From: Terrabacter sp. Root181
GTDB lineage: Bacteria; Actinomycetota; Actinomycetes; Actinomycetales; Dermatophilaceae
NCBI RefSeq assembly: GCF_001428505.1
Contig: NZ_LMHU01000008.1
Span: 248,001-312,000, forward strand
Reading direction: 5' to 3'
DNA length: 64,000 bases
Within the stretch, counting starts at the first letter, position 1. The number at the start of each line of letters is the position of its first letter. A program made the translations under genes and the position numbers. This document shows positions 1 through 64,000 of the stretch, in pieces. Under the pieces are notes generated by a model. The model saw only the letters and a list, made by a program, of their open reading frames with translations, was not told the DNA's origin and ran no database searches.

Positions 1-237
1 GCACTCAAGAGTGACCCGCTGCACCGATCCGGCTCGTGGGTCGTCGAAGACGTGGCCGAGAAGGCGACGGTCTTCATGCTCGTCGGCGGTGATGGGGTCA
101 GCCGCACGCTCGTGCAGATGCCGGGTAGCGTGAACGGCGTCGCGGGTCGATTCGAGTGGATCCTCGAGCAGGACCGCATCACACATCAGCTGTTCGTCCG
201 CGACGGCAGGATCACCGGGGTGCCCATCAAGCCATGA
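1..237 (+). CDS. C-terminal end of a probable polymorphic toxin (partial, 5' end outside window)
   Basis: The frame is open from base 1 to the TGA at 235-237, giving about 78 residues. The tail has the pattern HRSGSW, then VFMLVGGDGVSRTL, a short Gly-rich turn, RFEWILE and a final TGVPIKP. I recall this pattern from C-terminal toxin domains of actinobacterial secreted polymorphic toxins; that assignment is from memory of the family. The next gene overlaps the stop by four bases (ATGA) and looks like a DUF2247 protein, a family used as immunity proteins, which supports a toxin-immunity pair. Delivery domain and catalytic mechanism cannot be judged because the N-terminal part lies upstream of the window. 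Confidence 0.55.
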   Translation, partial: ALKSDPLHRSGSWVVEDVAEKATVFMLVGGDGVSRTLVQMPGSVNGVAGRFEWILEQDRITHQLFVRDGRITGVPIKP

Positions 238-752
238 GCAGCGAAGACACCAACAGAATGTCGGCCGAGTTCATCACCAGCCGTGTGCACCTCCTACCCA
301 GCGAGCTCGCTCGTGGGTACAGATTGGGCTATCTCGACGAGGCAACGGTCGTCGAGCTTGCCGAGGACGCCTTCAGGCGTGGCCACTCGGAGGCCACAGC
401 CATCGGGGAACTGGCGCTCCTTCTCTCTGACGAGCTCGATCGAGTCCCGGACCTGCTCGGCCAGATCGACACCATGGCCGCGCCTGCCGACCCGGACCCG
501 TCCCTCGTCTGGCTCTTCCTCGTGCTCGCCCAGGCCTACGACCGACGGGGGGTGTCAAAGGACCCGCTGGCGGACCTCGAGGCCATCTACGCGGAGTTCG
601 GCTATCCAGAAGAGATCGAGGGTTTCGTTCCGTTTCTCCCAGCACCGGAAGGGCAACGGTCCGGCCCAGACGCGATCCAACGACGCTGGCGGGCCTACCT
701 CGACGAGAGATCCATGACCTATGCCCGGCGCGCCGAAGCGTCAGACGCATGA
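234..752 (+). CDS. DUF2247-family protein, probable immunity protein
   Basis: 172 residues. The ATG at 234 overlaps the toxin stop, so translation is probably coupled. The protein is acidic and mostly helical, with no signal peptide or membrane segment. The features that suggest DUF2247 are a GYLDEATVVELA start, a leucine-rich middle (ELALLLSDELDRV) and the end block IYAEFGYPEEIEGFVPF followed by a WRAYL helix. DUF2247 members sit next to toxin genes in many bacteria and are read as immunity proteins; here that role is inferred from position. It should act in the cytoplasm against the toxin encoded directly upstream. Confidence 0.6.
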   Translation: MSSEDTNRMSAEFITSRVHLLPSELARGYRLGYLDEATVVELAEDAFRRGHSEATAIGELALLLSDELDRVPDLLGQIDTMAAPADPDPSLVWLFLVLAQAYDRRGVSKDPLADLEAIYAEFGYPEEIEGFVPFLPAPEGQRSGPDAIQRRWRAYLDERSMTYARRAEASDA

Positions 753-872
753 CGACTCGCGACATATCCGCCGAGTCCCGTCGTCGCGGCGACAACGGTG
801 GACGCGACCGCATGTCCTGAAGGGTGTCCACTCGAAGTCAGGCGGGCACGTGTGCGGCAGAGAACCGACGGA

Positions 873-878
873 TACCCT
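873..878 (+). promoter_or_regulatory. -10 box TACCCT of a leaderless promoter
   Basis: TACCCT lies 7 bases before the ATG at 886 and no ribosome binding site is visible, so transcription probably starts at or next to the start codon of the phosphodiesterase gene. Confidence 0.45.
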
Positions 879-885
879 CAGCGAC

Positions 886-1677
886 ATGGTGACGACGCGG
901 GCCTTCCTCGAACGAACACCCGTGGCGCTGGCCCACCGGGGCGGGGCCCTCTACGCACCCAACGTCGGGCTCGAGAACACCATGACCGCCTTCGGCAACG
1001 CCGTCGACCTCGGCTACACGCACCTCGAGACCGACGTCCACGTCACCCGCGACGGCCTGCTCGTCGCCTTCCACGACACCCGGCTCGACCGGGTCAGCAA
1101 CGCCCGGGGACGCATCCGCGACCTTCCCTGGTCGGAGGTGTCGCACGCGGAGGTCGGGGACGGCGGACACGTCCCGCTGCTCACCGACGTCCTCGACGCC
1201 TGGCCCGACATCAACCTCAACATCGACCTGAAGGCCCCGGGCACGGCCGAGCCGCTCTGGCGGATCATCGAGGAGCGCGGTCTGCACGACCAGGTCTGTG
1301 TCGGCTCGTTCTCGCAGCGCAACATCTCCCACTTCCGGCGTCTCTCGCACGGCTCCGTCGCGACCGCAGCCGCACAGGTCGGCACGGCGTTGGCGCGCTT
1401 CGGGCCCGGTGCGCTCACGGCGATCTTCCGCACACCCGCGGACGTCTTCCAGGTACCGCCGTCGATCCCGGTGCGCGGACGGTCGGTGCCCGTGGTCACC
1501 CGGCGCCTCGTCGACACGGCACACCGCTACGGCAAGCAGGTCCACGTCTGGACCATCGACGACCCCGGCATGATGCGGCGGCTGCTCGACCTCGGCGTCG
1601 ACGGGCTCGTCAGCGACCGTATCGACGTGCTCAAGGACGTCCTCGTCGAGCGCGGCCAGTGGACCGGGCGGACCTGA
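886..1677 (+). CDS. Glycerophosphodiester phosphodiesterase
   Basis: 263 residues, a normal size for the single-domain GDPD family (TIM barrel). It should hydrolyse glycerophosphodiesters to sn-glycerol 3-phosphate and an alcohol. Visible motifs are LAHRGG near residue 17 (catalytic His), LETDVHVTRDG near residue 46 (metal-binding Glu and Asp), AFHD about ten residues later (second catalytic His), and a C-terminal VHVWTIDDP with GVDGLVSDR, typical of the barrel end. There is no signal peptide, so a cytoplasmic enzyme is likely. The start at 886 was chosen because homology begins just after it and a TANNNT box sits 7 bases upstream; the open frame extends back to 721 but those residues look non-coding. 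Confidence 0.88.
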   Translation: MVTTRAFLERTPVALAHRGGALYAPNVGLENTMTAFGNAVDLGYTHLETDVHVTRDGLLVAFHDTRLDRVSNARGRIRDLPWSEVSHAEVGDGGHVPLLTDVLDAWPDINLNIDLKAPGTAEPLWRIIEERGLHDQVCVGSFSQRNISHFRRLSHGSVATAAAQVGTALARFGPGALTAIFRTPADVFQVPPSIPVRGRSVPVVTRRLVDTAHRYGKQVHVWTIDDPGMMRRLLDLGVDGLVSDRIDVLKDVLVERGQWTGRT

Positions 1678-1743
1678 CGACCGACGCGCCACGCGCGGGG
1701 CGGGCCGGGTCGCACAGAGCGGCGGACGGCATACGCCATCAGG

Positions 1744-2382
1744 TCAGCGGACAAGTACGTGACCTCGCAACGTGCTGAGACGCGTCCACCGGCCGTGCGC
1801 CGCGATCGACGCCGGCTCCCCGGCCGTGGTGAAGCCCAGCACGTGGGCGCCGAACGCGAGACCGGCGGCGATGGGGGGCACGGTGTCGCTCATCGCACCC
1901 CACGTGCGCCTCCTCAGTGACTCGACCGCATGACCACCGGCCTTCTCGGGAGTGCCTTCGGCGACCTGCGAGATGCCTTGCCGCGCAATGGAGTCGATGA
2001 CCTCAGCGTCGAGCTGACCGACCGGCTCCCACCCGTCGCGAGGCGGCGTCAGCCCGCTCCACGGCGCACGGACGGTCGTCGGCGGGACGCTGAGCACGGC
2101 GCCTCCCCCGTCGCGGGCGAGACGGTCGCTGACCGACGCGAAGGACACGGTGGTGTCGACGACGTCGGACGGCGCGATGGTGACCACGCGCATGCCCAGC
2201 ACGGTGCCGTCGCCCATCAGTCCGGTGCCCTCGATCACGGCGACCGTGGTGACGAGGAGGTTGCCCAGCACCTGCAGCCGCACGGCGCCGTCGGGGTTGG
2301 CGCGGCTCGCGCGCGCGAGGTAGGTGCCGAGGTCGGCGAGTCCCCGCGGGTCGCCGAAGTCGATCCGAGGCGTGCCGGTCAC
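1744..2382 (-). CDS. Conserved actinobacterial protein of unknown function
   Basis: 212 residues. The GTG at 2382 is preceded by GGAGG 8 bases upstream and overlaps the stop of the thioesterase gene (GTGA), so the two are almost certainly co-translated. The protein starts TGTPRIDFGDPRGLADLGTYL, has an Ala/Gly/Val-rich mixed core and no membrane segment. The middle reads LQVLGNLLVTTVAVIEG, followed by LMGDGTVLGMRVV. I do not recognise a catalytic motif. Tight coupling to an acyl-CoA thioesterase suggests a role in acyl-thioester metabolism, but this is only guilt by association. Confidence 0.7.
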   Translation of the reverse strand: MTGTPRIDFGDPRGLADLGTYLARASRANPDGAVRLQVLGNLLVTTVAVIEGTGLMGDGTVLGMRVVTIAPSDVVDTTVSFASVSDRLARDGGGAVLSVPPTTVRAPWSGLTPPRDGWEPVGQLDAEVIDSIARQGISQVAEGTPEKAGGHAVESLRRRTWGAMSDTVPPIAAGLAFGAHVLGFTTAGEPASIAAHGRWTRLSTLRGHVLVR

Positions 2383-2894
2383 CGGCGTCGCCTCCGGAAC
2401 GGCGCCGGCCCGCCGACATGCACCTGCACCGACGCGCGCTCGTCGGGGCGCATGCGCCGCGGCGACTCGCTGGCGAAGTCGTAGAGCGCGAGCTCGGTCT
2501 CGGCGACGGCATAGACGGGCCGCTCGCCGTCCCCGACTCCGTCGGGGTCGGTGACGATGTAGGCCACGTCGAAGCCGGCCCCGCCCACCCGGGAGACCCA
2601 CATCTGGATCTCGACCGGGGCGTGCCGGAAACCGAGCGGGCGGCGGTACTCGATCTCGTGTCGGGACACGAGCACACCCTCGTCGAGCATCGTCTTGTCG
2701 CCCGCCCCACCGCCGTCGAACCAGTCGCGGAAGGCGATGACGCGTGCGTCCTCGAGCAGGCGCAGGAACTGGACGTTGTTGATGTGCGCGTACGCGTCCA
2801 TGTCGGACCAGCGCAACGACACCTGCGCGGCGTATGGGGTCCCCGGCGGTCGGTCCTCGCGCGGGGTGCCGCTCGGCTCGGTCGTCTCCGTCAT
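2379..2894 (-). CDS. Acyl-CoA thioesterase, 4HBT hot-dog fold
   Basis: 171 residues. The hallmark is VSLRWSDMDAYAHINNVQF near residue 26, with the conserved Asp and the HxNN helix start of 4-hydroxybenzoyl-CoA thioesterase-like (FcbC/YbgC-type) enzymes, followed by EIEYRRPL and VWVSR-type beta strands. It should hydrolyse an acyl-CoA to CoA and free acid; chain length cannot be predicted. AAGGA lies upstream of the ATG. The C-terminus is unusually Arg-rich. It is divergent from recQ across about 120 bp and is followed by the coupled unknown gene. Confidence 0.85.
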   Translation of the reverse strand: MTETTEPSGTPREDRPPGTPYAAQVSLRWSDMDAYAHINNVQFLRLLEDARVIAFRDWFDGGGAGDKTMLDEGVLVSRHEIEYRRPLGFRHAPVEIQMWVSRVGGAGFDVAYIVTDPDGVGDGERPVYAVAETELALYDFASESPRRMRPDERASVQVHVGGPAPFRRRRR

Positions 2895-3004
2895 GGCCCC
2901 ATCCTTCCAGCCCGGTGGGTCGGCGCTTCGTCCACATCCCCTCCGTGGACCGGCGGGTCGTCCACAGCCCGGGTATGCCGGTCGGCCCGGTCGGTGGCGG
3001 CACG

Positions 3005-3010
3005 TAGGTT
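3005..3010 (+). promoter_or_regulatory. -10 box TAGGTT of a leaderless promoter (recQ)
   Basis: TAGGTT lies exactly 7 bases before the ATG at 3018, without a Shine-Dalgarno sequence in between. Confidence 0.5.
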
Positions 3011-3017
3011 GGGTGCC

Positions 3018-5171
3018 ATGACGTCACCCCCCACCTCGGCTCCCACCGCACCGCTCGTCGCCGACGTCGACCCGGCCCTGCGCGAGCGGGCGACGACCGC
3101 GCTCCGCCGCCTCGTCGGCCGTGACGACGTCGACTTCCGCGACGGCCAGCTCGAGGCGGTCAACGAGCTCGTGGCCGGGCGGCGGCGCGTGCTCGTCGTC
3201 CAGCGCACCGGTTGGGGCAAGTCCGCCGTCTACTTCGTCGCGACCGCGCTGCGCCGGGCCGAGGGGGCCGGGCCCACCGTCATCGTCAGCCCCCTCCTCG
3301 CCCTGATGCGCGACCAGATCGCCGCGGCCGAGCGTGCCGGGATCAAGGCCGTCACCCTCAACTCGACGAACGCCGACGAGTGGGGCGCCGTGTCCGGCGC
3401 CCTCGCGCGCGGCGAGGTGGACGTCCTGCTCGTCAGCCCCGAGCGGCTGAACAACCCCCGCTTCCGTGACGAGCAGCTCCCCGCCCTCGCCGAGACCTGC
3501 GGGTTGCTCGTCGTCGACGAGGCCCACTGCATCAGCGACTGGGGGCACGACTTCCGACCTGACTACCGCCGGATCCGAGACCTGCTCACGACGCTGCCCG
3601 AGCGCACCCCCGTCCTGGCGACGACCGCGACCGCCAACGCGCGCGTCGTCACCGACGTCGTCGAGCAGCTCGGCGCGGGTGGCCGCGACGTGCTCACCCT
3701 GCGCGGCCCGCTGGCCCGGGCGTCGCTGCGCCTCGGGGTGCTGCCGCTCGCGGCGCCCGAGCAACGGCTTGCCTGGCTCATCGCCCACCTCGGCGACCTG
3801 CAAGGGTCGGGCATCGTCTACGCCCTGACGGTCGCCGCCGCCGAGGACGTCGCGGTGGCGCTGCGCGAGGCCGGTCACCAGGTGGCTGCCTACACGGGGC
3901 GCACCGAGCCCAGCGAACGCATCCGCCTCGAGGAGGCACTGCGCGACAACGAGGTCAAGGCCCTCGTCGCCACCTCGGCGCTCGGCATGGGCTTCGACAA
4001 GCCCGACCTCGGCTTCGTGCTGCACCTCGGTGCTCCGTCGTCACCGGTTGCCTACTACCAGCAGGTCGGTCGCGCGGGCCGTGCCACCGAGCGTGCCGAC
4101 GTCCTGCTCATGCCGGGCCCCGAGGACAAGGACATCTGGCGCTACTTCGCCTCCGCGTCCATGCCCAAGCAGGACCAGGCAGACGCCGTCGTGCGGGCCC
4201 TGTCCGAGTCACCCAAGGCGCTGTCGACGGTCGCGCTCGAGTCCATCGTCGACGTGCGTCGCACCCGTCTCGAGCTGCTCCTCAAGGTGCTCGACGTCGA
4301 CGGCGCCGTCCACCGCGTGCCCGGCGGCTGGACCGCCACGGGCGAGCCGTGGACCTACGACGCCGAGCGCTACGGCCGCGTCACCGAGGCGCGCGAGCGC
4401 GAGCAGCAGCTCATGGTCGACTACGAACGCACCGACCGCTGCCGCATGGCGTTCCTGCAGGAGACCCTCGACGACGACTCCGCGGAGGCGTGCGGCCGGT
4501 GCGACCGGTGTGTCGAGCCGTGGTTCGACACGACGATCCCCGAGGCCGCCGTCAACACGGCCCGGTCACGCCTCGAACGACCGGGTGTGGTGCTCGAGTC
4601 CCGCGCGCAGTGGCCTCCCGGCATGGAGCGTCTCGGCGTCCCGCTCAAGGGCAAGATCGCGCCCTCGGTGTCGATGCAGGAAGGCCGCGCCGTCGCCCGT
4701 CTCAGCGACCTCGGGTGGGGCCAGCGGTTGCGCGAGCTGCTCCGCGGCGAGGACCGGGAGGTCCCCGCCGAGGTCGTCCGCGCCTGCGTCGACGTGCTCG
4801 CCGGGTGGGGCTGGCAGGAGCGTCCGGCGGCCATCGTCTCGATCCCGTCGCGACGACGACCGCAGCTCGTCGGCTCGCTGGCGGCAGGCCTCGGCCAGCT
4901 GGGGCGCCTTCCGTATCTCGGCGCTCTCGACATCGTCGAGGGCGGTCCCGTCGGAGAGTCCGGCGGCAACAGCGCCTTCCGGCTCGCCAACGTCTGGGGT
5001 CGGTTGGCAGTGGGACCCGAGCTCGCGGCCGCACTCAGCGGCATCCCGGGTCCGGTGCTGCTCGTCGATGACGTCAGCGACTCCCGGTGGACGCTCACCG
5101 TCTGTGCGGGGCTGCTGCGCGAGGCCGGCGCCCCCGCCGTCCTGCCGATGGTGCTCGCCCTGGAGGCGTGA
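3018..5171 (+). CDS. recQ: RecQ-family ATP-dependent DNA helicase with C-terminal phosphoribosyltransferase-like domain
   Basis: 717 residues. Helicase motif I is GWGKSA at residues 65-70, motif II is VVDEAHCISDWGHDF near residue 165, and motif VI lies in YYQQVGRAGRA near residue 350, so the 3'-5' SF2 helicase core is complete. A four-Cys zinc site follows: CRMAF, then CGRCDRC. No HRDC domain is seen. Instead the last 120 or so residues resemble a type I phosphoribosyltransferase or ComF fold, ending in VLLVDDVSDSRWT, which matches the PRPP loop pattern with acidic residues followed by small and hydroxyl residues. RecQ enzymes act in recombination repair; what the added domain binds is unknown. 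The start is supported by the TAGGTT box 7 bases upstream. Confidence 0.9.
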   Translation: MTSPPTSAPTAPLVADVDPALRERATTALRRLVGRDDVDFRDGQLEAVNELVAGRRRVLVVQRTGWGKSAVYFVATALRRAEGAGPTVIVSPLLALMRDQIAAAERAGIKAVTLNSTNADEWGAVSGALARGEVDVLLVSPERLNNPRFRDEQLPALAETCGLLVVDEAHCISDWGHDFRPDYRRIRDLLTTLPERTPVLATTATANARVVTDVVEQLGAGGRDVLTLRGPLARASLRLGVLPLAAPEQRLAWLIAHLGDLQGSGIVYALTVAAAEDVAVALREAGHQVAAYTGRTEPSERIRLEEALRDNEVKALVATSALGMGFDKPDLGFVLHLGAPSSPVAYYQQVGRAGRATERADVLLMPGPEDKDIWRYFASASMPKQDQADAVVRALSESPKALSTVALESIVDVRRTRLELLLKVLDVDGAVHRVPGGWTATGEPWTYDAERYGRVTEAREREQQLMVDYERTDRCRMAFLQETLDDDSAEACGRCDRCVEPWFDTTIPEAAVNTARSRLERPGVVLESRAQWPPGMERLGVPLKGKIAPSVSMQEGRAVARLSDLGWGQRLRELLRGEDREVPAEVVRACVDVLAGWGWQERPAAIVSIPSRRRPQLVGSLAAGLGQLGRLPYLGALDIVEGGPVGESGGNSAFRLANVWGRLAVGPELAAALSGIPGPVLLVDDVSDSRWTLTVCAGLLREAGAPAVLPMVLALEA

Positions 5172-5211
5172 CCCACGTCCCCGGCCGCAGCGGTCGCTCC
5201 GCTGCGGCCAC

Positions 5212-5217
5212 TAGGGT
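5212..5217 (+). promoter_or_regulatory. -10 box TAGGGT of a leaderless promoter (tesB)
   Basis: TAGGGT ends 6 bases before the GTG at 5224. No Shine-Dalgarno sequence is visible. Confidence 0.5.
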
Positions 5218-5223
5218 CGTCCT

Positions 5224-6192
5224 GTGACTGCTGACGCCCCCGCCGAGCCGCGCCCGCTGCCCCCCATGGAGGACCTCCTCGAGGTGCTGACCCTCCGCGA
5301 CGTCGGGACCGCCCAGATCGCGGTCACCGACGTCCGCGGCCGGGACGCCGCCGAGTCGATCGGTGCGACGTCCGCGCGCGTCTTCGAGGGCCGCAGCCAG
5401 AAGATGCCCCACGGACGCGTCTTCGGCGGCCAGGTCCTCGCCCAGTGCGTGATGGCCGCCGGCACCACCGTCCGTGACGTCAACGACGGCGACGGACCCC
5501 GCCCCATCCACTCGCTCCACGGCTACTTCATGCGACCCGGCGACGACACGCTGCCGATCCGCTTCGCGGTCGAGGAGATGCGCGACGGCAACTCCTTCTC
5601 CACCCGGCGCGTGCACGCCGTGCAGAAGGGCGCACCGATCATGTCGATGGTCTGCTCCTTCCAGGAGCGAGCCGGGGGGCTCGACCACCAGAACCCCATG
5701 CCCCAGGTGGCCGGACCAGACGGGCTGACGTCGCTCGCCGAGGCGTTCCGCGGCGTCGACCACCCCGGGGCCCGGCACATCGCCGAGTCCCGTCCGATCG
5801 AGCTGCGGCCCGTCGAGAGCAACATGTTCGTCGACGCCGGTCCCGAGCAGGTTGCGACCAACCACGTGTGGATGCGCGCCGTCGAGCGGCTGCCCGACGA
5901 CCCGCTGCTCCACGCGGCCGTGCTCGCCTACTCGAGCGACTACTCGCTCCTCGAGCCGGTGCTGCGCCGGCACGGCCTGGTGTGGAGCGACCGTCGCCTA
6001 CGCGTCGCGAGCCTCGACCACTCGATGTGGTTCCACCGCGACGTCCGGGTCGACGACTGGCTGCTCTACGCGCAGCAGTCACCGTCCGCCGTGAGCGGCC
6101 GTGGCCTGTCCATCGGCGAGATCTTCAGCCAGGACGGCACCCTCGTCGCGACGACCGCCCAGGAGGGCATGGTCCGCGTCAAGGAGTCCTGA
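5224..6192 (+). CDS. tesB: Acyl-CoA thioesterase II
   Basis: 322 residues, close to the usual 285-320 of TesB. It has two fused hot-dog domains. Domain one carries GRVFGGQVLAQ and LHGYFMRPGD; domain two carries the family signature SLDHSMWFHR (catalytic Asp) and GEIFSQDGTLVATTAQEG with the catalytic Gln. It should hydrolyse medium- to long-chain acyl-CoAs in the cytoplasm. GTG is chosen as start because of the TAGGGT box 6 bases upstream. It stands alone, convergent with the trehalose operon; the gap between the two 3' ends holds paired palindromes. Confidence 0.93.
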   Translation: MTADAPAEPRPLPPMEDLLEVLTLRDVGTAQIAVTDVRGRDAAESIGATSARVFEGRSQKMPHGRVFGGQVLAQCVMAAGTTVRDVNDGDGPRPIHSLHGYFMRPGDDTLPIRFAVEEMRDGNSFSTRRVHAVQKGAPIMSMVCSFQERAGGLDHQNPMPQVAGPDGLTSLAEAFRGVDHPGARHIAESRPIELRPVESNMFVDAGPEQVATNHVWMRAVERLPDDPLLHAAVLAYSSDYSLLEPVLRRHGLVWSDRRLRVASLDHSMWFHRDVRVDDWLLYAQQSPSAVSGRGLSIGEIFSQDGTLVATTAQEGMVRVKES

Positions 6193-6233
6193 CACCCTGG
6201 CTCAGCCCCGACCCTGTCGTCCGCCCGACCGGA

Positions 6234-6265
6234 CACTCGAGTGAGCGGTCGGTAACACTCGAGTG
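6234..6265. repeat. Two copies of a 10-bp palindrome between convergent genes
   Basis: CACTCGAGTG occurs at 6234-6243 and again at 6256-6265, 22 bases apart, each followed by a GNGCGG tract. They lie between the stops of tesB and treZ. They could be a protein-binding site or part of a bidirectional end-of-transcription structure; there is no T-run. Confidence 0.5.
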
Positions 6266-6272
6266 GGCGGGG

Positions 6273-8096
6273 TCAGGGGGTGGTGCGCAGCACGGCGACG
6301 TCGTGGCCGTCGAGGCTGACGCCGTGCGAGTCGACGATCGGCGACCGTCCCCACGACGCGAGGACGTGCTCGACCTCGCCCGCGAAGGGGACGACGCCCG
6401 AGCGACCGGCCAGGTTGGCGACGACGTGGACGGAGCCACGCGACAGGACGATCCACCGTGCGTGCTCGTCGAACGTCACCGACGTGGTGCGCAGGTCACC
6501 GGAGGCCACATCGGGCTGCGTGCGGCGGACCTTGATGAGCTCGCGGTAGAAGTGCAGCATCTCGTTGTGCCCCGGTGCGCTCGGCTCGCTCCAGTCGAGG
6601 ACGCTGCGCGCCCGCGTGGCGGGGTCCTGCGGGTCGGGCACGTCGGCCTCGTCCCACCCGTGGGCGGCGAACTCGCCGCGGCGACCGTTGCGCACGGCGT
6701 CGGCCAGCCACTCGTCCTCGAACGAGGTGAAGAAGGCGAACGGCGTGCTCGCGCGCCACTCCTCCCCCATGAAGACCATCGCCGTGAACGGCGAGAGCAG
6801 GTAGAGCGCGGCCCCGATCGCCTGCTGCCCGGGCGAGACCTGGTCGCTGATGCGGTCACCGGTGGCTCGGTTGCCGACCTGGTCGTGGGTCTGGAGGTAG
6901 GCGAGGAACTCGTGACCCGAGCGGACCTCGGGATCGACCCGCGCTCCCCAGACCTCACCCCGGAAGGTCGACACGCGGCCGTCGTGGAGGAAGGCGTCGG
7001 TGAGGGTCTTGGCGAGCACGGAGATGGGACCGCCCTCGGGCCACGCCTCGGTGCCACCGGCGAAGTCGGCGTAGTAGCCCTGGGTCTCCCCCGTGAGCGC
7101 GACGTGGAGGGCGTGGTGGATGTCATCGTCCCACTGGGCCGTCATGCCCCGGCCACCCTCAGCGGTGGGTGTCACCATGACGGCGTCGTTGAGGTCGCTC
7201 TCGGCGATGAGGTCGAGGGGGCGCCCGAGCTGCTCTGCGAGAGAAGCGGTCTCGTCGGACAGCTGGGCGAGGACGTGGCGCTCCGACTCGTCGCGCAGCT
7301 CGTGGACGGCGTCGAGCCGGAGGGCATCGACGTGGAAGTCGCAGAACCACCGCAGAGCGTTGTCGATGACCCAGCGGCGCACCTCGTGGCTGCCCTCGGC
7401 GTCGAGGTTGACGGCCGGTCCCCACGGCGTCGTGTGGGTGTCGGTGAAGTACGGCCCGAACTCGGCGAGGTAGTTGCCCGTGGGGCCGAGGTGGTTGTAG
7501 ACGACGTCGAGGCAGACCCCGAGACCGCGCGCGTGGCACGCGTCGACGAAACGCTGGAAGGCGGCGGGACCGCCGTAGGCCTGCTGGACGGCATACGGCG
7601 CGACGCCGTCGTAGCCCCAGCCGTGCGTGCCGCCGAAGGCCGCGACCGGCATGACCTCGACGACGTCGACGCCCAGCTCGACGAGGTGCCCGAGGTGGGC
7701 GATCGCCGCGTCGAAGGTGCCCTCCGGCGTGAACGTGCCGATGTGCAGCTCGTATACGACTCCGCCGAGCACCCCGCGCCCGTCGCGGGTGCCGCGCCAG
7801 TCCCGATCGGCCCAGGCATGGGCCGACGCGTCGAAGGTGCGGCTCGCGGCGTTGACGCCGTGCGGCAGCCAGGCGCTCCGCGGGTCAGGCCGCAGATCTC
7901 CCCCGTCGAGGCTGAAGGAGTAGTCGAGGGTGACGTCGTCCGGCCGGGCCCAGGACCACCAGCCCCCGTCGGCGGCGGTCATGGCGTGCCGTTGCGCCGC
8001 TGACGTCGGCTCGGCGCCCGACCCGTCCACCCGGGCGACGACGACGTCGACCCGGGACGCGGAAGGCGCCCACACGCGGAGCGGGTCGGAGGTCAT
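6273..8096 (-). CDS. treZ: Malto-oligosyltrehalose trehalohydrolase
   Basis: 607 residues. This GH13 enzyme releases trehalose from the end of maltooligosyl-trehalose. An N-terminal CBM48-like sheet begins RVWAPSASRVDVV. The barrel carries VYELHIGTFTPEGTF, DVVYNHLGPTGNY, the nucleophile region HVDALRLDAVHEL, LIAESDLND (acid/base Glu) and QTHDQVGNR. The ATG overlaps the treY stop (ATGA). It is the last gene of treX-treY-treZ, which converts glycogen or maltodextrin into trehalose, an osmolyte and a precursor for mycolate-type or storage metabolism in actinobacteria. Confidence 0.95.
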   Translation of the reverse strand: MTSDPLRVWAPSASRVDVVVARVDGSGAEPTSAAQRHAMTAADGGWWSWARPDDVTLDYSFSLDGGDLRPDPRSAWLPHGVNAASRTFDASAHAWADRDWRGTRDGRGVLGGVVYELHIGTFTPEGTFDAAIAHLGHLVELGVDVVEVMPVAAFGGTHGWGYDGVAPYAVQQAYGGPAAFQRFVDACHARGLGVCLDVVYNHLGPTGNYLAEFGPYFTDTHTTPWGPAVNLDAEGSHEVRRWVIDNALRWFCDFHVDALRLDAVHELRDESERHVLAQLSDETASLAEQLGRPLDLIAESDLNDAVMVTPTAEGGRGMTAQWDDDIHHALHVALTGETQGYYADFAGGTEAWPEGGPISVLAKTLTDAFLHDGRVSTFRGEVWGARVDPEVRSGHEFLAYLQTHDQVGNRATGDRISDQVSPGQQAIGAALYLLSPFTAMVFMGEEWRASTPFAFFTSFEDEWLADAVRNGRRGEFAAHGWDEADVPDPQDPATRARSVLDWSEPSAPGHNEMLHFYRELIKVRRTQPDVASGDLRTTSVTFDEHARWIVLSRGSVHVVANLAGRSGVVPFAGEVEHVLASWGRSPIVDSHGVSLDGHDVAVLRTTP

Positions 8097-10522
8097 GACT
8101 CGTCCCCTACCCGCACGAGCAGCGCGACGGGCAGGCCCTCGTCGCCGACGAGGTCTCCGAGGCGCGTGGAACCACCGTCGAAGGTGCGCGCCGAGACGAC
8201 GTCGGACCAGCGCCCTGCCGGCAGGTCGAGGGTGGCGTCACCGAAGCCGCCGGCGTCGGCGAGCCGACCCGCAAGACGCGTGACGACGGTGACGACCTCG
8301 AGCCCGTCGCCCGTGCCGCGCCCGAAGGCGACGGCGTGCCCGGAGGTCGTCGCGACGGGGACGTAGGTCGCGTCCTCACCGGTGAAGCACTCGGGCCACT
8401 CGCGACGGGTGCGCAGGGCAGCCGTCGTGACGAGCAGCTTCTCGTCGTCAAGGTCCGCGGGGGCGGCTCCACCGTCGAGGCGGGCGAGTCGGTCGCGGCG
8501 CTCCTCGTAGTCGACGAGCCTTCGGTTGTCGGGGTCGACGAGCGACAGGTCCACGAGGTCGGTGCCCTGGTAGACGTCGGGCACGCCCGGCATCGTCAGC
8601 TGCACGAGCTTCTGACCCAGCACGTTGGCGCGCGTTTCGCGCCCGGTCGCATCGACCCACGTCTCGACGTGCGCGACGATCCCGGGCGTCGTCACGACAC
8701 CCGACACGAACCGCTCGACGGCCGACTCGTACGCCTCGTCCGGGTCGGTCCACCGTGTGAAGAGCTTGGACTCGCGAATCGCCTTGAGCGCGTAAGCCTG
8801 CAGCCGCTCCTCGCTGATCGGCCAGGCACCGACGAGGGTCTGCCAGAGGAAGTACTCGGTCAGCGCGTCGAGCCCGTCGGCACGGGCCGGTGTCGCCAGC
8901 TCGCGGGCCGTCCGCACCCACGCCGCCCACGCATCCGGCCGCTCGGCCAGCACGTAGAGGCGCGCGCGCACGTCCTCGGCACGCTTGGTGTCGTGGGTCG
9001 AGAGCGTCGTCATCGACTGCGGCCACTCCCCCAGCAGGTTCTGGGCGAACCGGTGGAAGTCGGCGGTCGGCAGGCCGACCCGCGTCGGGTCCCCGCCGAC
9101 CTCGTTGAGCCCGACGAGGCGCACGTAGCGGTAGTACGCCGTGTCCTCGATCGCCTTGGCCATGGCCGGCCCGCACGTCTGCTGGAACCGCACGACGAAC
9201 TCGTCGCGCGCCGACTCGTCTCGAACATCTCCCTCGCCCAGGGCGAGGTCGACGAGACCCTCGACGCAGGCGCGGTCGAGCGAGTCGTACCGAGCGCCGG
9301 CGCCCTCGACGACGGCCAGCTCGAGCGGCTCGGCCTGGAGTCCCTGCCGGGGTTGTCCCGGCCGGACGTAGACGCGGTAGCGGTCCATGCCGACGAGCAT
9401 CGCCTCGAGCACCTCGCGCGCTGCGGCCTCGTCGAGGTCCGGGCGCGCCCGGGCCACGAGGCGCATCAGACGGCTCACCTCGGTGGCGAGCATGACCTGC
9501 ACGACCCAGCGCTTGGACTCCGTGACGATCGCCTCGAGGTCCTGGCGCTCGCCGAGCAGCTCGGTCGAGAGGTCGTCGAGCGGCTCCACCCCGGCAGGGT
9601 CGACGAAGAGCCCGCCGATGCGCAGCAGTGCGTCGTAGCCGGTCGTCCCGGCCGTCCGCCACGTGTGCGGCAGCTGCTCGTCGCCCTCGAGGATCTTCTC
9701 GACGACGACCCAGACGTCCCGGGTCGCGTCGCCGAGCCGCCCGAGGTAGCCCTCCGGGTCGGCGAGGCCGTCGGGATGGTCGATGCGCAGGCCGTCGATC
9801 GCGCCCGACCGGATGCCGTCGACGAGCAGGGCGTGCGTCGCGTCGAAGACCTCGGGCTCCTCGACGCGCACCGCGATGAGGGACGTGACGTCGAAGAAGC
9901 GCCGGTAGTTGAGCTCGGAGTCGCCGACCGTCCACGACGCGAGGCGGTAGTGCTGGGCGGCGAGCACGTCACCCAGCGGCGCAGCCACGTCGGAACCGGG
10001 AGCGAGCGGGAAGACGTGGTCGTAGTACTGCACCACCGGCTCGCCCTCGTGCTCCCCGACGGAGATCTCCCCCGACGCGAGCACCTCGTCGAGCGGCGCC
10101 CCCAGCACCGGCATGAGGATGCGACCGTCCTGGGCGTCCCAGTCGACGTCGAACCACGTGGCGTATGCCGACTGCCGGCCCTCGCGGAGCACCGACCACA
10201 GTGGGCGGTTGAGCGAGAGCGGCGTCGGGACCGTCATGTGGTTGGGCACGACGTCGACGACGACGCCGAGCCCTGCCTCGTGGGCTGCCTCGACGAGCCG
10301 GGCGAAACCGGCGCCGCCGCCGAGCCCTGCCGCCACCGACGTGTGGTCGGTGACGTCGTAGCCGTGCTTGGAGCCGACCGTGGCCTGCAGGATCGGCGAC
10401 AGGTAGACGTGCGTGATCCCCAGTGTCGCAAGGTGTTTCACCTGCGCGACCGCGTCGTCGAGGGTGAAGTCCGGCTCGAGCTGGAGCCGGTGGGTCGAGA
10501 CGGGTGCGCTGGCATACCTCAC
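8093..10522 (-). CDS. treY: Malto-oligosyltrehalose synthase
   Basis: 809 residues. It isomerises the terminal alpha-1,4 bond of maltodextrin to the alpha-1,1 bond of trehalose. GH13 landmarks: STHRLQLEPDFTLDDAV at the N-terminus, THVYLSPILQATVGSKHGYDV, VVDVVPNHM, DGLRIDHPDGLADP and ESKRWVVQVML. The start is GTG at 10522 preceded by GAGGAGG, overlapping the treX stop (GTGA); the longer open frame back to 10849 is the treX gene in another frame. The stop overlaps treZ. Confidence 0.95.
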   Translation of the reverse strand: MRYASAPVSTHRLQLEPDFTLDDAVAQVKHLATLGITHVYLSPILQATVGSKHGYDVTDHTSVAAGLGGGAGFARLVEAAHEAGLGVVVDVVPNHMTVPTPLSLNRPLWSVLREGRQSAYATWFDVDWDAQDGRILMPVLGAPLDEVLASGEISVGEHEGEPVVQYYDHVFPLAPGSDVAAPLGDVLAAQHYRLASWTVGDSELNYRRFFDVTSLIAVRVEEPEVFDATHALLVDGIRSGAIDGLRIDHPDGLADPEGYLGRLGDATRDVWVVVEKILEGDEQLPHTWRTAGTTGYDALLRIGGLFVDPAGVEPLDDLSTELLGERQDLEAIVTESKRWVVQVMLATEVSRLMRLVARARPDLDEAAAREVLEAMLVGMDRYRVYVRPGQPRQGLQAEPLELAVVEGAGARYDSLDRACVEGLVDLALGEGDVRDESARDEFVVRFQQTCGPAMAKAIEDTAYYRYVRLVGLNEVGGDPTRVGLPTADFHRFAQNLLGEWPQSMTTLSTHDTKRAEDVRARLYVLAERPDAWAAWVRTARELATPARADGLDALTEYFLWQTLVGAWPISEERLQAYALKAIRESKLFTRWTDPDEAYESAVERFVSGVVTTPGIVAHVETWVDATGRETRANVLGQKLVQLTMPGVPDVYQGTDLVDLSLVDPDNRRLVDYEERRDRLARLDGGAAPADLDDEKLLVTTAALRTRREWPECFTGEDATYVPVATTSGHAVAFGRGTGDGLEVVTVVTRLAGRLADAGGFGDATLDLPAGRWSDVVSARTFDGGSTRLGDLVGDEGLPVALLVRVGDES

Positions 10523-12690
10523 GCGGTGGCCTCCTCGGTGACGCCGGGGATGATCGGCGAGACGATCACGCGGGGGCACCTCAGCACGACGATGCTGCGG
10601 GGCTGGACCTGGATCTGCCACGTCGCGTCGAGGTGGTTCGCCTCGACCTCGTGCAGCGCCGTGTCGATCACGGGGATCCACTCCGCGCCGTACTCCTCGT
10701 CGGGGAGCGTGAAGGTCAGCGGCTCGTGGTGCGCGTTGAACATCACGAGGAAGGAGTCGTCGAGGATCTGCTGCCCTCGCGGGTCGGGCTCGGGGATCGC
10801 GGAGCCGTTGAGGAAGACCATGAGCGACTTGGCCAGACCGTTGCTCCACGCTTCTTCGTCCATGTGCTGCGCCTCGGGCGTGAACCAGGCGATGTCACCG
10901 AGCTCGCTCTCGCCGCCGTGGTCGGCGTTGCCGGCGAAGAACCTCCGGCGTCGGAACACCGGGTGCTCGCGGCGCAGCTTCACGAGGGACTGGGTGAAGA
11001 CGAGCAGCTTCTGGTCGTCCTCGTCGAGGACCCACTGGATCCAGGAGATGTCGTTGTCCTGGCAGTAGCCGTTGTTGTTGCCGCCCTGTGTGCGCCCGAG
11101 CTCGTCGCCGTGCAGCATCATCGGCACGCCCTGCGAGAAGAGCAGGGTGGTGAGGAAGTTGCGCTGCTGACGCAGCCGCAGGTCGCGGATCTCCGGGTCG
11201 CTCGTCGGACCCTCGACGCCGCAGTTCCACGACCGGTTGTGGCTCTCGCCGTCGTTGTTGCCCTCGCCGTTGGCCTCGTTGTGCTTGTCGTTGTAGGAGA
11301 CGAGGTCGCGCAGCGTGAAGCCGTCATGGGCGGTCACGAAGTTGATCGAGGCGATCGGCTTGCGGCCGGAGTGCTCGTAGAGGTCGCTGGATCCCGTGAA
11401 GCGCGAGGCGAACTCGCCGAGCGCGCCGCCATCGCCGCGCCAGAAGTCGCGCACCGTGTCGCGGAACTTGCCGTTCCACTCGGTCCACAGCGGCGGGAAG
11501 TTGCCCACCTGGTAGCCGCCCTCGCCGACGTCCCACGGCTCGGCGATGAGCTTGACCTGGCTGACGACCGGGTCCTGCTGGATGAGGTCGAAGAAGGCCG
11601 ACAGCTTGTCGACCTCGTGGAACTGGCGGGCCAGGGTCGCGGCGAGGTCGAAACGGAAACCGTCGACGTGCATCTCGGTGACCCAGTAGCGCAGCGAGTC
11701 CATGATGAGCTGCAGCACGTGGGGGCTGCGCATGAGGAGGCTGTTGCCGGTGCCGGTCGTGTCGTAGTAGTGGCTGAGGTCGTCGCTGACGAGGCGGTAG
11801 TAGCTGTTGTTGTCGAGCCCACGGAACGCCAGCGTCGGGCCCATGTGGTTGCCCTCGGCCGTGTGGTTGTAGACGACGTCGAGGATGACCTCGATGTCCG
11901 CGGCGTGGAGCGCCTTCACCATGGCCTTGAACTCCAGCACCTGCTGACCGCGCTGCCCGCCGGCGGCGTACTCGTTGTGCGGGGCGAGAAACCCGATGGT
12001 GTTGTAGCCCCAGTAGTTCGACAGGCCGCGGTCGACGAGCGGCGCGTCCTGGACGAACTGGTGCACGGGCATGAGCTCGATGGCGGTGATGCCCAGGTCG
12101 CTCAGGTGCTTGATCATCGCCGGGTGCGAGATGCCGGCGTACGTGCCGCGGATCTCCTCGGGGATCTCCGGGTGCAGCATCGTGAGGCCCTTGACGTGAG
12201 CCTCGTAGATGATGCTCTCGTGGTACTCGTGGCGCGGCGGGCGGTCGTCGCCCCAGTCGAAGAACGGGTTGATGACGATCGAGTGCATCGTGTGGCGCAC
12301 GTTGTCGTCGGTGTTGATCTTCCTCGTCGTCGCGGCCTTGGCGTCACCGAAGGTGTACGAGTAGAGCGACTGGTCGTTCTCGGCCTGCCCCTCGATGGCC
12401 TTGGCGTAGGGGTCGAGCAGGAACTTGCTCGGGTTGCAGCGGTGACCGCTGGCAGGGTCGTAGGGCCCGTGGACGCGGAAGCCGTAGCGCTGTCCGGGCT
12501 GCACGTAGGGCACGTAGCCGTGCCACACGAAGCCGTCCGTCTCGGGCAGGTCGAGCCGCGTCTCGCTCAGGTCGTCGTCGAGGAGGCAGAGCTCGATGCG
12601 CTCGGCGACCTCGGAGAAGACGGCGAAGTTGACCCCCGAGCCGTCGTACGTCGCTCCGAGTGGGTAGGGCTTGCCCGGCCAGATCTCCAT
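10519..12690 (-). CDS. treX: Glycogen debranching enzyme
   Basis: 723 residues, normal for the GlgX/TreX isoamylase type. It cleaves alpha-1,6 branches to give linear maltodextrins for TreY. Motifs are WPGKPYPLGATYDGSGVNF in the CBM48 region, YEAHVKGLT, VILDVVYNHTAEG, MHVDGFRFDLA with the catalytic Asp, LIAEPWDVG with the acid/base Glu, and FVTAHDGFTLRDLVSYNDKH. The ATG at 12690 has AAGG upstream and fits the conserved N-terminus; the open frame continues to 12774 without homology. First gene of treX-treY-treZ. Confidence 0.95.
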   Translation of the reverse strand: MEIWPGKPYPLGATYDGSGVNFAVFSEVAERIELCLLDDDLSETRLDLPETDGFVWHGYVPYVQPGQRYGFRVHGPYDPASGHRCNPSKFLLDPYAKAIEGQAENDQSLYSYTFGDAKAATTRKINTDDNVRHTMHSIVINPFFDWGDDRPPRHEYHESIIYEAHVKGLTMLHPEIPEEIRGTYAGISHPAMIKHLSDLGITAIELMPVHQFVQDAPLVDRGLSNYWGYNTIGFLAPHNEYAAGGQRGQQVLEFKAMVKALHAADIEVILDVVYNHTAEGNHMGPTLAFRGLDNNSYYRLVSDDLSHYYDTTGTGNSLLMRSPHVLQLIMDSLRYWVTEMHVDGFRFDLAATLARQFHEVDKLSAFFDLIQQDPVVSQVKLIAEPWDVGEGGYQVGNFPPLWTEWNGKFRDTVRDFWRGDGGALGEFASRFTGSSDLYEHSGRKPIASINFVTAHDGFTLRDLVSYNDKHNEANGEGNNDGESHNRSWNCGVEGPTSDPEIRDLRLRQQRNFLTTLLFSQGVPMMLHGDELGRTQGGNNNGYCQDNDISWIQWVLDEDDQKLLVFTQSLVKLRREHPVFRRRRFFAGNADHGGESELGDIAWFTPEAQHMDEEAWSNGLAKSLMVFLNGSAIPEPDPRGQQILDDSFLVMFNAHHEPLTFTLPDEEYGAEWIPVIDTALHEVEANHLDATWQIQVQPRSIVVLRCPRVIVSPIIPGVTEEATA

Positions 12691-12870
12691 GGACCTTCTT
12701 CCGTCGTTCGGTCGCGGCAGGGCCGCGGCGCCACGGCGTGGCGACCTGCGGACGACGGTGGCCGCACAGCGCATTCTCCCCTGCCGAGGCCCGTCGAGCG
12801 CAACCGGCCGTGTGCCGCGTGGCGCGCCGCGCGACGACGCGCCGTGCGGGCAGGCTGGAGAAGGCGCTGC

Positions 12871-13902
12871 TCAGCCGGCGCGTCCCTGCTTCCAGTACCC
12901 CATGAAGGCGACCTGCGGACGGGCCATGCCGGCCTCGCCGACGAGCAGGCGGCGGCACGCCTTGACCGTGTCGGAGTCGCCCGCGACCCAGGCGTACGTG
13001 TCGTCGGAGCCGACGGGGCCGCGGGCCGCATCCGGGGCGGCCACGTCGTCGCCGGACGAGCTGAAGGCCGGCGTCTCCCAGACGTCGTCGTCGAGGTCGG
13101 CGGCCATCCCCGGGGACCTGAGGTCGGCGGCGTCGCGGCTGTCGGTGTCGAGACGGAGGCACCGGCGGAGCACACCGAGGGTCTGCTCGCCCCGGGGACG
13201 GTCGCCTCGCGCGACCCAGTGACGCTCGATCCCGTGTGGGAAGCCGACGTCGAGGAAGTCAGTCGCGCCGGGCACCTCGACGACGGCCAGGCCCCGTGTA
13301 CCGGGCGGCAGGGACTCGACGATGGACGCCAGGGCGGGCAGCGCCGTCTCGTCGGCGACGAGGACGAGCCGCCGCGCGGCCCCCGGGTCGAACTCGATGC
13401 CGCCGAAGCCGCGCTCGTGACCTCTCCGAGGGGCGAGCAGCCCGATCTCGTCGCCGACCGAGGCACCCATCGCCCACGTGCCCGCGGGCCCGACGGGGCC
13501 GACGGGGCCGACGGGGCCGACGGGGCCGACGGGGCCGACGGGGCCGACGCCGGCGTCGTGCGCCCCGTGGCCGTGCAGCACGAAGTCGACGACGAGCTGG
13601 CGGTCGTCGCCCTCCCCCTCGACCGCGCGGGCGGTGTAGGTGCGCAGGTGCCCGCGGTCGGCCTCGGGCAGGGCGAGCCACGCGGCATACCAACCCTCCG
13701 GCTCGAGGAGCGCGCTCGGAGCCGGCCGCCCGCGTGAGGGGATGATGAGCTTGACGCGCTGGTCGAGCGTCGGCCCCTCGGGCCCGAGGTGCTCGAATCC
13801 CTTGCCGCCGAACCTGATCCGGACGAACGAGGGGCTCAGCCGCTCGACCCCGCGCACGACGGCGGTGAGGAGCAGGACCGGGTTGACGGTGGTCGTGGTC
13901 AC
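12871..13902 (-). CDS. Siderophore-interacting protein (ferric-siderophore reductase, FAD-binding)
   Basis: 343 residues. The N-terminal half is a ferredoxin-reductase-type FAD barrel (VRIRFGG, RTYTAR), the C-terminal half an NAD(P)H domain (LVLVADETALPALASI, YAWVAGDSDTVKACRRLL). The end FMGYWKQGRAG is typical of the SIP/ViuB family, which reduces ferric siderophores in the cytoplasm to free iron. Between the two domains a run of six Gly-Pro-Val triplets is inserted, encoded by a 9-bp tandem repeat. The GTG start overlaps the ATPase stop (GTGA), so it is the last gene of the iron operon. The protein is longer than usual because of the insert and an acidic loop near residue 260. Confidence 0.9.
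   Translation of the reverse strand: MTTTTVNPVLLLTAVVRGVERLSPSFVRIRFGGKGFEHLGPEGPTLDQRVKLIIPSRGRPAPSALLEPEGWYAAWLALPEADRGHLRTYTARAVEGEGDDRQLVVDFVLHGHGAHDAGVGPVGPVGPVGPVGPVGPVGPAGTWAMGASVGDEIGLLAPRRGHERGFGGIEFDPGAARRLVLVADETALPALASIVESLPPGTRGLAVVEVPGATDFLDVGFPHGIERHWVARGDRPRGEQTLGVLRRCLRLDTDSRDAADLRSPGMAADLDDDVWETPAFSSSGDDVAAPDAARGPVGSDDTYAWVAGDSDTVKACRRLLVGEAGMARPQVAFMGYWKQGRAG
13492..13545 (-). repeat. Six perfect copies of a 9-bp tandem repeat inside the reductase gene
   Basis: The plus-strand unit gacggggcc is repeated six times without a break, and partly degenerate units flank it. In the reductase frame each unit encodes Gly-Pro-Val, so copy changes keep the frame. Confidence 0.97.
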
Positions 13903-14753
13903 GAGGAGGGTCCGCTCTGCTGGTGGGTGGAGGCGGGCACGACGAGCGGCGAGCCGGTCACGGGGTCGACGATGACACGGCTGCCGAGGCCGAAGACCCG
14001 GGCCACGAACTCCTCGTCGACGAGGTCACCCGGAGCTCCGCTGCCGACGAGCCGGCCGTCGCGCAGGGCGACGACGTGGTCGGCGTACCGGGCCGCGAGG
14101 TTGAGGTCGTGCAGCACCATGACGACGGTGGTCCCCTGCCTGCGGTTGAGGTCACGCAGGAGGTCGAGCACGTCGATCTGGTGGGCGACGTCGAGGTAGG
14201 TCGTCGGCTCGTCGAGGAGGACGACGCCGGTCTCCTGGGCGAGGGTGAGGGCGATCCACACGCGTTGGCGCTGGCCGCCGGAGAGCTCCTCGACGTGGCG
14301 CTCGGCGAGCTCCAGCGTGCCGGTCGCGCGCATCGCCCGGACGACGGCCTCGTCGTCGGCGGCCGACCAGCGCCTCATCACGGTGTGGTGGGGGTGCCGT
14401 CCCCGACCGACGAGGTCGACGACGGTGATGCCCTCGGGCAGCGGTGGGCTCTGCGGCAGGAGCGCGACGCGGCGGGCGAACTCCTTGGGCCGCAGCGACC
14501 ACACGTCGTCGTCGCTGCCGTCGACGCCGAGGCGCACGGAGCCGGCGCTCGGCCGCAGCAGCCGGGCCAGGCCCCGCAGGACGGTCGACTTGCCGCAGCC
14601 GTTGGGGCCCACGACGACCGTGACCTCACCCGCCGGCACGTCGAGGTCGAGTCCGTCGACGACGCGGCGTCCGTCGTAGGAGAGGGTCAGGCCGCGTACG
14701 CGGAGGGCGGGCGCCGCTGCCACGCTGGCCGGGCGGAGGGTCGCGGAGGTCAT
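13899..14753 (-). CDS. Iron-siderophore ABC transporter ATP-binding protein
   Basis: 284 residues, the FepC/FecE type. Walker A is VVGPNGCGKST, the signature motif is ELSGGQRQRVWIALTLAQ, Walker B is VVLLDEPTTYLD, and the switch His lies in VLHDLNLAARY. It powers inward transport of ferric siderophores through the two permeases encoded upstream. The ATG at 14753 is preceded by GGAAAGG and lies one base beyond the permease stop; the upstream extension to 14810 is ignored. Its stop overlaps the reductase start. Confidence 0.95.
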   Translation of the reverse strand: MTSATLRPASVAAAPALRVRGLTLSYDGRRVVDGLDLDVPAGEVTVVVGPNGCGKSTVLRGLARLLRPSAGSVRLGVDGSDDDVWSLRPKEFARRVALLPQSPPLPEGITVVDLVGRGRHPHHTVMRRWSAADDEAVVRAMRATGTLELAERHVEELSGGQRQRVWIALTLAQETGVVLLDEPTTYLDVAHQIDVLDLLRDLNRRQGTTVVMVLHDLNLAARYADHVVALRDGRLVGSGAPGDLVDEEFVARVFGLGSRVIVDPVTGSPLVVPASTHQQSGPSS

Positions 14754-14754
14754 G

Positions 14755-15849
14755 TCAGGCCTTTCCGGCTCGTCCCGCGGTGATGATGACCGCGAGCATG
14801 AGTGGGGCACCGACGGCGCCGGTCACGACGCCGACGGGGAGGTTGACGTCGGGGATGAGGTAGTCGCCGGCGAAGTCGGCCAGCACGACGACGACGGCGC
14901 CGACGAGGGCGGCCGCCCACAGGGAGGCCCGGCCACCGCAGAGCCGCCGGGCCAGGGGTCCGGCGAGGAACGCGACGAACGCGATCGGTCCCGTCGCGCT
15001 CGTCGCGACGGCCGCGAGCGCGACGGCGACGACGAGCCCGAGACGTGCCCGGCCGGCGGGCGCCCCGAGCGTCGTCGACAGGTCGTCACCGAGCTCGGCG
15101 AGCCGCATCCACCGGGAGCAGACTGCGAGCAGCGGGGCGAGGACGAGGAGGGAGACCGTGAGCAGCCCGATGACCGGCCACGTGGCACGAGCCAGGCTGC
15201 CGGTGAGCCACACGAGGGCCGCCTGCGCGTCCTGGACCGAGGTCCGCGTCATGACGAACTGGATGACGCTCGACAGCAGCGCGGCGACACCGATGCCGAC
15301 GAGCACCATGCGCTGGCCGGCGAGCGCGGTCCCCCGGCCCACGGCGTACATGAGCAGGCTCACGGCCAGCGCACCGACGAGCGCTGCCGCCGGCAGCCAG
15401 ATCCCCTGCGCGTCGAGGAAGGTGAGCGCGACGACGGCCGCCGCCGAGGCGCCGAGGCTGATGCCGATGATGTCAGGGCTCGCGAGCGGGTTGCGCAAGG
15501 TCGTCTGGAACATGGCACCCGCGGCCCCGAAGGCCGCCCCCGCGAGCAGCCCGACGAGCGCCCGCGGCAGCTTGGCCTCCATGACGATGAAGGAGGCGCC
15601 CGGAGCGTCCGGCAGCGTCTCGCCCCGGAGGATCGGCAGCAGGTCGGCGAGCGCGACGACGTAGTCCCCGAGGAGCACGCGCACGAGGACGGCGGCGACC
15701 GCAGCGACCGCGAGGGCCGCGATGGCGAGGTGCACCCGACGCGCGGGACGACGGCGGGCTCGTACGACGCGGGCGAGGTCGGCCGGACCCGCCGCCGCCG
15801 CGCGGGCATCGGCGTGAGCGGCGGTGCGCGTGAGCCAGTCGACGGTCAC
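14755..15849 (-). CDS. Iron-siderophore ABC transporter permease (FecCD family)
   Basis: 364 residues with 9-10 hydrophobic segments. Family landmarks: LPRALVGLLAGAAFGAAGA, LRNPLASPDIIGISLGAS, MVLVGIGVAALLSSV, GPIAFVAFLAGPLARRL and the end PVGVVTGAVGAPLML. The N-terminal 35 residues are polar and cytoplasmic. It pairs with the permease encoded just upstream. The GTG start overlaps the stop of that gene (GTGA), which is why this start was chosen over in-frame codons further up. Confidence 0.93.
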   Translation of the reverse strand: MTVDWLTRTAAHADARAAAAGPADLARVVRARRRPARRVHLAIAALAVAAVAAVLVRVLLGDYVVALADLLPILRGETLPDAPGASFIVMEAKLPRALVGLLAGAAFGAAGAMFQTTLRNPLASPDIIGISLGASAAAVVALTFLDAQGIWLPAAALVGALAVSLLMYAVGRGTALAGQRMVLVGIGVAALLSSVIQFVMTRTSVQDAQAALVWLTGSLARATWPVIGLLTVSLLVLAPLLAVCSRWMRLAELGDDLSTTLGAPAGRARLGLVVAVALAAVATSATGPIAFVAFLAGPLARRLCGGRASLWAAALVGAVVVVLADFAGDYLIPDVNLPVGVVTGAVGAPLMLAVIITAGRAGKA

Positions 15850-16970
15850 AGGCTCGCCATCCGTCCGCGGCGCACGAGCAGGACGAAGAAGGGCACGCCG
15901 AGGACGGCGGTCATGATGCCGGCCTGGACCTCGCTCGGCTGCGCGACGAGCCGTCCGAGGGTGTCGGCGGCGAGCAGAAGCGTCGGCCCGGCGACGAGGC
16001 ACGCCGGGATGATCCGCCGATGGTCGGGGCCGACGACGAAACGGGCGACGTGCGGCACGACGAGCCCGAGGAAGCCGATCGGCCCGGCGAGTGCCGTGGA
16101 CGCACCACAGAGCACGGCGACTCCCAGGGCGACGGTGGCCCGGGCGAGCAGGACGTTCTCGCCGAGACCACGCGCCAGGTCGTCGCCGAGGGCGAGGGCG
16201 TTCAGCTGCCGGACCGCGAGGGGCACGACGACGAGACCGACGGCGAAGAACGGCAGCACGGTGACGACGAGGTCGAGACCTCGCCCCCCGATCGTGCCGA
16301 CCTGCCAGAAGCGGAAGGCGTCGAACGACTGCCGGCTCGAGACGAGCAGCCCGGACGACCAGCTGGCGAGCCCCGCCGTGACGGCGGCGCCGGCGAGCGT
16401 GAGGCGCAGGGGCGTCACGCTTCCGCCGAGGCCCGCGAGCGCGTGGACGAGGACGGCCGCGAGGCCCGCGCCCACCATGGCCCACCAGACGTAGCCGCTG
16501 AGCGAGCCGACGCCGAAGACCGCGATCGCGACGACGACGGCCAGGCCGGCGCCGGCGTTGACGCCGAGCAGGCCGGGGTCCGCGAGCGGGTTGCGGGTCA
16601 GCCCCTGCATCGCGGCGCCCGCGACGGCGAGGGCCGCGCCGACGAGGACGCCCACGACCGTGCGCGCGACCCGGGCCTCGACGATGCCGCGGTCGGCGAC
16701 CGTGTCGCCGTGCCCTGTGAGCACCTGCAGCACGTCGCCGAGCGGAATCGCCTTGGAACCCAGCACGATCGACGCGACGACGGCCGCGACCAGCAGCACG
16801 GGCAGGAGGGCGGCGAGCGCGGGGGTGCGGTGGCGCGAACCCCCGGCTCCCCCGGCTCCCCCGTGCCGAGCCCCGCGGCCCCCGCCCACGAGGATCGACT
16901 CGACCGCCAGGAGGGTCGCCTCGGCCGAGGCCGTCCGACACTCCCGGTCGGCGGTCTGCGTGGAGCTCAT
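15846..16970 (-). CDS. Iron-siderophore ABC transporter permease (FecCD family)
   Basis: 374 residues, about 9-10 membrane segments. Landmarks: EARVARTVVGVLVGAALAVAGA, LTRNPLADPGLLGVNAGAG, LTLAGAAVTAG, GPIGFLGLVVPHVAR and the end EVQAGIMTAVLGVPFFVLL. A Gly/Ala/Arg-rich leader of about 60 residues precedes the first membrane segment, longer than usual. The ATG shares a base with the binding-protein stop (TGATG). With the second permease it should form the heterodimeric channel. Confidence 0.93.
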   Translation of the reverse strand: MSSTQTADRECRTASAEATLLAVESILVGGGRGARHGGAGGAGGSRHRTPALAALLPVLLVAAVVASIVLGSKAIPLGDVLQVLTGHGDTVADRGIVEARVARTVVGVLVGAALAVAGAAMQGLTRNPLADPGLLGVNAGAGLAVVVAIAVFGVGSLSGYVWWAMVGAGLAAVLVHALAGLGGSVTPLRLTLAGAAVTAGLASWSSGLLVSSRQSFDAFRFWQVGTIGGRGLDLVVTVLPFFAVGLVVVPLAVRQLNALALGDDLARGLGENVLLARATVALGVAVLCGASTALAGPIGFLGLVVPHVARFVVGPDHRRIIPACLVAGPTLLLAADTLGRLVAQPSEVQAGIMTAVLGVPFFVLLVRRGRMASL

Positions 16971-18034
16971 CAGGAGGCGTCGGCCTTGGCGGCCGCCGCC
17001 GCGACGAGCGGCACGAAGAGCTCGGTCATGTACGGGATCGACAGCGGCGTCGGCGAGCTCATCGTCAGGCCGACCTTCTGGTCCTTCGTCGCGACGAGGG
17101 CCCCGGCCTTGATCGCGGGCACCTGTCCGACGAGCGGGTCCTTCGTCATGACTCCCACCTCGGGGTCCTCCGTGATGTAGGTGAGGAAGACGTCCGCGTC
17201 CAGCGTCGAGGCCTGCTCGGCGCTGACGGTCAGGTAGAACTCCTTGGAGCCCTTGGCCCTCTCCTCGACGAACGGTGCGTTCTTCATGCCGAGCTCGGTG
17301 AGCATCTGCGGACGCAGGTCGCTCGGCGTGTAGAAGCCGATCTGCGACAGGTCGGTCGGGGCGACGTAGCCGTAGATGAAGGTCTTGCCCGCGAGCTGCG
17401 GGTACCTCGCCTTGGCGGCGTCGAGCGTGGCGACGGTCCTCGCCTCTGCGGCGGCAGCCTGCTTCGAGCGCCCGAGTGCCTTGCCGATGGTCTCGAGCGA
17501 GTCCTGCCAGGCCGTCCCGTAGGCGACCTCCGGGTAGGCGACGACGGGAGCCAGCCTGCTCAGCTTGTCGTACTCGTCCTTGGTGATGCCGGAGTTCGTG
17601 GCGAGGATGAGGTCGGGCTGCAGCCTGGCGATCTCCTCGACGGGGTTGCCGTCGGCGTCGTCGAAGCGGGTGGGCTGGGCGCCGCCGAAGGTCGCGAGCT
17701 GCTCGTCGAACCAGTCGGTCGAGAGGTTGGCGTTGCCACCCCAGGTCACCTTCGGGGCCCCCACGGGCGCGACGCCCAGGGCCGCGACGTGGTCGGCGTC
17801 GGACCAGCCCAGCGTCACGACGCGCGTCGGCTCCTTCGTGATGGTGGCCTCCCCGAAGGCGTCCCGGAGGGTGACGGGGTATGCCGCCGGGTCGGCTCCC
17901 GTGGAGGCCGCACCGTCCGCTGGCGTGCCGGTGGGGCTCTGGCCGGCGCTGACACCGGTCGGTCCGGTGGTGCAACCGGTGAGGACGAGGGCCGCGGCGA
18001 CGGCGGCGAGGAGGGCGGTGCGAAGGCGCGACAC
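16970..18034 (-). CDS. Iron-siderophore ABC transporter substrate-binding lipoprotein
   Basis: 354 residues. From the GTG at 18034 the sequence has an Arg-containing start, a hydrophobic stretch and the lipobox LTGC near residue 20, so it should be an anchored lipoprotein outside the membrane. The body is a class III binding protein: RVVTLGWSDADHVAALGVAPVG, EEIARLQPDLILATNSG and the C-terminal IPYMTELFVPL. An in-frame ATG at 18073 is also possible; the GTG gives a normal signal peptide. First gene of the iron operon, behind an IdeR-type palindrome. Confidence 0.92.
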   Translation of the reverse strand: MSRLRTALLAAVAAALVLTGCTTGPTGVSAGQSPTGTPADGAASTGADPAAYPVTLRDAFGEATITKEPTRVVTLGWSDADHVAALGVAPVGAPKVTWGGNANLSTDWFDEQLATFGGAQPTRFDDADGNPVEEIARLQPDLILATNSGITKDEYDKLSRLAPVVAYPEVAYGTAWQDSLETIGKALGRSKQAAAAEARTVATLDAAKARYPQLAGKTFIYGYVAPTDLSQIGFYTPSDLRPQMLTELGMKNAPFVEERAKGSKEFYLTVSAEQASTLDADVFLTYITEDPEVGVMTKDPLVGQVPAIKAGALVATKDQKVGLTMSSPTPLSIPYMTELFVPLVAAAAAKADAS

Positions 18035-18101
18035 GATGACGGGTCTCTCTGTCGGGGACGGGTCCCACGCCACCTCTGTCGGACACTCCCCCGAGACGGC
18101 A

Positions 18102-18135
18102 TTAGGTGAGGCTTACCTTAGTAAGCCTCACCTAA
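18102..18135 (-). promoter_or_regulatory. IdeR/DtxR iron box, long perfect palindrome
   Basis: Two 15-base arms (18102-18116 and 18121-18135) are exact inverted repeats around a CTTA centre. The first 19 bases, TTAGGTGAGGCTTACCTTA, match the IdeR/DtxR consensus at most positions, and the opposite strand gives a second, overlapping box. The site is about 70 bases upstream of the binding-protein start, so iron-loaded IdeR should repress the operon. Confidence 0.9.
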
Positions 18136-18162
18136 CTCGTGTCAAACCCCGGCCCGACATGC

Positions 18163-18194
18163 GTCCGGCCCCGTGCTCGCACACGGGGCCGGAC
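18163..18194. terminator. GC-rich hairpin after the SDR gene
   Basis: 13-bp perfect stem (18163-18175 with 18182-18194) and a 6-base loop, lying between the SDR stop and the iron box. There is no U-run; it could end the acyl-CoA dehydrogenase operon. Confidence 0.55.
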
Positions 18195-18237
18195 GGCATA
18201 CGAGATCCGCGGATCCCGTTGCGGCAGAACGGATCTC

Positions 18238-19014
18238 CTAGAGCGCGCCGCCCAGGGTGACGCCGCCGTCGATGGTCAGGGTCTGGCCGGTGACCCACGA
18301 CGCGTCGCTGCTCAGCAGGAAGCTGACGGCCCCCGCGACGTCCTCGGGCAGGCCGAGACGCTTCATCGGGTACGCGCGGACGACCTTCTCCTCGCGGCCC
18401 TCGTAGAGCGCCTCGGCGAACTTCGTCTTGACGACCGCCGGGGCGACCGCGTTGACGCGCACGTCGGGACCGAGCTCGTAGCCGAGCTCCGTCGTCAGGT
18501 GGATGAGGGCCGCCTTGGACACGCCGTACCAGCCGATGACACCGCTCGCGCCCTGGCCGGCGACGGAGGCGAGGTTGACGACCGACCCGGGGTGGGCCTC
18601 GTCGCCGAGCCCCGCCGCGACCGCCTTCTTGATCCACGAGAAGGCAGCCACGACGTTGACGTCGAGCACCTTGCGCGCGATGTCGAGACCGGTGTCGAGC
18701 ATCGGCCCGTAGACGGGGTTGATGCCCGTGTTGTTGACGAGCAGGTGCAGGCCGCCGAACGTCTCGCGCGCCGCAGCGATGACCTCGTCCTGGTGTGCCT
18801 CGTCGGCAGCGTTGCCCGCGATGCCGACGGCGTGCTCCGGCCCCCCGAGCTGCTCGACGGCCTCCGCCAGCGCCTCGGGCCTGCGAGCCGTGATGACCAC
18901 TTTGGCCCCCTCGGCCACGAGGCGCTCGGCGATGCCGAGCCCGATCCCGCGGCTGGCACCCGTGATGATCGCGACGGCGCCCTCGTGGCGCCCGCCGCGT
19001 GCGTCGGCCGCCAT
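18238..19014 (-). CDS. SDR-family oxidoreductase (FabG-like)
   Basis: 258 residues. Cofactor motif TGASRGIG near residue 17, then NNTGINP (the NNAG site), catalytic LASVAG Ser and WYGVSKAA with the Tyr-Lys pair, and the typical end WVTGQTLTIDGG. It should be an NAD(P)-dependent 3-hydroxyacyl or related alcohol dehydrogenase; pairing with an acyl-CoA dehydrogenase suggests acyl-CoA breakdown. The ATG shares a base with the dehydrogenase stop (TGATG). Confidence 0.88.
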   Translation of the reverse strand: MAADARGGRHEGAVAIITGASRGIGLGIAERLVAEGAKVVITARRPEALAEAVEQLGGPEHAVGIAGNAADEAHQDEVIAAARETFGGLHLLVNNTGINPVYGPMLDTGLDIARKVLDVNVVAAFSWIKKAVAAGLGDEAHPGSVVNLASVAGQGASGVIGWYGVSKAALIHLTTELGYELGPDVRVNAVAPAVVKTKFAEALYEGREEKVVRAYPMKRLGLPEDVAGAVSFLLSSDASWVTGQTLTIDGGVTLGGAL

Positions 19015-20159
19015 CAGAAGCCGAGGTCCCGGCCGATGAGCTCCTTCATGATCTCGTTGGAGCCGGCCCAGATCTTCGTGACGCGGGCGTCGCGCCAGGC
19101 GCGGGCCACGCGGTACTCGTTCATGAAGCCGTAGCCGCCGTGGAGCTGGACGCAGTGGTCGAGCACGTCGTTCTGGACCTGCGAGCTCCACCACTTCGCC
19201 TTGGCGGCGTCGACGGCGGACAGCGTGCCCTGCGCGTGGGCGGCGACGCAGTCGTCGACGTAGGCCTCGGCGACCTCGATCTTCGTCACGAGCTCGGCCA
19301 TGAGGAACTTGTTGTGCTGGAAGGCACCGATGGGCTGACCGAAGGCCTTGCGGTCCTTGGCGTACTGGATCGTCTCCTCGAGGATCGCCTTGGCGTGGGC
19401 GACGTTGGAGACCGCCGCACCGACGCGCTCCTGCGGGAGGCGCTGCATCATCGCGATGAAGCCCATGCCCTCCTCGCCGAGGCGGTTCTCGTCGGGGACG
19501 CGGACGTTCTCGAAGAAGAGCTCGGCCGTGTCGGACTCGTCCATGCCGACCTTGTCGAGCTTGCGACCGTTCTGGAAACCCTCCATGCCACGCTCGACCA
19601 TGAGCAGCGTGATGCCCTTGGCGCCCTTGGACGGGTCGGTGCGGGCCGCCACGATGACGAGGTCGGCCTGGTAGCCGTTGGTGATGAAGGTCTTGGAGCC
19701 GTTGAGGATCCACGTGTCACCGTCACGGACGGCGGTCGTCTTGAGCGCGGCGAGGTCGGAGCCACCGGAGGGCTCGGTCATCGCGATGGCACAGATGAGC
19801 TGGCCACTGGCCATGCCGGGCAGCCAGCGCTGCTTCTGCTCCTCGGTGCCGAGGTCGACGATGTAGGGCGGGCACACGTCGGAGTGGATGCCGAAGCACG
19901 AGCTCGTCGCGGCGTTGAAGCGCGACATCTCCTCGGCGACGACGGCGTTGAAGCGGTAGTCGTCGACGCCGGCGCCGCCGAACTCCTCGGGGATGTCGAG
20001 GCCGAAGAAGCCCTGCTTGCCGGCCTCGAGCCAGATGTCGCGTGGGATCGACTTGCCCTCGATCATCTCGTCGGCGCGGGGCGCGAGCGTGCGGGCGACG
20101 AACTCCCGCGCCGACGCGCGCATCGCCTCGTGGTCCTCGTCATAGATGTTGCGGGGCAT
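19014..20159 (-). CDS. Acyl-CoA dehydrogenase
   Basis: 381 residues. FAD enzyme that introduces a trans-2 double bond in an acyl-CoA. Motifs: ICAIAMTEPSGGSDLA and WILNGSKTFITNG (FAD and substrate contacts), DRKAFGQPIGAFQ, QLHGGYGFMNEY and IWAGSNEIMKELIGRDLG with the catalytic-base region. The ATG at 20159 follows GGAGG by five bases, better than the in-frame ATG at 20171. First gene of a two-gene operon with the SDR gene, divergent from a TetR regulator across a palindromic operator. Confidence 0.93.
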   Translation of the reverse strand: MPRNIYDEDHEAMRASAREFVARTLAPRADEMIEGKSIPRDIWLEAGKQGFFGLDIPEEFGGAGVDDYRFNAVVAEEMSRFNAATSSCFGIHSDVCPPYIVDLGTEEQKQRWLPGMASGQLICAIAMTEPSGGSDLAALKTTAVRDGDTWILNGSKTFITNGYQADLVIVAARTDPSKGAKGITLLMVERGMEGFQNGRKLDKVGMDESDTAELFFENVRVPDENRLGEEGMGFIAMMQRLPQERVGAAVSNVAHAKAILEETIQYAKDRKAFGQPIGAFQHNKFLMAELVTKIEVAEAYVDDCVAAHAQGTLSAVDAAKAKWWSSQVQNDVLDHCVQLHGGYGFMNEYRVARAWRDARVTKIWAGSNEIMKELIGRDLGF

Positions 20160-20211
20160 TGCGTCCTCCATCGGGCGTGCTCACGGGTGCGACGCGCCGG
20201 TACCCGTCGGT

Positions 20212-20231
20212 AACTAAGCGCTTGCTTAGTT
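20212..20231. promoter_or_regulatory. Palindromic operator, probable TetR binding site
   Basis: Arms AACTAAGC and GCTTAGTT are perfect inverted repeats around GCTT. The site lies between the divergent acyl-CoA dehydrogenase and TetR genes, 27 bases before the TetR GTG, so the regulator probably represses both sides. Size and symmetry fit TetR operators. Confidence 0.75.
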
Positions 20232-20257
20232 TCCCTCCCCTGCGGCATGCTGTCAAC

Positions 20258-20884
20258 GTGCCGCAGCCCACCACGACCTCGCCGTCCGCCGGCTCCCGGA
20301 CGTCCGACCCGGACGCCTCGACCGTCGAGCGGCTGCTGCAGGCGGCGGCCCACGCGTTCGCCGACAAGGGCTTCCACGCCACGACGACCCGTGACATCGC
20401 CTCCGGAGCGGGCCTCTCGCCGGCCGGTGTCTACGTCCACTTCGGGTCCAAGGAGGAGCTCCTCTTCGCCCTGAGCCGCAGCGGTCACGAGTCGGCCCTG
20501 CGGCTGATGCGCTCGGCCATCGCCGACGGGCCGACCCCCGCCGAGCAGCTCGTCACCGTCATGGCGCGCTTCACGGAGTGGCACGTCGAGCAGTACCAGG
20601 TGGCCCGCGTCGTGCAGTACGAGCACCACCACCTGACGCCCGAGCACCACGCCGAGGTGCTCGGCCTGCGCAAGGAGATGGACTCCCTCATGCGCGACGT
20701 CCTCGACCGCGGCGTCGCCGACGGCACCTTCTCGGTCGACGACAGCGCCGACACCGCGCTCGCCCTGCTCTCGATCGTCGTCGACGTGGCCCGGTGGTAC
20801 TCCCCGACGATCCGCCGGACCCCCGGGGAGATCGGCTCGACCAACGCCGCCCTCGCCCTGCGCCTCGTCGGAGCCGGGCACTGA
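20258..20884 (+). CDS. TetR-family transcriptional regulator
   Basis: 208 residues. The N-terminal helix-turn-helix is clear: LLQAAAHAFADKGFHATTTRDIA, then GLSPAGVYVHFGSKEELLF (residues about 25-70). The ligand domain is helical, His-rich in the middle (QYEHHHLTPEHHAEV) and resembles fatty-acid regulators of actinobacteria. The ligand is probably an acyl-CoA, judged from the divergent acyl-CoA dehydrogenase-SDR operon. GTG at 20258 is the first start after the operator that keeps the whole domain. Confidence 0.88.
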   Translation: MPQPTTTSPSAGSRTSDPDASTVERLLQAAAHAFADKGFHATTTRDIASGAGLSPAGVYVHFGSKEELLFALSRSGHESALRLMRSAIADGPTPAEQLVTVMARFTEWHVEQYQVARVVQYEHHHLTPEHHAEVLGLRKEMDSLMRDVLDRGVADGTFSVDDSADTALALLSIVVDVARWYSPTIRRTPGEIGSTNAALALRLVGAGH

Positions 20885-20934
20885 CGCCCCCACCGTGCTC
20901 GGACGGGAGCGCGGCGCCCGCGAGCGGACACTCC

Positions 20935-21447
20935 GTGCTCCAGGTGCCGGTGCCCGCCCTCGAGCCGTTCGTGGTGGCCCGTGCGCGGCACTACGACATC
21001 GACTACGTCTCGTCCGACCCGGACTTCGTCCACGCCCACGTCACGGCCCTCGCACCCTTCCTCGACGGGGCGTCGCTCACGGACGCGGTGCTCGACGCCG
21101 TCGCCGAGATCGCTGCCGCCACCAGGCCGTTCGACTTCACGCTCGATGTCGTCGACACGTTCCCCAACGGGATCGTGCACCTCCTCCCCGAGCCGTCCGC
21201 CCCGTTCGCCGCGCTCACGGAGACGCTCTGGGCGGCCTTTCCGCAGTGCCCGCCGTATGCCGGCCGCTTCGGTGACGTCGTCCCGCACCTGACGCTCGAC
21301 GCCGCGTCCGAGGACGTCAGCGAGGAGTCGACCCGCCGGCACGTGGGTCCCTACGTCCCGGCCCGGTGCCGGGCCGAGCGGATCGACCTCGCATGGTACG
21401 AGCCGGGCGCCTGCCGGGTGCTCCGCTCGTGGCAGCTCGGCGGCTGA
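20935..21447 (+). CDS. 2H phosphoesterase superfamily protein (2'-5' RNA ligase-like)
   Basis: 170 residues from the GTG at 20935. Two His-x-Thr motifs are visible, HVT (in HAHVTALAPF, near residue 35) and HLT (in VPHLTLD, near residue 119), as in cyclic phosphodiesterases and RNA ligase-like proteins. The substrate is unknown. It follows the TetR gene by about 50 bases; the start is uncertain because other GTG codons are close. Cytoplasmic, no signal peptide. Confidence 0.7.
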   Translation: MLQVPVPALEPFVVARARHYDIDYVSSDPDFVHAHVTALAPFLDGASLTDAVLDAVAEIAAATRPFDFTLDVVDTFPNGIVHLLPEPSAPFAALTETLWAAFPQCPPYAGRFGDVVPHLTLDAASEDVSEESTRRHVGPYVPARCRAERIDLAWYEPGACRVLRSWQLGG

Positions 21448-21450
21448 CGG

Positions 21451-22182
21451 TCAGCTCGTCGTCGATCCCAGCGCCGAGGTCGGCGTCACGACCGCGACAC
21501 CCTCCTCGGTGACGTCCGACGGCGACGCCTCGACGTGGTCGTCCAGGCCGAGGTCGACGGTCAGGCGGGGCAGGAAGAACTGGACGAGCGGGCCGATGGA
21601 GACGGCATACAGCACGGTGCCGAGCCCGACGGGGCCGCCGAGCAGCCAGCCCACCAACAGCACGACGAGCTCGATGCTCGTGCGGACGAGCCGGATCGAC
21701 AGTCCCGAGCGCCGCGCGAAACCCGTCATGAGGCCGTCACGCGGCCCCGGGCCGAGCTGGCTGCCGATGTAGAGGCCGCCTGCGATGCCGTTGAGCACGA
21801 TGCCGGAGCCGAGCAGCAGCACGCGCGCCCACAACGCCTCGGGAGATCCGATGAGCGCGAGCCCGGCGTCGGCCGCCAGCCCGATGACGACGACGTTGGC
21901 CACGGTGCCGAGTCCGGGCCACTGCCGCAGCGGCACCCAGAGCAGCAACACGAGGGCACCGACGACGATCGTCACCTGACCGAACGTCAACGGCACGTGG
22001 GTGGCGATGCCGGCATGGAAGACGTCCCAGGGGTCGAGACCCAGCGTCGAGCGGATCATCATCGCCATGGAGACGCCGTAGAGCACGAGCCCGCCGAGGA
22101 GCTGGACCAGGCGGCGCGGCAGACGGCCGGCGCGCAGCTGCTGGCGCGGGGTGAGGTTGGCGAGCGCGACATGACGTCTCAT
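21451..22182 (-). CDS. YczE-family integral membrane protein
   Basis: 243 residues with five or six membrane segments. The family pattern is clear: RRLVQLLGGLVLYGVSMAM, LGLDPWDVFHAGIA, FGQVTIVVGALVLL, GGLYIGSQLGPGPRDGL and FGLSIRL-like RSGLSIRLVRTSIE. YczE members are unclassified transporter-like proteins usually paired with a MocR regulator, as here (divergent, 61 bp apart). The cytoplasmic tail of about 35 residues is acidic. The start could also be 22191. Confidence 0.82.
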   Translation of the reverse strand: MRRHVALANLTPRQQLRAGRLPRRLVQLLGGLVLYGVSMAMMIRSTLGLDPWDVFHAGIATHVPLTFGQVTIVVGALVLLLWVPLRQWPGLGTVANVVVIGLAADAGLALIGSPEALWARVLLLGSGIVLNGIAGGLYIGSQLGPGPRDGLMTGFARRSGLSIRLVRTSIELVVLLVGWLLGGPVGLGTVLYAVSIGPLVQFFLPRLTVDLGLDDHVEASPSDVTEEGVAVVTPTSALGSTTS

Positions 22183-22202
22183 GTGCTCCATCCTGGGCGG
22201 TG

Positions 22203-22243
22203 GTGGACTGCCTTTTAAGGGCCAATCGTGGGACAGTGGACCG
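22203..22243 (+). promoter_or_regulatory. Direct-repeat region upstream of the MocR gene
   Basis: GTGGACTG (22203-22210) is repeated as GTGGACCG (22236-22243), 33 bases apart, the second copy abutting the start codon. MocR-type regulators such as YczR are known to bind direct repeats in the shared promoter; assignment to this regulator is inferred. Confidence 0.4.
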
Positions 22244-23689
22244 ATGCGCACCATCTCGGCTCGCTCACTGGCCCTGCTTATCGGGTCCGATCCGCTCCCC
22301 CGACCCGCCTACCGGGGCCTTGCCGACGGCATCCGCCGCCTCGTCTCGGACGGGCGGCTGCTCGTGGGCACCCGACTGCCGAGCGAGCGCGCCCTCACCA
22401 CCGAGCTCGGCCTGAGCCGGACCACCGTGGGGACCGCCCTCGACGCCCTGCGCGACGAGGGGTTCGTGGCGACCCGCCGCGGCTCGGGCAGCGTCGTCTG
22501 CCTTCCGACCGGGCCGTCCGGGCTGGCCCTGTCCCAGGCCGGCCTCATCCCCACCGACGTCCCACCCGACGTCATCGACCTCACGTATGCCGCCCTGCCG
22601 GCCGCGGCCGGGGTCACCGCGGCCTACGAGCGGGCCGTCGTCGAGCTCCCGCGCTTCCTCGCGACCGCCGGCTACGACCCGCGCGGGCTCCCCGAGACCA
22701 GGGCCGCCGTCGCCGCCTGGTTCGAAGCGCGAGGCCTGTCGACCTCACCGGAACAGGTCGTCATCACCTCGGGCGCGCACGGCGGCCTGTCGGCCGTCCT
22801 GCGCTCACAGCTCGAGATCGGCGACCGTGTCCTCGTCGAGAGCCCCACCTACCCGAACGCCATCGTGGGAGTGCGGCGTTCGGCGTACCGCGCGGTGGCC
22901 GCCCAGCTGACGGCCTCGGGGTGGGACGTCGACGCGATCGAGGTCGGCCTGCGTCAGAGCGGCGCCCGGGCGGCATACCTCATCCCCGACCACCAGAACC
23001 CGACCGGGCTCGTCATGGACACCGCGACCCGACACGCCCTGGGTGCGGTGCTGTCGCGTGCGAACGTCGTCCCCGTCGTCGACGAGACGTTCGTCGAGCT
23101 CGGCCTCGACGAGAACGCGGGAGTGCGGCGGCCGGCGCCGTTCGCCGCCTCGTCCCGGCAGACCCACACCCTCGGCAGCGCCGGCAAGACGTGGTGGGGC
23201 GGACTGCGGGTCGGCTGGGTGCGGGCTCCCGAGGGTGGAGCCGAGGCCGTCATCGAGGCCCGGCACAGCCTCGACCTCGGCACGGCGATCCTCGAGCAGC
23301 TCGTCGTCACCGACCTGCTCCACCAGGGAGAGGCGCTCCTGGGCGAGCGACGTCGGGAGGCGCGGTCCCGACGCGACGCCCTCGTCGCAGCCCTTCGGCG
23401 GCACGTGCCCGACTGGAGGTTCGAGGTGCCGACCGGCGGGCTCAACCTCTGGTGCGAGCTGCCCGAGGCCCGCGGCGACGAGCTCGCCCGCGTCGCCGAG
23501 ACGGCCGGGGTGCGGCTGGCCCGGGGTGGTCAGTTCGGGGTCGAGGGCGGCTTCGCCCGCTGGGTCCGGGTCCCCTTCTGCGTCGCGCCCGACGAGGCCG
23601 ACGAGGTCGGCCGCCGCCTCGCGAGCGCGTGGCAGCTCGCACTCGGCGAACGTCCGACGACCCGCGAGGTCACCCCGCTCATCGCCTGA
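22244..23689 (+). CDS. MocR-family transcriptional regulator (GntR HTH fused to aminotransferase fold)
   Basis: 481 residues. The N-terminal winged helix contains LPSERALTTELGLSRTTVGTALDALRDEGF split over residues 45-80. The C-terminal 370 residues have the fold type I aminotransferase pattern: ITSGAHGGLSAVL, ESPTYPNAI, LIPDHQNPTG, VVDETFVELGLD and TLGSAGKTWWGGLRVGW with the PLP Lys. These proteins use PLP as effector and do not normally act as enzymes. It is divergent from the yczE-like gene and probably controls it and itself (YczR type). Confidence 0.9.
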   Translation: MRTISARSLALLIGSDPLPRPAYRGLADGIRRLVSDGRLLVGTRLPSERALTTELGLSRTTVGTALDALRDEGFVATRRGSGSVVCLPTGPSGLALSQAGLIPTDVPPDVIDLTYAALPAAAGVTAAYERAVVELPRFLATAGYDPRGLPETRAAVAAWFEARGLSTSPEQVVITSGAHGGLSAVLRSQLEIGDRVLVESPTYPNAIVGVRRSAYRAVAAQLTASGWDVDAIEVGLRQSGARAAYLIPDHQNPTGLVMDTATRHALGAVLSRANVVPVVDETFVELGLDENAGVRRPAPFAASSRQTHTLGSAGKTWWGGLRVGWVRAPEGGAEAVIEARHSLDLGTAILEQLVVTDLLHQGEALLGERRREARSRRDALVAALRRHVPDWRFEVPTGGLNLWCELPEARGDELARVAETAGVRLARGGQFGVEGGFARWVRVPFCVAPDEADEVGRRLASAWQLALGERPTTREVTPLIA

Positions 23690-23724
23690 CGGGTCAAAGG
23701 CCACGGGCCTGCGAGACTGGGCGC

Positions 23725-24768
23725 GTGGACAACACGGGAGCCGGGCGCATCACCTCCTGCCGGTGGGAGCACGGCAAGGTCGTCGACGAGGGCTTCCCCC
23801 TCGAGGACGTGTCCGAGCTCCTGGGACGCGAGGGCTCTCTGATCTGGGTCGACCTCTGCGAGCCGGACCATGCCGGTCTCCGCGCCCTGGCTCAGGAGCT
23901 GGGGCTCGACCCGCACGCCGTCGAGGACGCGGTCTCCGCCGGTGAGCGACCCAAGGCGACCCGGCACGCCAAGCACACCTTCCTCACCGTCTACGCGACC
24001 CGGCTGGAGGGCGGCGGCGACACGGCAGGAGCCGTCGAGGACCTCGACGCCCCGGGACGCGAGTCCCGCCTGCGCACGACCCGGATCTCGGCCTTCGTCC
24101 TCCCCGGCGGCATCATCACCGTCCGTGGACGTGACGACTACGACATGCAGCAGGTCCTCGACCGGTGGAACGACGACCCCCAGCTGCTCCAGCTCGGCGT
24201 GGGGGCGCTCGTGCACGGGCTGCTCGACACCGTGGTCGACGGGCACTTCGAGGCGATTCAGCAGCTCGACGACGCCATCGAGCAGCTCGAGGACCTCCTC
24301 TTCGACGAGCGGGGCCGAATGCACGCCGTGCAGGTGCGCACCTACCGGCTGCGCAAGGAGCTCGTCGAGCTGCGACGGGTCGTGCTCCCGATGCGGGACG
24401 TCGTCAACGCCGTGCTCCGGCACCGCGGCGAGCTCGACCAGCGGCACACCGAGCTCGACGGCTTCTACGACGACCTCTACGACCACGTCCTGCGCGCCGC
24501 CGAGTGGACGGAGTCCCTGCGAGACATGGTGACGACGATCTTCGAGACCAACCTCTCGCTGCAGGACGCCCGGCTCAACACCGTGATGAAGAAGCTCACC
24601 GGATGGGCCGCGATCATCGCCGTCCCGACGGCGGTCACCGGGTGGTTCGGCCAGAACGTGCCCTACCCCGGCTTCGGGCGTCCGTGGGGCGTGCTGTTCA
24701 GCGCGGCCGTCATCGCCGGCGTGGCGGTCACCCTCTACGGCGTCTTCCGGCGCAAGAACTGGATCTGA
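23725..24768 (+). CDS. corA: CorA-family divalent cation transporter
   Basis: 347 residues. The N-terminal alpha/beta domain (SLIWVDLCEPDHAGLRAL) is followed by the long coiled stalk (RTYRLRKELVELRRVVLPMRD split at residues 205-230) and two C-terminal membrane segments. The normal pore signature Gly-Met-Asn is replaced by Gly-Gln-Asn (WFGQNVPYPGF), so Mg2+ selectivity is less certain; related variants occur in actinobacterial CorA-like proteins. It should form a pentamer. GTG start, 6 bases after a weak GAGACT box. Convergent with ettA across a strong hairpin. Confidence 0.88.
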   Translation: MDNTGAGRITSCRWEHGKVVDEGFPLEDVSELLGREGSLIWVDLCEPDHAGLRALAQELGLDPHAVEDAVSAGERPKATRHAKHTFLTVYATRLEGGGDTAGAVEDLDAPGRESRLRTTRISAFVLPGGIITVRGRDDYDMQQVLDRWNDDPQLLQLGVGALVHGLLDTVVDGHFEAIQQLDDAIEQLEDLLFDERGRMHAVQVRTYRLRKELVELRRVVLPMRDVVNAVLRHRGELDQRHTELDGFYDDLYDHVLRAAEWTESLRDMVTTIFETNLSLQDARLNTVMKKLTGWAAIIAVPTAVTGWFGQNVPYPGFGRPWGVLFSAAVIAGVAVTLYGVFRRKNWI

Positions 24769-24772
24769 CGAA

Positions 24773-24805
24773 GGAGGACCGGGATGCCGTGCATCCCGGT
24801 CCTCC
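24773..24805. terminator. Perfect 15-bp hairpin between convergent corA and ettA
   Basis: Stem 24773-24787 with 24791-24805, three-base loop. It starts five bases after the corA stop and lacks a U-run. Its position between converging genes suggests a two-way terminator. Confidence 0.7.
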
Positions 24806-24829
24806 CGTCGGCGCTGGCCTCAGGACGGG

Positions 24830-26512
<1,683 letters not shown>

Positions 26513-26519
26513 GCGCAGA

Positions 26520-26525
26520 AGGCTA
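26520..26525 (-). promoter_or_regulatory. -10 box TAGCCT of a leaderless promoter (ettA)
   Basis: Read on the minus strand, TAGCCT ends 7 bases before the ATG at 26512. It fixes the ettA start. Confidence 0.5.
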
Positions 26526-26532
26526 TCTGTCA

Positions 26533-26566
26533 GCGAGCGCGGCACCGAATCGGTGTCCGCGCTCGC
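26533..26566 (-). terminator. Hairpin after ssb
   Basis: 10-bp stem (26533-26542 with 26557-26566) whose loop itself can pair (CACCGA with TCGGTG). It lies between the ssb stop and the ettA promoter. No U-run. Confidence 0.5.
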
Positions 26567-26581
26567 GGACCGCCGGTCCTT

Positions 26582-27190
26582 TCAGGCCGTGAGCTGCTCG
26601 ACGACCTCGTAGTCGTCGGTCTCGGGGTCACCCGTCGCGAGCACCCCGTCGCCGTCGTCACGCCCACCCGCCGCCGACTGCCCTCCGAGGTCGAAGTCGT
26701 CGTCGACGACCCCGTCCGCGTCGACGTGGGCCGGGCGCCCATCGGGGTCAACCGAACCGCCCTCGGTCAGCGCGCGCACCGACGCCTGGACGTCCGGGTC
26801 CGCAGTGCGGTCCTGGCCGAGCGCGGCCGCGCGGCTGATGCGCTCGAAGCTGGCGCGACCCCACGACAGGTCGTGGCCGACGTGGTCGGCGTCGATCTCG
26901 GGAGAGGTCCGCGGCTGCCCGTCGTTGCCGACGTACTGCTTGATCGCGAGGTTGCCCTCCACGATGACAGGGTGGCCCTTGCGCAGCGCCGAGGCGGCGT
27001 TGGCGGCGAGCGCGTTGAAGGCGATGACGCTGTAGAAGCTCGTGTCGCCGTCGACGAAGCGACCGTCGCCGGTGCGGCGGTACGGCGTCGTGGCGATGCG
27101 GAAGGTCGTGAAGATGCTGCCGTTGCGTCCCTGTCGCTCGACGGGCTCGCTCACGACGTTGCCGTGCACGGTGATGCGGGTCTCGTTCAT
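26582..27190 (-). CDS. ssb: Single-stranded DNA-binding protein
   Basis: 202 residues. The OB fold runs from ITVHGNVVSEPV to about residue 110 with FTTFRIATTPYRR, TSFYSVIAFNALA and GHPVIVEGNLAIKQY. The tail is acidic and low-complexity but lacks the canonical DDxPF tip (it ends VVEQLTA), so this is more likely the second, accessory SSB of an actinobacterium than the replication SSB. GAGGAG precedes the ATG. It stands alone between ettA and the GTPase pair. Confidence 0.85.
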   Translation of the reverse strand: MNETRITVHGNVVSEPVERQGRNGSIFTTFRIATTPYRRTGDGRFVDGDTSFYSVIAFNALAANAASALRKGHPVIVEGNLAIKQYVGNDGQPRTSPEIDADHVGHDLSWGRASFERISRAAALGQDRTADPDVQASVRALTEGGSVDPDGRPAHVDADGVVDDDFDLGGQSAAGGRDDGDGVLATGDPETDDYEVVEQLTA

Positions 27191-27339
27191 CGGTGCTCCT
27201 CGGAGGTTTCCAGGGGCGGCCTCGCGCCGCCTGGAACCCACCTTCGGACCAGCCGAGCCGCGCCGACAGACGTCCGGCCCCGACTGTGGACAGGGGTGCC
27301 GTCACCCGAGGGGATGTGGACGGCGTCCTCACCGGCTCG

Positions 27340-29046
27340 TCAGCCGGCAGCGGCCTCGAGGTGCTCGCGTGTCTCGCGGTGACGCAGGAGGACCTCGTCG
27401 ACGGGGATGAGGATGTGCTCGTCGGCCACCGCGGCGACCGACTCGGTCAGCCGCTTGCCGACGACGGTCCGTCGGTGCCGGGCACCGACGCGCGCCCACC
27501 ATCGCGACAGGATGCCCAGCCCGATCCCGACCAGCACCCCGACGACGAGCATGACGAGCGGCAGCGGCAGGATGCCGACGGCGGGCGTCTCGGGACGCGG
27601 GGGCTGCAGCAGCGCGAAGACCCAGAGCACGGCATACCAGACGAGCCCCGCGAGGGCGACGAGACCCAGCACCCACTGGAGGATGTTGACGACGAACCAC
27701 CAGACAGGGCGGCGCGCTCGCAGGGACGTGCCGATGACGGCGCGGTCGAGCGAGTCGCTCAGTGTCCCGTCGCCGCCGACGACGGCGTCCTCGACGGCCT
27801 GGGTCCAGCGCACCGGCAGCCCCTCGGACGCGTCGCGCACGAAGCTGCGCGTGGCGAGGTCGACGGCCGACGCCGTCGACACGGTGGGCGCCGGGATGGA
27901 CGAGCGGCCGAGCACGGCGCGCACGTCGGCACCGTCGATCTCGACCGGGATCGGAGGTCGACCACCGGTCCGGTCGAGGCGGAGGCGGCGGAGCGGATCC
28001 GCCGCGAAACCCTTGGTCCAGCGGGCGAAGAGCCAGCCGGTGTGCGCGAACGCCTCGCGGCGGTAGTCGCGCGCGACCGCGTCGAGGACGATGGGGACAC
28101 CCGCCGCGCGCGCCAACGACGCATCCAGCGCCTCGCGCGGCACGCGGCCCACGTCGGCCTCGGTGTCGGCGACGCCGGGACGCAGCCCCGTCGCGGCACC
28201 GATGACGTCCGCCTTGAGGCGCTGACGCGACGCCGCATGTCCCGCAACGGCATTCGCCAGTCGCTGCCTGAGGTCGGCGATGCCCTGACCGGTCACCGTG
28301 GACGTCGCGATGACCTTCGCGTCGGCGACGCCGTCGGCGACGAGGAGCCTCGCGAGGTCCTGCGTCAGGGTCTTGACGCCCTCGGCCGTGAGCCGGTCGG
28401 ACTGGTTGAGCACTCCCAGCGTGACGGCGTCGTGGTGCGACATCAGGGTGACGAACTCGTCGTGCAGTCGCGCGTCGGCGTACTTCTGCGGGTCGGTCAC
28501 CCAGACGAAGACATCGACGAGCTCGAGCACCCGTTCGGCCTCCCGTCGGTGCTCGAGCTCACGGGAGTCGAAGTCCGGAAGGTCGAGGAGCACCAGTCCG
28601 TCGAGCGAACCCACGACCTGGACGGCGCGCGAGTCGTCGACCGGCCCCTCCCCCGCGCCGGGTGCCGTGTCGACGACGTGACGCGCGGCCACCCCCAGCC
28701 AGTCGAGCAGCTCGGACGCGTCGGCGTCGCCCCAGAGGCCGGCCGTCGGACGTGACGTCGTCGGCCGCCGCGCGCCGATGGCGGCGACGTCGCCGCCGAC
28801 GAGGGCGTTGAAGAGGGAGGACTTGCCGCTGCCGGTGGCTCCCGCGAGCGCCACGACCGTGTGGTCCCCGGCGATGCCGGAGCGCTCGACGGCCTTGTCG
28901 ACGACCCGTCGTGCGACCTCGACCCCCGAGGGGTCGAGCTCGTCGGCGCCCGACACGAGCGCCATCGACAGCTCCGTCGTCCGGGTGCCCAGCTCGGCCG
29001 CCGAGACCGTCGCCACCTTGGCGCGACCCGGCCTGATCGGGCTCAT
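27340..29046 (-). CDS. Dynamin-like/YfjP-type GTPase with two C-terminal membrane segments
   Basis: 568 residues. G1 is GATGSGKSSLFNALVG near residue 69, G3 is LDLPDFDS near residue 154, and G4 is LNQSD. Two hydrophobic segments near residues 450-525 anchor the protein; a cytoplasmic tail follows. Such pairs of adjacent GTPases are common in actinobacteria and are thought to remodel or guard membranes; the exact role is unknown. The ATG overlaps the stop of the upstream GTPase gene (ATGA). Confidence 0.82.
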   Translation of the reverse strand: MSPIRPGRAKVATVSAAELGTRTTELSMALVSGADELDPSGVEVARRVVDKAVERSGIAGDHTVVALAGATGSGKSSLFNALVGGDVAAIGARRPTTSRPTAGLWGDADASELLDWLGVAARHVVDTAPGAGEGPVDDSRAVQVVGSLDGLVLLDLPDFDSRELEHRREAERVLELVDVFVWVTDPQKYADARLHDEFVTLMSHHDAVTLGVLNQSDRLTAEGVKTLTQDLARLLVADGVADAKVIATSTVTGQGIADLRQRLANAVAGHAASRQRLKADVIGAATGLRPGVADTEADVGRVPREALDASLARAAGVPIVLDAVARDYRREAFAHTGWLFARWTKGFAADPLRRLRLDRTGGRPPIPVEIDGADVRAVLGRSSIPAPTVSTASAVDLATRSFVRDASEGLPVRWTQAVEDAVVGGDGTLSDSLDRAVIGTSLRARRPVWWFVVNILQWVLGLVALAGLVWYAVLWVFALLQPPRPETPAVGILPLPLVMLVVGVLVGIGLGILSRWWARVGARHRRTVVGKRLTESVAAVADEHILIPVDEVLLRHRETREHLEAAAG

Positions 29047-30752
29047 CGCGCGTCCTCGACGGCCGCGGCGGCCGCGGTGAGGCGCTCGGTCTGGTCGGTG
29101 TCGACCTGCAACGTCGTGACAGCTCCTTCGTAGCGGGCGAGCTCGGCGGCATACAGCTCGTCGACGCGAGCGGCCAGCTGCTCGCGGGCCTTGCGTGCGA
29201 GCTCGCGGACGGCCTGGTCGCCGAAGACGGCCTCGAGGAGCTTCTGGCCGACGACGGCGGTGCCGCCGGCGATGCCCACCTCGGCACCGGTGATGCCCGC
29301 CGTGCTCGCGAACGTCACGAGCATGAGGACCACCCCGAGGCCGTTGACGCCGTAGGCCATGATCCGGGCGGTCGTGCGACGATCGCGACCCTCGTCGCGG
29401 ACCATCTGGAGGATGTCACCCTGCCAGTCGCGCACGAGGCGCTGGGTCCGGGTGTCGACGTCCGTGCCCGAGCGCGCGAGGCCCGGGTCGGCGGTCAGCA
29501 GCTGGTCGCCGCCGGGCAGCGTGCGCCAGGCGCGCGCGATCGCGCTCGCAGCCAGCTCGGCCCGGTTGACGACGAGCGACTCGACGCCGGACTGGAGCGC
29601 CTCGCCGAGGTGGTCGGCGCGGGCCGGTTCGCCCTTGAGGAAGGAGGTGAAGCGGTCGCGCACCCGGGACACGGTCGACTCGACCTGCCGGAAGAACTCA
29701 CCGGTGCCGACGAACTCCTGCCAGCGCGCCAGCACCTCGCCGCGCAGCAGCGTGCCGTCGAGCATCCCCTCGTGGACCTGGGTCTTCGCGTCGGCATAGG
29801 CCGCTGCTGCAGCGTCGACGAGGGCGCGGCCGGCCGCGGTCTGCTGCTCGGATGCCGCGATGAGCCCCTGGGTGCGCGTGTCGAGGGAGACAAGCGCACC
29901 GTGGAGGGTCTGACGGACGACGTCGGCACGAGCCTGGGCGTCGCCGGCGAGCGCCGCGAGCCAACCCCGCAGCCGTGCGGTCTGGTCGGCGGGCAGCAGC
30001 CCGTCGACGAGCTCCGACTCGACGACCGTGAAGATCGGTGCCTGGTCGAGACCCTGCTCGCGCAGCATCGACGCGAAGTGCGTGCGGATGTCGTCGACGG
30101 CCACGGTGGGCACGCGGTCGAGGACGACGGCGACAGCGGTGCCCCGCTCCGAGGCCTCGCGCAGCAGCTCCCACGGGACGGCGTCGGCGTAGCGGGCGGC
30201 CGTCGTGACGAAGACCCAGAGGTCGGCGGCGGCGAGCAGCTGGGTCGCGAGGTCGCGGTTGGCCTCGACGACGCTGTCGATGTCGGGGGCGTCGAGCAGG
30301 GCCAGACCGGCTGCGACCTCGTCCGTCGAGACCAGCCGCACCGCGCCCGGGCCGTCGGACGACGAGTGGCGCCCGGTGATGCGGGCCAGGGTTGGCAGGA
30401 TGCGCGGCCCGGAGAACCAGGCCGCGTCGGAGGGGTGGTGGATCAGCACCGGCGAGCGGGTGGTCGGCCGCAGGACACCGGGCAGGGTGACCTCGCGCCC
30501 GACGACCGAGTTGACGAGAGTCGACTTGCCGGCACCGGTCGAGCCGCCGACGACGGCGAGCATCGGGGCGTCGAGCGACGTCAGCCGCGGGATGACGTAG
30601 TCGTCGAGCTGGTCGAGCAGGCGACTGCGCACGAGCCGTGCGGCCGGCGCGGTGGGCAGGTCGAGGGGCAGGGAGGCGTCGGCGACGGCAGACCGAAGTG
30701 CCTGAACGCTCGCGAGGAGACGGGCATTGCCCACCCCTGAATCACCTGCCAC
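29043..30752 (-). CDS. Dynamin-family GTPase
   Basis: 569 residues. G1 is GGSTGAGKSTLVNSVVG near residue 77, G3 is LLDAPDIDSV and G4 is VLDRVP. A Gly/Val-rich hydrophobic hairpin (GVVLMLVTFASTAGITGAEVGIAGG region, residues about 490-520) can insert in the membrane, and the ends are helical. With the coupled downstream GTPase it may form a heteromeric assembly, as in bacterial dynamin pairs (inference). The GTG at 30752 has AAGGA seven bases before it; the open frame up to 30890 has no homology-like content. Confidence 0.82.
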   Translation of the reverse strand: MAGDSGVGNARLLASVQALRSAVADASLPLDLPTAPAARLVRSRLLDQLDDYVIPRLTSLDAPMLAVVGGSTGAGKSTLVNSVVGREVTLPGVLRPTTRSPVLIHHPSDAAWFSGPRILPTLARITGRHSSSDGPGAVRLVSTDEVAAGLALLDAPDIDSVVEANRDLATQLLAAADLWVFVTTAARYADAVPWELLREASERGTAVAVVLDRVPTVAVDDIRTHFASMLREQGLDQAPIFTVVESELVDGLLPADQTARLRGWLAALAGDAQARADVVRQTLHGALVSLDTRTQGLIAASEQQTAAGRALVDAAAAAYADAKTQVHEGMLDGTLLRGEVLARWQEFVGTGEFFRQVESTVSRVRDRFTSFLKGEPARADHLGEALQSGVESLVVNRAELAASAIARAWRTLPGGDQLLTADPGLARSGTDVDTRTQRLVRDWQGDILQMVRDEGRDRRTTARIMAYGVNGLGVVLMLVTFASTAGITGAEVGIAGGTAVVGQKLLEAVFGDQAVRELARKAREQLAARVDELYAAELARYEGAVTTLQVDTDQTERLTAAAAAVEDAR

Positions 30753-30970
30753 GCCCGTATCCTTCCGTGTCGCAGTGGGCACAACCAAACTGAAAGGCGG
30801 CGCGCCCCCACGACATACCCCGAGTCGTGACCTGACGATGCCACGCGGTGCCCGCATCCGCCCACCGGACACGGTCGTCCGGCCCGGCACGCGGCCCGCC
30901 GGCCGTCATGCGGCGCGCGCGCGGCCCTCCGGCCGCCATGCGTGCGGGCGGCTCGCCGCGCGTGTGCCCG

Positions 30971-32680
30971 TCACGCGTCCGGGCTGGCGGCCCTTGCCCG
31001 GCGCTCGGCCTCGACGGCCCGCGCGACGTTGCCGTGCACGTGGTCGGCGCCGAGGCGCTCCATGACGCCGTCGAGCTCGAGCGTCGCGCGTACGGCCGCC
31101 TTGAGCCTGGCCAGTCGCAGGACGACGCCGGAGTCCTCGGCCAGGTCGAGCACGTCGGCCATCTTGGCGGACCCCTGGGAGTCGACGTAGTCGATGCCGC
31201 CGCAGTCCAGGACGATGCCCTTGACCGCCGGGTCCTCGTGGATGACCTCCCGGACACGGTCCTCGAGGGCGTCGGACGTCGCGAAGAACAGCCCGCCGTC
31301 CATCCGGATCACCACGATGCCGGGGACCACCTCGCCGTCAGGGTGGTCCGCAAGGTCACGGTAGACGTCTGTGCCCGGCTCGCGCGCGAGCGTCGGGATG
31401 TGCGGTCGCGTGGAGACCTTGATGAGCCAGAAGATCGAGAGCGCGACGCCGATGATGACCCCCGCCAGCACGCCGAAGACGAGCGCGCCGAGCAGGGCCG
31501 CGACGGCCACCCCGAAGTCGAACCGTTTGACGCGGAAAAGCCGCCTCATCTCCGGGAGGTCCATCATCCCCATGACGACGGCCTCGATGATGATCGCGGC
31601 CAGCACCGGCTTGGGCAGGTCGGAGAAGAGCGGTGCCAGGAGAAGCAGGGTCAGCAGGACGCTGAACCCGGTGGTGAGCGAGGCAAGCCCCGACCTGGCA
31701 CCGGAGTGGTCGTTGAGCGAGCTCGCCGAAAGACTCGTGGAGACGGGCATTCCCTGCAGGAGGCCGGACCCGGCGTTCGCGAAGCCCTGCGCCACCGACT
31801 CCTGGTCGATGTCGATCTGGTATCGGTGCTTGGCGGCGAAGGCGCGGGCGTCGCCAGCGGTCTGTGAGAAGCCGATCAGCACGAGGGCGAAGGCGGCGAC
31901 GGCCCCGACGCCGACGTGGTCCCACATCAGCGCCATGTCTGGCACGACGAAGGCGGGAAGCCCTCGCGGCACCTCTCCGACGAGCGCCACGCCTCGGTCG
32001 CCCAGGCCGAGCAGCCACGAGGCGAGCAGTCCGCCGACCACCAGCACGAGGGCTCCCGGGACCTTGGGGGCGACGACGCGCAGACCGAACACGACTGCGA
32101 GCGAGACCAGCCCGACCACGACGGTCGTGCCGTGCACGTCCCCGAGTGTCGTCAGCCAGGACCACAGCTCCTGGAGGGGGTTGCTCCCGGACACCTTCGT
32201 GCCGGTCAGCTTCGGGAGCTCACCGATGACGACGTCGACCGCTGCACCGAAGAGGAAGCCGGTGACGACCGCACGGGAGAGGAACTGCGCGATCCAGCCC
32301 ATCTTCAGCACCGCGACGAGCAGGTAGAGCACGCCCGAGGCGAGGGTGATGCCGGCGACGAACGACGCGACCGCCTTCTCGTCGGCGATGCCGGCGGCGA
32401 GGACGGCACTCGCGGCGACCGCCGCCAGCCCCGAGCTCGGCCCCACCGAGATCTGCCGACTGGTGCCGAAGATCGCGTAGAGGATCGCACCGGCTGCCGC
32501 CGCGTAGAGGCCGTTCTGCACGGGGATGCCGGCGATGCCGGCGTACCCGAGGTTCTTCGGGACGACGAGCGCGAGGACGGTGATCCCCGCGATCAGGTCG
32601 CCACGCAACCAGCTGCGGTCGTACGACCGCAGCCAGCCGAGGATGGGGATCCGGCTCGTTCCCGTGGTGCGACCTGCCAT
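30971..32680 (-). CDS. SulP-family anion transporter with STAS domain
   Basis: 569 residues. Twelve or more membrane segments from about residue 22, with family motifs GYAGIAGIPVQNGLYAA, SVGPSSGLAAV and GFANAGSGLLQGMPVSTSLSAS. A cytoplasmic STAS domain follows (VVIRMDGGLFFATSDAL, VLDCGGIDYVDSQGSAKMAD). SulP proteins carry sulfate, bicarbonate or dicarboxylates; the substrate cannot be told. MAGRTTG at 32680 is chosen as start because the membrane domain begins soon after. The 217 bases behind its stop up to the next gene hold only GC-rich direct repeats. Confidence 0.9.
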   Translation of the reverse strand: MAGRTTGTSRIPILGWLRSYDRSWLRGDLIAGITVLALVVPKNLGYAGIAGIPVQNGLYAAAAGAILYAIFGTSRQISVGPSSGLAAVAASAVLAAGIADEKAVASFVAGITLASGVLYLLVAVLKMGWIAQFLSRAVVTGFLFGAAVDVVIGELPKLTGTKVSGSNPLQELWSWLTTLGDVHGTTVVVGLVSLAVVFGLRVVAPKVPGALVLVVGGLLASWLLGLGDRGVALVGEVPRGLPAFVVPDMALMWDHVGVGAVAAFALVLIGFSQTAGDARAFAAKHRYQIDIDQESVAQGFANAGSGLLQGMPVSTSLSASSLNDHSGARSGLASLTTGFSVLLTLLLLAPLFSDLPKPVLAAIIIEAVVMGMMDLPEMRRLFRVKRFDFGVAVAALLGALVFGVLAGVIIGVALSIFWLIKVSTRPHIPTLAREPGTDVYRDLADHPDGEVVPGIVVIRMDGGLFFATSDALEDRVREVIHEDPAVKGIVLDCGGIDYVDSQGSAKMADVLDLAEDSGVVLRLARLKAAVRATLELDGVMERLGADHVHGNVARAVEAERRARAASPDA

Positions 32681-32864
32681 GAGAGCGTCATCCCTCCCGT
32701 CAGGCCGCGAGAGCGACCCGTTGGTGGGTGCGCTCCATCGCGTGCCGGCTGACCGACTCATGATCGCAGCCGGGGGCGGCGGCGTCACGGATTCGGGCCG
32801 GGGCGGCGCCGAGTCCTTGCGGCCGAGACCTGCTCCGCCGCGGCCGGGTCCGCGGTCGATCGAG

Positions 32865-32937
32865 TGCCCCCGGCAGGACTCGAACCTGCGACCAAGAGAT
32901 TAGAAGGCTCTTGCTCTATCCGCTGAGCTACAGGGGC
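32865..32937 (-). tRNA. tRNA-Arg (anticodon TCT)
   Basis: Minus-strand cloverleaf: acceptor GCCCCTG pairs with CGGGGGC, D stem GCTC/GAGC, anticodon loop CTTCTAA, T arm GCAGGTTCGAGTCCTGC. CCA is not encoded. A TATCAT -10-like box lies about 26 bases before the 5' end. Confidence 0.96.
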
Positions 32938-32993
32938 CGGTCGCCCGATCCGGGCGCCGTCCAATGATAGGCACCCCGGGCCGTCCCGCCCGC

Positions 32994-34184
32994 TCAGGTC
33001 ACGGGCGAGCCGACGAAGTCGCGACGGTGCGCCGTGATCGCCTCGAGGAGCACCATCTCGCGCTCCGACGCGCCTTCCTCGGCGGTGCCGTGGACGAGCC
33101 GCGACCGCAACAGGGCCAGGTCGCTCGCGCTGTCCTGGAAGGCGTCCATCGACTGCTTCGCAGGACGCCCGCCGTTCTGCCGCGCCCACGCCCGCGCCGC
33201 CCGGCGCAGCTGCAGATTCGAGAGCATCGTGACCTCGGCGTGCGTGAGCCAGCCTGCGTCGGCATACGGCGAGAGGTAGCGCCCCATGAGGCGGCCCTCC
33301 CGGCGTCGGAGCCAGAAGAGGAAGCCGACGAAGGCGAGGAACAGCGGCACCTGGTAGGTCACGTAGGCGGCGAAGAAACCGTCCATCCCGGCGAGCGCCG
33401 TGAGGTTCCAGAGCCCGTGGAGCAGCATGGCGCAGAACCAGCCGGTGAGGATCGCGACGACGCGCACCGCCGGTCGTCGGGCGGTGACGGCGATGCCGAT
33501 GCCGATGCCGGTCAGGGCCGTGAAGAGCGGGTGCCCGAACGGGCCCATGAGTCCACGGACGAGGAACGTCGACGTGAGGCCCTCGCCGCCGTACTCGTTG
33601 TAGGCCTGCCCGAGGTAGAGGATGTTCTCGCTGAACGCGAAACCCGCACCGATGAGCCCGCCGTAGACGATGCCGTCGATGATGCCGTCGAACTCACGGC
33701 GCCGGAGCAGGTAGATGAGCAGGATGCCCAGGCCCTTGAGGGTCTCCTCGGTGATCGGCGCGAGGTAGACGGCGCCCGTCTCGAGCGGGTCGGTCCACCG
33801 CGCCTCGACGAGCAGCTTGAGCCCGAAGGTGTTGAGGAAGAAGGCACCCACGACCGCCACGAGCGCACCCCAGAGGAACGCGAAGACGATGTAGCGCGCC
33901 GGCTCGGCCTCGTAGCGGTCGAGCCACAGGAAGGTCGGCACGATGACGAGCAGAGGGATGATCGCCATGAGCGCGGACGTGATGAGCGTCTGGGTCGTGA
34001 GCCGCTCGTCGAGGATGCCGAGCAGGATGAGCAGGCAGACGAGGAAGGCGGACGCCGCGACGCCGATGGTGAGGGCCGTGCGCAGCATCGGTCTCCGGGT
34101 CGGGTTGCGCACCGGACTCCATTGCTGCGCCGGACCGCCCGGGCTCGCGCCCTCCCCCTGTGTCGTCACGTCCCCTGAGGTCAT
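32994..34184 (-). CDS. PrsW-family intramembrane metalloprotease-like protein
   Basis: 396 residues, about eight membrane segments. PrsW/CPBP-type catalytic motifs are present: [12 protein letters not shown] (the EE pair), FAFSENILY and [14 protein letters not shown] (conserved His). PrsW cleaves anti-sigma factors in Bacillus; actinobacterial members are mostly uncharacterised. A soluble C-terminal tail of about 90 residues is predicted helical. A TAGCCT box lies 6 bases before the ATG. It is divergent from orn. Confidence 0.85.
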
Positions 34185-34190
34185 GAGGGC

Positions 34191-34196
34191 AGGCTA
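34191..34196 (-). promoter_or_regulatory. -10 box TAGCCT of a leaderless promoter (PrsW gene)
   Basis: On the minus strand, TAGCCT ends 6 bases before the ATG at 34184. Confidence 0.5.
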
Positions 34197-34241
34197 GTGC
34201 AGCGCTGGGCCCGTGCACCCGGGGTCGTCCTCCTCAGCCTC

Positions 34242-34247
34242 TATGGT
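34242..34247 (+). promoter_or_regulatory. -10 box TATGGT of a leaderless promoter (orn)
   Basis: TATGGT ends 6 bases before the GTG at 34254, with no ribosome binding site between. Confidence 0.5.
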
Positions 34248-34253
34248 GGACCG

Positions 34254-34877
34254 GTGAGCGACACCAACCACCGAGCCATCGCCGACCGGATCATCTGGAT
34301 CGACTGCGAGATGACGGGCCTGTCCCTGAAGTCCGACGCCCTCGTGGAGGTCGCCGCTCTCGTCACGGACTTCGAGCTCAACCAGCTCGGCGACGGCATC
34401 GACGTCGTCGTCAAGCCGCCGGACGAGGCCCTCGAGCAGATGGACGACTTCGTCCGCGACATGCACACGAGCTCGGGCCTCATCACCGAGCTCGACTCGG
34501 GGGTGACCCTGAAGGAGGCCGAGCACATCGTGCTCGACTACGTCCGCACCTTCGTCCCCGAGCCCCGCAAGGCGCCGCTCGGCGGCAACACCGTGGCCAC
34601 CGACCGCGGGTTCCTCTCGCGCGACATGCCGGTGCTCGAGTCCTACCTCCACTACCGGATCATCGACGTCAGCTCCATCAAGGAGCTCTCGCGCCGGTGG
34701 TATCCCCGCGTCTACTTCAACGCCCCGAAGAAGTCCGGCGGCCACCGCGCCCTCGCCGACATCCGCGAGTCGATCGCCGAGCTGCGCTACTACCGCGCGG
34801 CGGTCTTCGTGCCGCAGCCCGGTCCCGACAGCGCCACCGCGAAGGCGCTCGCTTCACCTCACGTCATCGAGCACTGA
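34254..34877 (+). CDS. orn: Oligoribonuclease
   Basis: 207 residues, the DEDDh 3'-5' exonuclease that degrades 2-5 nt RNAs and pGpG. Motifs: WIDCEMTGL (Asp-Glu), [24 protein letters not shown] (Asp) and [13 protein letters not shown] (His-Asp). It is slightly longer than the 180-200 usual because of a tail of about 20 residues. The GTG start is fixed by the TATGGT box. Followed by tRNA-His in the same direction. Confidence 0.96.
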
Positions 34878-35011
34878 GCACTCGCTCGTGGCCCTTCGGG
34901 CGATGGCGTATGCCGCCGGGCGGGGTGGTCATCAGCACCTCACGAGAGCCTGTAGCATTGTCGACGCCGTGACACGGCGCCGAGCCTTCGGGCCCGGCTC
35001 GTGTTGTGCAT

Positions 35012-35088
35012 GGTGGGTGTAGCTCAGCTGGTAGAGCACCTGGTTGTGGTCCAGGTGGCCGCGGGTTCAAGTCCCGTCACTCACCCCA
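35012..35088 (+). tRNA. tRNA-His (anticodon GTG)
   Basis: Acceptor GTGGGTG pairs with CACTCAC, the extra G-1 at 35012 faces C73 as required for tRNA-His, the anticodon stem is CCTGG/CCAGG with loop TTGTGGT, and CCA is encoded at 35086-35088. Confidence 0.97.
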
Positions 35089-35091
35089 GAC

Positions 35092-35126
35092 GCCGCCCCG
35101 CACGAGAGTGCGGGGCGGCTCTTTTT
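35092..35126 (+). terminator. Rho-independent terminator of tRNA-His
   Basis: 12-bp perfect stem (35092-35103 with 35108-35119), GAGA loop, then TCTTTTT. Confidence 0.95.
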
Positions 35127-35250
35127 GTCACACATTCAGGGCGCGGGCCCGTGCGTACCGACTGGGCCTTGTCATCCGGTGTTCTCCGGGTGTCTCATCA
35201 GGTGTTGCTCTTCCGTTGAGATGTCGTGTTGCAAGAGGAGCCCCGTATCC

Positions 35251-35478
35251 ATGGATCGCCGGATGGAAGCCCACGAGATTCACGCGGTCGAGGCGCGCCT
35301 CGCTGAACGCTTTCCGATGCTTGACGTCGCTGTCGTCGAAGCCGCTGTCCGGCTGGCGCACTCGGAGCTGACGGGCGGGATCCGAACCTTCGTCCCGCTG
35401 CTCGTGGAGCACAACGCCCGCGATCGTCTCGCGGCCATCGCCGACCACGAACCCACGGATGCGCTCGAAGGACGGTAG
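35251..35478 (+). CDS. Small three-helix bundle dimerisation-domain protein
   Basis: 75 residues. The sequence EARLAERFPMLDVAVVEAAV, then HSELTGGIRTFVPLLVEHNARDRLAA, matches my recollection of the small actinobacterial three-helix bundle dimerisation family, whose role is unknown. GAGGAG lies 11 bases before the ATG at 35251; ATG at 35221 or 35263 are alternatives. It stands alone after tRNA-His and is cytoplasmic. Confidence 0.65.
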   Translation: MDRRMEAHEIHAVEARLAERFPMLDVAVVEAAVRLAHSELTGGIRTFVPLLVEHNARDRLAAIADHEPTDALEGR

Positions 35479-35977
35479 GGCCCGCCGTCCTCGGCGACGT
35501 GGGCGCGCCCGCCGAGACAGGGGGCATCGACGGGCGCGCGGCACGGACCTTGCCCCACCGGTTGGACGCAGTCCGGGCGCCACGCCGCCGAAAGCGCGTC
35601 ATGAACCGGCTCCTCGAGCGTCTACATGGTGACGACGGGTTGACCCCCAAGCTGCCGTCGTCGCGGGGCCCCGGGTCTGCTCATGGAGGGGTGCCTGGGG
35701 CCCCACCCATCAACCGGACGGGAGACGGACGAGCCCTGCGTCAGGCTGGCATGGTCAGCCGGGCCTCGTCGATCGCGGCCTCGACAGGGCCGTCGAGCCA
35801 CCATCAACCACCGTGTTGGTGCGCCGCGCCCGCGGCGCGAGCAAGAGGCCGCGGGCCCGTGTCGGTCCTTGGTCGGCGTGGGGCGGGCGCGGCTAGGCTC
35901 GGGACAGCCGTTTCACACCGGCCCGCAGCACGCAGCGCTGCCCTGCGGTCGCGTCCCGACGACCCCCGAGGTAACCC
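35479..35977. other. Intergenic region without a recognisable gene
   Basis: About 500 bases between the three-helix gene and the YbdK-like ligase gene. No open frame looks coding. It carries the 16-mer GCCCTGCGTCAGGCTG (35733-35748), found again at 44359-44374, and near 35634 a GGTTGACC-containing stretch resembling one at about 44414, which suggests debris shared with the island further right. Confidence 0.6.
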
Positions 35978-37150
35978 ATGACCGACCAGAGCCAGCGGGC
36001 CGTGGACGCGCGGTTCTCGCCGTCCGCAGGTCAGACCCTGGGCGTCGAGTGGGAGCTCGGGCTGCTCGACCCGACCACCCTCGACCTCACCTCGCGTGCC
36101 GTCGAGCTGCTCGGCCTGGCCAACGGGCCCGAGGACACCGGTCATGCCCGGCAGACGAAGTCTCGTTCGACCGTGACGCAGGAGCTGCTGCGCAACACGG
36201 TCGAGATCGTCACGGGCGTCTGCGCGAATGCGGAGCAGGCGGCTGCGGACCTCGCCGACGGCCTCGGGCGCGTGCAGCGGGCCGCCACCGAGCTGGACGT
36301 CCTGCTCTACGGCGGTGGCGCGCACCCCTTCGCCCGGTGGGAGGACCAGCAGGTCACCGAGGGTCAGCGTTACGCGACCCTCATCGACCGCACCCAGTGG
36401 TGGGGCCGACAGATGGTGATCTTCGGCGTCCACGTCCACGTGGGGGTCAGGTCCGCCGCCAAGGTCTGGCCGCTCGTCAACGCCCTGCTGACCTACCACC
36501 CGCACCTCACGGCCCTGTCCGCATCGTCGCCCTACGGCTCCGGAGCCGACACCGGCTACGCGAGCAACCGCACGATGCTGTTCCAACAGCTCCCCACGGC
36601 GGGCCTGCCCTTCCAGTTCGAGACGTGGGCGCAGTACCGCACGTACCTCCACGACGTCTTCACCACCGGGGTCATCGCCGATGCGAGCGAGCTGCGCTGG
36701 GACGTCAGGCCGTCGCTGCGCCTGGGCACCATCGAGGTCCGGGCCTGTGACGGCTTCTCACGCCCGCAGGACGTGGCCGCCGTCGCCGCGCTCATCCACT
36801 GCCTCGTCGCGCACCTCGAGCACGAGCTCGACGAAGGTGTCCTCGCTCGCCCCCTGCCGCCGTGGCACGTGCAGGAGAACAAGTGGCGCGCGGCCCGCTA
36901 CGGGCTCGAGGCCATCATCATCCGCGACGCCGACAACACGGAGGTCCACGTCGTCGACGACATCCACGACCTGCTCGAGCAGCTCCAGCCCACGGCGCGG
37001 CGACTCGCGTGCACGAGGGAGCTCGCAGGCATCGAGGACATCCTGCGCGACGGCGCCGGCTACCAGCGGATGCGTGCCGCCGTCACGGGCGACGGCAGCG
37101 GGGACCTCCGCGCCGCCGTGAGGGCGATGCTCGTGTCTGACGGCCGGTGA
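35978..37150 (+). CDS. YbdK-type carboxylate-amine ligase (glutamate-cysteine ligase 2 family)
   Basis: 390 residues. The GCS2 fold is visible: LGVEWELGLLD at the N-terminus (metal-binding Glu), RQMVIFGVHVHVGV with conserved His residues, SSPYGSGADTGYASNR, FETWAQYRTYL and the Arg/Glu strand TIEVRACDGF. E. coli YbdK has weak gamma-glutamylcysteine ligase activity; in actinobacteria, which mostly make mycothiol, the physiological substrate is unclear. A GAGGTAA sequence precedes the ATG. Confidence 0.88.
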   Translation: MTDQSQRAVDARFSPSAGQTLGVEWELGLLDPTTLDLTSRAVELLGLANGPEDTGHARQTKSRSTVTQELLRNTVEIVTGVCANAEQAAADLADGLGRVQRAATELDVLLYGGGAHPFARWEDQQVTEGQRYATLIDRTQWWGRQMVIFGVHVHVGVRSAAKVWPLVNALLTYHPHLTALSASSPYGSGADTGYASNRTMLFQQLPTAGLPFQFETWAQYRTYLHDVFTTGVIADASELRWDVRPSLRLGTIEVRACDGFSRPQDVAAVAALIHCLVAHLEHELDEGVLARPLPPWHVQENKWRAARYGLEAIIIRDADNTEVHVVDDIHDLLEQLQPTARRLACTRELAGIEDILRDGAGYQRMRAAVTGDGSGDLRAAVRAMLVSDGR

Positions 37151-37184
37151 CGTCCGGCGTCGACGGGCGCGCCGCCCGACGGCC

Positions 37185-37604
37185 CTAGTCGCGGGCGGTC
37201 GCCAGCGCGGTGCGTGCCGTCTCTTCCTCGGTGTCCGGTGGGACGACCGTGAGCACGAGCCTGCCGTAGTTGCTCAGCGACAGCAGGACGTGGTCGGGGA
37301 AGCGGCTGTGCTCGAACCAGCCGAGGTGCGTGATGCCGATCGGGCTGCCCACCCTTCGTGGCGCCTCCGCCCACCCCGTTCGCTCGTAGCCGAACCGTGC
37401 GATGCGCGCGTTGGTCCGGTCGTGAACAGCGACGTCGAGGAGCGGCACTTCGACGCGGAGATCGGTCGACCGGGGCCACCAGCCGCCGTCGGATGCGTTC
37501 ACCCCCGGATGGTCCGACAGGGACAGGCGACTCGGGAGACCGTTCGCGGGCATCTCGCCGTCGACGGCAGCGGGGAGGAGCAAGGACTGGGGCAGGGCGT
37601 TCAC
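37185..37604 (-). CDS. DUF5994-like protein
   Basis: 139 residues. The pattern LSLSDHPGVNASDGGWWPRSTDLRVEVPLL, split over residues 25-55, with VGSPIGITHLGWFE and LVLTVVPPDTEE near the end fits the DUF5994 family of actinobacteria, whose function is unknown. The GTG at 37604 follows GAGGAG by 5 bases; codons further upstream to 37667 look non-coding. It is soluble and monocistronic, convergent with the YbdK-like ligase gene. Confidence 0.72.
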   Translation of the reverse strand: MNALPQSLLLPAAVDGEMPANGLPSRLSLSDHPGVNASDGGWWPRSTDLRVEVPLLDVAVHDRTNARIARFGYERTGWAEAPRRVGSPIGITHLGWFEHSRFPDHVLLSLSNYGRLVLTVVPPDTEEETARTALATARD

Positions 37605-37807
37605 GGTGGCTCCTCGGGGAGCGTGACGGGATGGGGTGGCCGCGGCTCGCTCGTCACTTCCTGCCATGGAGGACCGACGCCGCGCAAGGGTCGGGTCCTT
37701 TGCTGCCGACGAGGGCGACCCTGACGGGGTGACCCTGTCTCATGTCCACCGTACGCCGCTGGTGATGCCCTGAAGCCGCCTCCGCGGCATGCCGCACAAT
37801 GGGGGAC

Positions 37808-37918
37808 ATGCTCATGGGGAACAAGAAGGCCCAGCGGATCACCGTCGGCGTCATCATCGGCGTCATCGTCGTCAGCCTCGCGCTGTCGCTCATCTCGACG
37901 GCGAGCGCGACCCCGTAG
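37808..37918 (+). CDS. Small single-pass membrane protein
   Basis: 36 residues: a polar start with Lys-Lys and Arg, then ITVGVIIGVIVVSLALSLI as one membrane segment and a short tail. Too short for ordinary gene calling but with a GGGGGA ribosome site before the ATG and GC-rich third positions. A second in-frame ATG lies at 37814. Similar tiny proteins are common in related actinobacteria; the role is unknown. Confidence 0.6.
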   Translation: MLMGNKKAQRITVGVIIGVIVVSLALSLISTASATP

Positions 37919-38004
37919 GCGCGCGAATCCGCCCGCAGCACGGGGACGCCCGGGCCCGGCCGGCGCACGACCTCGGGCCGCGAGATGCCCGGCGCCGACC
38001 GATT

Positions 38005-38033
38005 TTGTCCCGGCCCGGGACGGCTGCTAACGT
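38005..38033 (+). promoter_or_regulatory. Sigma-70-type promoter of tRNA-Lys
   Basis: TTGTCC (38005-38010), a 17-base spacer and TAACGT (38028-38033), 11 bases before the tRNA start. Confidence 0.8.
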
Positions 38034-38044
38034 TTCCCCTCGTT

Positions 38045-38120
38045 GCGCCGCTAGCTCAATTGGCAGAGCAAGTGACTCTTAATCACTGGGTTCGGGGTTC
38101 GAGTCCCTGGCGGCGCACCA
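38045..38120 (+). tRNA. tRNA-Lys (anticodon CTT), integration target
   Basis: Acceptor GCGCCGC pairs with GCGGCGC, D stem GCTC/GAGC, anticodon stem AGTGA/TCACT with loop CTCTTAA, T arm CGGGGTTCGAGTCCCTG, encoded CCA. This is the only complete copy; its 3' part is duplicated at 40791 and 44941. Confidence 0.97.
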
Positions 38121-38178
38121 GATATGCAGGTCAAGAGCCCGGCCGTTGCGGCCGGGCTCTTCTGCTGTCCACGAAACC
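38083..38178 (+). repeat. att-type direct repeat, copy A (inside the intact tRNA-Lys)
   Basis: Runs from the tRNA-Lys anticodon stem through CCA and the terminator to an ACGAAACC end. By eye it differs from copy B (40791-40886) at two of 96 positions and from copy C (44941-45026) at three of 86. Confidence 0.92.
38133..38161 (+). terminator. Terminator of tRNA-Lys
   Basis: 12-bp stem AAGAGCCCGGCC with GGCCGGGCTCTT, 5-base loop, followed by a short pyrimidine run. It is copied in both downstream att repeats. Confidence 0.85.
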
Positions 38179-38256
38179 GGCCACTTTTGACTCGGGAGGG
38201 TCGGAGGTGAGGGCTCCTTCGAGTGCCGCGGCGGCCGCCCCGCTCTTGGCACCTCG
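38164..38256 (-). pseudogene. Remnant of a tyrosine integrase C-terminus (copy A)
   Basis: Minus-strand codons read RGAKSGAAAAALEGALTSD and continue to the tRNA terminator. This lines up with the tail after the catalytic Tyr in the copy B remnant (RGAKGGAAAAELQGAV). Upstream of 38256 the resemblance stops, so the catalytic part has been deleted. Confidence 0.6.
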
Positions 38257-38401
38257 GCACGGACCGAACGAGCGTCCTTTCCCGCGATGCCAGAACGGCT
38301 TGGTGATCTTCTAACCCCCAAGCCCGCCCCACACGTCTTGACTGGCCGCCTGGGGTGCCATCACGCATCACTGGACCTGGCCCTCAATGAGCGCACCAGT
38401 C

Positions 38402-38566
38402 CTAGATCGCTGTGACTGTGGCGTCGCGAAGCGCACTACGCAGCTCGTCGGCCCAGAGCGCAAGGCGGAGTTGAGTTCCGTAACCCGAGAGCGCGGCCTG
38501 ATGGACTTCCAGCCCAGCGACGCTGGTGGTCCACCCGGCTGCGGTGCGCGAGTACGGGCCGGCCAC
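38402..38566 (-). CDS. Possible 54-residue protein after the sialidase-like gene
   Basis: GTG at 38566 begins 2 bases beyond the sialidase-like stop and gives an uninterrupted frame with good actinobacterial codon use: AGPYSRTAAGWTTSVAGLE, then HQAALSGYGTQL, ending at TAG. It could be translated by coupling or be the head of a truncated gene. No ribosome site of its own and no recognised family. Confidence 0.3.
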   Translation of the reverse strand: MAGPYSRTAAGWTTSVAGLEVHQAALSGYGTQLRLALWADELRSALRDATVTAI

Positions 38567-38567
38567 C

Positions 38568-40358
38568 TCATCCGGTTGTGGCGCTGAAGATGTCGTTGTT
38601 GCCGAAACTTGCCGGGCAGTCGCCCAAGGGCCACGGTGCCGGAAGCGTCACCTGTGCAGCGTCCGACGACTGCTGGCGCCAGGTGTCGAGCGCAGGGCAG
38701 TCCATGGCGCGGCGGGTGTCGGTCCAGACTCCGGCACCATAGGTGCGCGTGGCGATGGCGTACACGTAGTCGCCGAGGAACTCGTTGTAGAGGATCCTGC
38801 CCTGCGAGGTACCGCGTGCATCGCCGAGCGGGCCGGAGTACTCCGTGACCCAGGCGCCGGGGGCGCCGCCCGCTCCGATCGCGGCAGCCTGCAGCACGCC
38901 GTGCTCGGGCCGGGGATCGGCCGTGGTCGCCTGGAATGGCTGCGTGAACGCCTGGGACACCACGTAGACCCGAGTGCCGTCCGGGCTGATGGCGGGTGCG
39001 GCATACGTGGGGATGTCTCCGGCGGGGGAGATCGCGGTCGGCGGGCTGAACGAGGCTGCGCCGTTGGTCGAGTACGCGAGCATGACCTTCTCGTGGTCAG
39101 GGCCGAGCGCTCCGTCGACCCAGGAGTCGACGATCTCGTTCGTGGCATCCGCGCCCGTCGGGGCCCCGTTGGCAATGTCCACGCTCGGCATCGCGGCGAG
39201 GTCGGTGCGTGCGCCCGCGACGCCATCCACGATGCAACGACCGGTCACCGGGTCGGTGTGGAAGCACGGATCGGTGATCGCGACCACGTCCTTCGGCTGA
39301 CGCCAGGTCTGGCCGCCGTCGAGGGACGTGATCACCGCGTGGAAGCCGGCCAGGCTGGTGCCGCCGAAGTGCGTGAAGAAGGCATACACGACACCGTGGC
39401 TGTCGGTCCGCACCGTGCACCCGTCGTACGCGCCCTGCTTGGCATTGGCGACCGCAGGCGCAACCTGGTGTTGTTTCCAGCTCACCCCGCCGTCGCGGGA
39501 GGTCGAGACCATCGGCTTGAGCGGGAAGGAGTTGCCTCCGCTCAGACTGTGGAAATCGGAGTAGCAGACGTACACGTTGCCGAAGAACGGGCTGGACTCG
39601 GCGTTGTCCGCCCAGATCTGCTCCTTGTCCAAGCCCGAGCTGAACGCCGCCTGGGGCGCGGCGAAGTACGGCCGCGACCAGTTGGCCTGGTTCCCGACCC
39701 GGTCCGCAGTCACGTTGTCGATGTGTGAGACGGTGACCGCGGTGAAGCCGTTCTGGCCGGAGTTCCCAGCGCGCATCACGGTGTCGGTGAGATTCGTGGC
39801 GAGACTGGAGAAGTAGAGCCGGTCGCCGTTGGCCCAGGAGAAGCCGTCAGCACCTGGGGCCGGCCCGAAGGACACCCCGGTGTCGCTTCGCGAGCGCAAG
39901 CCGTTCTCGTAGTAGTTGGGAACGGTGTGGATCGGCCCGACGTGCGGGACGCACGGTTCCTGGACCGGACTGCAGTCCGCCGCCGTCAGCCCCGAGTACG
40001 TCGGCTGAATCCAGCTGTGGCCGCGGTCGAACGAGAAATGCACCGCAGACAGGCCGACGCCCAGGTTGAACGTGCCGAGCGGGAACGAGCACGCGGCATG
40101 GTCGGTGGACGCCTGGCGTGAGCACGGCTGCATGTCCACCAGGTCGTTGGAGCCGGCGGCCAGCACGTCCGGCCGGGCCGCGCTGACCGCCAAGGACGGC
40201 TCGTTGGACGCGTTCTGGGGATGGTTCGACGAGGGGCTCCCCACGCTCACGAGAGCGTCGACCGTAGGTGCGGGCTGCGCCGCTGAGGCCCCTAGGGCTC
40301 CCAGGGCACCCAGTCCGAGTGCAGCGGTGAAAACCAGACAGCGTCGCAAGAGGCGCAT
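38568..40358 (-). CDS. Secreted BNR-repeat (exo-alpha-sialidase-like) protein
   Basis: 596 residues. A clear signal peptide (RRCLVFTAALGLGALGALG, cleavage near ASA-AQ) precedes a beta-propeller-like body. Asp-box motifs S/T-x-D-x-G-x-x-W occur at about residue 108 (SFDRGHSW), 288 (TSRDGGVSW) and 345 (SLDGGQTW). Six or more Cys residues may form disulfides. No sialidase Arg triad can be pinned down, so enzymatic activity is uncertain; adhesion or glycan binding are alternatives. AAGGAG lies 6 bases before the ATG. It is the only sizeable gene in the first island interval, between att copies A and B. Confidence 0.8.
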   Translation of the reverse strand: MRLLRRCLVFTAALGLGALGALGASAAQPAPTVDALVSVGSPSSNHPQNASNEPSLAVSAARPDVLAAGSNDLVDMQPCSRQASTDHAACSFPLGTFNLGVGLSAVHFSFDRGHSWIQPTYSGLTAADCSPVQEPCVPHVGPIHTVPNYYENGLRSRSDTGVSFGPAPGADGFSWANGDRLYFSSLATNLTDTVMRAGNSGQNGFTAVTVSHIDNVTADRVGNQANWSRPYFAAPQAAFSSGLDKEQIWADNAESSPFFGNVYVCYSDFHSLSGGNSFPLKPMVSTSRDGGVSWKQHQVAPAVANAKQGAYDGCTVRTDSHGVVYAFFTHFGGTSLAGFHAVITSLDGGQTWRQPKDVVAITDPCFHTDPVTGRCIVDGVAGARTDLAAMPSVDIANGAPTGADATNEIVDSWVDGALGPDHEKVMLAYSTNGAASFSPPTAISPAGDIPTYAAPAISPDGTRVYVVSQAFTQPFQATTADPRPEHGVLQAAAIGAGGAPGAWVTEYSGPLGDARGTSQGRILYNEFLGDYVYAIATRTYGAGVWTDTRRAMDCPALDTWRQQSSDAAQVTLPAPWPLGDCPASFGNNDIFSATTG

Positions 40359-40790
40359 AGCGGACTCCTTACGCGCGGCCAGGTCCGGGCAAACAACGGG
40401 TTCGCCCCGGGGTAGGCCTGTGCCGTGACAAAACTTCAGACTACGCCCGACCGCAAGAATGCAGCCAGCAGCCGGTCACGCTCCGCCTGCGAGACCAACG
40501 CAACGTCCCGCCGGATCCATCACCAGTCGTCATTCTCCGTGCTCCTGCGTCACAGAACATTAGAGCGGTCCTCGAAGAGTCAGAGGCGGCTGGGGCACAG
40601 GAATACGGTCGTACGACAGGTCCGGGAAGTGTCCGGACACCTCCTAGCTAGGGAGACGCGAAACCAGCCACTTTTGGACGGGAACCAAGCGGTGGCGACG
40701 AGACAGAGCGAGCACGTCGGGATCGCATCCCTGCAGGTCAGAGGCGCGAAGAGGCGTCGACGCGATGGGACGCGCAAGAGGCGCCGAAAC

Positions 40791-40886
40791 TCACTGGGTT
40801 CGGGGTTCGAGTCCCTGGCGGCGCACCAGATATGCAGGTCAAGAGCCCGGCCCTTGCGGCCGGGCTCTTCTGTTGTCCACGAAACC
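40791..40886 (+). repeat. att-type direct repeat, copy B
   Basis: Partial tRNA-Lys from the anticodon stem onward plus terminator, two mismatches to copy A by eye. The 5' half of the tRNA is missing, so it is not a functional tRNA but the scar of integration. Confidence 0.92.
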
Positions 40887-41115
40887 CCCCACTTTGATCA
40901 GACGTGTCCGTGCCGACGGCGCCCTGCAGTTCAGCGGCGGCCGCCCCGCCCTTGGCACCTCGGCCCATCTAGACGTCTATGGTCAAAGACGGCCGGGCAT
41001 GGCCGAGCTGGTCGGCGACCTGGGTGGCCCTCAAACCTGCCTCGTCGAGGATCGTAGCGTTGGTCTTTCGGAAGGACCGACGTGATCCAGGCCAAGGCGT
41101 CCGCGTCAACCCGCT
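40880..41115 (-). pseudogene. Decayed tyrosine integrase C-terminal domain (copy B)
   Basis: Minus-strand reading gives SFRKTNATILDEAGLRATQV, then ADQLGHARPSLTIDV, a TAG stop at 40969-40971, then MGRGAKGGAAAAELQGAV. This is the end of an actinobacterial phage-type integrase: the HSFRKT box, the LGH box and the DVYMGR box that holds the nucleophile. The stop replaces exactly the catalytic Tyr codon. A frameshift precedes SFRKT (the preceding block reads RVDADALAWITS in another frame). Confidence 0.85.
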
Positions 41116-41523
41116 TGGGCGCCTCCTAAGCGAGCAGCACGATGTCGTTCTTGGCAGCCTTCGATACGCGGCAGAGGTGCGCCATCGCCGCTGCGTGCTG
41201 CGGCTCTAGTCGAATCCTGCTCGACTCGATGAGCTCGACCGGCGTCTTGGGCCGGTCGAGCGCCTGAGCCACGTCCTTTCGCGAAGCAGATGACTCACTT
41301 GCGCTTCACACAGGAGCTGACGCAGAGGTCGCCGACGTCCTCCACCCCACGCTCATGGCCGTGAGCCGCCTTCAGCGCCGCACGCTCGCGGTCGTCGGTG
41401 AACGGCTGCTCGCGATGGTGGGGGCATCCGCCTGAGTCAGGCTCGCGCCTCGCGTCGTGGCCCGGGGACGACCGAAGGGCCGGCGAGCACTCCCGCCGGC
41501 CCTTCGAGCTCCACACCTACGAG

Positions 41524-42162
41524 TCAGTCCTGGGACCGGTACCGGACCGTGTCGGCGGCGTCGGACGCGCTGCCGCGCACCTCATCGACCGCCTGCTGAC
41601 CATCCTGCTTGACGTCGGCAGCCGCGCTACGAGCGGACTCCCTGACCGCTTCCGCAGCCTCCTGGGCCGGCTCCTTCAGGTGGTCGGCGGACTCGCTCGC
41701 CACGGTCTTGGCCACGTTCTGCACCTCGTCGATGACGGGAGCCGCGCGGTCCTTGACGTCCTGCGAGAGTTCCCGCTCCTTCTCCGACGCGGGCAGGAGC
41801 GAGCCGAGGAGCCATCCGGCCCCGAGCGCGATCATCCCAGCCGCCAGCGGGTTTCCGCGCGCCCGGCGCTTGAGCGAGTCGCTCGCCTGGGCGGCAGAGT
41901 CACCGGCCCCGTGGGCGATCTGCGAGGTCTTGTCACCGGCGTCGGACGCCGTGCCCATGACCCGGTCGCGGACCGATGCTGCCTGGTCCTTGACCTTGTC
42001 CGCCTGGCGGTGCGCCAGGTGGCTGGGGCTCACCGACTCGCCGAGGGCGTTGACGTCACGGCTCAACCCCTCGCGGGTCCGCTCGATGTCCGCGCGGATC
42101 GCGTCCGGGTCGTTCGTCGTCGTGGTGGTCGATGTGTTCACGGTCGGGTCGTTCATGGTCAT
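41524..42162 (-). CDS. DUF3618-domain membrane-associated protein
   Basis: 212 residues. The N-terminal DUF3618 block is IRADIERTREGLSRDVNALGE. One hydrophobic segment follows (NPLAAGMIALGAGWLLGSLL), then a long amphipathic helical tail rich in Ala, Glu, Asp and Lys. It probably lies along the membrane in envelope stress. The ATG overlaps the holin-X stop (ATGA) and follows GAGGAA. Last gene of a coupled three-gene operon in the second island interval. Another DUF3618 gene lies at 49650-49901. Confidence 0.8.
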   Translation of the reverse strand: MTMNDPTVNTSTTTTTNDPDAIRADIERTREGLSRDVNALGESVSPSHLAHRQADKVKDQAASVRDRVMGTASDAGDKTSQIAHGAGDSAAQASDSLKRRARGNPLAAGMIALGAGWLLGSLLPASEKERELSQDVKDRAAPVIDEVQNVAKTVASESADHLKEPAQEAAEAVRESARSAAADVKQDGQQAVDEVRGSASDAADTVRYRSQD

Positions 42163-42632
42163 CGCGCTTCCTCGTTTCCCATCAGCGCATCGGGGACCCG
42201 CTTGGCGGTCTCCGTCGTGCGCGGCATTCCCTGGATCTGTCTGGTTGTCCGTCGGCCGACCATCGCGAAGATCGCGGCGACGATCCCCCAGACGGCCATG
42301 ACGACGATGGCAGCCCACCCTCGGCTCTCCATGGCGCTGGAGAGCCACTCCCATACGGCGAGGGAGAGGAACAGGAGCGTCATCCACGCGGCGAGCGCCG
42401 CGGCGCCGAACTGTCCGGCGGCCTTACCGGCCCGTGTCGCCGACTCGCGAGCCTCCGCCTTGGCGAGCTCGACTTCCTGACGCAGCAAGGTCGAGAGGCC
42501 CGCGCTGATGTCGCCGACGAGCTCACCGAGCGACGCGCGCTCTGCCTTGTCGTGGGCTCCTTCGCCGACTGGGGGCACCTCGGCGTATGCCGTCGCCTCA
42601 GGCCCGTGGGCCGCGTCGGGCCACGTGCTCAT
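42159..42632 (-). CDS. Phage holin-X family protein (actinobacterial holin superfamily III)
   Basis: 157 residues. The motif LGELVGDISAGLSTLLRQEVELAKAEA is split over residues 35-62 and is the hallmark of the family, followed by two membrane segments (AALAAWMTLLFLSLAVWEWL and AIVVMAVWGIVAAIFAM). Despite the name most chromosomal members are not phage lysis proteins; they accompany DUF3618 proteins as here. The ATG shares a base with the upstream stop (TGATG). Confidence 0.85.
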   Translation of the reverse strand: MSTWPDAAHGPEATAYAEVPPVGEGAHDKAERASLGELVGDISAGLSTLLRQEVELAKAEARESATRAGKAAGQFGAAALAAWMTLLFLSLAVWEWLSSAMESRGWAAIVVMAVWGIVAAIFAMVGRRTTRQIQGMPRTTETAKRVPDALMGNEEAR

Positions 42633-43444
42633 CAGCGGACCCCGCCATAGCCCTCGGTGCCCGGGTCGGCCTGGACGGCGGCTGTCGAGCCGACTGACGG
42701 CGTGACGGCGTGGGTCTCGCTGTCGCGGATCCCGACGGCATACGGGGCGGCGTCATCGGACGGGGTACCCATCGCTGCGGTGGGGGTGGGAACCGACGCG
42801 TGCGTACCGGATCCGGGGCGACCGTTGCCCCCGCCGGTGGCCGAGCCTGAGCCCGTGGCACCTGCGGAGCCCGACTCACCGGTCAGCCCGCGAGTCATCC
42901 GTCCGCCGAGCACGCCCAGCACTGCGGCGCCGAGGAGGAAGGTGCCGGGACGACGTCGGGCGAACGAGCGCAGCTCGTCGACCATGTCGCCGGGCTGTCG
43001 GTCGGACAGCCAGTCCGCGGCGGAGTGAGCACGGTCGGAGGCCTGCTGCGCCAGCTCTCCGGCAATGCCCTGCTTGTCGGTGCTCGACGCCATCTGCTTG
43101 AGCTCGTCGGCGATCGAGCGGAGTCCGCCGGCTGCGCGCTCACCCTGGGACGACGCTTGGCCGTCGAGCTCGGAGCGGACCTGGTCGAAGAGCTGGCGCA
43201 GCTGCGTGGTGACCTCGGACGTGACGTCCTTGACGCCGCCGGCAGCGGTCTCGGCCACGTGACGACCGCTCTGGGCTGTGTCGGAGACCACGGACTTCGC
43301 CTCGTCTCCGACGACCGCGGTCGTGCTGTCGTCGGCGTGCTGGGGCGTCAGGTCGCCGCTGGTGCCGAGGTCGGCACCAGAGGCGTAGGTGGAGGTTCCG
43401 GCGACGTCGACGGGCGTGGCCGTGTCATACGGTCGTTCGGTCAT
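42632..43444 (-). CDS. Amphipathic-helix protein with one membrane segment
   Basis: 270 residues. Residues 40-150 have apolipoprotein-like repeats of Ala, Gln, Ser and charged residues (TQLRQLFDQVRSELDGQ), then a Gly/Leu segment (FLLGAAVLGVLGGRM) and a Gly/Ser/Thr-rich tail. Similar proteins stand in front of holin-X/DUF3618 genes in actinobacteria; the function is unknown. First gene of the operon, with GAAGGGAA before the ATG. The 290 bases upstream to 43735 hold the promoter but no gene. Confidence 0.7.
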   Translation of the reverse strand: MTERPYDTATPVDVAGTSTYASGADLGTSGDLTPQHADDSTTAVVGDEAKSVVSDTAQSGRHVAETAAGGVKDVTSEVTTQLRQLFDQVRSELDGQASSQGERAAGGLRSIADELKQMASSTDKQGIAGELAQQASDRAHSAADWLSDRQPGDMVDELRSFARRRPGTFLLGAAVLGVLGGRMTRGLTGESGSAGATGSGSATGGGNGRPGSGTHASVPTPTAAMGTPSDDAAPYAVGIRDSETHAVTPSVGSTAAVQADPGTEGYGGVR

Positions 43445-43734
43445 GGGTTCTTCCCTTCGGTGGCCGCACGACGGGACCGGCCAGCTTCTCGAGCCTCCAC
43501 ATCGCGCGGTTGTTGCACTGAAGGAATACCCAAACCCTTTGCAACTCAGGCCGATTCGGCCAAAAAGATTGGGATCTGCTGGAGCGGGTATGTTGTACGC
43601 CCCCCGGGTCCGTCCCCTCCGGCTGTCCTCTCAGGCCACTCCGCACGCGATGGGCGCCTCCCACGACGCTCACCGACTCACCCTGGGTTCACCTCGGGGT
43701 TCGGGCAGGCGAGCCCGATGGGTACTTCAAGAGC

Positions 43735-43968
43735 ATGGAACCGGTCCCGGAGACGCGGCAAGCCCTCGAGGGACTCGGCCAGTACGGCGACTCAGCCTTG
43801 CAGGACGACCTGACGGACATCGCTGCCCCGGGGATCGTGGCGTTCAGCCTTGGCCTCGTTCGCGAAGGTGTCGCCTTCACCTCTGTCTGGGTACGTGACA
43901 AGCAGCAGCATCCACGCGCTGTCCCTGCTGAGCAAAGGGGTCATCTGCATGACGAAAGACCTGAGTAG
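43735..43968 (+). pseudogene. N-terminal fragment of a GAF-type sensor protein
   Basis: 77 residues. The first 52 (ALEGLGQYGDSALQDDLTDI, then GIVAFSLGLVREGVAFTSVW) resemble the start of actinobacterial GAF/ANTAR sensors. After VRDKQQ the sequence turns into an unrelated tail and stops, so the gene is truncated by deletion or frameshift. The next gene starts inside it in another frame. Confidence 0.5.
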
Positions 43969-44158
43969 CGGCGAGAACCGTAAGAACCTGAAGAAGTCAT
44001 CCTTCGCGTTGCCGGAGCAGGAGAAGTACCCGATCCCCGACCTTGAGCATGCGCGGAATGCCTTGGCGCGCGTCGCACAGCATGGCTCCGCCGCCGAACA
44101 GAAGAAGGTCCGTGCGGCCGTGGAGAAGAAGTACCCGAGCCTGAAGAAGGACGACTGA
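43949..44158 (+). CDS. Small Lys-rich protein (DUF6582-like)
   Basis: 69 residues. LPEQEKYPIPDLEHARNALA and a Lys-rich end (KVRAAVEKKYPSLKKDD) resemble the small DUF6582-type proteins of actinobacteria and phages, whose function is unknown. AAAGGGG lies 9 bases before the ATG. It is highly charged and lower in GC than its neighbours, as expected for island cargo. The open frame upstream to 43850 has no support. Confidence 0.65.
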   Translation: MTKDLSSGENRKNLKKSSFALPEQEKYPIPDLEHARNALARVAQHGSAAEQKKVRAAVEKKYPSLKKDD

Positions 44159-44366
44159 AGCACCTGGCTCGGCGACTCTCGTCGGAGCGGATCGGCTCCG
44201 CCGACTCGACTTCTCTCGTCCGTCCTCAACGACACCACACCCATTTCCGCGATCCGCTCGTAGGAGCGATGCGTTGCGCACGGTGCGTCATGACGCCGCC
44301 TGTTCGGCCCCAGGCGTGTTCTGGGCGACGCGCGAACGGGTGGAACCGTCGTTGCCGTGCCCTGCG

Positions 44367-44678
44367 TCAGGCTGTCGAAAGGGCATCCTGATCTGGGTGC
44401 CCGACCCTCCAGATGGTCACGACAGGTTGACCTCCAAGGCTGGCGGTCATGTCTCTCATGTCGCCGGCCGCGTCCCGCTCGCCGGCTAGCTCGACGTGTC
44501 GGTCAGCAACGAAGTCGCGCTTCTGAGCCGCCCACTGACGTTCAACGTCGGGTAATTGCGCAGCCATTCGAATGCCCCTCTTCATGGCCCAATCCCACGA
44601 CAGCTCTATGCCGATGGTGTCGCCTGACGGCCACATCATGACGTCCTGGTCGATGCACCACACACGACTCTCAACCAA
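44367..44678 (-). CDS. Hypothetical protein, probably a truncated or decayed gene
   Basis: 103 residues if the TTG at 44678 is used; the frame is open only a little further up, with no ATG or GTG in good position. The text WPSGDTIGIELSWDWAMKRG, then LPDVERQWAAQKRDFVADRH, looks protein-like, and the end LGGQPVVTIWRVG shares a short match with debris at 35622-35807. No family recognised. Low confidence because of the weak start and its position in a decayed island part. Confidence 0.35.
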   Translation of the reverse strand: MVESRVWCIDQDVMMWPSGDTIGIELSWDWAMKRGIRMAAQLPDVERQWAAQKRDFVADRHVELAGERDAAGDMRDMTASLGGQPVVTIWRVGHPDQDALSTA

Positions 44679-44940
44679 GGACCACAGATCAGCGAGTGGA
44701 CGTCGCTTCGGGCGTTACAGCTGGGCGGTGACCATCAATCCGCGGTCGAGGAGCCTGCTACCAGTGCCGATCCAGCAGTGCGGAACAGGATGCATGGTTG
44801 GGCCGGTGGCCGCGCCGACGTTTTGGACGGGAACCAAGCGGTGGCCACGAGACAGACTGAGAACGTTGGGACGGCATACCTTCAGGTCAGAGGCGTGGAG
44901 AGACGTCGACGCGATGCGAAGCGCAAAGGGCGCCGAACCG

Positions 44941-45026
44941 ACTGGGTTCGGGGTTCGAGTCCCTGACGGCGCACCAGATACGCACGTCAAGAGCCCGGCC
45001 GTTGCGGCCGGGCTCTTCTGCTGTCC
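44941..45026 (+). repeat. att-type direct repeat, copy C
   Basis: Partial tRNA-Lys 3' end plus terminator, three mismatches to copy A over 86 bases by eye, one of them inside the tRNA part. Marks the right boundary of the composite island. Confidence 0.9.
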
Positions 45027-45029
45027 CCC

Positions 45030-45160
45030 AGCTGTTACTCGGGAGGGTCAGACGTGTGGCCCCTTTGAGCGCCGCGGCTGCCGCTCCGCCCCGTGGCCCC
45101 GGCCCAGGTAGACGTCCATCGTCAGCGATGGACGCGCCCGTCCGGTCTGGTCGGCGGGCG
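45030..45160 (-). pseudogene. Decayed tyrosine integrase C-terminus (copy C)
   Basis: Minus-strand codons read SPADQTGRARPSLTMDVYLG, then RGHGAER before the frame is lost. This aligns with copy B (VADQLGHARPSLTIDV-stop-MGRG). The Tyr is kept here but the LGH His has become Arg. Upstream similarity is weak and broken by indels. Confidence 0.7.
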
Positions 45161-45447
45161 ACGAACGTTGCTGCGGTCGCGGAACCCGCCGAGCACGCAC
45201 TCGAGCTCGGTCTGTCGACCGCCGAACGCGCCCAGCTCCCGGACCTGCACCGCGGCGAGGGACTGTGGCGTGCCGGTCAGAGGGCCTTCGTCGTACGACG
45301 CACAGCCATCGAGTACAAGCCGGAACTATGTGACACCAGCTCGCGCATGACGATCGGGCCGCGCGGGGGTAGGTGCTACTGGCCTCACGAACACTTGACA
45401 TGTCAACCAGACCCGCCGATAACCGGGCACACCAGCGCCACGTCTGG

Positions 45448-45668
45448 CTACTCGGACCTTCGGGCCACGAGGTAGAGCGGCAAGAACAGCACCAGCGCCA
45501 AGAGGCACAGGGCCGCCCAAACTTCCGGCCGGTCAACCGTGAGGCCGCCCAGGTCGCGACGACGGGTCGATCCCGCTCGATCCGGGTCCGGGAATCCTCG
45601 AGCACCCACAGGCGGGCGGCCCCGACGACCAAGACCATCAGGAAGACACTGACCACGGATGGACTCAT
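45448..45668 (-). pseudogene. Frameshifted two-segment membrane protein
   Basis: From ATG 45668 the frame reads SPSVVSVFLMVLVVGAARLW and RTRIERDRPVVAT. The sensible continuation, DRPEVWAALCLLALVLFL to PLYLVARRSE-stop at 45448, is in another frame. The total of 221 bases is not a multiple of three. It is therefore a small two-helix membrane protein with one frameshift around 45550, or a sequencing error. It follows gntP in the same direction. Confidence 0.6.
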
Positions 45669-45722
45669 GCCTGTCACTCGGTCGCAGGACGAGCATCCGC
45701 CGGCTGGCGGCACATCCTTCCG

Positions 45723-47330
45723 TCAGGTGACGATGACGCTGGCCACCATCACGAGGGCAAAGCCGAACACCGAGATGACGGTCTCCATCACGGACCACGA
45801 CTTGATCGTCTCGCCCACGGTCAGACCGAAGTACTCCTTGACGAGCCAGAACCCCGCGTCGTTGACGTGCGAGAAGAACAGCGAGCCGCAGCCGATCGCA
45901 AGGACGAGCAGCGCGAGGTGGTTGGCCGAGAGGGTGGGCGCCAGCGGCGCGACGATGCCGGCCGCGGTGATGGTGGCGACCGTGGCCGACCCCGTACCCA
46001 GTCGGATGAGCACAGCGACGAGCCATCCGAGCAGCAGCACCGAGATGCTGACGCCCTCTGCCCAGTCCTTGATGACGTTGCCGACCCCGGCGTCGATCAG
46101 CGTCTGCTTGAACCCGCCACCGGCGGCGACAATGAGGATGATGCTCGCGATGGCCGGCAGCGCGGACCCGACCGAGTCGCTGACCTGGCTCTTGTTCAAG
46201 CCCGACCCGAGCCCCAGGGCGATGTAGCAGTAGAGCACCGCGATGAGCAGGGCGACGATCGGGGTCCCGATGAAGTCCATGGTCGTGCGGACCCCCGTCT
46301 CCTCGTCGGTGACGAGCAGCTTGGTGATCGCGTCGACGAGCATCAGGACAACCGGCAGGGTGATGCCGATGATGGCCGTCGCGAAGCCTACCCGCTTGCG
46401 TCCGGGCGCCAAGGGCTCCTCGAAGGAGGCCAGCCCGCGGTCGGCCCCGGCACCCTCACCGGTATCGCCGGTCCGAGCGCCAGCCGGCTCAGCACGGCCG
46501 TCGTCGCCGGGGGGCCCCCCGACCGCGTCCTCGCGGCCCGTGGCACGAGCACCGGCGGGCACCGCCGGACGGGTCACCGTCGCCGTGCCGCCGGACGCCG
46601 AGCCCAACAGCACCAGGTCATCCGCGGACTTGGGCACCCACTGGTCGACGAAACGCGCGAGCAGGGGTCCGGCCACCACGACGGTCGGTATCGCGATGAT
46701 GATGCCGAAGATCAACGTGCGCCCGAGGTCCGCGCTGAGCAGACCGATCGCGGTCAGCGGGCCGGGGTGCGGCGGCACCAACCCGTGCAGCACCGAGAGC
46801 CCTGCGAGCGCAGGGATGCCGACCTTCATCAACGACAACCCCGTCCGTTGGGCCACGAGGACGACCACCGGGACGAGCAGCACCACGCCCACCTCGAAGA
46901 ACAACGGCAACCCGAGAATGGCAGCGATGGCTGCCATCACCCACGGCAGGCGACCTGGCCCGACGCGTCCGACCATCGTCCCGACGATCCGGTTGGCGCC
47001 GCCGGAGTCCTCGAGCAGCTTGCCGATCATCGCCCCCAGCGCGATGAGGATGCCCACTGCCCCGGCCGTCGTGCCGAACCCGGCCACAAAGCTCTTGACC
47101 GTTTCGCCGGGCGGCATCGTCGCCACCGCTCCGAGAACCGCAGAGCCGAGCATCAGTGACAGGAACGGGTGGACCTTGGCCCACGTGATGAGCACGACGA
47201 CGGCAAGGATGCCGAGGATGCACGCCGCGACCAGCTGCGCGTTCCCGGCATACACCGGGGGTGCATCGGCGGCCGGCAGTCCGCCAGGAACGGCCGTGGA
47301 CAGGACGGCGGGAAGTGCGATCAGAGACAT
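45723..47330 (-). CDS. gntP: GntP-family gluconate:proton symporter
   Basis: 535 residues with 12-14 membrane segments. Family motifs: HPFLSLMLGSAVLG, GFGTTAGAVGILIALGAMIG, GLPLFFEVGVVLL, LHGLVPPHPGPLTAIG and near the end SLFFSHVNDAGFWLVKEYFG. It is about 80 residues longer than usual because of a hydrophilic, Gly/Ala/Glu-rich cytoplasmic loop at about residues 235-305. Coupled with gntK (TGATG), so substrate gluconate is likely. Confidence 0.92.
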   Translation of the reverse strand: MSLIALPAVLSTAVPGGLPAADAPPVYAGNAQLVAACILGILAVVVLITWAKVHPFLSLMLGSAVLGAVATMPPGETVKSFVAGFGTTAGAVGILIALGAMIGKLLEDSGGANRIVGTMVGRVGPGRLPWVMAAIAAILGLPLFFEVGVVLLVPVVVLVAQRTGLSLMKVGIPALAGLSVLHGLVPPHPGPLTAIGLLSADLGRTLIFGIIIAIPTVVVAGPLLARFVDQWVPKSADDLVLLGSASGGTATVTRPAVPAGARATGREDAVGGPPGDDGRAEPAGARTGDTGEGAGADRGLASFEEPLAPGRKRVGFATAIIGITLPVVLMLVDAITKLLVTDEETGVRTTMDFIGTPIVALLIAVLYCYIALGLGSGLNKSQVSDSVGSALPAIASIILIVAAGGGFKQTLIDAGVGNVIKDWAEGVSISVLLLGWLVAVLIRLGTGSATVATITAAGIVAPLAPTLSANHLALLVLAIGCGSLFFSHVNDAGFWLVKEYFGLTVGETIKSWSVMETVISVFGFALVMVASVIVT

Positions 47331-47869
47331 CAGGCGTGCTCCTTACGGTGGCCGAGGGCAGCAAGCGCCCGGTCCAGGACCTGAGCGGCGCTCCCCTCGT
47401 TGCTGATGGTCACGCCGGGCTCGTCGGCTCCGAGCGGCTCGAGCGTGGCCAGCTGGCTGGGCAGCAGGGACGGTGGCATGTAGTGGCCCGGACGGTGCTC
47501 CATCCGGTCGCGGATGACATCGGACTCAGCCGTCACGTGCAGGAACCGGACGTGCGGTCTGCCTTCGCGGAGCAGGTCGCGGTAGACACGGCGCAACGCC
47601 GAACACGTCACGACCGCCGACTCACCGCGGCTCTCCTTGCGCGAGATCCACGCCCCGATCGCCTCGAGCCACGGCCAACGGTCCTCGTCCGTGAGCGGCG
47701 TGCCGCTGCGCATCTTCGCGACGTTGGCCTCGGGGTGAAAGGCGTCACCCTCGGCGAACTCCCACCCAAGGACAGTCGACAGGCCTTTCGCGACCGTCGA
47801 CTTCCCGCTCCCGGACACTCCCATGACGACGACCACGTCCGGGTCGGGACCGCTTTGGCTGTCCAGCAT
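47330..47869 (-). CDS. gntK: Gluconokinase
   Basis: 179 residues. Walker A VVMGVSGSGKSTVA, then LGWEFAEGDAFHPEANVAKM, the lid-type CSALRRVYRDLLR, and HYMPPSLLPSQLATLEPL, all typical of GntK. It phosphorylates gluconate to 6-phosphogluconate for the pentose phosphate pathway. Its ATG opens the gntK-gntP pair. Confidence 0.95.
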   Translation of the reverse strand: MLDSQSGPDPDVVVVMGVSGSGKSTVAKGLSTVLGWEFAEGDAFHPEANVAKMRSGTPLTDEDRWPWLEAIGAWISRKESRGESAVVTCSALRRVYRDLLREGRPHVRFLHVTAESDVIRDRMEHRPGHYMPPSLLPSQLATLEPLGADEPGVTISNEGSAAQVLDRALAALGHRKEHA

Positions 47870-48461
47870 TCTCCGAACGTAGCGCGCCGTCGCCTTCCGG
47901 AGGTCTTTGGGCAGCAGGCATTTACGCAGGTGCGGCGGCGACCATTCGAAGCGGGGATCTCAACTTGTGGGGCTGCGTCTCCACACCAAGACTGATGGCA
48001 GCCAGCGCCACGAGTGGCCCCGGCGGATTCCGTCGCACCCTGTCAGTGTCCAGCAGGGCGCGCCCCGTAAAGGGATTTCCTGTCACCTGTGTTGGCCGGC
48101 ACGGTCGCCGATGGCGATCCACCCCCGGCGGCCACGACGAGCCGAGAAGGTATGGCGTGTCGCCACCGGCCTCATTGGTGCGTGCGCCGGTCGGAGCCAT
48201 CGGCCGGCGCGTTGTAGAGACTCGCTCACCTCTCGCCAGGACCTCCGAGGTTGTCGTCGAAGGGGGAGTCGCGATCCGTCCACTTCCACCGTTCCGGCAC
48301 TGCGCGGTGTGGCCTTGCCCGCCGAGCGCCGCCTGGGCGAACCGGACGGCACACCCGTCCGGATTCGCGTATCAGGCTGACAGCGCCGCGCCTCCCTTGG
48401 ACCATGGGACGTACCACCCCGTGACGCGGGTGACCGCGTCGCCGGCCCGAGGGGAGATGCG
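47870..48461. other. Intergenic region between gntK and the amidase-like gene
   Basis: 592 bases without a convincing open frame. The upstream part should hold the gntK promoter (read leftwards) and the far right a GAGGGGAG ribosome site. A regulator gene, common beside gntK, is absent. I see no repeat or RNA. Confidence 0.5.
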
Positions 48462-49265
48462 ATGAGCGGCTGGGACGACGAGCTGGACCGAGGCGACCAG
48501 GGCGAGCGCGAGGTGACACCCGACCTCCCGTGGACCGACGAACCCCCGCCCCCCGGTGGGGGCGACCGTGGCGTGACGGTCCGCGGACCGGGCGCGAGCG
48601 TCGGCAAGGCGCGGGCCTTCACGACCTACCTGCCCGTGGGCATGTGCTGCAACTTCGTGTGGAACTGCATCGCAGCCCCGCACCGGTTCGGCCTCGCCGA
48701 CGCCAACGCGGCGTGGGCGCGGGCCGCGAGACGACGCGGCGGCACCGACGCCCCGGCCGGCGCCCCCGTCTACTGGGCTGGCGGCAAGCACGGCCACATC
48801 GCCCTGTCCGTCGGCGGAGGTCGGGTGCGCTCGACCGACTGGCCCGCCAAGGGCAAGGTCGGCGACGTCGGCATCGACGAGATCACCAAGGCGTGGGGCA
48901 TCACCTATCGCGGGTGGTCGGCGGACTTCGCCGGCACGATGATCCCCGGGCTCGGTGGAGAGGGTCTGACCACAATGGTGGTGGACGGCGTCGATGACGA
49001 GGCCATCCGGCCGGGCAAGCGCAACCCCTCGGTCCGCCGTTTCAACAAGGCGCTGTGGGACTCGATGCCGGCCGACTACCGCGCCTCCCACCAGAAGGCG
49101 TGGATGACCGAGTCCGCCGACCTCTACGGGCCGGTGGCGCAGCAGGTCTGCTTCGACAAGTACGTGATGCTCAACCGGAAGGACCCGAAGAAGTGGCCGC
49201 TGCCGAGCAAGCCCGTCTGGCCGGGCCCGGGCCTGCTGCGCAAGCTCGGGCTGCGTCCCGACTGA
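48462..49265 (+). CDS. Putative cysteine amidase-like (NlpC/P60 or CHAP-type) protein
   Basis: 267 residues, no signal peptide. Residues 55-140 contain GMCCNFVWNCIA (candidate nucleophile Cys) and, about 45 residues later, GGKHGHIALSVGGGRVRSTD with a candidate catalytic His, the order found in papain-like peptidoglycan amidases of actinobacteria. The first 45 residues are acidic and Pro-rich. The C-terminal part is basic (NRKDPKKWPLPSKPVWPGPG). Substrate and export route are unknown. GAGGGGAG stands before the ATG; monocistronic. Confidence 0.6.
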   Translation: MSGWDDELDRGDQGEREVTPDLPWTDEPPPPGGGDRGVTVRGPGASVGKARAFTTYLPVGMCCNFVWNCIAAPHRFGLADANAAWARAARRRGGTDAPAGAPVYWAGGKHGHIALSVGGGRVRSTDWPAKGKVGDVGIDEITKAWGITYRGWSADFAGTMIPGLGGEGLTTMVVDGVDDEAIRPGKRNPSVRRFNKALWDSMPADYRASHQKAWMTESADLYGPVAQQVCFDKYVMLNRKDPKKWPLPSKPVWPGPGLLRKLGLRPD

Positions 49266-49281
49266 CCCGAGGAGAGACCCC

Positions 49282-49623
49282 TCAGAGGTAGAGGCCGGTC
49301 TGGCCGTCGTCGACGCGCCGGGCGGCCACGGCGTGGATGTCGCGCTCTCGCAGCAGGACGTAGTCCTTGCCGTGCAGCTCGACCTCGCCGCGGTCCTCCG
49401 GGTCGAAGAGGACGCGGTCGCCCAGCTCGACCTGCCGCACGTTGGCGCCCGTCGCCACCACCTCGGCCCAGGCGAGCCGCTTGCCCACCGACGCCGTGGC
49501 GGGGATGAGGATGCCACCGCCGGAGCGCCGCTCCCCCTCGCTCTCGAGGGAGACGAGGACGCGGTCGTGCAGCATCCGGACGGGCAGTCGGGCCGCCGCG
49601 GCGGCGGCATCCTTCTTGGCCAC
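49282..49623 (-). CDS. Lone GroES-type co-chaperonin
   Basis: 113 residues. The GroES fold is evident: LHDRVLVSLESEGERRSGG, ILIPATASVGKRLAWAEVVA (mobile loop and strand), VELGDRVLFDPEDRGEVEL and LLRERDIHAV. It lacks a neighbouring groEL and has an Ala-rich 16-residue N-terminal extension and a short tail, so it is probably a second, divergent GroES. It follows the DUF3618 gene by 26 bases, likely the same transcript. Confidence 0.88.
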   Translation of the reverse strand: MAKKDAAAAAARLPVRMLHDRVLVSLESEGERRSGGGILIPATASVGKRLAWAEVVATGANVRQVELGDRVLFDPEDRGEVELHGKDYVLLRERDIHAVAARRVDDGQTGLYL

Positions 49624-49649
49624 GGGTGTGAGGCGTTCGGCGGACCGGC

Positions 49650-49901
49650 TCAGCGCCGGCGGCGGAGCAGGCCGATGGCGACCACGACGACGACCGCTGC
49701 CGCGACGACGGCACCGATCCGCTCGATGCGCAGGTCACCGTCCTCGGTGTGCGTGGCGGCGGCGAGGCGCAGCCTGAGCCCCTGCACCTGGCGTTGGGCG
49801 ATGACCTGCGGCTGGGCGCGGTAGGCCAGCTCGTTGACGGTGCCCTCGAGGCGCGCGCGGGCGGCCTGGATGTCCTGCTCGATGCGTACGGTCTCGCTCA
49901 T
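49650..49901 (-). CDS. DUF3618-family protein
   Basis: 83 residues. The N-terminal block IEQDIQAARARLEGTVNELA is the DUF3618 signature, followed by a single membrane segment near the end (GAVVAAAVVVVVAIGLL) and RRRR. Single-pass membrane protein of unknown role; GAAAGGAA precedes the ATG. Located between bcp and the lone groES-like gene, all on the same strand. Confidence 0.85.
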   Translation of the reverse strand: MSETVRIEQDIQAARARLEGTVNELAYRAQPQVIAQRQVQGLRLRLAAATHTEDGDLRIERIGAVVAAAVVVVVAIGLLRRRR

Positions 49902-49930
49902 CTGGCTTCCTTTCGGGGGACGATGCGACT

Positions 49931-50425
49931 CTAGTCGGCGATGCCGAGGTCGCGACGGAGCTTGGCCACGTGGCCGGTCGCCTTGACGTTGTAGAACGCG
50001 TGGGCGACCTTGCCCTCCTCGTCGACGACGAACGTCGACCGGATGACCCCGTCGACGGTCTTGCCGTAGAGCTTCTTCTCACCCCAGGCGCCGTATGCCG
50101 TGTGCACCGCGAGGTCCTCGTCGCTGAGCAGCGGGATGGTGAGGTGGTCTCGCTCCCGGAACTTCGCGAGCGTCGCCGGCTTGTCCTTCGAGATGCCGAC
50201 GACCTCGTAGCCGTCCTTCTTCAGCGAGTCGAGCGACTCGCTGAAGTCGCAGGCCTGCTTGGTGCACCCCGGCGTCATGGCCGCCGGGTAGAAGTAGACG
50301 ATGACCTTGCGGCCGGCGAAGTCCGCGAGGCTGACGGTCTGGCCGGTGTCGTCGGTGAGGCTGAAGGCCGGGGCCTGCTCGCCGGGCTCGAGTCGTGCGG
50401 TCACGATCTGCTCCTTCGTCGTCAT
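49931..50425 (-). CDS. bcp: Thioredoxin-dependent peroxiredoxin BCP
   Basis: 164 residues. The active-site block FYPAAMTPGCTKQACDF has the peroxidatic Cys (near residue 51) and the nearby resolving Cys of the 2-Cys BCP type. It reduces hydroperoxides with thioredoxin. The ATG at 50425 is preceded by GGCAGAC-type spacing without a good ribosome site; homology begins at LEPGEQAPAFSLTDD. The long frame upstream to 51673 is a shadow of other genes. Confidence 0.95.
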   Translation of the reverse strand: MTTKEQIVTARLEPGEQAPAFSLTDDTGQTVSLADFAGRKVIVYFYPAAMTPGCTKQACDFSESLDSLKKDGYEVVGISKDKPATLAKFRERDHLTIPLLSDEDLAVHTAYGAWGEKKLYGKTVDGVIRSTFVVDEEGKVAHAFYNVKATGHVAKLRRDLGIAD

Positions 50426-50469
50426 GTCTGCCGGGCTCGTACCCGTTCCGGGCACGACGCGGGTCTGGT

Positions 50470-50553
50470 TGGTGCGGACGGCGGGACTCGAACCCGCACA
50501 CCTAGGGCACAGGAACCTAAATCCTGCGTGTCTACCAGTTCCACCACGTCCGC
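50470..50553 (-). tRNA. tRNA-Leu (anticodon TAG)
   Basis: Minus strand: acceptor GCGGACG pairs with CGTCCGC, anticodon stem CAGGA/TCCTG with loop TTTAGGT, a class II long variable arm (TGCCCTAGGTGT region), T arm GCGGGTTCGAGTCCCGC and encoded CCA (50470-50472). Confidence 0.95.
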
Positions 50554-50651
50554 TCGCGGGTGCGGCCCCCACTGTAGTTGGCCGCGACCGCGTATCAGGA
50601 GCCACCGTCCGGCCCTCCGTCTCCCATGGCACGCGGACGAGGAGGGAACCC

Positions 50652-50876
50652 ATGGACATCACGAACGCGAACGCCGGCGCGGCGCTGGACACGACGACGT
50701 GCCCCGAGTGCGGCGCGCTCGCCGAGGTGACCGAGCGGGCGGTGCTCGAGGGCACCGACGGCCCCGTCGAGCACGCTCGGGTCGTCTGCGTGGCACGGCA
50801 CTGGTTCCTCCTGCCGTCGGCGTCGCTGACGAGCACGTCCACGCCCTCGCAGGTCAGGACTAGCCTGCGGTCATGA
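50652..50876 (+). CDS. Small zinc-ribbon-like protein
   Basis: 74 residues. TTCPECGALAEVTERAVL has a CPxC pair; a second Cys-His pair (VVCVARHWFLLP) follows 30 residues on, enough for one zinc site. Function unknown. GAGGAGGGAA precedes the ATG. Its last codons overlap the RidA start (ATGA), and the TAGCCT box for that gene lies inside its end. Confidence 0.65.
   Translation: MDITNANAGAALDTTTCPECGALAEVTERAVLEGTDGPVEHARVVCVARHWFLLPSASLTSTSTPSQVRTSLRS
50861..50866 (+). promoter_or_regulatory. -10 box TAGCCT of a leaderless promoter (RidA-family gene)
   Basis: Ends 6 bases before the ATG at 50873, inside the upstream gene. Confidence 0.45.
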
Positions 50877-51298
50877 GGCGGAACATCGGCACGGGCAGCG
50901 CCTGGGAGGGTGTCGTCGGCTACTCGCGAGCTGTTCGGGTCGGTGACTCCGTCCACGTCGCCGGGACCACCGCGATCCGCGACGGACGGGTCGTCGCGCC
51001 CGGTGACGCCTACACGCAGGCCCGGGTTGCTCTCGAGATCGTCGTCGAGGCCCTGACGGCCTGTGGCGCCTCGCCCGCGGACGTCGTGCGCACCCGGATG
51101 TTCGTCACCGACATCCGCGACTGGGAGGCGGTCGGTCGGGCCCACGGCGAGGTCTTCGCGGAGGTGCGACCGGCCTCGACCATGGTCCAGGTCACCGCGC
51201 TCATCGACCCCGACCTGCTCGTCGAGATCGAGGCCGAGGCCGTCGTCGGCTCCGGAGACGACGACGCGACGAGCCCGACGGGCGTCACTCCACCCTGA
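50873..51298 (+). CDS. RidA/YjgF-family protein
   Basis: 141 residues. The fold pattern is VHVAGTTAIRDGRVV, DAYTQARVALEIVVEAL and VVRTRMFVTDI, ending with MVQVTALIDPDLLVEIEAEAV. RidA proteins deaminate reactive enamine/imine intermediates; this subgroup keeps the conserved Arg in RTRMFVTD and the C-terminal Glu. The 3' end overlaps the convergent oxidoreductase gene by 14 bases. Confidence 0.88.
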   Translation: MRRNIGTGSAWEGVVGYSRAVRVGDSVHVAGTTAIRDGRVVAPGDAYTQARVALEIVVEALTACGASPADVVRTRMFVTDIRDWEAVGRAHGEVFAEVRPASTMVQVTALIDPDLLVEIEAEAVVGSGDDDATSPTGVTPP

Positions 51299-52850
51299 CG
51301 GTGACCACGTGGATACCGGTGGCGCCGTCGGGAGCAGGCGGCGCCTCGTAGGGCGACTGCACCTGCCCCTTGGCGTCGTAGGCGCGCACGCGCACCTCGT
51401 GGCTGCCCGGCGTCGCCTCCCAATGGTAGACCCACTGGCGCCACGTGTCGATGCTCGCGTCGACGGCCAGGCGCGCCGCGGTCCAGGGCTGCTGGTCGAC
51501 CTGGACCTCGACCTTGGAGATGCCGGTGTGCTGCGCCCACGCGACCCCCGCGACGGCGACGGCGCCGGCCTTGACGACGGCACCCGCCTTGGGGACGTCG
51601 ATGCGCGAGGCCGTCTTGATCGGGCCGGTCGCCGACCAGCCACGCGGCGTCCAGTAGGCCACGTCGGCGGCATACGTCGTCACCTTGAGCTCGGTGACCC
51701 ACTTGGTGGCCGAGACGAAGCCGTAGAGGCCGGGCACGACGACGCGCACCGGGAACCCGTGCTCGAACGGCAGCGGCTCGCCGTTCATCCGGATGGCGAG
51801 CAGGGCGTTGCGGTCGTCGGTGAGCGCGCCGAGCGGGGTCGACGCCGTGAAGCCGTCGATGCTCGTCTGCAGCACCATGTCGGCACCCGCCTTGGGACCT
51901 GCCATCGCGAGCAGCTCACGCACGGGCCATCCGGTCCACACGGCGTTGCCGATGAGGTCCCCACCGACCTCGTTGGAGACGCACGTCAGGGTGACGAGCG
52001 CCTCCTGCATCTCCTTGCCCTGCAACGTCTTCCAGTCGATCTCGATCTCGCGGTCGACCATCCCGGTGACCTTGAGCTTCCAGTCGTTGGCGTCGATCCG
52101 CGGCACGACGATCGCCGTGTCGATGCGGTAGAAGTCGGCGTTCGGGACGATGTAGGGGGTGAGGCCCGGCACCTCGAGGTCGGCGCCGGCGGGGATCGCG
52201 AGCTTGGTGCCCTTGACGGGCGTGCTCTTGAGGGCGTCGCGCGACACGGTGGCCGCCGCGGAGTCACCGCCGAGGTAGCTGCCGGCGAACGCCGTGACGG
52301 CACCGACCGCTCCCCCGATGAGCCAGCGTCGCCCGGGGTCGGCAGCGCCGGCCGCGCTCGCCGACGGGGCCGCGGCGCGGCTGAGGTACCAGATGCCGGC
52401 GGCAGTGCCGAGGATCGTCGGCAGGACGTCCGCGGGGCCCGCACCGGGCCGGGTCAGCACGGCGGCCGCGCCGATGACGCCCACGACGGCGAAGACGACG
52501 AGTCCAGCGACGAGATGACGGCTGGCGAGCATCCCGACGGCGGCGCAGGCGATGGCGAGGACGACGACGGTGCCGACGAGCAGCGCCCGCTTGTCGTTGG
52601 TGCCGAAGGTCGAGATGGCGAAGTCCTTGAGCCACGGCGGGGTCCGGTCGATGAACGCCCCGCTCACCGCCGCGATCGGCGCGGGTTGCCCCGACGACCC
52701 CCCGACGGCCGTGAGCAGCGCGGCGGCGAGCGTCGCGAGCCCGACCGTGAGCAGCCCGGCCACCAGCCCGTCGACGGCTCCCCACCAGAGCGGACGGGCC
52801 GGCTGCTGTGGGGCGGTCTCGGGACGGGTGGCCGGGCTGGTCGTGGTCAT
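51285..52850 (-). CDS. Membrane-bound molybdopterin-dependent oxidoreductase (sulfite-oxidase fold)
   Basis: 521 residues. Four or five N-terminal membrane segments (LVAGLLTVGLATLAAALL, ALLVGTVVVLAIACAAVGML and others, to residue about 190) are followed by a sulfite oxidase domain with the molybdenum-ligand Cys in LTCVSNEVGGDLIGN, VRVVVPGLYG and ATKWVTELKV, then an Ig-like dimerisation domain. The substrate is not known; sulfite is only one possibility. The ATG overlaps the rdgB stop (ATGA), the third gene after rph and rdgB. Confidence 0.9.
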   Translation of the reverse strand: MTTTSPATRPETAPQQPARPLWWGAVDGLVAGLLTVGLATLAAALLTAVGGSSGQPAPIAAVSGAFIDRTPPWLKDFAISTFGTNDKRALLVGTVVVLAIACAAVGMLASRHLVAGLVVFAVVGVIGAAAVLTRPGAGPADVLPTILGTAAGIWYLSRAAAPSASAAGAADPGRRWLIGGAVGAVTAFAGSYLGGDSAAATVSRDALKSTPVKGTKLAIPAGADLEVPGLTPYIVPNADFYRIDTAIVVPRIDANDWKLKVTGMVDREIEIDWKTLQGKEMQEALVTLTCVSNEVGGDLIGNAVWTGWPVRELLAMAGPKAGADMVLQTSIDGFTASTPLGALTDDRNALLAIRMNGEPLPFEHGFPVRVVVPGLYGFVSATKWVTELKVTTYAADVAYWTPRGWSATGPIKTASRIDVPKAGAVVKAGAVAVAGVAWAQHTGISKVEVQVDQQPWTAARLAVDASIDTWRQWVYHWEATPGSHEVRVRAYDAKGQVQSPYEAPPAPDGATGIHVVTVRVE

Positions 52851-53467
52851 GGCCTCAGGTGCTCCTTCAGATGTGGCACGAGTGCACGGAAGGCGAGCGC
52901 CCGGTGCGAGACGTGGTTCTTCTCGTCGGCGTCGTACTCCGCCAGTGTGCGTTCGTTGCCGTCCGGCTGGTCGGATGGCAGGAAGATCGGGTCGTAGCCG
53001 AAGCCGTTGGTCCCTCGGGGCTCGCGGCCGACGGTGCCGGGGAAGCGACCGAGCTCCGCCGCGGAGCGTCCGTCGGGCAGCACGAGCGCGGCCGCGCAGA
53101 CGAACGCCGCGGCGCGGTGCTCGTCGCGGACGTCGCCGAGCTGCGCGAGGAGCAGCTCGAGGTTGGCGCGGTCACCGCCGCCGCCGGACCACCGGGCGCT
53201 GAAGATGCCGGGTGACCCACCGAGCACGTCGACGGCGAGACCCGAGTCGTCGGCCAGTGCGGGCAGGCCCGTCACGTGGGCCGCGGACGCGGCCTTGAGG
53301 ATGGCGTTCTGCTCGAAGGTCACGCCGTCCTCGACGACGTCCGGCGCGTCGGGGAAGCCGTCGAGCCCCACGATCTCGAGGCCAAGGTCGGCGCTGACGT
53401 CGGCGAGGATCTCGCGCAGCTCCTCGACCTTGTGCGCGTTGCGGGTGGCGAGGACGACCTGCGTCAC
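52847..53467 (-). CDS. rdgB: XTP/dITP diphosphatase (Ham1/RdgB)
   Basis: 206 residues. Signatures: [17 protein letters not shown] at the N-terminus, [31 protein letters not shown] and [13 protein letters not shown]. It cleaves non-canonical purine triphosphates to monophosphates. The GTG start overlaps the rph stop (GTGA). Cytoplasmic. Confidence 0.96.
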
Positions 53468-54204
53468 GAGGCGACCCCCTCGGCCAGCGCGGCCTGCTGG
53501 CGGTCGGTGAGGTCGGCGCAGCCCTTCGTGGCGAGGTCGAGCAGCTGGCCGAGCAGGTCGCGGTCGAAGGGCGCGCCCTCGGCGGTGCCCTGGACCTCGA
53601 TGAAGCGGCCGTCGCCGGTCATGACGACGTTCATGTCGGTCTCGGCCGTCGAGTCCTCGGGGTAGTCGAGGTCGAGGACCGCACGGCCCTCGACGATGCC
53701 GACGGAGACGGCGGCCACCGAGCCGGTCAGCGGCTGGGCCTTCGTGCCGATGAGGCCCTGGGCGCGGGCGTGCTCGATCGCGTCGGTCAGGGCGACGAAC
53801 GCCCCGGTGATCGCGGCGGTGCGGGTGCCGCCGTCGGCCTGGAGCACGTCGCAGTCGAGGACGATGGTGTTCTCCCCGAGAGCCTTGGTGTCGATGACGG
53901 CGCGCAGGCTGCGGCCGATGAGGCGGCTGATCTCGTGGGTGCGGCCGCCGATGCGGCCCTTGACGCTCTCGCGGTCGGAACGGGTGTTGGTGGCGCGGGG
54001 CAGCATGGCGTACTCGGCGGTGACCCAGCCGGTGCCCTTGCCCTTGAGCCAGCGTGGCACGCCCTCGGTGAAGGACGCGGCGCAGAGCACGCGGGTGCGC
54101 CCGAACTCGACGAGGACGCTGCCCTCTGCGTGGTCGAGCCAGTTGCGGGTGATCCGCACCTCGCGGGTCTCGTCGGGGGCACGGCCGTCATGTCGGTCAG
54201 TCAT
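53464..54204 (-). CDS. rph: Ribonuclease PH
   Basis: 246 residues. Motifs: [51 protein letters not shown] and [19 protein letters not shown]. It trims tRNA 3' ends by phosphorolysis. The start at 54204 was chosen because a TAGCCT box lies 7 bases upstream; the in-frame ATG at 54222 lies before the box. First gene of rph-rdgB-oxidoreductase. Confidence 0.96.
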
Positions 54205-54211
54205 GCCCACG

Positions 54212-54217
54212 AGGCTA
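54212..54217 (-). promoter_or_regulatory. -10 box TAGCCT of a leaderless promoter (rph)
   Basis: Minus-strand TAGCCT ends 7 bases before the ATG at 54204. Confidence 0.5.
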
Positions 54218-54319
54218 GCCATGACTCCACGCTAGGCCCCAACCGCGGGTGCGGGGACGGGCCCCGACGGCTCGTTCGAGAACCGTAAGGACCCGTCCCG
54301 GCGACGTGCGGTGGGCTCG

Positions 54320-55189
54320 TCAGTCGAGGGTCTCGGCCGAGAGCCGCTCGACCTCGTCGGCCGACAGCTCGAGGTCGGCGGCCTGCACCGAGTCCTCGAT
54401 GCTCTCAGGACGCGAGGCGCCCGGGATGGGCACGACGGTCGGGGCGAGGGCGAGCTCCCAGGCGAGCGCCACTCTCTGGGGGCTCACGTCGTGGCGCTTC
54501 GCCACCTCCGCGAACGCGTCGTGTCGGCTGCCCAGGTCGCCCGCCCTGCTGATGCCGCCGAGCGGGCTCCACGGCAGGAAGGCGATGCCGAGCTCCGCGC
54601 ACAGGTCGAGCTCGGGCCGACTGCTGCGGAAGGCCGGCGAGAACTGGTTCTGCACCGACACGAGCCGGCCACCGAGCACCTCTCGCGCCTCGCGGATCTG
54701 GGCAGGGTCGGCGTTGGAGATGCCGGCCATCTCGATGACGCCCTCGTCGAGCAGGTCGACGAGCGCACCGACGGACTCCGCGTAGGGCACGTCGGGGTCG
54801 GGGCGGTGGAACTGGTAGAGCCCGATGGCGTCACCGCCGAGCCGCTGGAGCGAGGCCTTGGCCGCCTCCTTGAGGTGCTCGGGTCGGCCGTCCTGGGTCC
54901 AGGAGCCGTCGCCGGGGCGCAGGTGGCCGCCCTTGGTCGCGACGAGCACGTCCGACGGCCGGCCCGACCACGACGACAGGGCCTTGGCGATGAGCGACTC
55001 GTTGTGACCCACCTCGCCGGCGTCGCGGTGGTAGGCGTCGGCCGTGTCGATGAGCGTCACGCCGGCGTCGAGCGCGGCGTGGATGGTCCGGATCGAACGG
55101 TCCTCGTCGGGCCGACCCTCGATCGACATCGGCATGCCCCCGAGCCCGATCGCGCTGACCTTCCTCGATCCGATGGTTCGCTGCTGCAA
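54320..55189 (-). CDS. Aldo/keto reductase
   Basis: 289 residues. A TIM barrel with GVTLIDTADAYH (catalytic Asp and Tyr), ATKGGHLRPG (Lys), LYQFHRPDPDVPY (His) and VVPIPGASRPESIEDS (NADPH-binding). It reduces carbonyls with NADPH; the substrate is unknown. The likely start is TTG at 55189 with AAGGAGG just upstream, since no ATG or GTG lies near the conserved N-terminus. It is inserted between rph and the metallo-hydrolase gene. Confidence 0.9.
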   Translation of the reverse strand: MQQRTIGSRKVSAIGLGGMPMSIEGRPDEDRSIRTIHAALDAGVTLIDTADAYHRDAGEVGHNESLIAKALSSWSGRPSDVLVATKGGHLRPGDGSWTQDGRPEHLKEAAKASLQRLGGDAIGLYQFHRPDPDVPYAESVGALVDLLDEGVIEMAGISNADPAQIREAREVLGGRLVSVQNQFSPAFRSSRPELDLCAELGIAFLPWSPLGGISRAGDLGSRHDAFAEVAKRHDVSPQRVALAWELALAPTVVPIPGASRPESIEDSVQAADLELSADEVERLSAETLD

Positions 55190-55310
55190 CGGTGCCTCCT
55201 TGGTTCGGTCGTTCCGGTCGTCGGCCCGCGGTCCGGCGACTGCCGGGCGCGAACCGTACCGTCACGGTCCATACCCGCGTTCGCGGACCGACCACCTGCC
55301 GTGCGGACCG

Positions 55311-56078
55311 TCAGAGGCGGTAGGTGGCATCCGGCTCGGCGAGCTCGACACAGCCCGGCCACACCGCGGCGGCCTCCCGGCGACACACCTCGGGGTCGTT
55401 CCACGCCGGGATGTGGGTCAACATGAGGCGCCGCACCCCCCCGGCCCGGACGGCCGCCTCGGCCGCGCGACGGCCGGAGAGGTGGATGTCGGGCACGGTG
55501 TCGCGCCCTTCGACGAAGGCCGAGTCGGTGAGCGCCAGGTCGGCGCCCGTCAGGAGCTCGTCGAGCTGGTCGCAGGTGTCGGTGTCACCGGTGTAGGCGA
55601 GCACGCGACCGTCGGCCTCGACGCGGAAGCCGTAGGCCTCGACGGGGTGGTTGACCCGGACCGGGGTGATGGTGAACGGTCCGACCGTCACGGGCTCGCG
55701 GTGGCGCAGGTCGTGGAAGTCGAAGACGCCGAGGACGTCCTCGTCCTCGCCGCCGCCGTAGGCGCGGGCGAGGTGCACCCCGGTGCCCTGCGGTCCCCAG
55801 ACGGGCATCGTCGCGCGACCCGGGCCCCCGGGGAGGTAGCGCATCATGACGTAGAGGCCGCACATGTCGATGCAGTGGTCGACGTGCAGGTGGCTCAGCA
55901 GGACCGCGTCCACGGCATACGGCTTGATGTGTCGCTGGAGCGCACCGAGCGCGCCGTTGCCGAGGTCGAGCACGATGCTCCACGTGCGGCCCTCGTGCTC
56001 CGCGCGGACGAGGTAGGACGATGCGGGCGAGCGTGGACCGGCGAAGGATCCCGAGCACCCGACGATCGTGACGTCCAC
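55311..56078 (-). CDS. MBL-fold metallo-hydrolase, Rv1339-like (possible cAMP phosphodiesterase)
   Basis: 255 residues, RNase Z-like. The metal motif is LLSHLHVDHCIDM near residue 62; further ligands lie in VNHPVEAYGF, AYTGDTDTCDQL and LMLTHIPAW. M. tuberculosis Rv1339, which sits next to rph and rdgB, has been reported to hydrolyse cAMP; the neighbourhood here is alike, so the same activity is plausible (inference). GTG start, 6 bases after a TAGGCT box. Confidence 0.88.
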   Translation of the reverse strand: MDVTIVGCSGSFAGPRSPASSYLVRAEHEGRTWSIVLDLGNGALGALQRHIKPYAVDAVLLSHLHVDHCIDMCGLYVMMRYLPGGPGRATMPVWGPQGTGVHLARAYGGGEDEDVLGVFDFHDLRHREPVTVGPFTITPVRVNHPVEAYGFRVEADGRVLAYTGDTDTCDQLDELLTGADLALTDSAFVEGRDTVPDIHLSGRRAAEAAVRAGGVRRLMLTHIPAWNDPEVCRREAAAVWPGCVELAEPDATYRL

Positions 56079-56084
56079 GTGACG

Positions 56085-56090
56085 AGCCTA
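56085..56090 (-). promoter_or_regulatory. -10 box TAGGCT of a leaderless promoter (MBL gene)
   Basis: Minus-strand TAGGCT ends 6 bases before the GTG at 56078. Confidence 0.5.
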
Positions 56091-56134
56091 GGTGCAGGCG
56101 CCGACGCCGGCCGGGCGACGCGGCGTCGGATGCG

Positions 56135-56866
56135 TCACACCCTGCCGCCGGGCGGAGGACCGTCGTCGTCCGGGGTGTCGTCGAGATCGTCGTCGAGATC
56201 GTCGTCGTATGCCGCCACGACCTCGCGCAGGTCGGTGCCCATGAGCGCCTGGGTCAGGGTCTCCTGCAGCCAGGTGAGGAAGTCGTACCAGGCCATGGCG
56301 TACCCGAGCGGGTCGTCGTCGTCGATGTCGTCCATCGCGGCGTGCAGCGCCTCGGCGTCCTCCTCCGTGCGCATGCCCATCCGCTCGCCGAGCAGGAGAC
56401 GGACGTCGGTGAGTGCCATGAGGAAGGCCGGCGCCTGGGACTCGTCCAGCACGACGCGGTTGCCGACAGCCTCGTCGATGCAGGCGAGCGCGACGTCGAG
56501 GTTGCCGCTCTTGCGCTGGCGCAGGCCCTCCTCCGTCAGGCGGCGGAACTCGGCGGCGATCTGGTCGTCACCGCGGTGGGCGGTCGGCAGGAGCCGGTCC
56601 AGGGCCGGGTCGCGGTCCGCGAGCGATGCCGAGTCCGCCTCTGCCGCAGTGCCTTCCGCATCGTCGGCGTCGTCGGCGCGCTGGTCCGCGGCACTCAGCG
56701 ACACGCCCATCGACGCCACGAGGTCGTCGAAGGCGTCCCCGGTCGGCTCGATCTCGGGCGAGAGCAGCAGGCGGGTCTGCTGCATGAGGCCGTGGAGCAC
56801 GGTGCGCTCGGTGGACTCGAGGAGGCCGACGTAGCAGTCCTGCTCGCGCAGGAACGCCCGGGCCAT
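56135..56866 (-). CDS. DUF2017 family protein
   Basis: 243 residues, acidic and helical. It begins FLREQDCYVGLLESTERTVL; the centre has EFRRLTEEGLRQRKSGNLDV and the end FLTWLQETLTQALMG, then an Asp-rich tail (DDDLDDDLDD) from a short DNA repeat. The family always accompanies clpS in actinobacteria and is sometimes called a transcriptional regulator without proof. The ATG shares a base with the clpS stop (TGATG). Confidence 0.88.
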   Translation of the reverse strand: MARAFLREQDCYVGLLESTERTVLHGLMQQTRLLLSPEIEPTGDAFDDLVASMGVSLSAADQRADDADDAEGTAAEADSASLADRDPALDRLLPTAHRGDDQIAAEFRRLTEEGLRQRKSGNLDVALACIDEAVGNRVVLDESQAPAFLMALTDVRLLLGERMGMRTEEDAEALHAAMDDIDDDDPLGYAMAWYDFLTWLQETLTQALMGTDLREVVAAYDDDLDDDLDDTPDDDGPPPGGRV

Positions 56867-57171
56867 CAGCTGTCCTTCTCGAACGTGGCCCAGAGGCCGT
56901 AGCCCTGCAGGGCCTCCGCGTCGCGCTCCATCGACTCACGCGGCCCGTTGGAGACGACCGCGCGGCCCTTGACGTGGACGTCCATCATCAGCTTCTCGGC
57001 CTTGGGCCGGGCGTAGCCGAAGTACGTCTCGAAGACCCATGTCACGTACGTCATGAGATTGACGGGGTCGTTCCAGACGATCGTCACCCAGGGCACGTCG
57101 GGCGCGACGACCTCGTCGGTCGAGGTCACCTCCTGCTCGACGGGAGCGAGGGAGAGCGTGGCTGCGGTCAC
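56866..57171 (-). CDS. clpS: ClpS adaptor of the ClpAP/ClpCP protease
   Basis: 101 residues. [20 protein letters not shown] has the conserved Asn-Asp-Pro of the N-end rule pocket, followed by [23 protein letters not shown]. It delivers N-degron substrates to ClpC. GTG start, 6 bases after a TAGGGT box. It is divergent from pncB, the two promoters lying within 72 bases. Confidence 0.95.
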
Positions 57172-57177
57172 AGGGCC

Positions 57178-57183
57178 ACCCTA
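57178..57183 (-). promoter_or_regulatory. -10 box TAGGGT of a leaderless promoter (clpS)
   Basis: Minus strand, 6 bases before the GTG at 57171. Confidence 0.5.
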
Positions 57184-57231
57184 GGTCCACGGGGCCCGTG
57201 GGGCAGACGGTCCCCGGGGGCCGGTGACACC

Positions 57232-57237
57232 TAGGCT
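57232..57237 (+). promoter_or_regulatory. -10 box TAGGCT of a leaderless promoter (pncB)
   Basis: Ends 6 bases before the GTG at 57244. Confidence 0.5.
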
Positions 57238-57243
57238 GGAGCC

Positions 57244-58557
57244 GTGAGCCCGACGAGCCCTGGCGCCGCGAGCACGGCGCTGCTGACCGACCACTACGAG
57301 CTGACGATGCTCCAGGCCGCCCTCGCCTCGGGCGAGGCGCACCGGCGCTGCGTCTTCGAGGCGTTCGCCCGCCGGCTGCCCGACGGGCGCCGGTACGGCG
57401 TCATCGCCGGCACGGGCCGCGTGCTCGAGGCGCTCGAGCAGTTCCGCTTCGGCGAGGACGAGCTGCGCTTCCTCTCCGACCAGAAGGTCGTGGACCGGGC
57501 CACTGTCGACTGGCTCGAGGGCTACCGCTTCTCCGGTGACGTCAGCGGCTACGCCGAGGGTGAGTGCTACTTCCCGCAGTCCCCGGTGCTCGTCGTCGAG
57601 TCGACGTTCGCCGAGGGCGTGATCCTCGAGACGCTCGTCCTGTCGATCCTCAACCACGACACGGCGATCGCCTCCGCGGCCTCGCGGATGACGACCGCCG
57701 CCATCGGCAGGCCCTGCATCGAGATGGGCTCACGCCGCACGCACGAGGCGTCGGCCGTCGCAGCCGCGCGGGCCGCGTACATCGCGGGGTTCGACGCGAC
57801 GAGCAACCTCGAGGCGGGCCGCCGCTACGGGGTGCCGACGACGGGGACCGCCGCCCACGCGTTCACCCTCCTCTACGACTCCGAGAAGGAGGCCTTCACC
57901 GCCCAGGTCGAGTCGCTCGGCAAGGGTACGACCCTCCTCGTCGACACCTACGACGTCAGGACAGCGGTGGCCCTCGCCATGGAGATCGCCGGACCCGAGC
58001 TCGGAGCGGTCCGGCTCGACTCCGGCGACCTGCTCATCCAGGCGACCGAGGTGCGCGCCCAGCTCGACGCCGCCGGCAACACCGACACCCGGATCATCGT
58101 CACCTCGGACCTCGACGAGTACGCCATCGCCGGGCTCGCGGCCGGCCCGGTGAGCGGCTACGGCGTCGGCACGGCGCTCGTGACCGGATCGGGCGCACCG
58201 ACGGCGTCCATGGTCTACAAGCTGGTCCAGCGCGAGGACGAGTCGGCCCGGATGCAGGGTGTCGCCAAGAAGAGCAAGGACAAGACGTCGGTCGGTGGAC
58301 GGAAGTGGGCGATGCGCAGGCTCAACGAGTCCGGCGTGGCGCAGGCCGAGGTCATCGGCATCGGCGAGCGCCCGCTCGACGACGGCAACGACCGGCCACT
58401 CATGATCGACCTCGTCCGCGCGGGCGAGGTCGTCGACCACCAGGACATCCACGAGGCACGTGAGCGGCATGCGGCGTCGCGTGCCGAGCTTCCCAGGGCC
58501 GCAGCGCAGCTCTCGCGGGGCGAGCCCGTGATCCCCACCATCTACGAGAAGGACTGA
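57244..58557 (+). CDS. pncB: Nicotinate phosphoribosyltransferase
   Basis: 437 residues. TDHYELTMLQAALASG at the N-terminus, RLPDGRRYGVIAGTGR, MGSRRTHEASAV, GTAAHAFTLLYDSE and LVDTYDVRTAVA, then VRLDSGDLL are standard NAPRTase blocks. It converts nicotinate and PRPP to nicotinate mononucleotide in the Preiss-Handler NAD salvage route. Three bases separate it from pncA, so nicotinamide can be used by the two enzymes in sequence. Confidence 0.96.
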   Translation: MSPTSPGAASTALLTDHYELTMLQAALASGEAHRRCVFEAFARRLPDGRRYGVIAGTGRVLEALEQFRFGEDELRFLSDQKVVDRATVDWLEGYRFSGDVSGYAEGECYFPQSPVLVVESTFAEGVILETLVLSILNHDTAIASAASRMTTAAIGRPCIEMGSRRTHEASAVAAARAAYIAGFDATSNLEAGRRYGVPTTGTAAHAFTLLYDSEKEAFTAQVESLGKGTTLLVDTYDVRTAVALAMEIAGPELGAVRLDSGDLLIQATEVRAQLDAAGNTDTRIIVTSDLDEYAIAGLAAGPVSGYGVGTALVTGSGAPTASMVYKLVQREDESARMQGVAKKSKDKTSVGGRKWAMRRLNESGVAQAEVIGIGERPLDDGNDRPLMIDLVRAGEVVDHQDIHEARERHAASRAELPRAAAQLSRGEPVIPTIYEKD

Positions 58558-58560
58558 GCC

Positions 58561-59175
58561 ATGGCCGGATCCACGCAGGTCGAGGGCGGACGGGCGCTCA
58601 TCATCGTCGACGTCCAGAACGACTTCTGCGAGGGAGGGTCCCTCGCCGTCGCCGGCGGCGCCGACGTCGCCCGGATGATCGGCGACCACGTCAACGCCCA
58701 CGTCGCCGACTACGACCACGTCGTCGCGACGGCCGACTGGCACGTCGACCCGGGTGACCACTTCTCGAGCTCGCCGGACTTCGTCGACTCGTGGCCGGTC
58801 CACTGTGTCGCCGACAGCGACGGCGCCGACTTCCACCCCCACCTCGTCGGGGCCCTCGACGACATCGAGGCGGTCTTCCACAAGGGCGAGCACGCCGCCG
58901 CCTACAGCGGGTTCGAGGGCTGCTCCACCGATGACGAGGGCGTGGCGCTCGCCACCTGGCTCAAGGAGCGTGACATCGCCCAAGTCGACGTCGTCGGCAT
59001 CGCGACGGACCACTGCGTGCGCGCGACGGCTCTCGACGCCCGGCGCGAGGGGTTCGGGACGACCGTCCTGCTCGACCTCACGGCCGGGGTCGCGCGCGCG
59101 ACCACCGATGCAGCGCTCGGCGAGATGGAGGAGGCCGGCATCCACCTTCTCGGCGCCCCCAGGGTCGGCGCCTGA
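58561..59175 (+). CDS. pncA: Nicotinamidase (isochorismatase fold)
   Basis: 204 residues. Triad: Asp in LIIVDVQNDFCEGG, Lys in VFHKGEHAAAYSGFEG and Cys in IATDHCVRATALDA; metal ligands lie in ADWHVDPGDHFSS (Asp-His-His). It deamidates nicotinamide to nicotinate and by homology would activate pyrazinamide-like compounds. Second gene after pncB. Confidence 0.95.
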   Translation: MAGSTQVEGGRALIIVDVQNDFCEGGSLAVAGGADVARMIGDHVNAHVADYDHVVATADWHVDPGDHFSSSPDFVDSWPVHCVADSDGADFHPHLVGALDDIEAVFHKGEHAAAYSGFEGCSTDDEGVALATWLKERDIAQVDVVGIATDHCVRATALDARREGFGTTVLLDLTAGVARATTDAALGEMEEAGIHLLGAPRVGA

Positions 59176-59214
59176 CCTCCTCCCCAGCGTCACGCGGCCC
59201 CACCACCCCACGCT

Positions 59215-59240
59215 CCCTCCCCACCCGGGAGGGGGGAGGG
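59215..59240. terminator. Hairpin between pncA and the IclR gene
   Basis: CCCTCCCC (59215-59222) pairs with GGGGAGGG (59233-59240); located between convergent 3' ends. No U-run. Confidence 0.5.
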
Positions 59241-59241
59241 G

Positions 59242-59913
59242 TCAGCGGAGGACGGCGCGCAGGGCCCTGGCCGCGTGCTCGAGCCGCCGACCCACCGTGC
59301 GCACGTCGAGCGGCTCGAGGGAGACGACGCCGACCGAGGCCTCGACGCCGCCGGGCGCAGGATCGGCGCGGGTCGAGAGCGAGAGGGCCAGCCCGTGCGC
59401 ACCGGCCTGGAGCTCGCCGTCGGTGCCGACGACGCCGCTCTCCCCCGCACGCCCTGCGAGGATCGCCCGTCCTGCCGCTCCCTGGTGGAGGCCGTGCCGC
59501 GCGCCGGAGCGGTAGGCGACGTGGACGTCGGTCCACGAGGGCTCGACGACGACGAGGGCCAGGGCCTCGTCACCCTCAGCGATCGTCAGGTGCGCCGTGG
59601 CACCCACGGCGTCGGCGAGCTCCCGCAGCACGGGCCGCGCCTCGCTGCGCACGACGGGCGTCACCGCAGAGGCGAGCCGGCTGATGCCGAGCGCGAGCCG
59701 CACGCGCCCGTCGGCCGCGCGCGAGACGAGGTGGTGCTCCTCGAGCGTCGTGACGAGGCGGTAGACGACGGGCCTGCCGACGCCGAGCCGTGTCGCGAGC
59801 TCGGTGATCGTCAGACCGGCCGACTCACCACCTCCGGCCAGCGCCTCGAGCACGCGGATCCCGCGGTCGAGCGTCTGCGAGGACTCACCCCGCGGGGCGT
59901 CGGGTCCGGGCAC
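59242..59913 (-). CDS. IclR-family transcriptional regulator
   Basis: 223 residues. The N-terminal winged helix contains TLDRGIRVLEALAGGG and LTITELATRLGVGRPVVYRL; the C-terminal effector domain has HLTIAEGDEALALVVVE, GARHGLHQGAAGRAILAG and GLALSLSTRA, shortened at the end. It lies 4 bases after hmgA on the same strand, so it is co-transcribed and probably controls homogentisate degradation, as IclR-type HmgR does elsewhere (inference). GTG start with GAGGG upstream. Confidence 0.85.
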   Translation of the reverse strand: MPGPDAPRGESSQTLDRGIRVLEALAGGGESAGLTITELATRLGVGRPVVYRLVTTLEEHHLVSRAADGRVRLALGISRLASAVTPVVRSEARPVLRELADAVGATAHLTIAEGDEALALVVVEPSWTDVHVAYRSGARHGLHQGAAGRAILAGRAGESGVVGTDGELQAGAHGLALSLSTRADPAPGGVEASVGVVSLEPLDVRTVGRRLEHAARALRAVLR

Positions 59914-59917
59914 GCGG

Positions 59918-61192
59918 TCAGCCCTCGGAGTGGGCGCCGCCGGGTGGCGTCGGCCGGCCGGCCCCCTTCGACCACGACATCGCGTAGAGCCCGTCGTCGA
60001 CCGCCAGGCCGCCCTCGCCCAGCTCGAGCGGACGGAACGTGTCGACCATGACGGCGAGCTCGTCGAAGCTCTCGACGCCGATCGAGCCCTCGGTCGCACC
60101 CGGCTGCGGGCCGTGCGGGTGTCCGCCCGGGTGCACCGAGATCGAGCCCTTGCCGATGCCGGAGCCCTTGCGCGCCTCGTAGTCGCCGTCGACGTAGAAC
60201 ATGATCTCGTCGCTGTCGACGTTCGAGTGGTAGTAGGGCACGGGGATCGCGAGCGGGTGGTAGTCGACCTTGCGCGGCACGAAGTTGCAGATGACGAAGT
60301 TCCAGCCCTCGAAGACCTGGTGCACCGGCGGCGGCTGGTGGATGCGCCCGGTGATCGGCTCGAAGTCGCGCACGTTGAAGACGTAGGGGTAGAGGCACCC
60401 GTCCCAGCCGACGACGTCGAGCGGGTGGAACGGCAGCGTGTGGATCGTCCCGACGACACCGCCCGGGCCGTTGCCCCGGTGCTTGATGTAGACCTCGGTC
60501 TGCTCGTCGGGGCTCGCGCCGACGTCCTCGGCGAGGAGCGGGCCGTCGGGCTGGCGTAGGTCGCGCTCGCAGTAGGGGGCGTGCTCGAGGAGCTGGCCGT
60601 ACTTGCTGAGGTAGCGCTTCGGCGGGGCGATGTGGCTGTTGGCCTCGATGCAGTAGGCGCGGAGCGGGTCCTTCGTCGACCGCTTCGGGATCCAGCGGTG
60701 GGTCGTGGCCCTCGGGATGACGACGTAGTCGCCCTCGCCCACCTCGAAGGCACCGAAGACGGTCTCGACGCGGGCGCGGCCACGCTCGACGTAGACGCAC
60801 TCGTCGCCGATGCCGTTGCGGTACCACGGGCTGGGAGCGCCGGCGACGGCATACGAGATGCGCACGTCGCCGTTGCCGAGGACGAGCCGCCGCCCCGTGA
60901 CGACGTCGGTGCCGCGGATCGCCTTGGCGTCGAAGAGGTCGTGGAGCTTGAGGTGCCGCGGTGTCAGCGGGTGGTTCGGGGTCGTCGACTGGTCGGGCAC
61001 CTCCCAGACGGCCGCCCCGATCGTCGTCGAGGGGATGTTGCGGTGGTAGAGCAGCGAGCTGTCGGAGCTGAAGCCCTCCTCACCCATGAGCTCCTCGTAG
61101 TAGAGCTCGCCCGGCGTCGCACCACGGCCGGGGCGGCGGTGCTGGGTGTGCCGCTTGGGCGGAATGCTTCCGATCGCCTGGTAGTGCGCCAT
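59918..61192 (-). CDS. hmgA: Homogentisate 1,2-dioxygenase
   Basis: 424 residues, normal for HGD. The iron site is visible as PVPYYHSNVDSDEIMFYV (His and Glu) and SVHPGGHPHGPQP (His). It opens the homogentisate ring to maleylacetoacetate. The N-terminus MAHYQAIGSIPPKRHTQHR fits bacterial HGD-like enzymes; the frame continues to 61480 without homology. GGAGAGG lies before the ATG. Divergent from the unknown gene plus fumarylacetoacetase. Confidence 0.92.
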   Translation of the reverse strand: MAHYQAIGSIPPKRHTQHRRPGRGATPGELYYEELMGEEGFSSDSSLLYHRNIPSTTIGAAVWEVPDQSTTPNHPLTPRHLKLHDLFDAKAIRGTDVVTGRRLVLGNGDVRISYAVAGAPSPWYRNGIGDECVYVERGRARVETVFGAFEVGEGDYVVIPRATTHRWIPKRSTKDPLRAYCIEANSHIAPPKRYLSKYGQLLEHAPYCERDLRQPDGPLLAEDVGASPDEQTEVYIKHRGNGPGGVVGTIHTLPFHPLDVVGWDGCLYPYVFNVRDFEPITGRIHQPPPVHQVFEGWNFVICNFVPRKVDYHPLAIPVPYYHSNVDSDEIMFYVDGDYEARKGSGIGKGSISVHPGGHPHGPQPGATEGSIGVESFDELAVMVDTFRPLELGEGGLAVDDGLYAMSWSKGAGRPTPPGGAHSEG

Positions 61193-61261
61193 GGGCGAGA
61201 GCCTCTCCGTCGAGCGCGTCCGGTGAACGGACGCTGGTGTATCGCTATTGCAACAGTGGAG

Positions 61262-61267
61262 TACGCT
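61262..61267 (+). promoter_or_regulatory. -10 box TACGCT of a leaderless promoter (61275 gene)
   Basis: Ends 7 bases before the ATG at 61275, in the 82-base gap to the divergent hmgA, where an IclR operator would also be expected. Confidence 0.45.
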
Positions 61268-61274
61268 CCCGGTC

Positions 61275-62129
61275 ATGTCAAGGACGCCGTTCGCGCCGCT
61301 CTTCGACCGCCTCGTCGACGACGCCGCGGTCTTCCCGCCCGGACTCGCGCCGCTGGACGTGGCCGTCCGCGAGCACCTCGACCGACGCACCGGGCCGTAT
61401 GCCGCCCACATCGGGCCGCTCCTCGTGCCGGCAGCGTCGGCGGGCGATCTCGCGACCCTCGCGGCGGCAGACCCCCGCACGGCCGGTCAACCGCTCGAGG
61501 TCAGCCTCGTCGTGCGTCCCGGCAGCCCCGTGCAGCCTCTCGTCGACGCCCTCGCGTCGCTGCGGGACGACGACAGAGTGCTCGTCACGGCGGCCGAGCT
61601 CGGCTGGTCGCCGGACTGGCGACAGCTCCTCGTCGCCGAGGTCCCGGTCGTCGTCGAGCTCGGCCTCGGCGAGGAGCAGGCTCGCGGGCTCGACGACATC
61701 GCGGCGGCCGTCGACGAGGAGCACGACGTGACGGCGAAGTTCCGCACCGGGGCGACACCGACCTGGCCCTGGCCCGACGAGCGGGCGCTCGGTGGCTTCC
61801 TCGACGCCGTCGTGCTGCACGGCCTCCCGTTCAAGCTGACCGGCGGGCTGCACCACGCGGTCCGCGGCACCCACGGCGGCGAGCCGATGCACGGGCTGCT
61901 CAACGTGCTCCTCGCGACGCACGAAGCCCTGAACGGCGCCGAGGCCCACGAGCTGGCCGGGGAGCTAGCCCGCCAGGACACCGAGGTGGTCGTCACCGCG
62001 CTCTCGAGCCTGCCCACCGACGACGCCGAGCGCGTCCGCGAGAGCTTCACCGCCTTCGGCTGCTGCGGCGTGCTCGACCCCCTGACCGAGCTCCGCGCGC
62101 TCGGACTCGTCCACGTGAAGGAGTCATGA
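61275..62129 (+). CDS. Unknown protein coupled to fumarylacetoacetase
   Basis: 284 residues, soluble, probably a TIM-barrel-like alpha/beta protein. Recognisable points: LFDRLVDDAAVFPPGLAPLD at the start, HIGPLLVPAAS, VTAKFRTGATPTWPWPDER in the centre, LPFKLTGGLHHAVRG and GCCGVLDPLTELRALGL near the end. I do not know its function. It ends inside the fahA start (ATGA) and shares the promoter region with hmgA, so it should belong to tyrosine/homogentisate catabolism. Maleylacetoacetate isomerase is missing here and is a candidate role, although the sequence does not resemble the glutathione-dependent enzyme. Confidence 0.8.
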   Translation: MSRTPFAPLFDRLVDDAAVFPPGLAPLDVAVREHLDRRTGPYAAHIGPLLVPAASAGDLATLAAADPRTAGQPLEVSLVVRPGSPVQPLVDALASLRDDDRVLVTAAELGWSPDWRQLLVAEVPVVVELGLGEEQARGLDDIAAAVDEEHDVTAKFRTGATPTWPWPDERALGGFLDAVVLHGLPFKLTGGLHHAVRGTHGGEPMHGLLNVLLATHEALNGAEAHELAGELARQDTEVVVTALSSLPTDDAERVRESFTAFGCCGVLDPLTELRALGLVHVKES

Positions 62130-63382
62130 CCGTGACGCCCACCCAGCCGAGCACCTGGCTCGACGTCCCCGCCGACCACCCCTTCGGCATCGACACCCTC
62201 CCCTACGGCGTCTTCAGCACGGCCGACGACCCCGTACGGCGCGTCGGCGTGCGCATCGGTGACCTCGTGCTCGACGCCGGCGCCGTCGCGGCGATCGGAC
62301 GCGACGCCGGACTCGTCGGTGACGGACCCGATCTCGCGGCCGCGTGGCAGACCCCGAGCCTCAACGCCTTCCTGGCACTCGGTCGCCCGGCGTGGACCGC
62401 TGCTCGCGAGTGGCTCACCGAGATCCTGCGTGACGACGTGCACCGCGACGGCGTCTCACCACACCTCCACGCCCTCGGCGACGTCGCCCTGCACCTGCCG
62501 ATCGAGGTCGCCGACTACGTCGACTTCTATGCGAGCGAGGACCACGCGAGCAACGTGGGCCAGATCTTCCGACCCGACAACGCCGCCCTCCCGCCCAACT
62601 GGAAGCACCTACCCATCGGCTACCACGGACGCTCGGGCACCGTCGTCGTGTCGGGGACCGACGTCGTCCGGCCCACGGGCCAGCGCAAGGGCCCGAACGA
62701 CCCGGTCCCCGTCTTCGGCCCGAGCATCCGCCTCGACATCGAGGCCGAGCTCGGCTACGTCGTCGGCGGCGGCACCGCGCTCGGGTCACGCGTCTCGGTC
62801 GACGAGGCACCCGACCATCTCTTCGGCGTCGTCATCCTCAACGACTGGAGCGCCCGCGACCTCCAGGCCTGGGAGTACGTCCCCCTGGGCCCGTTCCTCG
62901 GGAAGTCCTTCGCCACATCGGTCTCGGCCTGGGTCACGCCGCTCGACGCTCTTGGTGCAGCCCGCGTTCCCCTTCCGGGACAGTCGGATCCGGAGGTGCT
63001 GCCGTACCTGCGCGGCGATGCTTTCGGTCTCGACGTGCACGTGGAGGTGAGCCTCAACGGCACGGTCGTCTCGCGCCCCGAGCACGCCGGGATGTACTGG
63101 TCGCCGGCCCAGATGCTCGCGCACCTCACCGTCAACGGCGCCTCGATCCGGGACGGCGACCTCTTCGGCTCGGGGACGATCAGCGGCCCCGACCGCGACA
63201 CCCGCGGCAGCCTGCTCGAGCTGACCTGGAACGGCACCGAACCGCTGACGCTCGCCGACGGCTCGACGCGCGGCTTCCTCGAGGACGGCGACACCGTCAC
63301 CATGACGGCATGGGCCCCGGGCCCCGATGGTGCGCGCATCGGTCTCGGCGAGGTCACCGGCACCATCCGTCCCGCACGCTGA
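62126..63382 (+). CDS. fahA: Fumarylacetoacetase
   Basis: 418 residues. N-terminal SH3-like part, then the catalytic domain: YVDFYASEDHASNVGQIF (metal Asp, catalytic His), GYHGRSGTVVVSGTD, RLDIEAELGYVVGGG and VVILNDWSARDLQAWEYVPL with GPFLGKSFATSVSAWV. It splits fumarylacetoacetate to fumarate and acetoacetate, the last step of tyrosine breakdown. GAAGGAG lies before the overlapping ATG. Confidence 0.96.
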   Translation: MTVTPTQPSTWLDVPADHPFGIDTLPYGVFSTADDPVRRVGVRIGDLVLDAGAVAAIGRDAGLVGDGPDLAAAWQTPSLNAFLALGRPAWTAAREWLTEILRDDVHRDGVSPHLHALGDVALHLPIEVADYVDFYASEDHASNVGQIFRPDNAALPPNWKHLPIGYHGRSGTVVVSGTDVVRPTGQRKGPNDPVPVFGPSIRLDIEAELGYVVGGGTALGSRVSVDEAPDHLFGVVILNDWSARDLQAWEYVPLGPFLGKSFATSVSAWVTPLDALGAARVPLPGQSDPEVLPYLRGDAFGLDVHVEVSLNGTVVSRPEHAGMYWSPAQMLAHLTVNGASIRDGDLFGSGTISGPDRDTRGSLLELTWNGTEPLTLADGSTRGFLEDGDTVTMTAWAPGPDGARIGLGEVTGTIRPAR

Positions 63383-63418
63383 GGAGCCGCGACGGCCGAC
63401 GCCGTCGCGTGCCCGGGT

Positions 63419-64000
63419 TCAGTGCATGATGACCGGCGCCGCCTCGGGCTGGTCGTCGAGGAAGTGCGACTCCTCGTGCTTGCGCGGCAGGAACGAGGCC
63501 GGGATCAGCGTCAGGGCCAGGAGGACTGCGGCGACGAGGAAGGTGGCCCCGAAGGCGTCGGCGGCCTCGGCCAGGCCCTGCTGGACGGCGGCCGGTCCGC
63601 CGACGTCGTCGACGAGGGTCGGGTCGTGGAGGGCCGCGATGGCCGGCCCGGCCAGCGCCGAGGCGCTGAGGTAGTTGGTGAACACCACCGAGATGACGGC
63701 GACACCGACCGAGCTCGCGATCTGCTGGGTGATGTTGAGCAGCGTCGAGCCGCGCGCCACCTGGTGGCTCTGCAGCGTCTTGAGCGCGGAGGTCATGAGC
63801 GGCATCATCGTGCCGCCCATGCCCAGGCCCATGACGAAGAGCACCGGGACCATGAAGCCCCAGTAGGGCGTGTCGGTGCCCACCTGTGTCAGGGCGAACA
63901 TGCCGGCAGTGATCGCCAGCAGCCCGAACGGCACGATGCGGCCCACCGGGATGCGGTCGGACAGGGCACCCGCGATCGGCATCGTCACCATCGCGCCGAC
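63419..64000 (-). CDS. C-terminal part of an MFS drug exporter (DHA2 family), cut by the window edge
   Basis: 194 residues, open to base 64000, so the 5' part is outside. Five or more membrane segments; PIAGALSDRIPVGRIVPFGL and LFVMGLGMGGTMMPLMTSAL, then SVGVAVISVVFTNYL fit the EmrB/QacA type with 14 segments. It ends with an acidic tail. Substrate unknown. Confidence 0.8.
   Translation of the reverse strand, partial: VGAMVTMPIAGALSDRIPVGRIVPFGLLAITAGMFALTQVGTDTPYWGFMVPVLFVMGLGMGGTMMPLMTSALKTLQSHQVARGSTLLNITQQIASSVGVAVISVVFTNYLSASALAGPAIAALHDPTLVDDVGGPAAVQQGLAEAADAFGATFLVAAVLLALTLIPASFLPRKHEESHFLDDQPEAAPVIMH

Follow-up and report, generated by a model that had tools for sequence, protein, structure and literature searches.

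The tRNA-Lys gene and its three-copy array

The window analysed here, a 64,000-nt stretch of the genome of the soil actinobacterium Terrabacter sp. Root181 (NZ_LMHU01000008.1; genome label G000), contains a tRNA-Lys(CTT) gene followed by two further direct copies of its 3′ part and adjoining terminator (Table 1). A sequence-only reading had placed these copies at 38083, 40791 and 44941, with two and three mismatches between them. All three were recovered, the last at 44939/44941, and over the 86 nt from 38085 the mismatch counts proved correct (copy 1 vs. copy 2, 84/86; copy 1 vs. copy 3, 83/86). Copies 2 and 3 are identical at 81/86 positions, and whole-genome E-values for the repeat were 1.3e-43 and 1.4e-34. 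Only copy 1 belongs to a complete tRNA.

Table 1. Positions of features at the tRNA-Lys locus, numbered within the window
Feature	Position	Strand	Basis or remark
tRNA-Lys (CTT)	38045..38120	+	ARAGORN; 3′ part is the attachment-site core
att copy 1 (attL of element 1)	38083..38187	+	repeat; element-borne terminator 38133-38161
Integrase relic 1	38134..38256	-	residues 455-495 of P0001
Putative arm-type site, left arm of element 1	38172..38189	+	17/18 identical to 40659-40676
Element 1 cargo: 596-aa ORF	38568..40358	-	weak BNR_2 similarity, under family cut-off
Right arm of element 1	40656..40790	+	repeat; includes putative arm-type site 40659-40676
att copy 2, junction element 1 / element 2	40791..40895	+	repeat search
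Integrase relic 2	40842..41407	-	residues ~308-495 in pieces, frameshifted; holds HTH insert region
Element 2 cargo: DUF3618 protein	41524..42156	-	YtxH-like similarity under cut-off
Element 2 cargo: Phage_holin_3_6 family protein	42159..42632	-	Pfam
Element 2 cargo: 270-aa protein	42632..43444	-	no Pfam match
Element 2 cargo: DUF6582 protein	43955..44158	+	Pfam
Right arm of element 2	44821..44937	+	86% to right arm of element 1
att copy 3, junction element 2 / element 3	44939..45043	+	repeat search
Integrase relic 3	44990..45193	-	residues 437-456, 456-495, 305-316; last weak as protein
Conjugation (type IV secretion) ATPase-like C-terminus remnant, element 3	45196..45345	+	
Element 3 cargo: GntP family permease	45723..47330	-	
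Element 3 cargo: AAA_33 kinase	47330..47869	-	read as gluconokinase (gntK) by adjacency to gntP
First shared chromosome right of island	48362..48461	+	without attR core or native terminator before it

Copies 2 and 3 are each preceded by a 117-bp stretch that is likewise repeated (86% identical) and forms the right end of the respective element. Copies 2 and 3 are junctions of two elements, in the order right arm, core, next left end, and this structure is better evidence for tandem elements than the repeats alone. In genomes G202, G170 and G095 the other att copy stops at the core and, as judged by eye, runs into a different hairpin, unlike copies 2 and 3 of the window, which lead on into the left ends of elements. 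That copy in G170 lies on a separate contig, adjoining sequence that matches the window's right flank. The paired putative arm-type sites of element 1 reached a score seen in 0/60 shuffles. Equivalent pairs were unsupported in element 2, where 11/60 shuffles scored as high, and in G001 (23/60), G202 (31/60), G170 (53/60) and G095 (55/60). A 9-mer of the arm-type pair does sit at the matching position in G001.

Integrase relics were aligned to P0001, an intact 495-aa integrase at the same tRNA-Lys in Terrabacter sp. MAHUQ-38 (G001), and examined for the C-terminal catalytic motifs HxxR, H and Tyr. The proposal that a minus-strand tyrosine-integrase tail follows each copy was borne out, as all three match P0001, the third most weakly. 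Relic 1 matched residues 454-495 in the genome search (79%, E 1e-11) and lies past the catalytic Tyr. Relic 2 matched residues 404-486 (63%, E 8e-24) and 308-415 (49%, E 1e-20) in different frames; it retains the FRKT and LGH context and has four in-frame stops in total, one of which, a TAG, is the catalytic-Tyr codon. Relic 3, which was not recovered at E 1e-3 in the whole-genome search, retains the Tyr block; in a small database its matches are 85% over residues 437-456 and 37% over 456-495 (E 3e-7). Its match to residues 305-316 is 10/12 as protein (E 0.7), and 33 nt of this part are 91% identical to the G001 integrase gene (E 3e-5). As also proposed, all integrases are lost: the island holds relics and no intact copy. 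Its scanned ORFs included no recognisable excisionase.

Core and terminator are 94-98% identical among the copies and the flanks drop to 75-86%, a pattern that would fit a single element duplicated in place, by RecA or as an integrase-made tandem, with the copies later taking different cargo. We consider this improbable, as relics 1 and 2 agree at 80% over 59 nt, the intervals have no long repeat in common besides the arms (among the largest 20 of 30 direct-repeat families), and the site in G001 holds a different, long element with an older decayed element next to it. The terminator is identical in copies 1 and 3, though element 3 is otherwise the most decayed; exchange between copies or recent decay would fit this observation as well as independent arrival.

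Empty and occupied sites in other genomes

The locus was compared across 8 other Terrabacter genomes, one genome per species; G002, at 74% completeness and without a tRNA-Lys match, is uninformative on the presence of the array. The empty tRNA-Lys site expected in related strains is present in G003, G007 and G008, where the tRNA-Lys and a native terminator are followed directly by the chromosome of window 48354-48362. These joins define the island as 38121-48361 (10.2 kb). In G005 and G006 the tRNA and the same type of terminator are followed by window 49650 onwards. At att copy 1 of the window, comparison with the sister genomes showed the native terminator to be absent.

Two further genomes are occupied at this site. 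G004 has an element-type terminator at the tRNA together with a 15-residue integrase scar (93%, E 4e-4), and its native terminator lies ~4 kb downstream, which argues for insertion rather than loss elsewhere. A terminator and integrase-tail scar are likewise found at this tRNA in Humibacillus xanthopallidus. In G001 an intact integrase and an excisionase-like gene adjoin the tRNA, the element terminator overlapping the 3′ end of the integrase gene. The G001 element carries VirB4/TrwB-like ORFs; a second att copy, with a further decayed integrase behind it (E 1e-8), is 130 kb distant, and the right flank in common with the window lies 152.7 kb from the tRNA.

G000 and G001 have homologous element ends at this site, as would be expected if the island were ancestral and the "empty" sister genomes had lost it by deletion. 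This explanation is very hard to sustain, since one native terminator type sits directly at the tRNA in five sister genomes, G004 retains it behind an element-type terminator, and blastn finds no match of the G000 island, past its ends, to the insert of G001 or of G004. Nor were the three repeats found as an ancestral, conserved arrangement in the 8 other Terrabacter genomes (G002 uninformative), an outcome that the sequence-only reading had named as contrary to accretion. The array could also be one composite element that arrived all at once as a pre-formed tandem. The available text of PMC5704250 reports transfers of CIME-ICE tandems, but a search of the 8 other genomes (G002 incomplete) turned up no relative carrying this tandem, and we regard a single acquisition as unlikely.

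Island limits and cargo

The array had been taken to span 38045..45160 with two cargo intervals. The repeats and integrase tails do lie in that span and both intervals are present, but the inserted block runs on to 48361 and a third interval follows, with an ATPase-like remnant and gntP-gntK. A fourth att copy or native terminator was sought near 48354 and not found; element 3 has lost its outer attR. G+C content is 67.5-68.8% in the three intervals vs. 71.3-71.4% in two flanking stretches.

Larger island ORFs were scanned against Pfam, and small ORFs in part. The 596-aa ORF of element 1 is 49% identical to a paralogue at G000:C9. No transfer gene was recognised among the scanned cargo ORFs of elements 1 and 2, and a transfer-gene remnant was found in element 3 only. 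Within it, 45196-45297 is 84% identical to the 3′ end of a 515-aa ORF at G000:C11, which by eye resembles a G001 ORF with marginal TrwB_AAD_bind and AAA_10 matches, both below cut-off. The elements may have been conjugative in origin; elements 1 and 2 could each have been an ICE, an IME or a prophage. AICEs are characterised by an FtsK-type translocase and a Rep protein, and neither was present among the island's larger scanned ORFs.

The AAA_33 kinase beside gntP is presumably gluconokinase (gntK). Six gnt loci of relatives (G008, G003, G006, G004, G001 and G007) were compared with ≤1.5 kb of flank each, and most flank was common only to G004 and G001. In G008 gntP-gntK lies between sequences that are 6.6 kb apart on G000:C1, where the operon is missing. 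Relocation from one ancestral locus into the island was considered and set aside, as G003 has the operon elsewhere again, and we read gntP-gntK as an operon at varying places in Terrabacter genomes. Given these varying places and a comparison of one genome per species, the fixed cargo of the sequence-only reading is at most conjectural.

Probable tandem accretion and an integrase lineage with an HTH insert

The empty sites, the integrase tails (the third weakly) and the failure to find the array in the 8 other Terrabacter genomes (G002 uninformative) support the proposed serial accretion at one tRNA. We conclude that the array very probably arose by serial accretion of related integrative elements, which decayed to att-bounded, integrase-less units, that is, CIMEs in tandem. 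At least three such elements would have entered the 3′ end of one tRNA-Lys(CTT), one after another, each using a P0001-type tyrosine integrase. Because each would have brought its own tRNA 3′ part and terminator, the tRNA would have stayed whole and the native terminator been displaced. Each newcomer would re-form the tRNA and push older elements outwards, and element 3, the outermost, is therefore presumed oldest; this order rests on position and on a single change in the acceptor stem of copy 3. The integrase and transfer genes would then have been removed by internal deletions, frameshifts and stops, with cargo-bearing, att-bounded units left behind that are probably now immobile, and a further deletion may have taken the outermost attR and the native terminator.

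A CIME is an att-bounded unit without integration or transfer genes, and a three-step scheme of site-specific accretion has been set out (available text of PMC5704250). Elements 1 and 2 have attL and attR, with core, right-arm and left-end sequence at both boundaries; the attR of element 3 was not found, so that on this feature two of the three units qualify. Integration and transfer genes are lost, with integrase relics only and no transfer gene in the Pfam-scanned cargo ORFs. As far as the consulted text describes them, the ICESt1-related CIME tandems and ICE-CIME accretion of Streptococcus thermophilus are alike in having att-bounded units stacked at one target. The Terrabacter array differs in phylum, in its tRNA-Lys 3′-end target, in carrying a terminator in the repeat and in having lost the outermost attR. 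Fean5518/Fean5534 of Frankia sp. EAN1pec are tandem AICEs at tRNA-Lys with closely related integrases (available text of PMC3218068). They too are actinobacterial tandem elements in a tRNA-Lys gene, but as described there they are two AICEs with encoded integrases, whereas the Terrabacter array has three units, none with an intact integrase. The stacking process and this kind of array are already known, and the Terrabacter array is a clear example.

The P0001 lineage carries an ~83-aa XRE-type helix-turn-helix (HTH) between the catalytic boxes, just before the HxxR motif. The insert occurs in 5/30 compared integrases (25/30 lack it), all five at tRNA-Lys(CTT), and relic 2 carries the insert region. 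A perfect link between insert and tRNA-Lys(CTT) fails, as a G029 relic there lacks the insert: 44 nt separate residues 313 and 411 in it. Among plasmid and phage records, 51 and 615 respectively matched P0001, none with 80% of it in one place. Our guess is that P0001 belongs among the IntTn916-type integrases (pSAM2 cluster) of actinobacterial ICEs and phages, which have an arm-binding domain and are in many cases found at tRNA genes (available text of PMC8138268). Both are tyrosine integrases, and relative to the enzymes described there the HTH insert sets P0001 apart. The open-access literature searched, including the available portions of PMC8138268 and PMC3218068, yielded no HTH inserted in a tyrosine integrase.

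Because the HTH sits in the catalytic domain, a single protein may combine recombination at tRNA-Lys(CTT) with the sensing or regulation of its own att arms. At each of its ends element 1 still has the core and a putative arm site, and a newcomer's integrase could still move integrase-less units, the tRNA serving as a shelf for cargo cassettes. We offer this whole reading, of integrase and shelf alike, tentatively, as a possibility that is on balance doubtful. Within a well-studied enzyme family, the integrases with the HTH form a small variant that lends itself to testing. The locus itself preserves element turnover at one tRNA as a fossil record that is unusually easy to read. The tRNA's own terminator has been replaced by an element-carried one, and a single genus shows the site empty, occupied by an intact element, bearing a tandem, reduced to a scar and with its terminator swapped.

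Repeats, relics and element junctions at tRNA-Lys

The genome measures 4.94 Mb, and the window is part of its contig 8. Repeat comparison and a genome search confirmed that the three tRNA-Lys repeats described in the sequence-only reading are real and directly oriented, and no additional att copy of similar length was found in the rest of the genome. The window has one complete tRNA-Lys, whose 3′ part forms copy 1; over 86 nt the copies differ at 2 (copy 1 vs. 2), 3 (1 vs. 3) and 5 positions (2 vs. 3). Copies 2 and 3 are each preceded on the 5′ side by a further repeat, 117 nt long (86%), which is also found 5′ of the second att copy in Terrabacter sp. MAHUQ-38 (G001; 75% over 88 nt). On their 3′ side, all three copies are followed by the same terminator and by an integrase tail.

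Tails were compared with P0001, an intact 495-aa tyrosine integrase that adjoins the equivalent tRNA-Lys of G001, is convergent with the tRNA, and has its final codons inside the terminator. The predicted integrase tail was recovered after each repeat, the third being the weakest. Relic 1 corresponds to P0001 residues 455-495 (80%). Relic 2 covers residues ~308-495, is fragmented over different frames and contains four stops, one replacing the catalytic tyrosine. Relic 3 consists of short fragments only (E 3e-7 in a small database), and had no match at E 1e-3 in a genome-wide search.

Judged by their sequence organization, copies 2 and 3 are junctions between elements: with the 117-nt repeat upstream and a terminator and integrase tail downstream, each reads as right arm, core and left end. 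The alternative is a single element with two ends. In G202, G170 and G095, the other att copy consists of a core of about 38-41 bp followed by a different hairpin (hairpins identified by eye; G170's copy is on a separate contig), and comparison of this pattern with copies 2 and 3 distinguishes a true tandem from such an element.

Positions of features in the window and in related sequences
Feature	Sequence	Position
tRNA-Lys(CTT)	window	38045-38120
att copy 1	window	38083
att copy 2	window	40791
att copy 3	window	44939/44941
Element-borne terminator	window	38133-38161
Island	window	38121-48361
Cargo DUF3618 gene	window	41524
HTH-containing part of relic 2	window	41078-41407
gntP-gntK	window	45719-47921
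Small DUF3618 gene	window	49650-49901
P0001	L031	12220-13707
tRNA to common right flank	G001:C13	182956-335792
Conjugation-ATPase-like ORF region (L142)	G000:C11	15000-34000

Empty and occupied sites in relatives

An empty tRNA-Lys site, expected in some relatives, is present in three Terrabacter genomes (G003, G007 and G008), where the tRNA and its native terminator are followed by the counterpart of window 48354-48362; the right limit of the island was set by this point of rejoining. In G005 and G006, the tRNA and a same-type terminator are followed by the counterpart of window 49650 onwards. G004 has an element-type terminator and a 15-residue integrase scar at the tRNA, and its native terminator lies about 4 kb away, close to the right boundary, where no att core was found. 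A search at the right boundary revealed no outer attR and no native terminator in either the window's own genome (G000) or G001.

Among the 30 tRNA-Lys loci returned by a search of 58 genomes, P0001-like sequence lies downstream in four (G000, G001, G004 and G029). A family search added intact (G202, G170), frameshifted (G161) and truncated (G095) cases, and Humibacillus xanthopallidus carries a relic at the equivalent tRNA-Lys. The element-borne terminator occupies the place of the native one, and at the G004 and Humibacillus loci it outlasts, with the integrase C-terminus, the rest of the element.

In G001, 152.7 kb separate the tRNA from the common right flank, comprising a ~130-kb element and then another unit whose integrase has decayed; the second att copy lies 130 kb from the tRNA. 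The ~130-kb element has the intact integrase, an excisionase-like gene, an 880-aa AAA_10 (VirB4-like) ORF, and TrwB-, DnaG-, RecC- and RecD-like ORFs. Its VirB4-, DnaG-, RecC- and RecD-like ORFs, from 9 scanned out of 113 listed, suggest that it is probably an ICE.

Taken together, junctions, relics and empty sites favor the serial accretion of related elements at one tRNA that had been proposed from the sequence. Most likely, elements sharing one integrase family arrived successively at tRNA-Lys, each re-forming the tRNA 3′ end and bringing a terminator, and were later degraded by deletions, frameshifts and stops. Element 3 would be the oldest, since it is outermost and copy 3 has an acceptor-stem change that, as read from the sequence, would create a mismatch with the 5′ half of the tRNA. 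At each side of element 1 is a putative arm site of 18 nt (17/18 identical between the two), through which the ends of the element may still be recognizable by a related integrase; no significant arm pair was found in five other elements tested.

Cargo of the three intervals

The protein encoded in interval 1, 596 aa long, shows a weak resemblance to BNR_2 and is matched at E 1e-20 in 19 of 149 family genomes, its own included; the best match outside its own genome has 50% identity. Interval 2 contains a DUF6582 gene and a triad (DUF3618, Phage_holin_3_6 and a 270-aa protein); a paralogous set of the triad is located at G000:C7, and G003 has a relative at 83%. Right of the island is another DUF3618 gene, small and distinct from the cargo gene, and the region holding it comes directly after tRNA-Lys in G005 and G006.

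Interval 3 holds a remnant resembling a conjugation ATPase C-terminus, followed by gntP-gntK. The remnant has an intact relative on G000:C11, in a region where other ORFs also resemble the G001 element by eye, and in a similar ORF of G001, TrwB_AAD_bind and AAA_10 both match below cut-off. The gntP-gntK versions of G000, G003 and G008 are 86-92% alike and occupy three different genomic sites; when the gnt loci of six relatives were compared, most flank was common to G001 and G004 only.

An HTH insert in the integrase lineage

Pfam HTH_31 matches P0001 residues 332-394, past the Phage_integrase match and ahead of the HxxR motif, and DNA-binding protein models of NCBIfam and PHROGs cover the same stretch. 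P0001 and relic 2 each show an XRE-type HTH of ~83 aa between the catalytic boxes. Four distinct sequences with solved structures matched P0001 at E 0.01, each covering just a portion of the recombinase; for the insert, the best match was an XRE-family protein (E 0.098).

Thirty integrases were compared, these being the best-matching loci from a search of 186 family genomes rather than all integrases. The insert is present in five (P0001, G202, G170, G161 and G095), all at tRNA-Lys(CTT), and absent from 25, located at tRNA-Thr (16), tRNA-Lys(TTT) (5), tRNA-Arg (1), tRNA-Pro (1) or where no tRNA was found (2). Relic 2 holds the insert region; the G029 relic, also at tRNA-Lys(CTT), is without it. 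All nine viral relatives aligned, from ten loci found, lack the insert. Twelve of 396 genomes across the phylum matched, and both sides of the insert join were matched by the window's relic only, a result that bounds rarity only loosely, as known insert bearers were absent from the matches and probably not drawn.

The complete tRNA-Lys(CTT) integrases, three in number, group together (100/99) in a tree built from 28 integrases. Mapped by target tRNA (loci L103-L129, L052 and L053), Lys(TTT) and Lys(CTT) make up one group each and the Thr(TGT) set is mostly one group (3 changes).

The serial build-up of elements at a tRNA, followed by their decay, is a well-established process. Passages of PMC5704250 define the cis-mobilizable element (CIME; att-bounded, without its own integration and transfer genes) and set out an accretion scheme, and passages of PMC3218068 describe elements in tandem at tRNA-Lys (Frankia) and tRNA-Arg (Streptomyces). 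The window's array is a further case of this process; what specialists might not know is the HTH-bearing integrase lineage.
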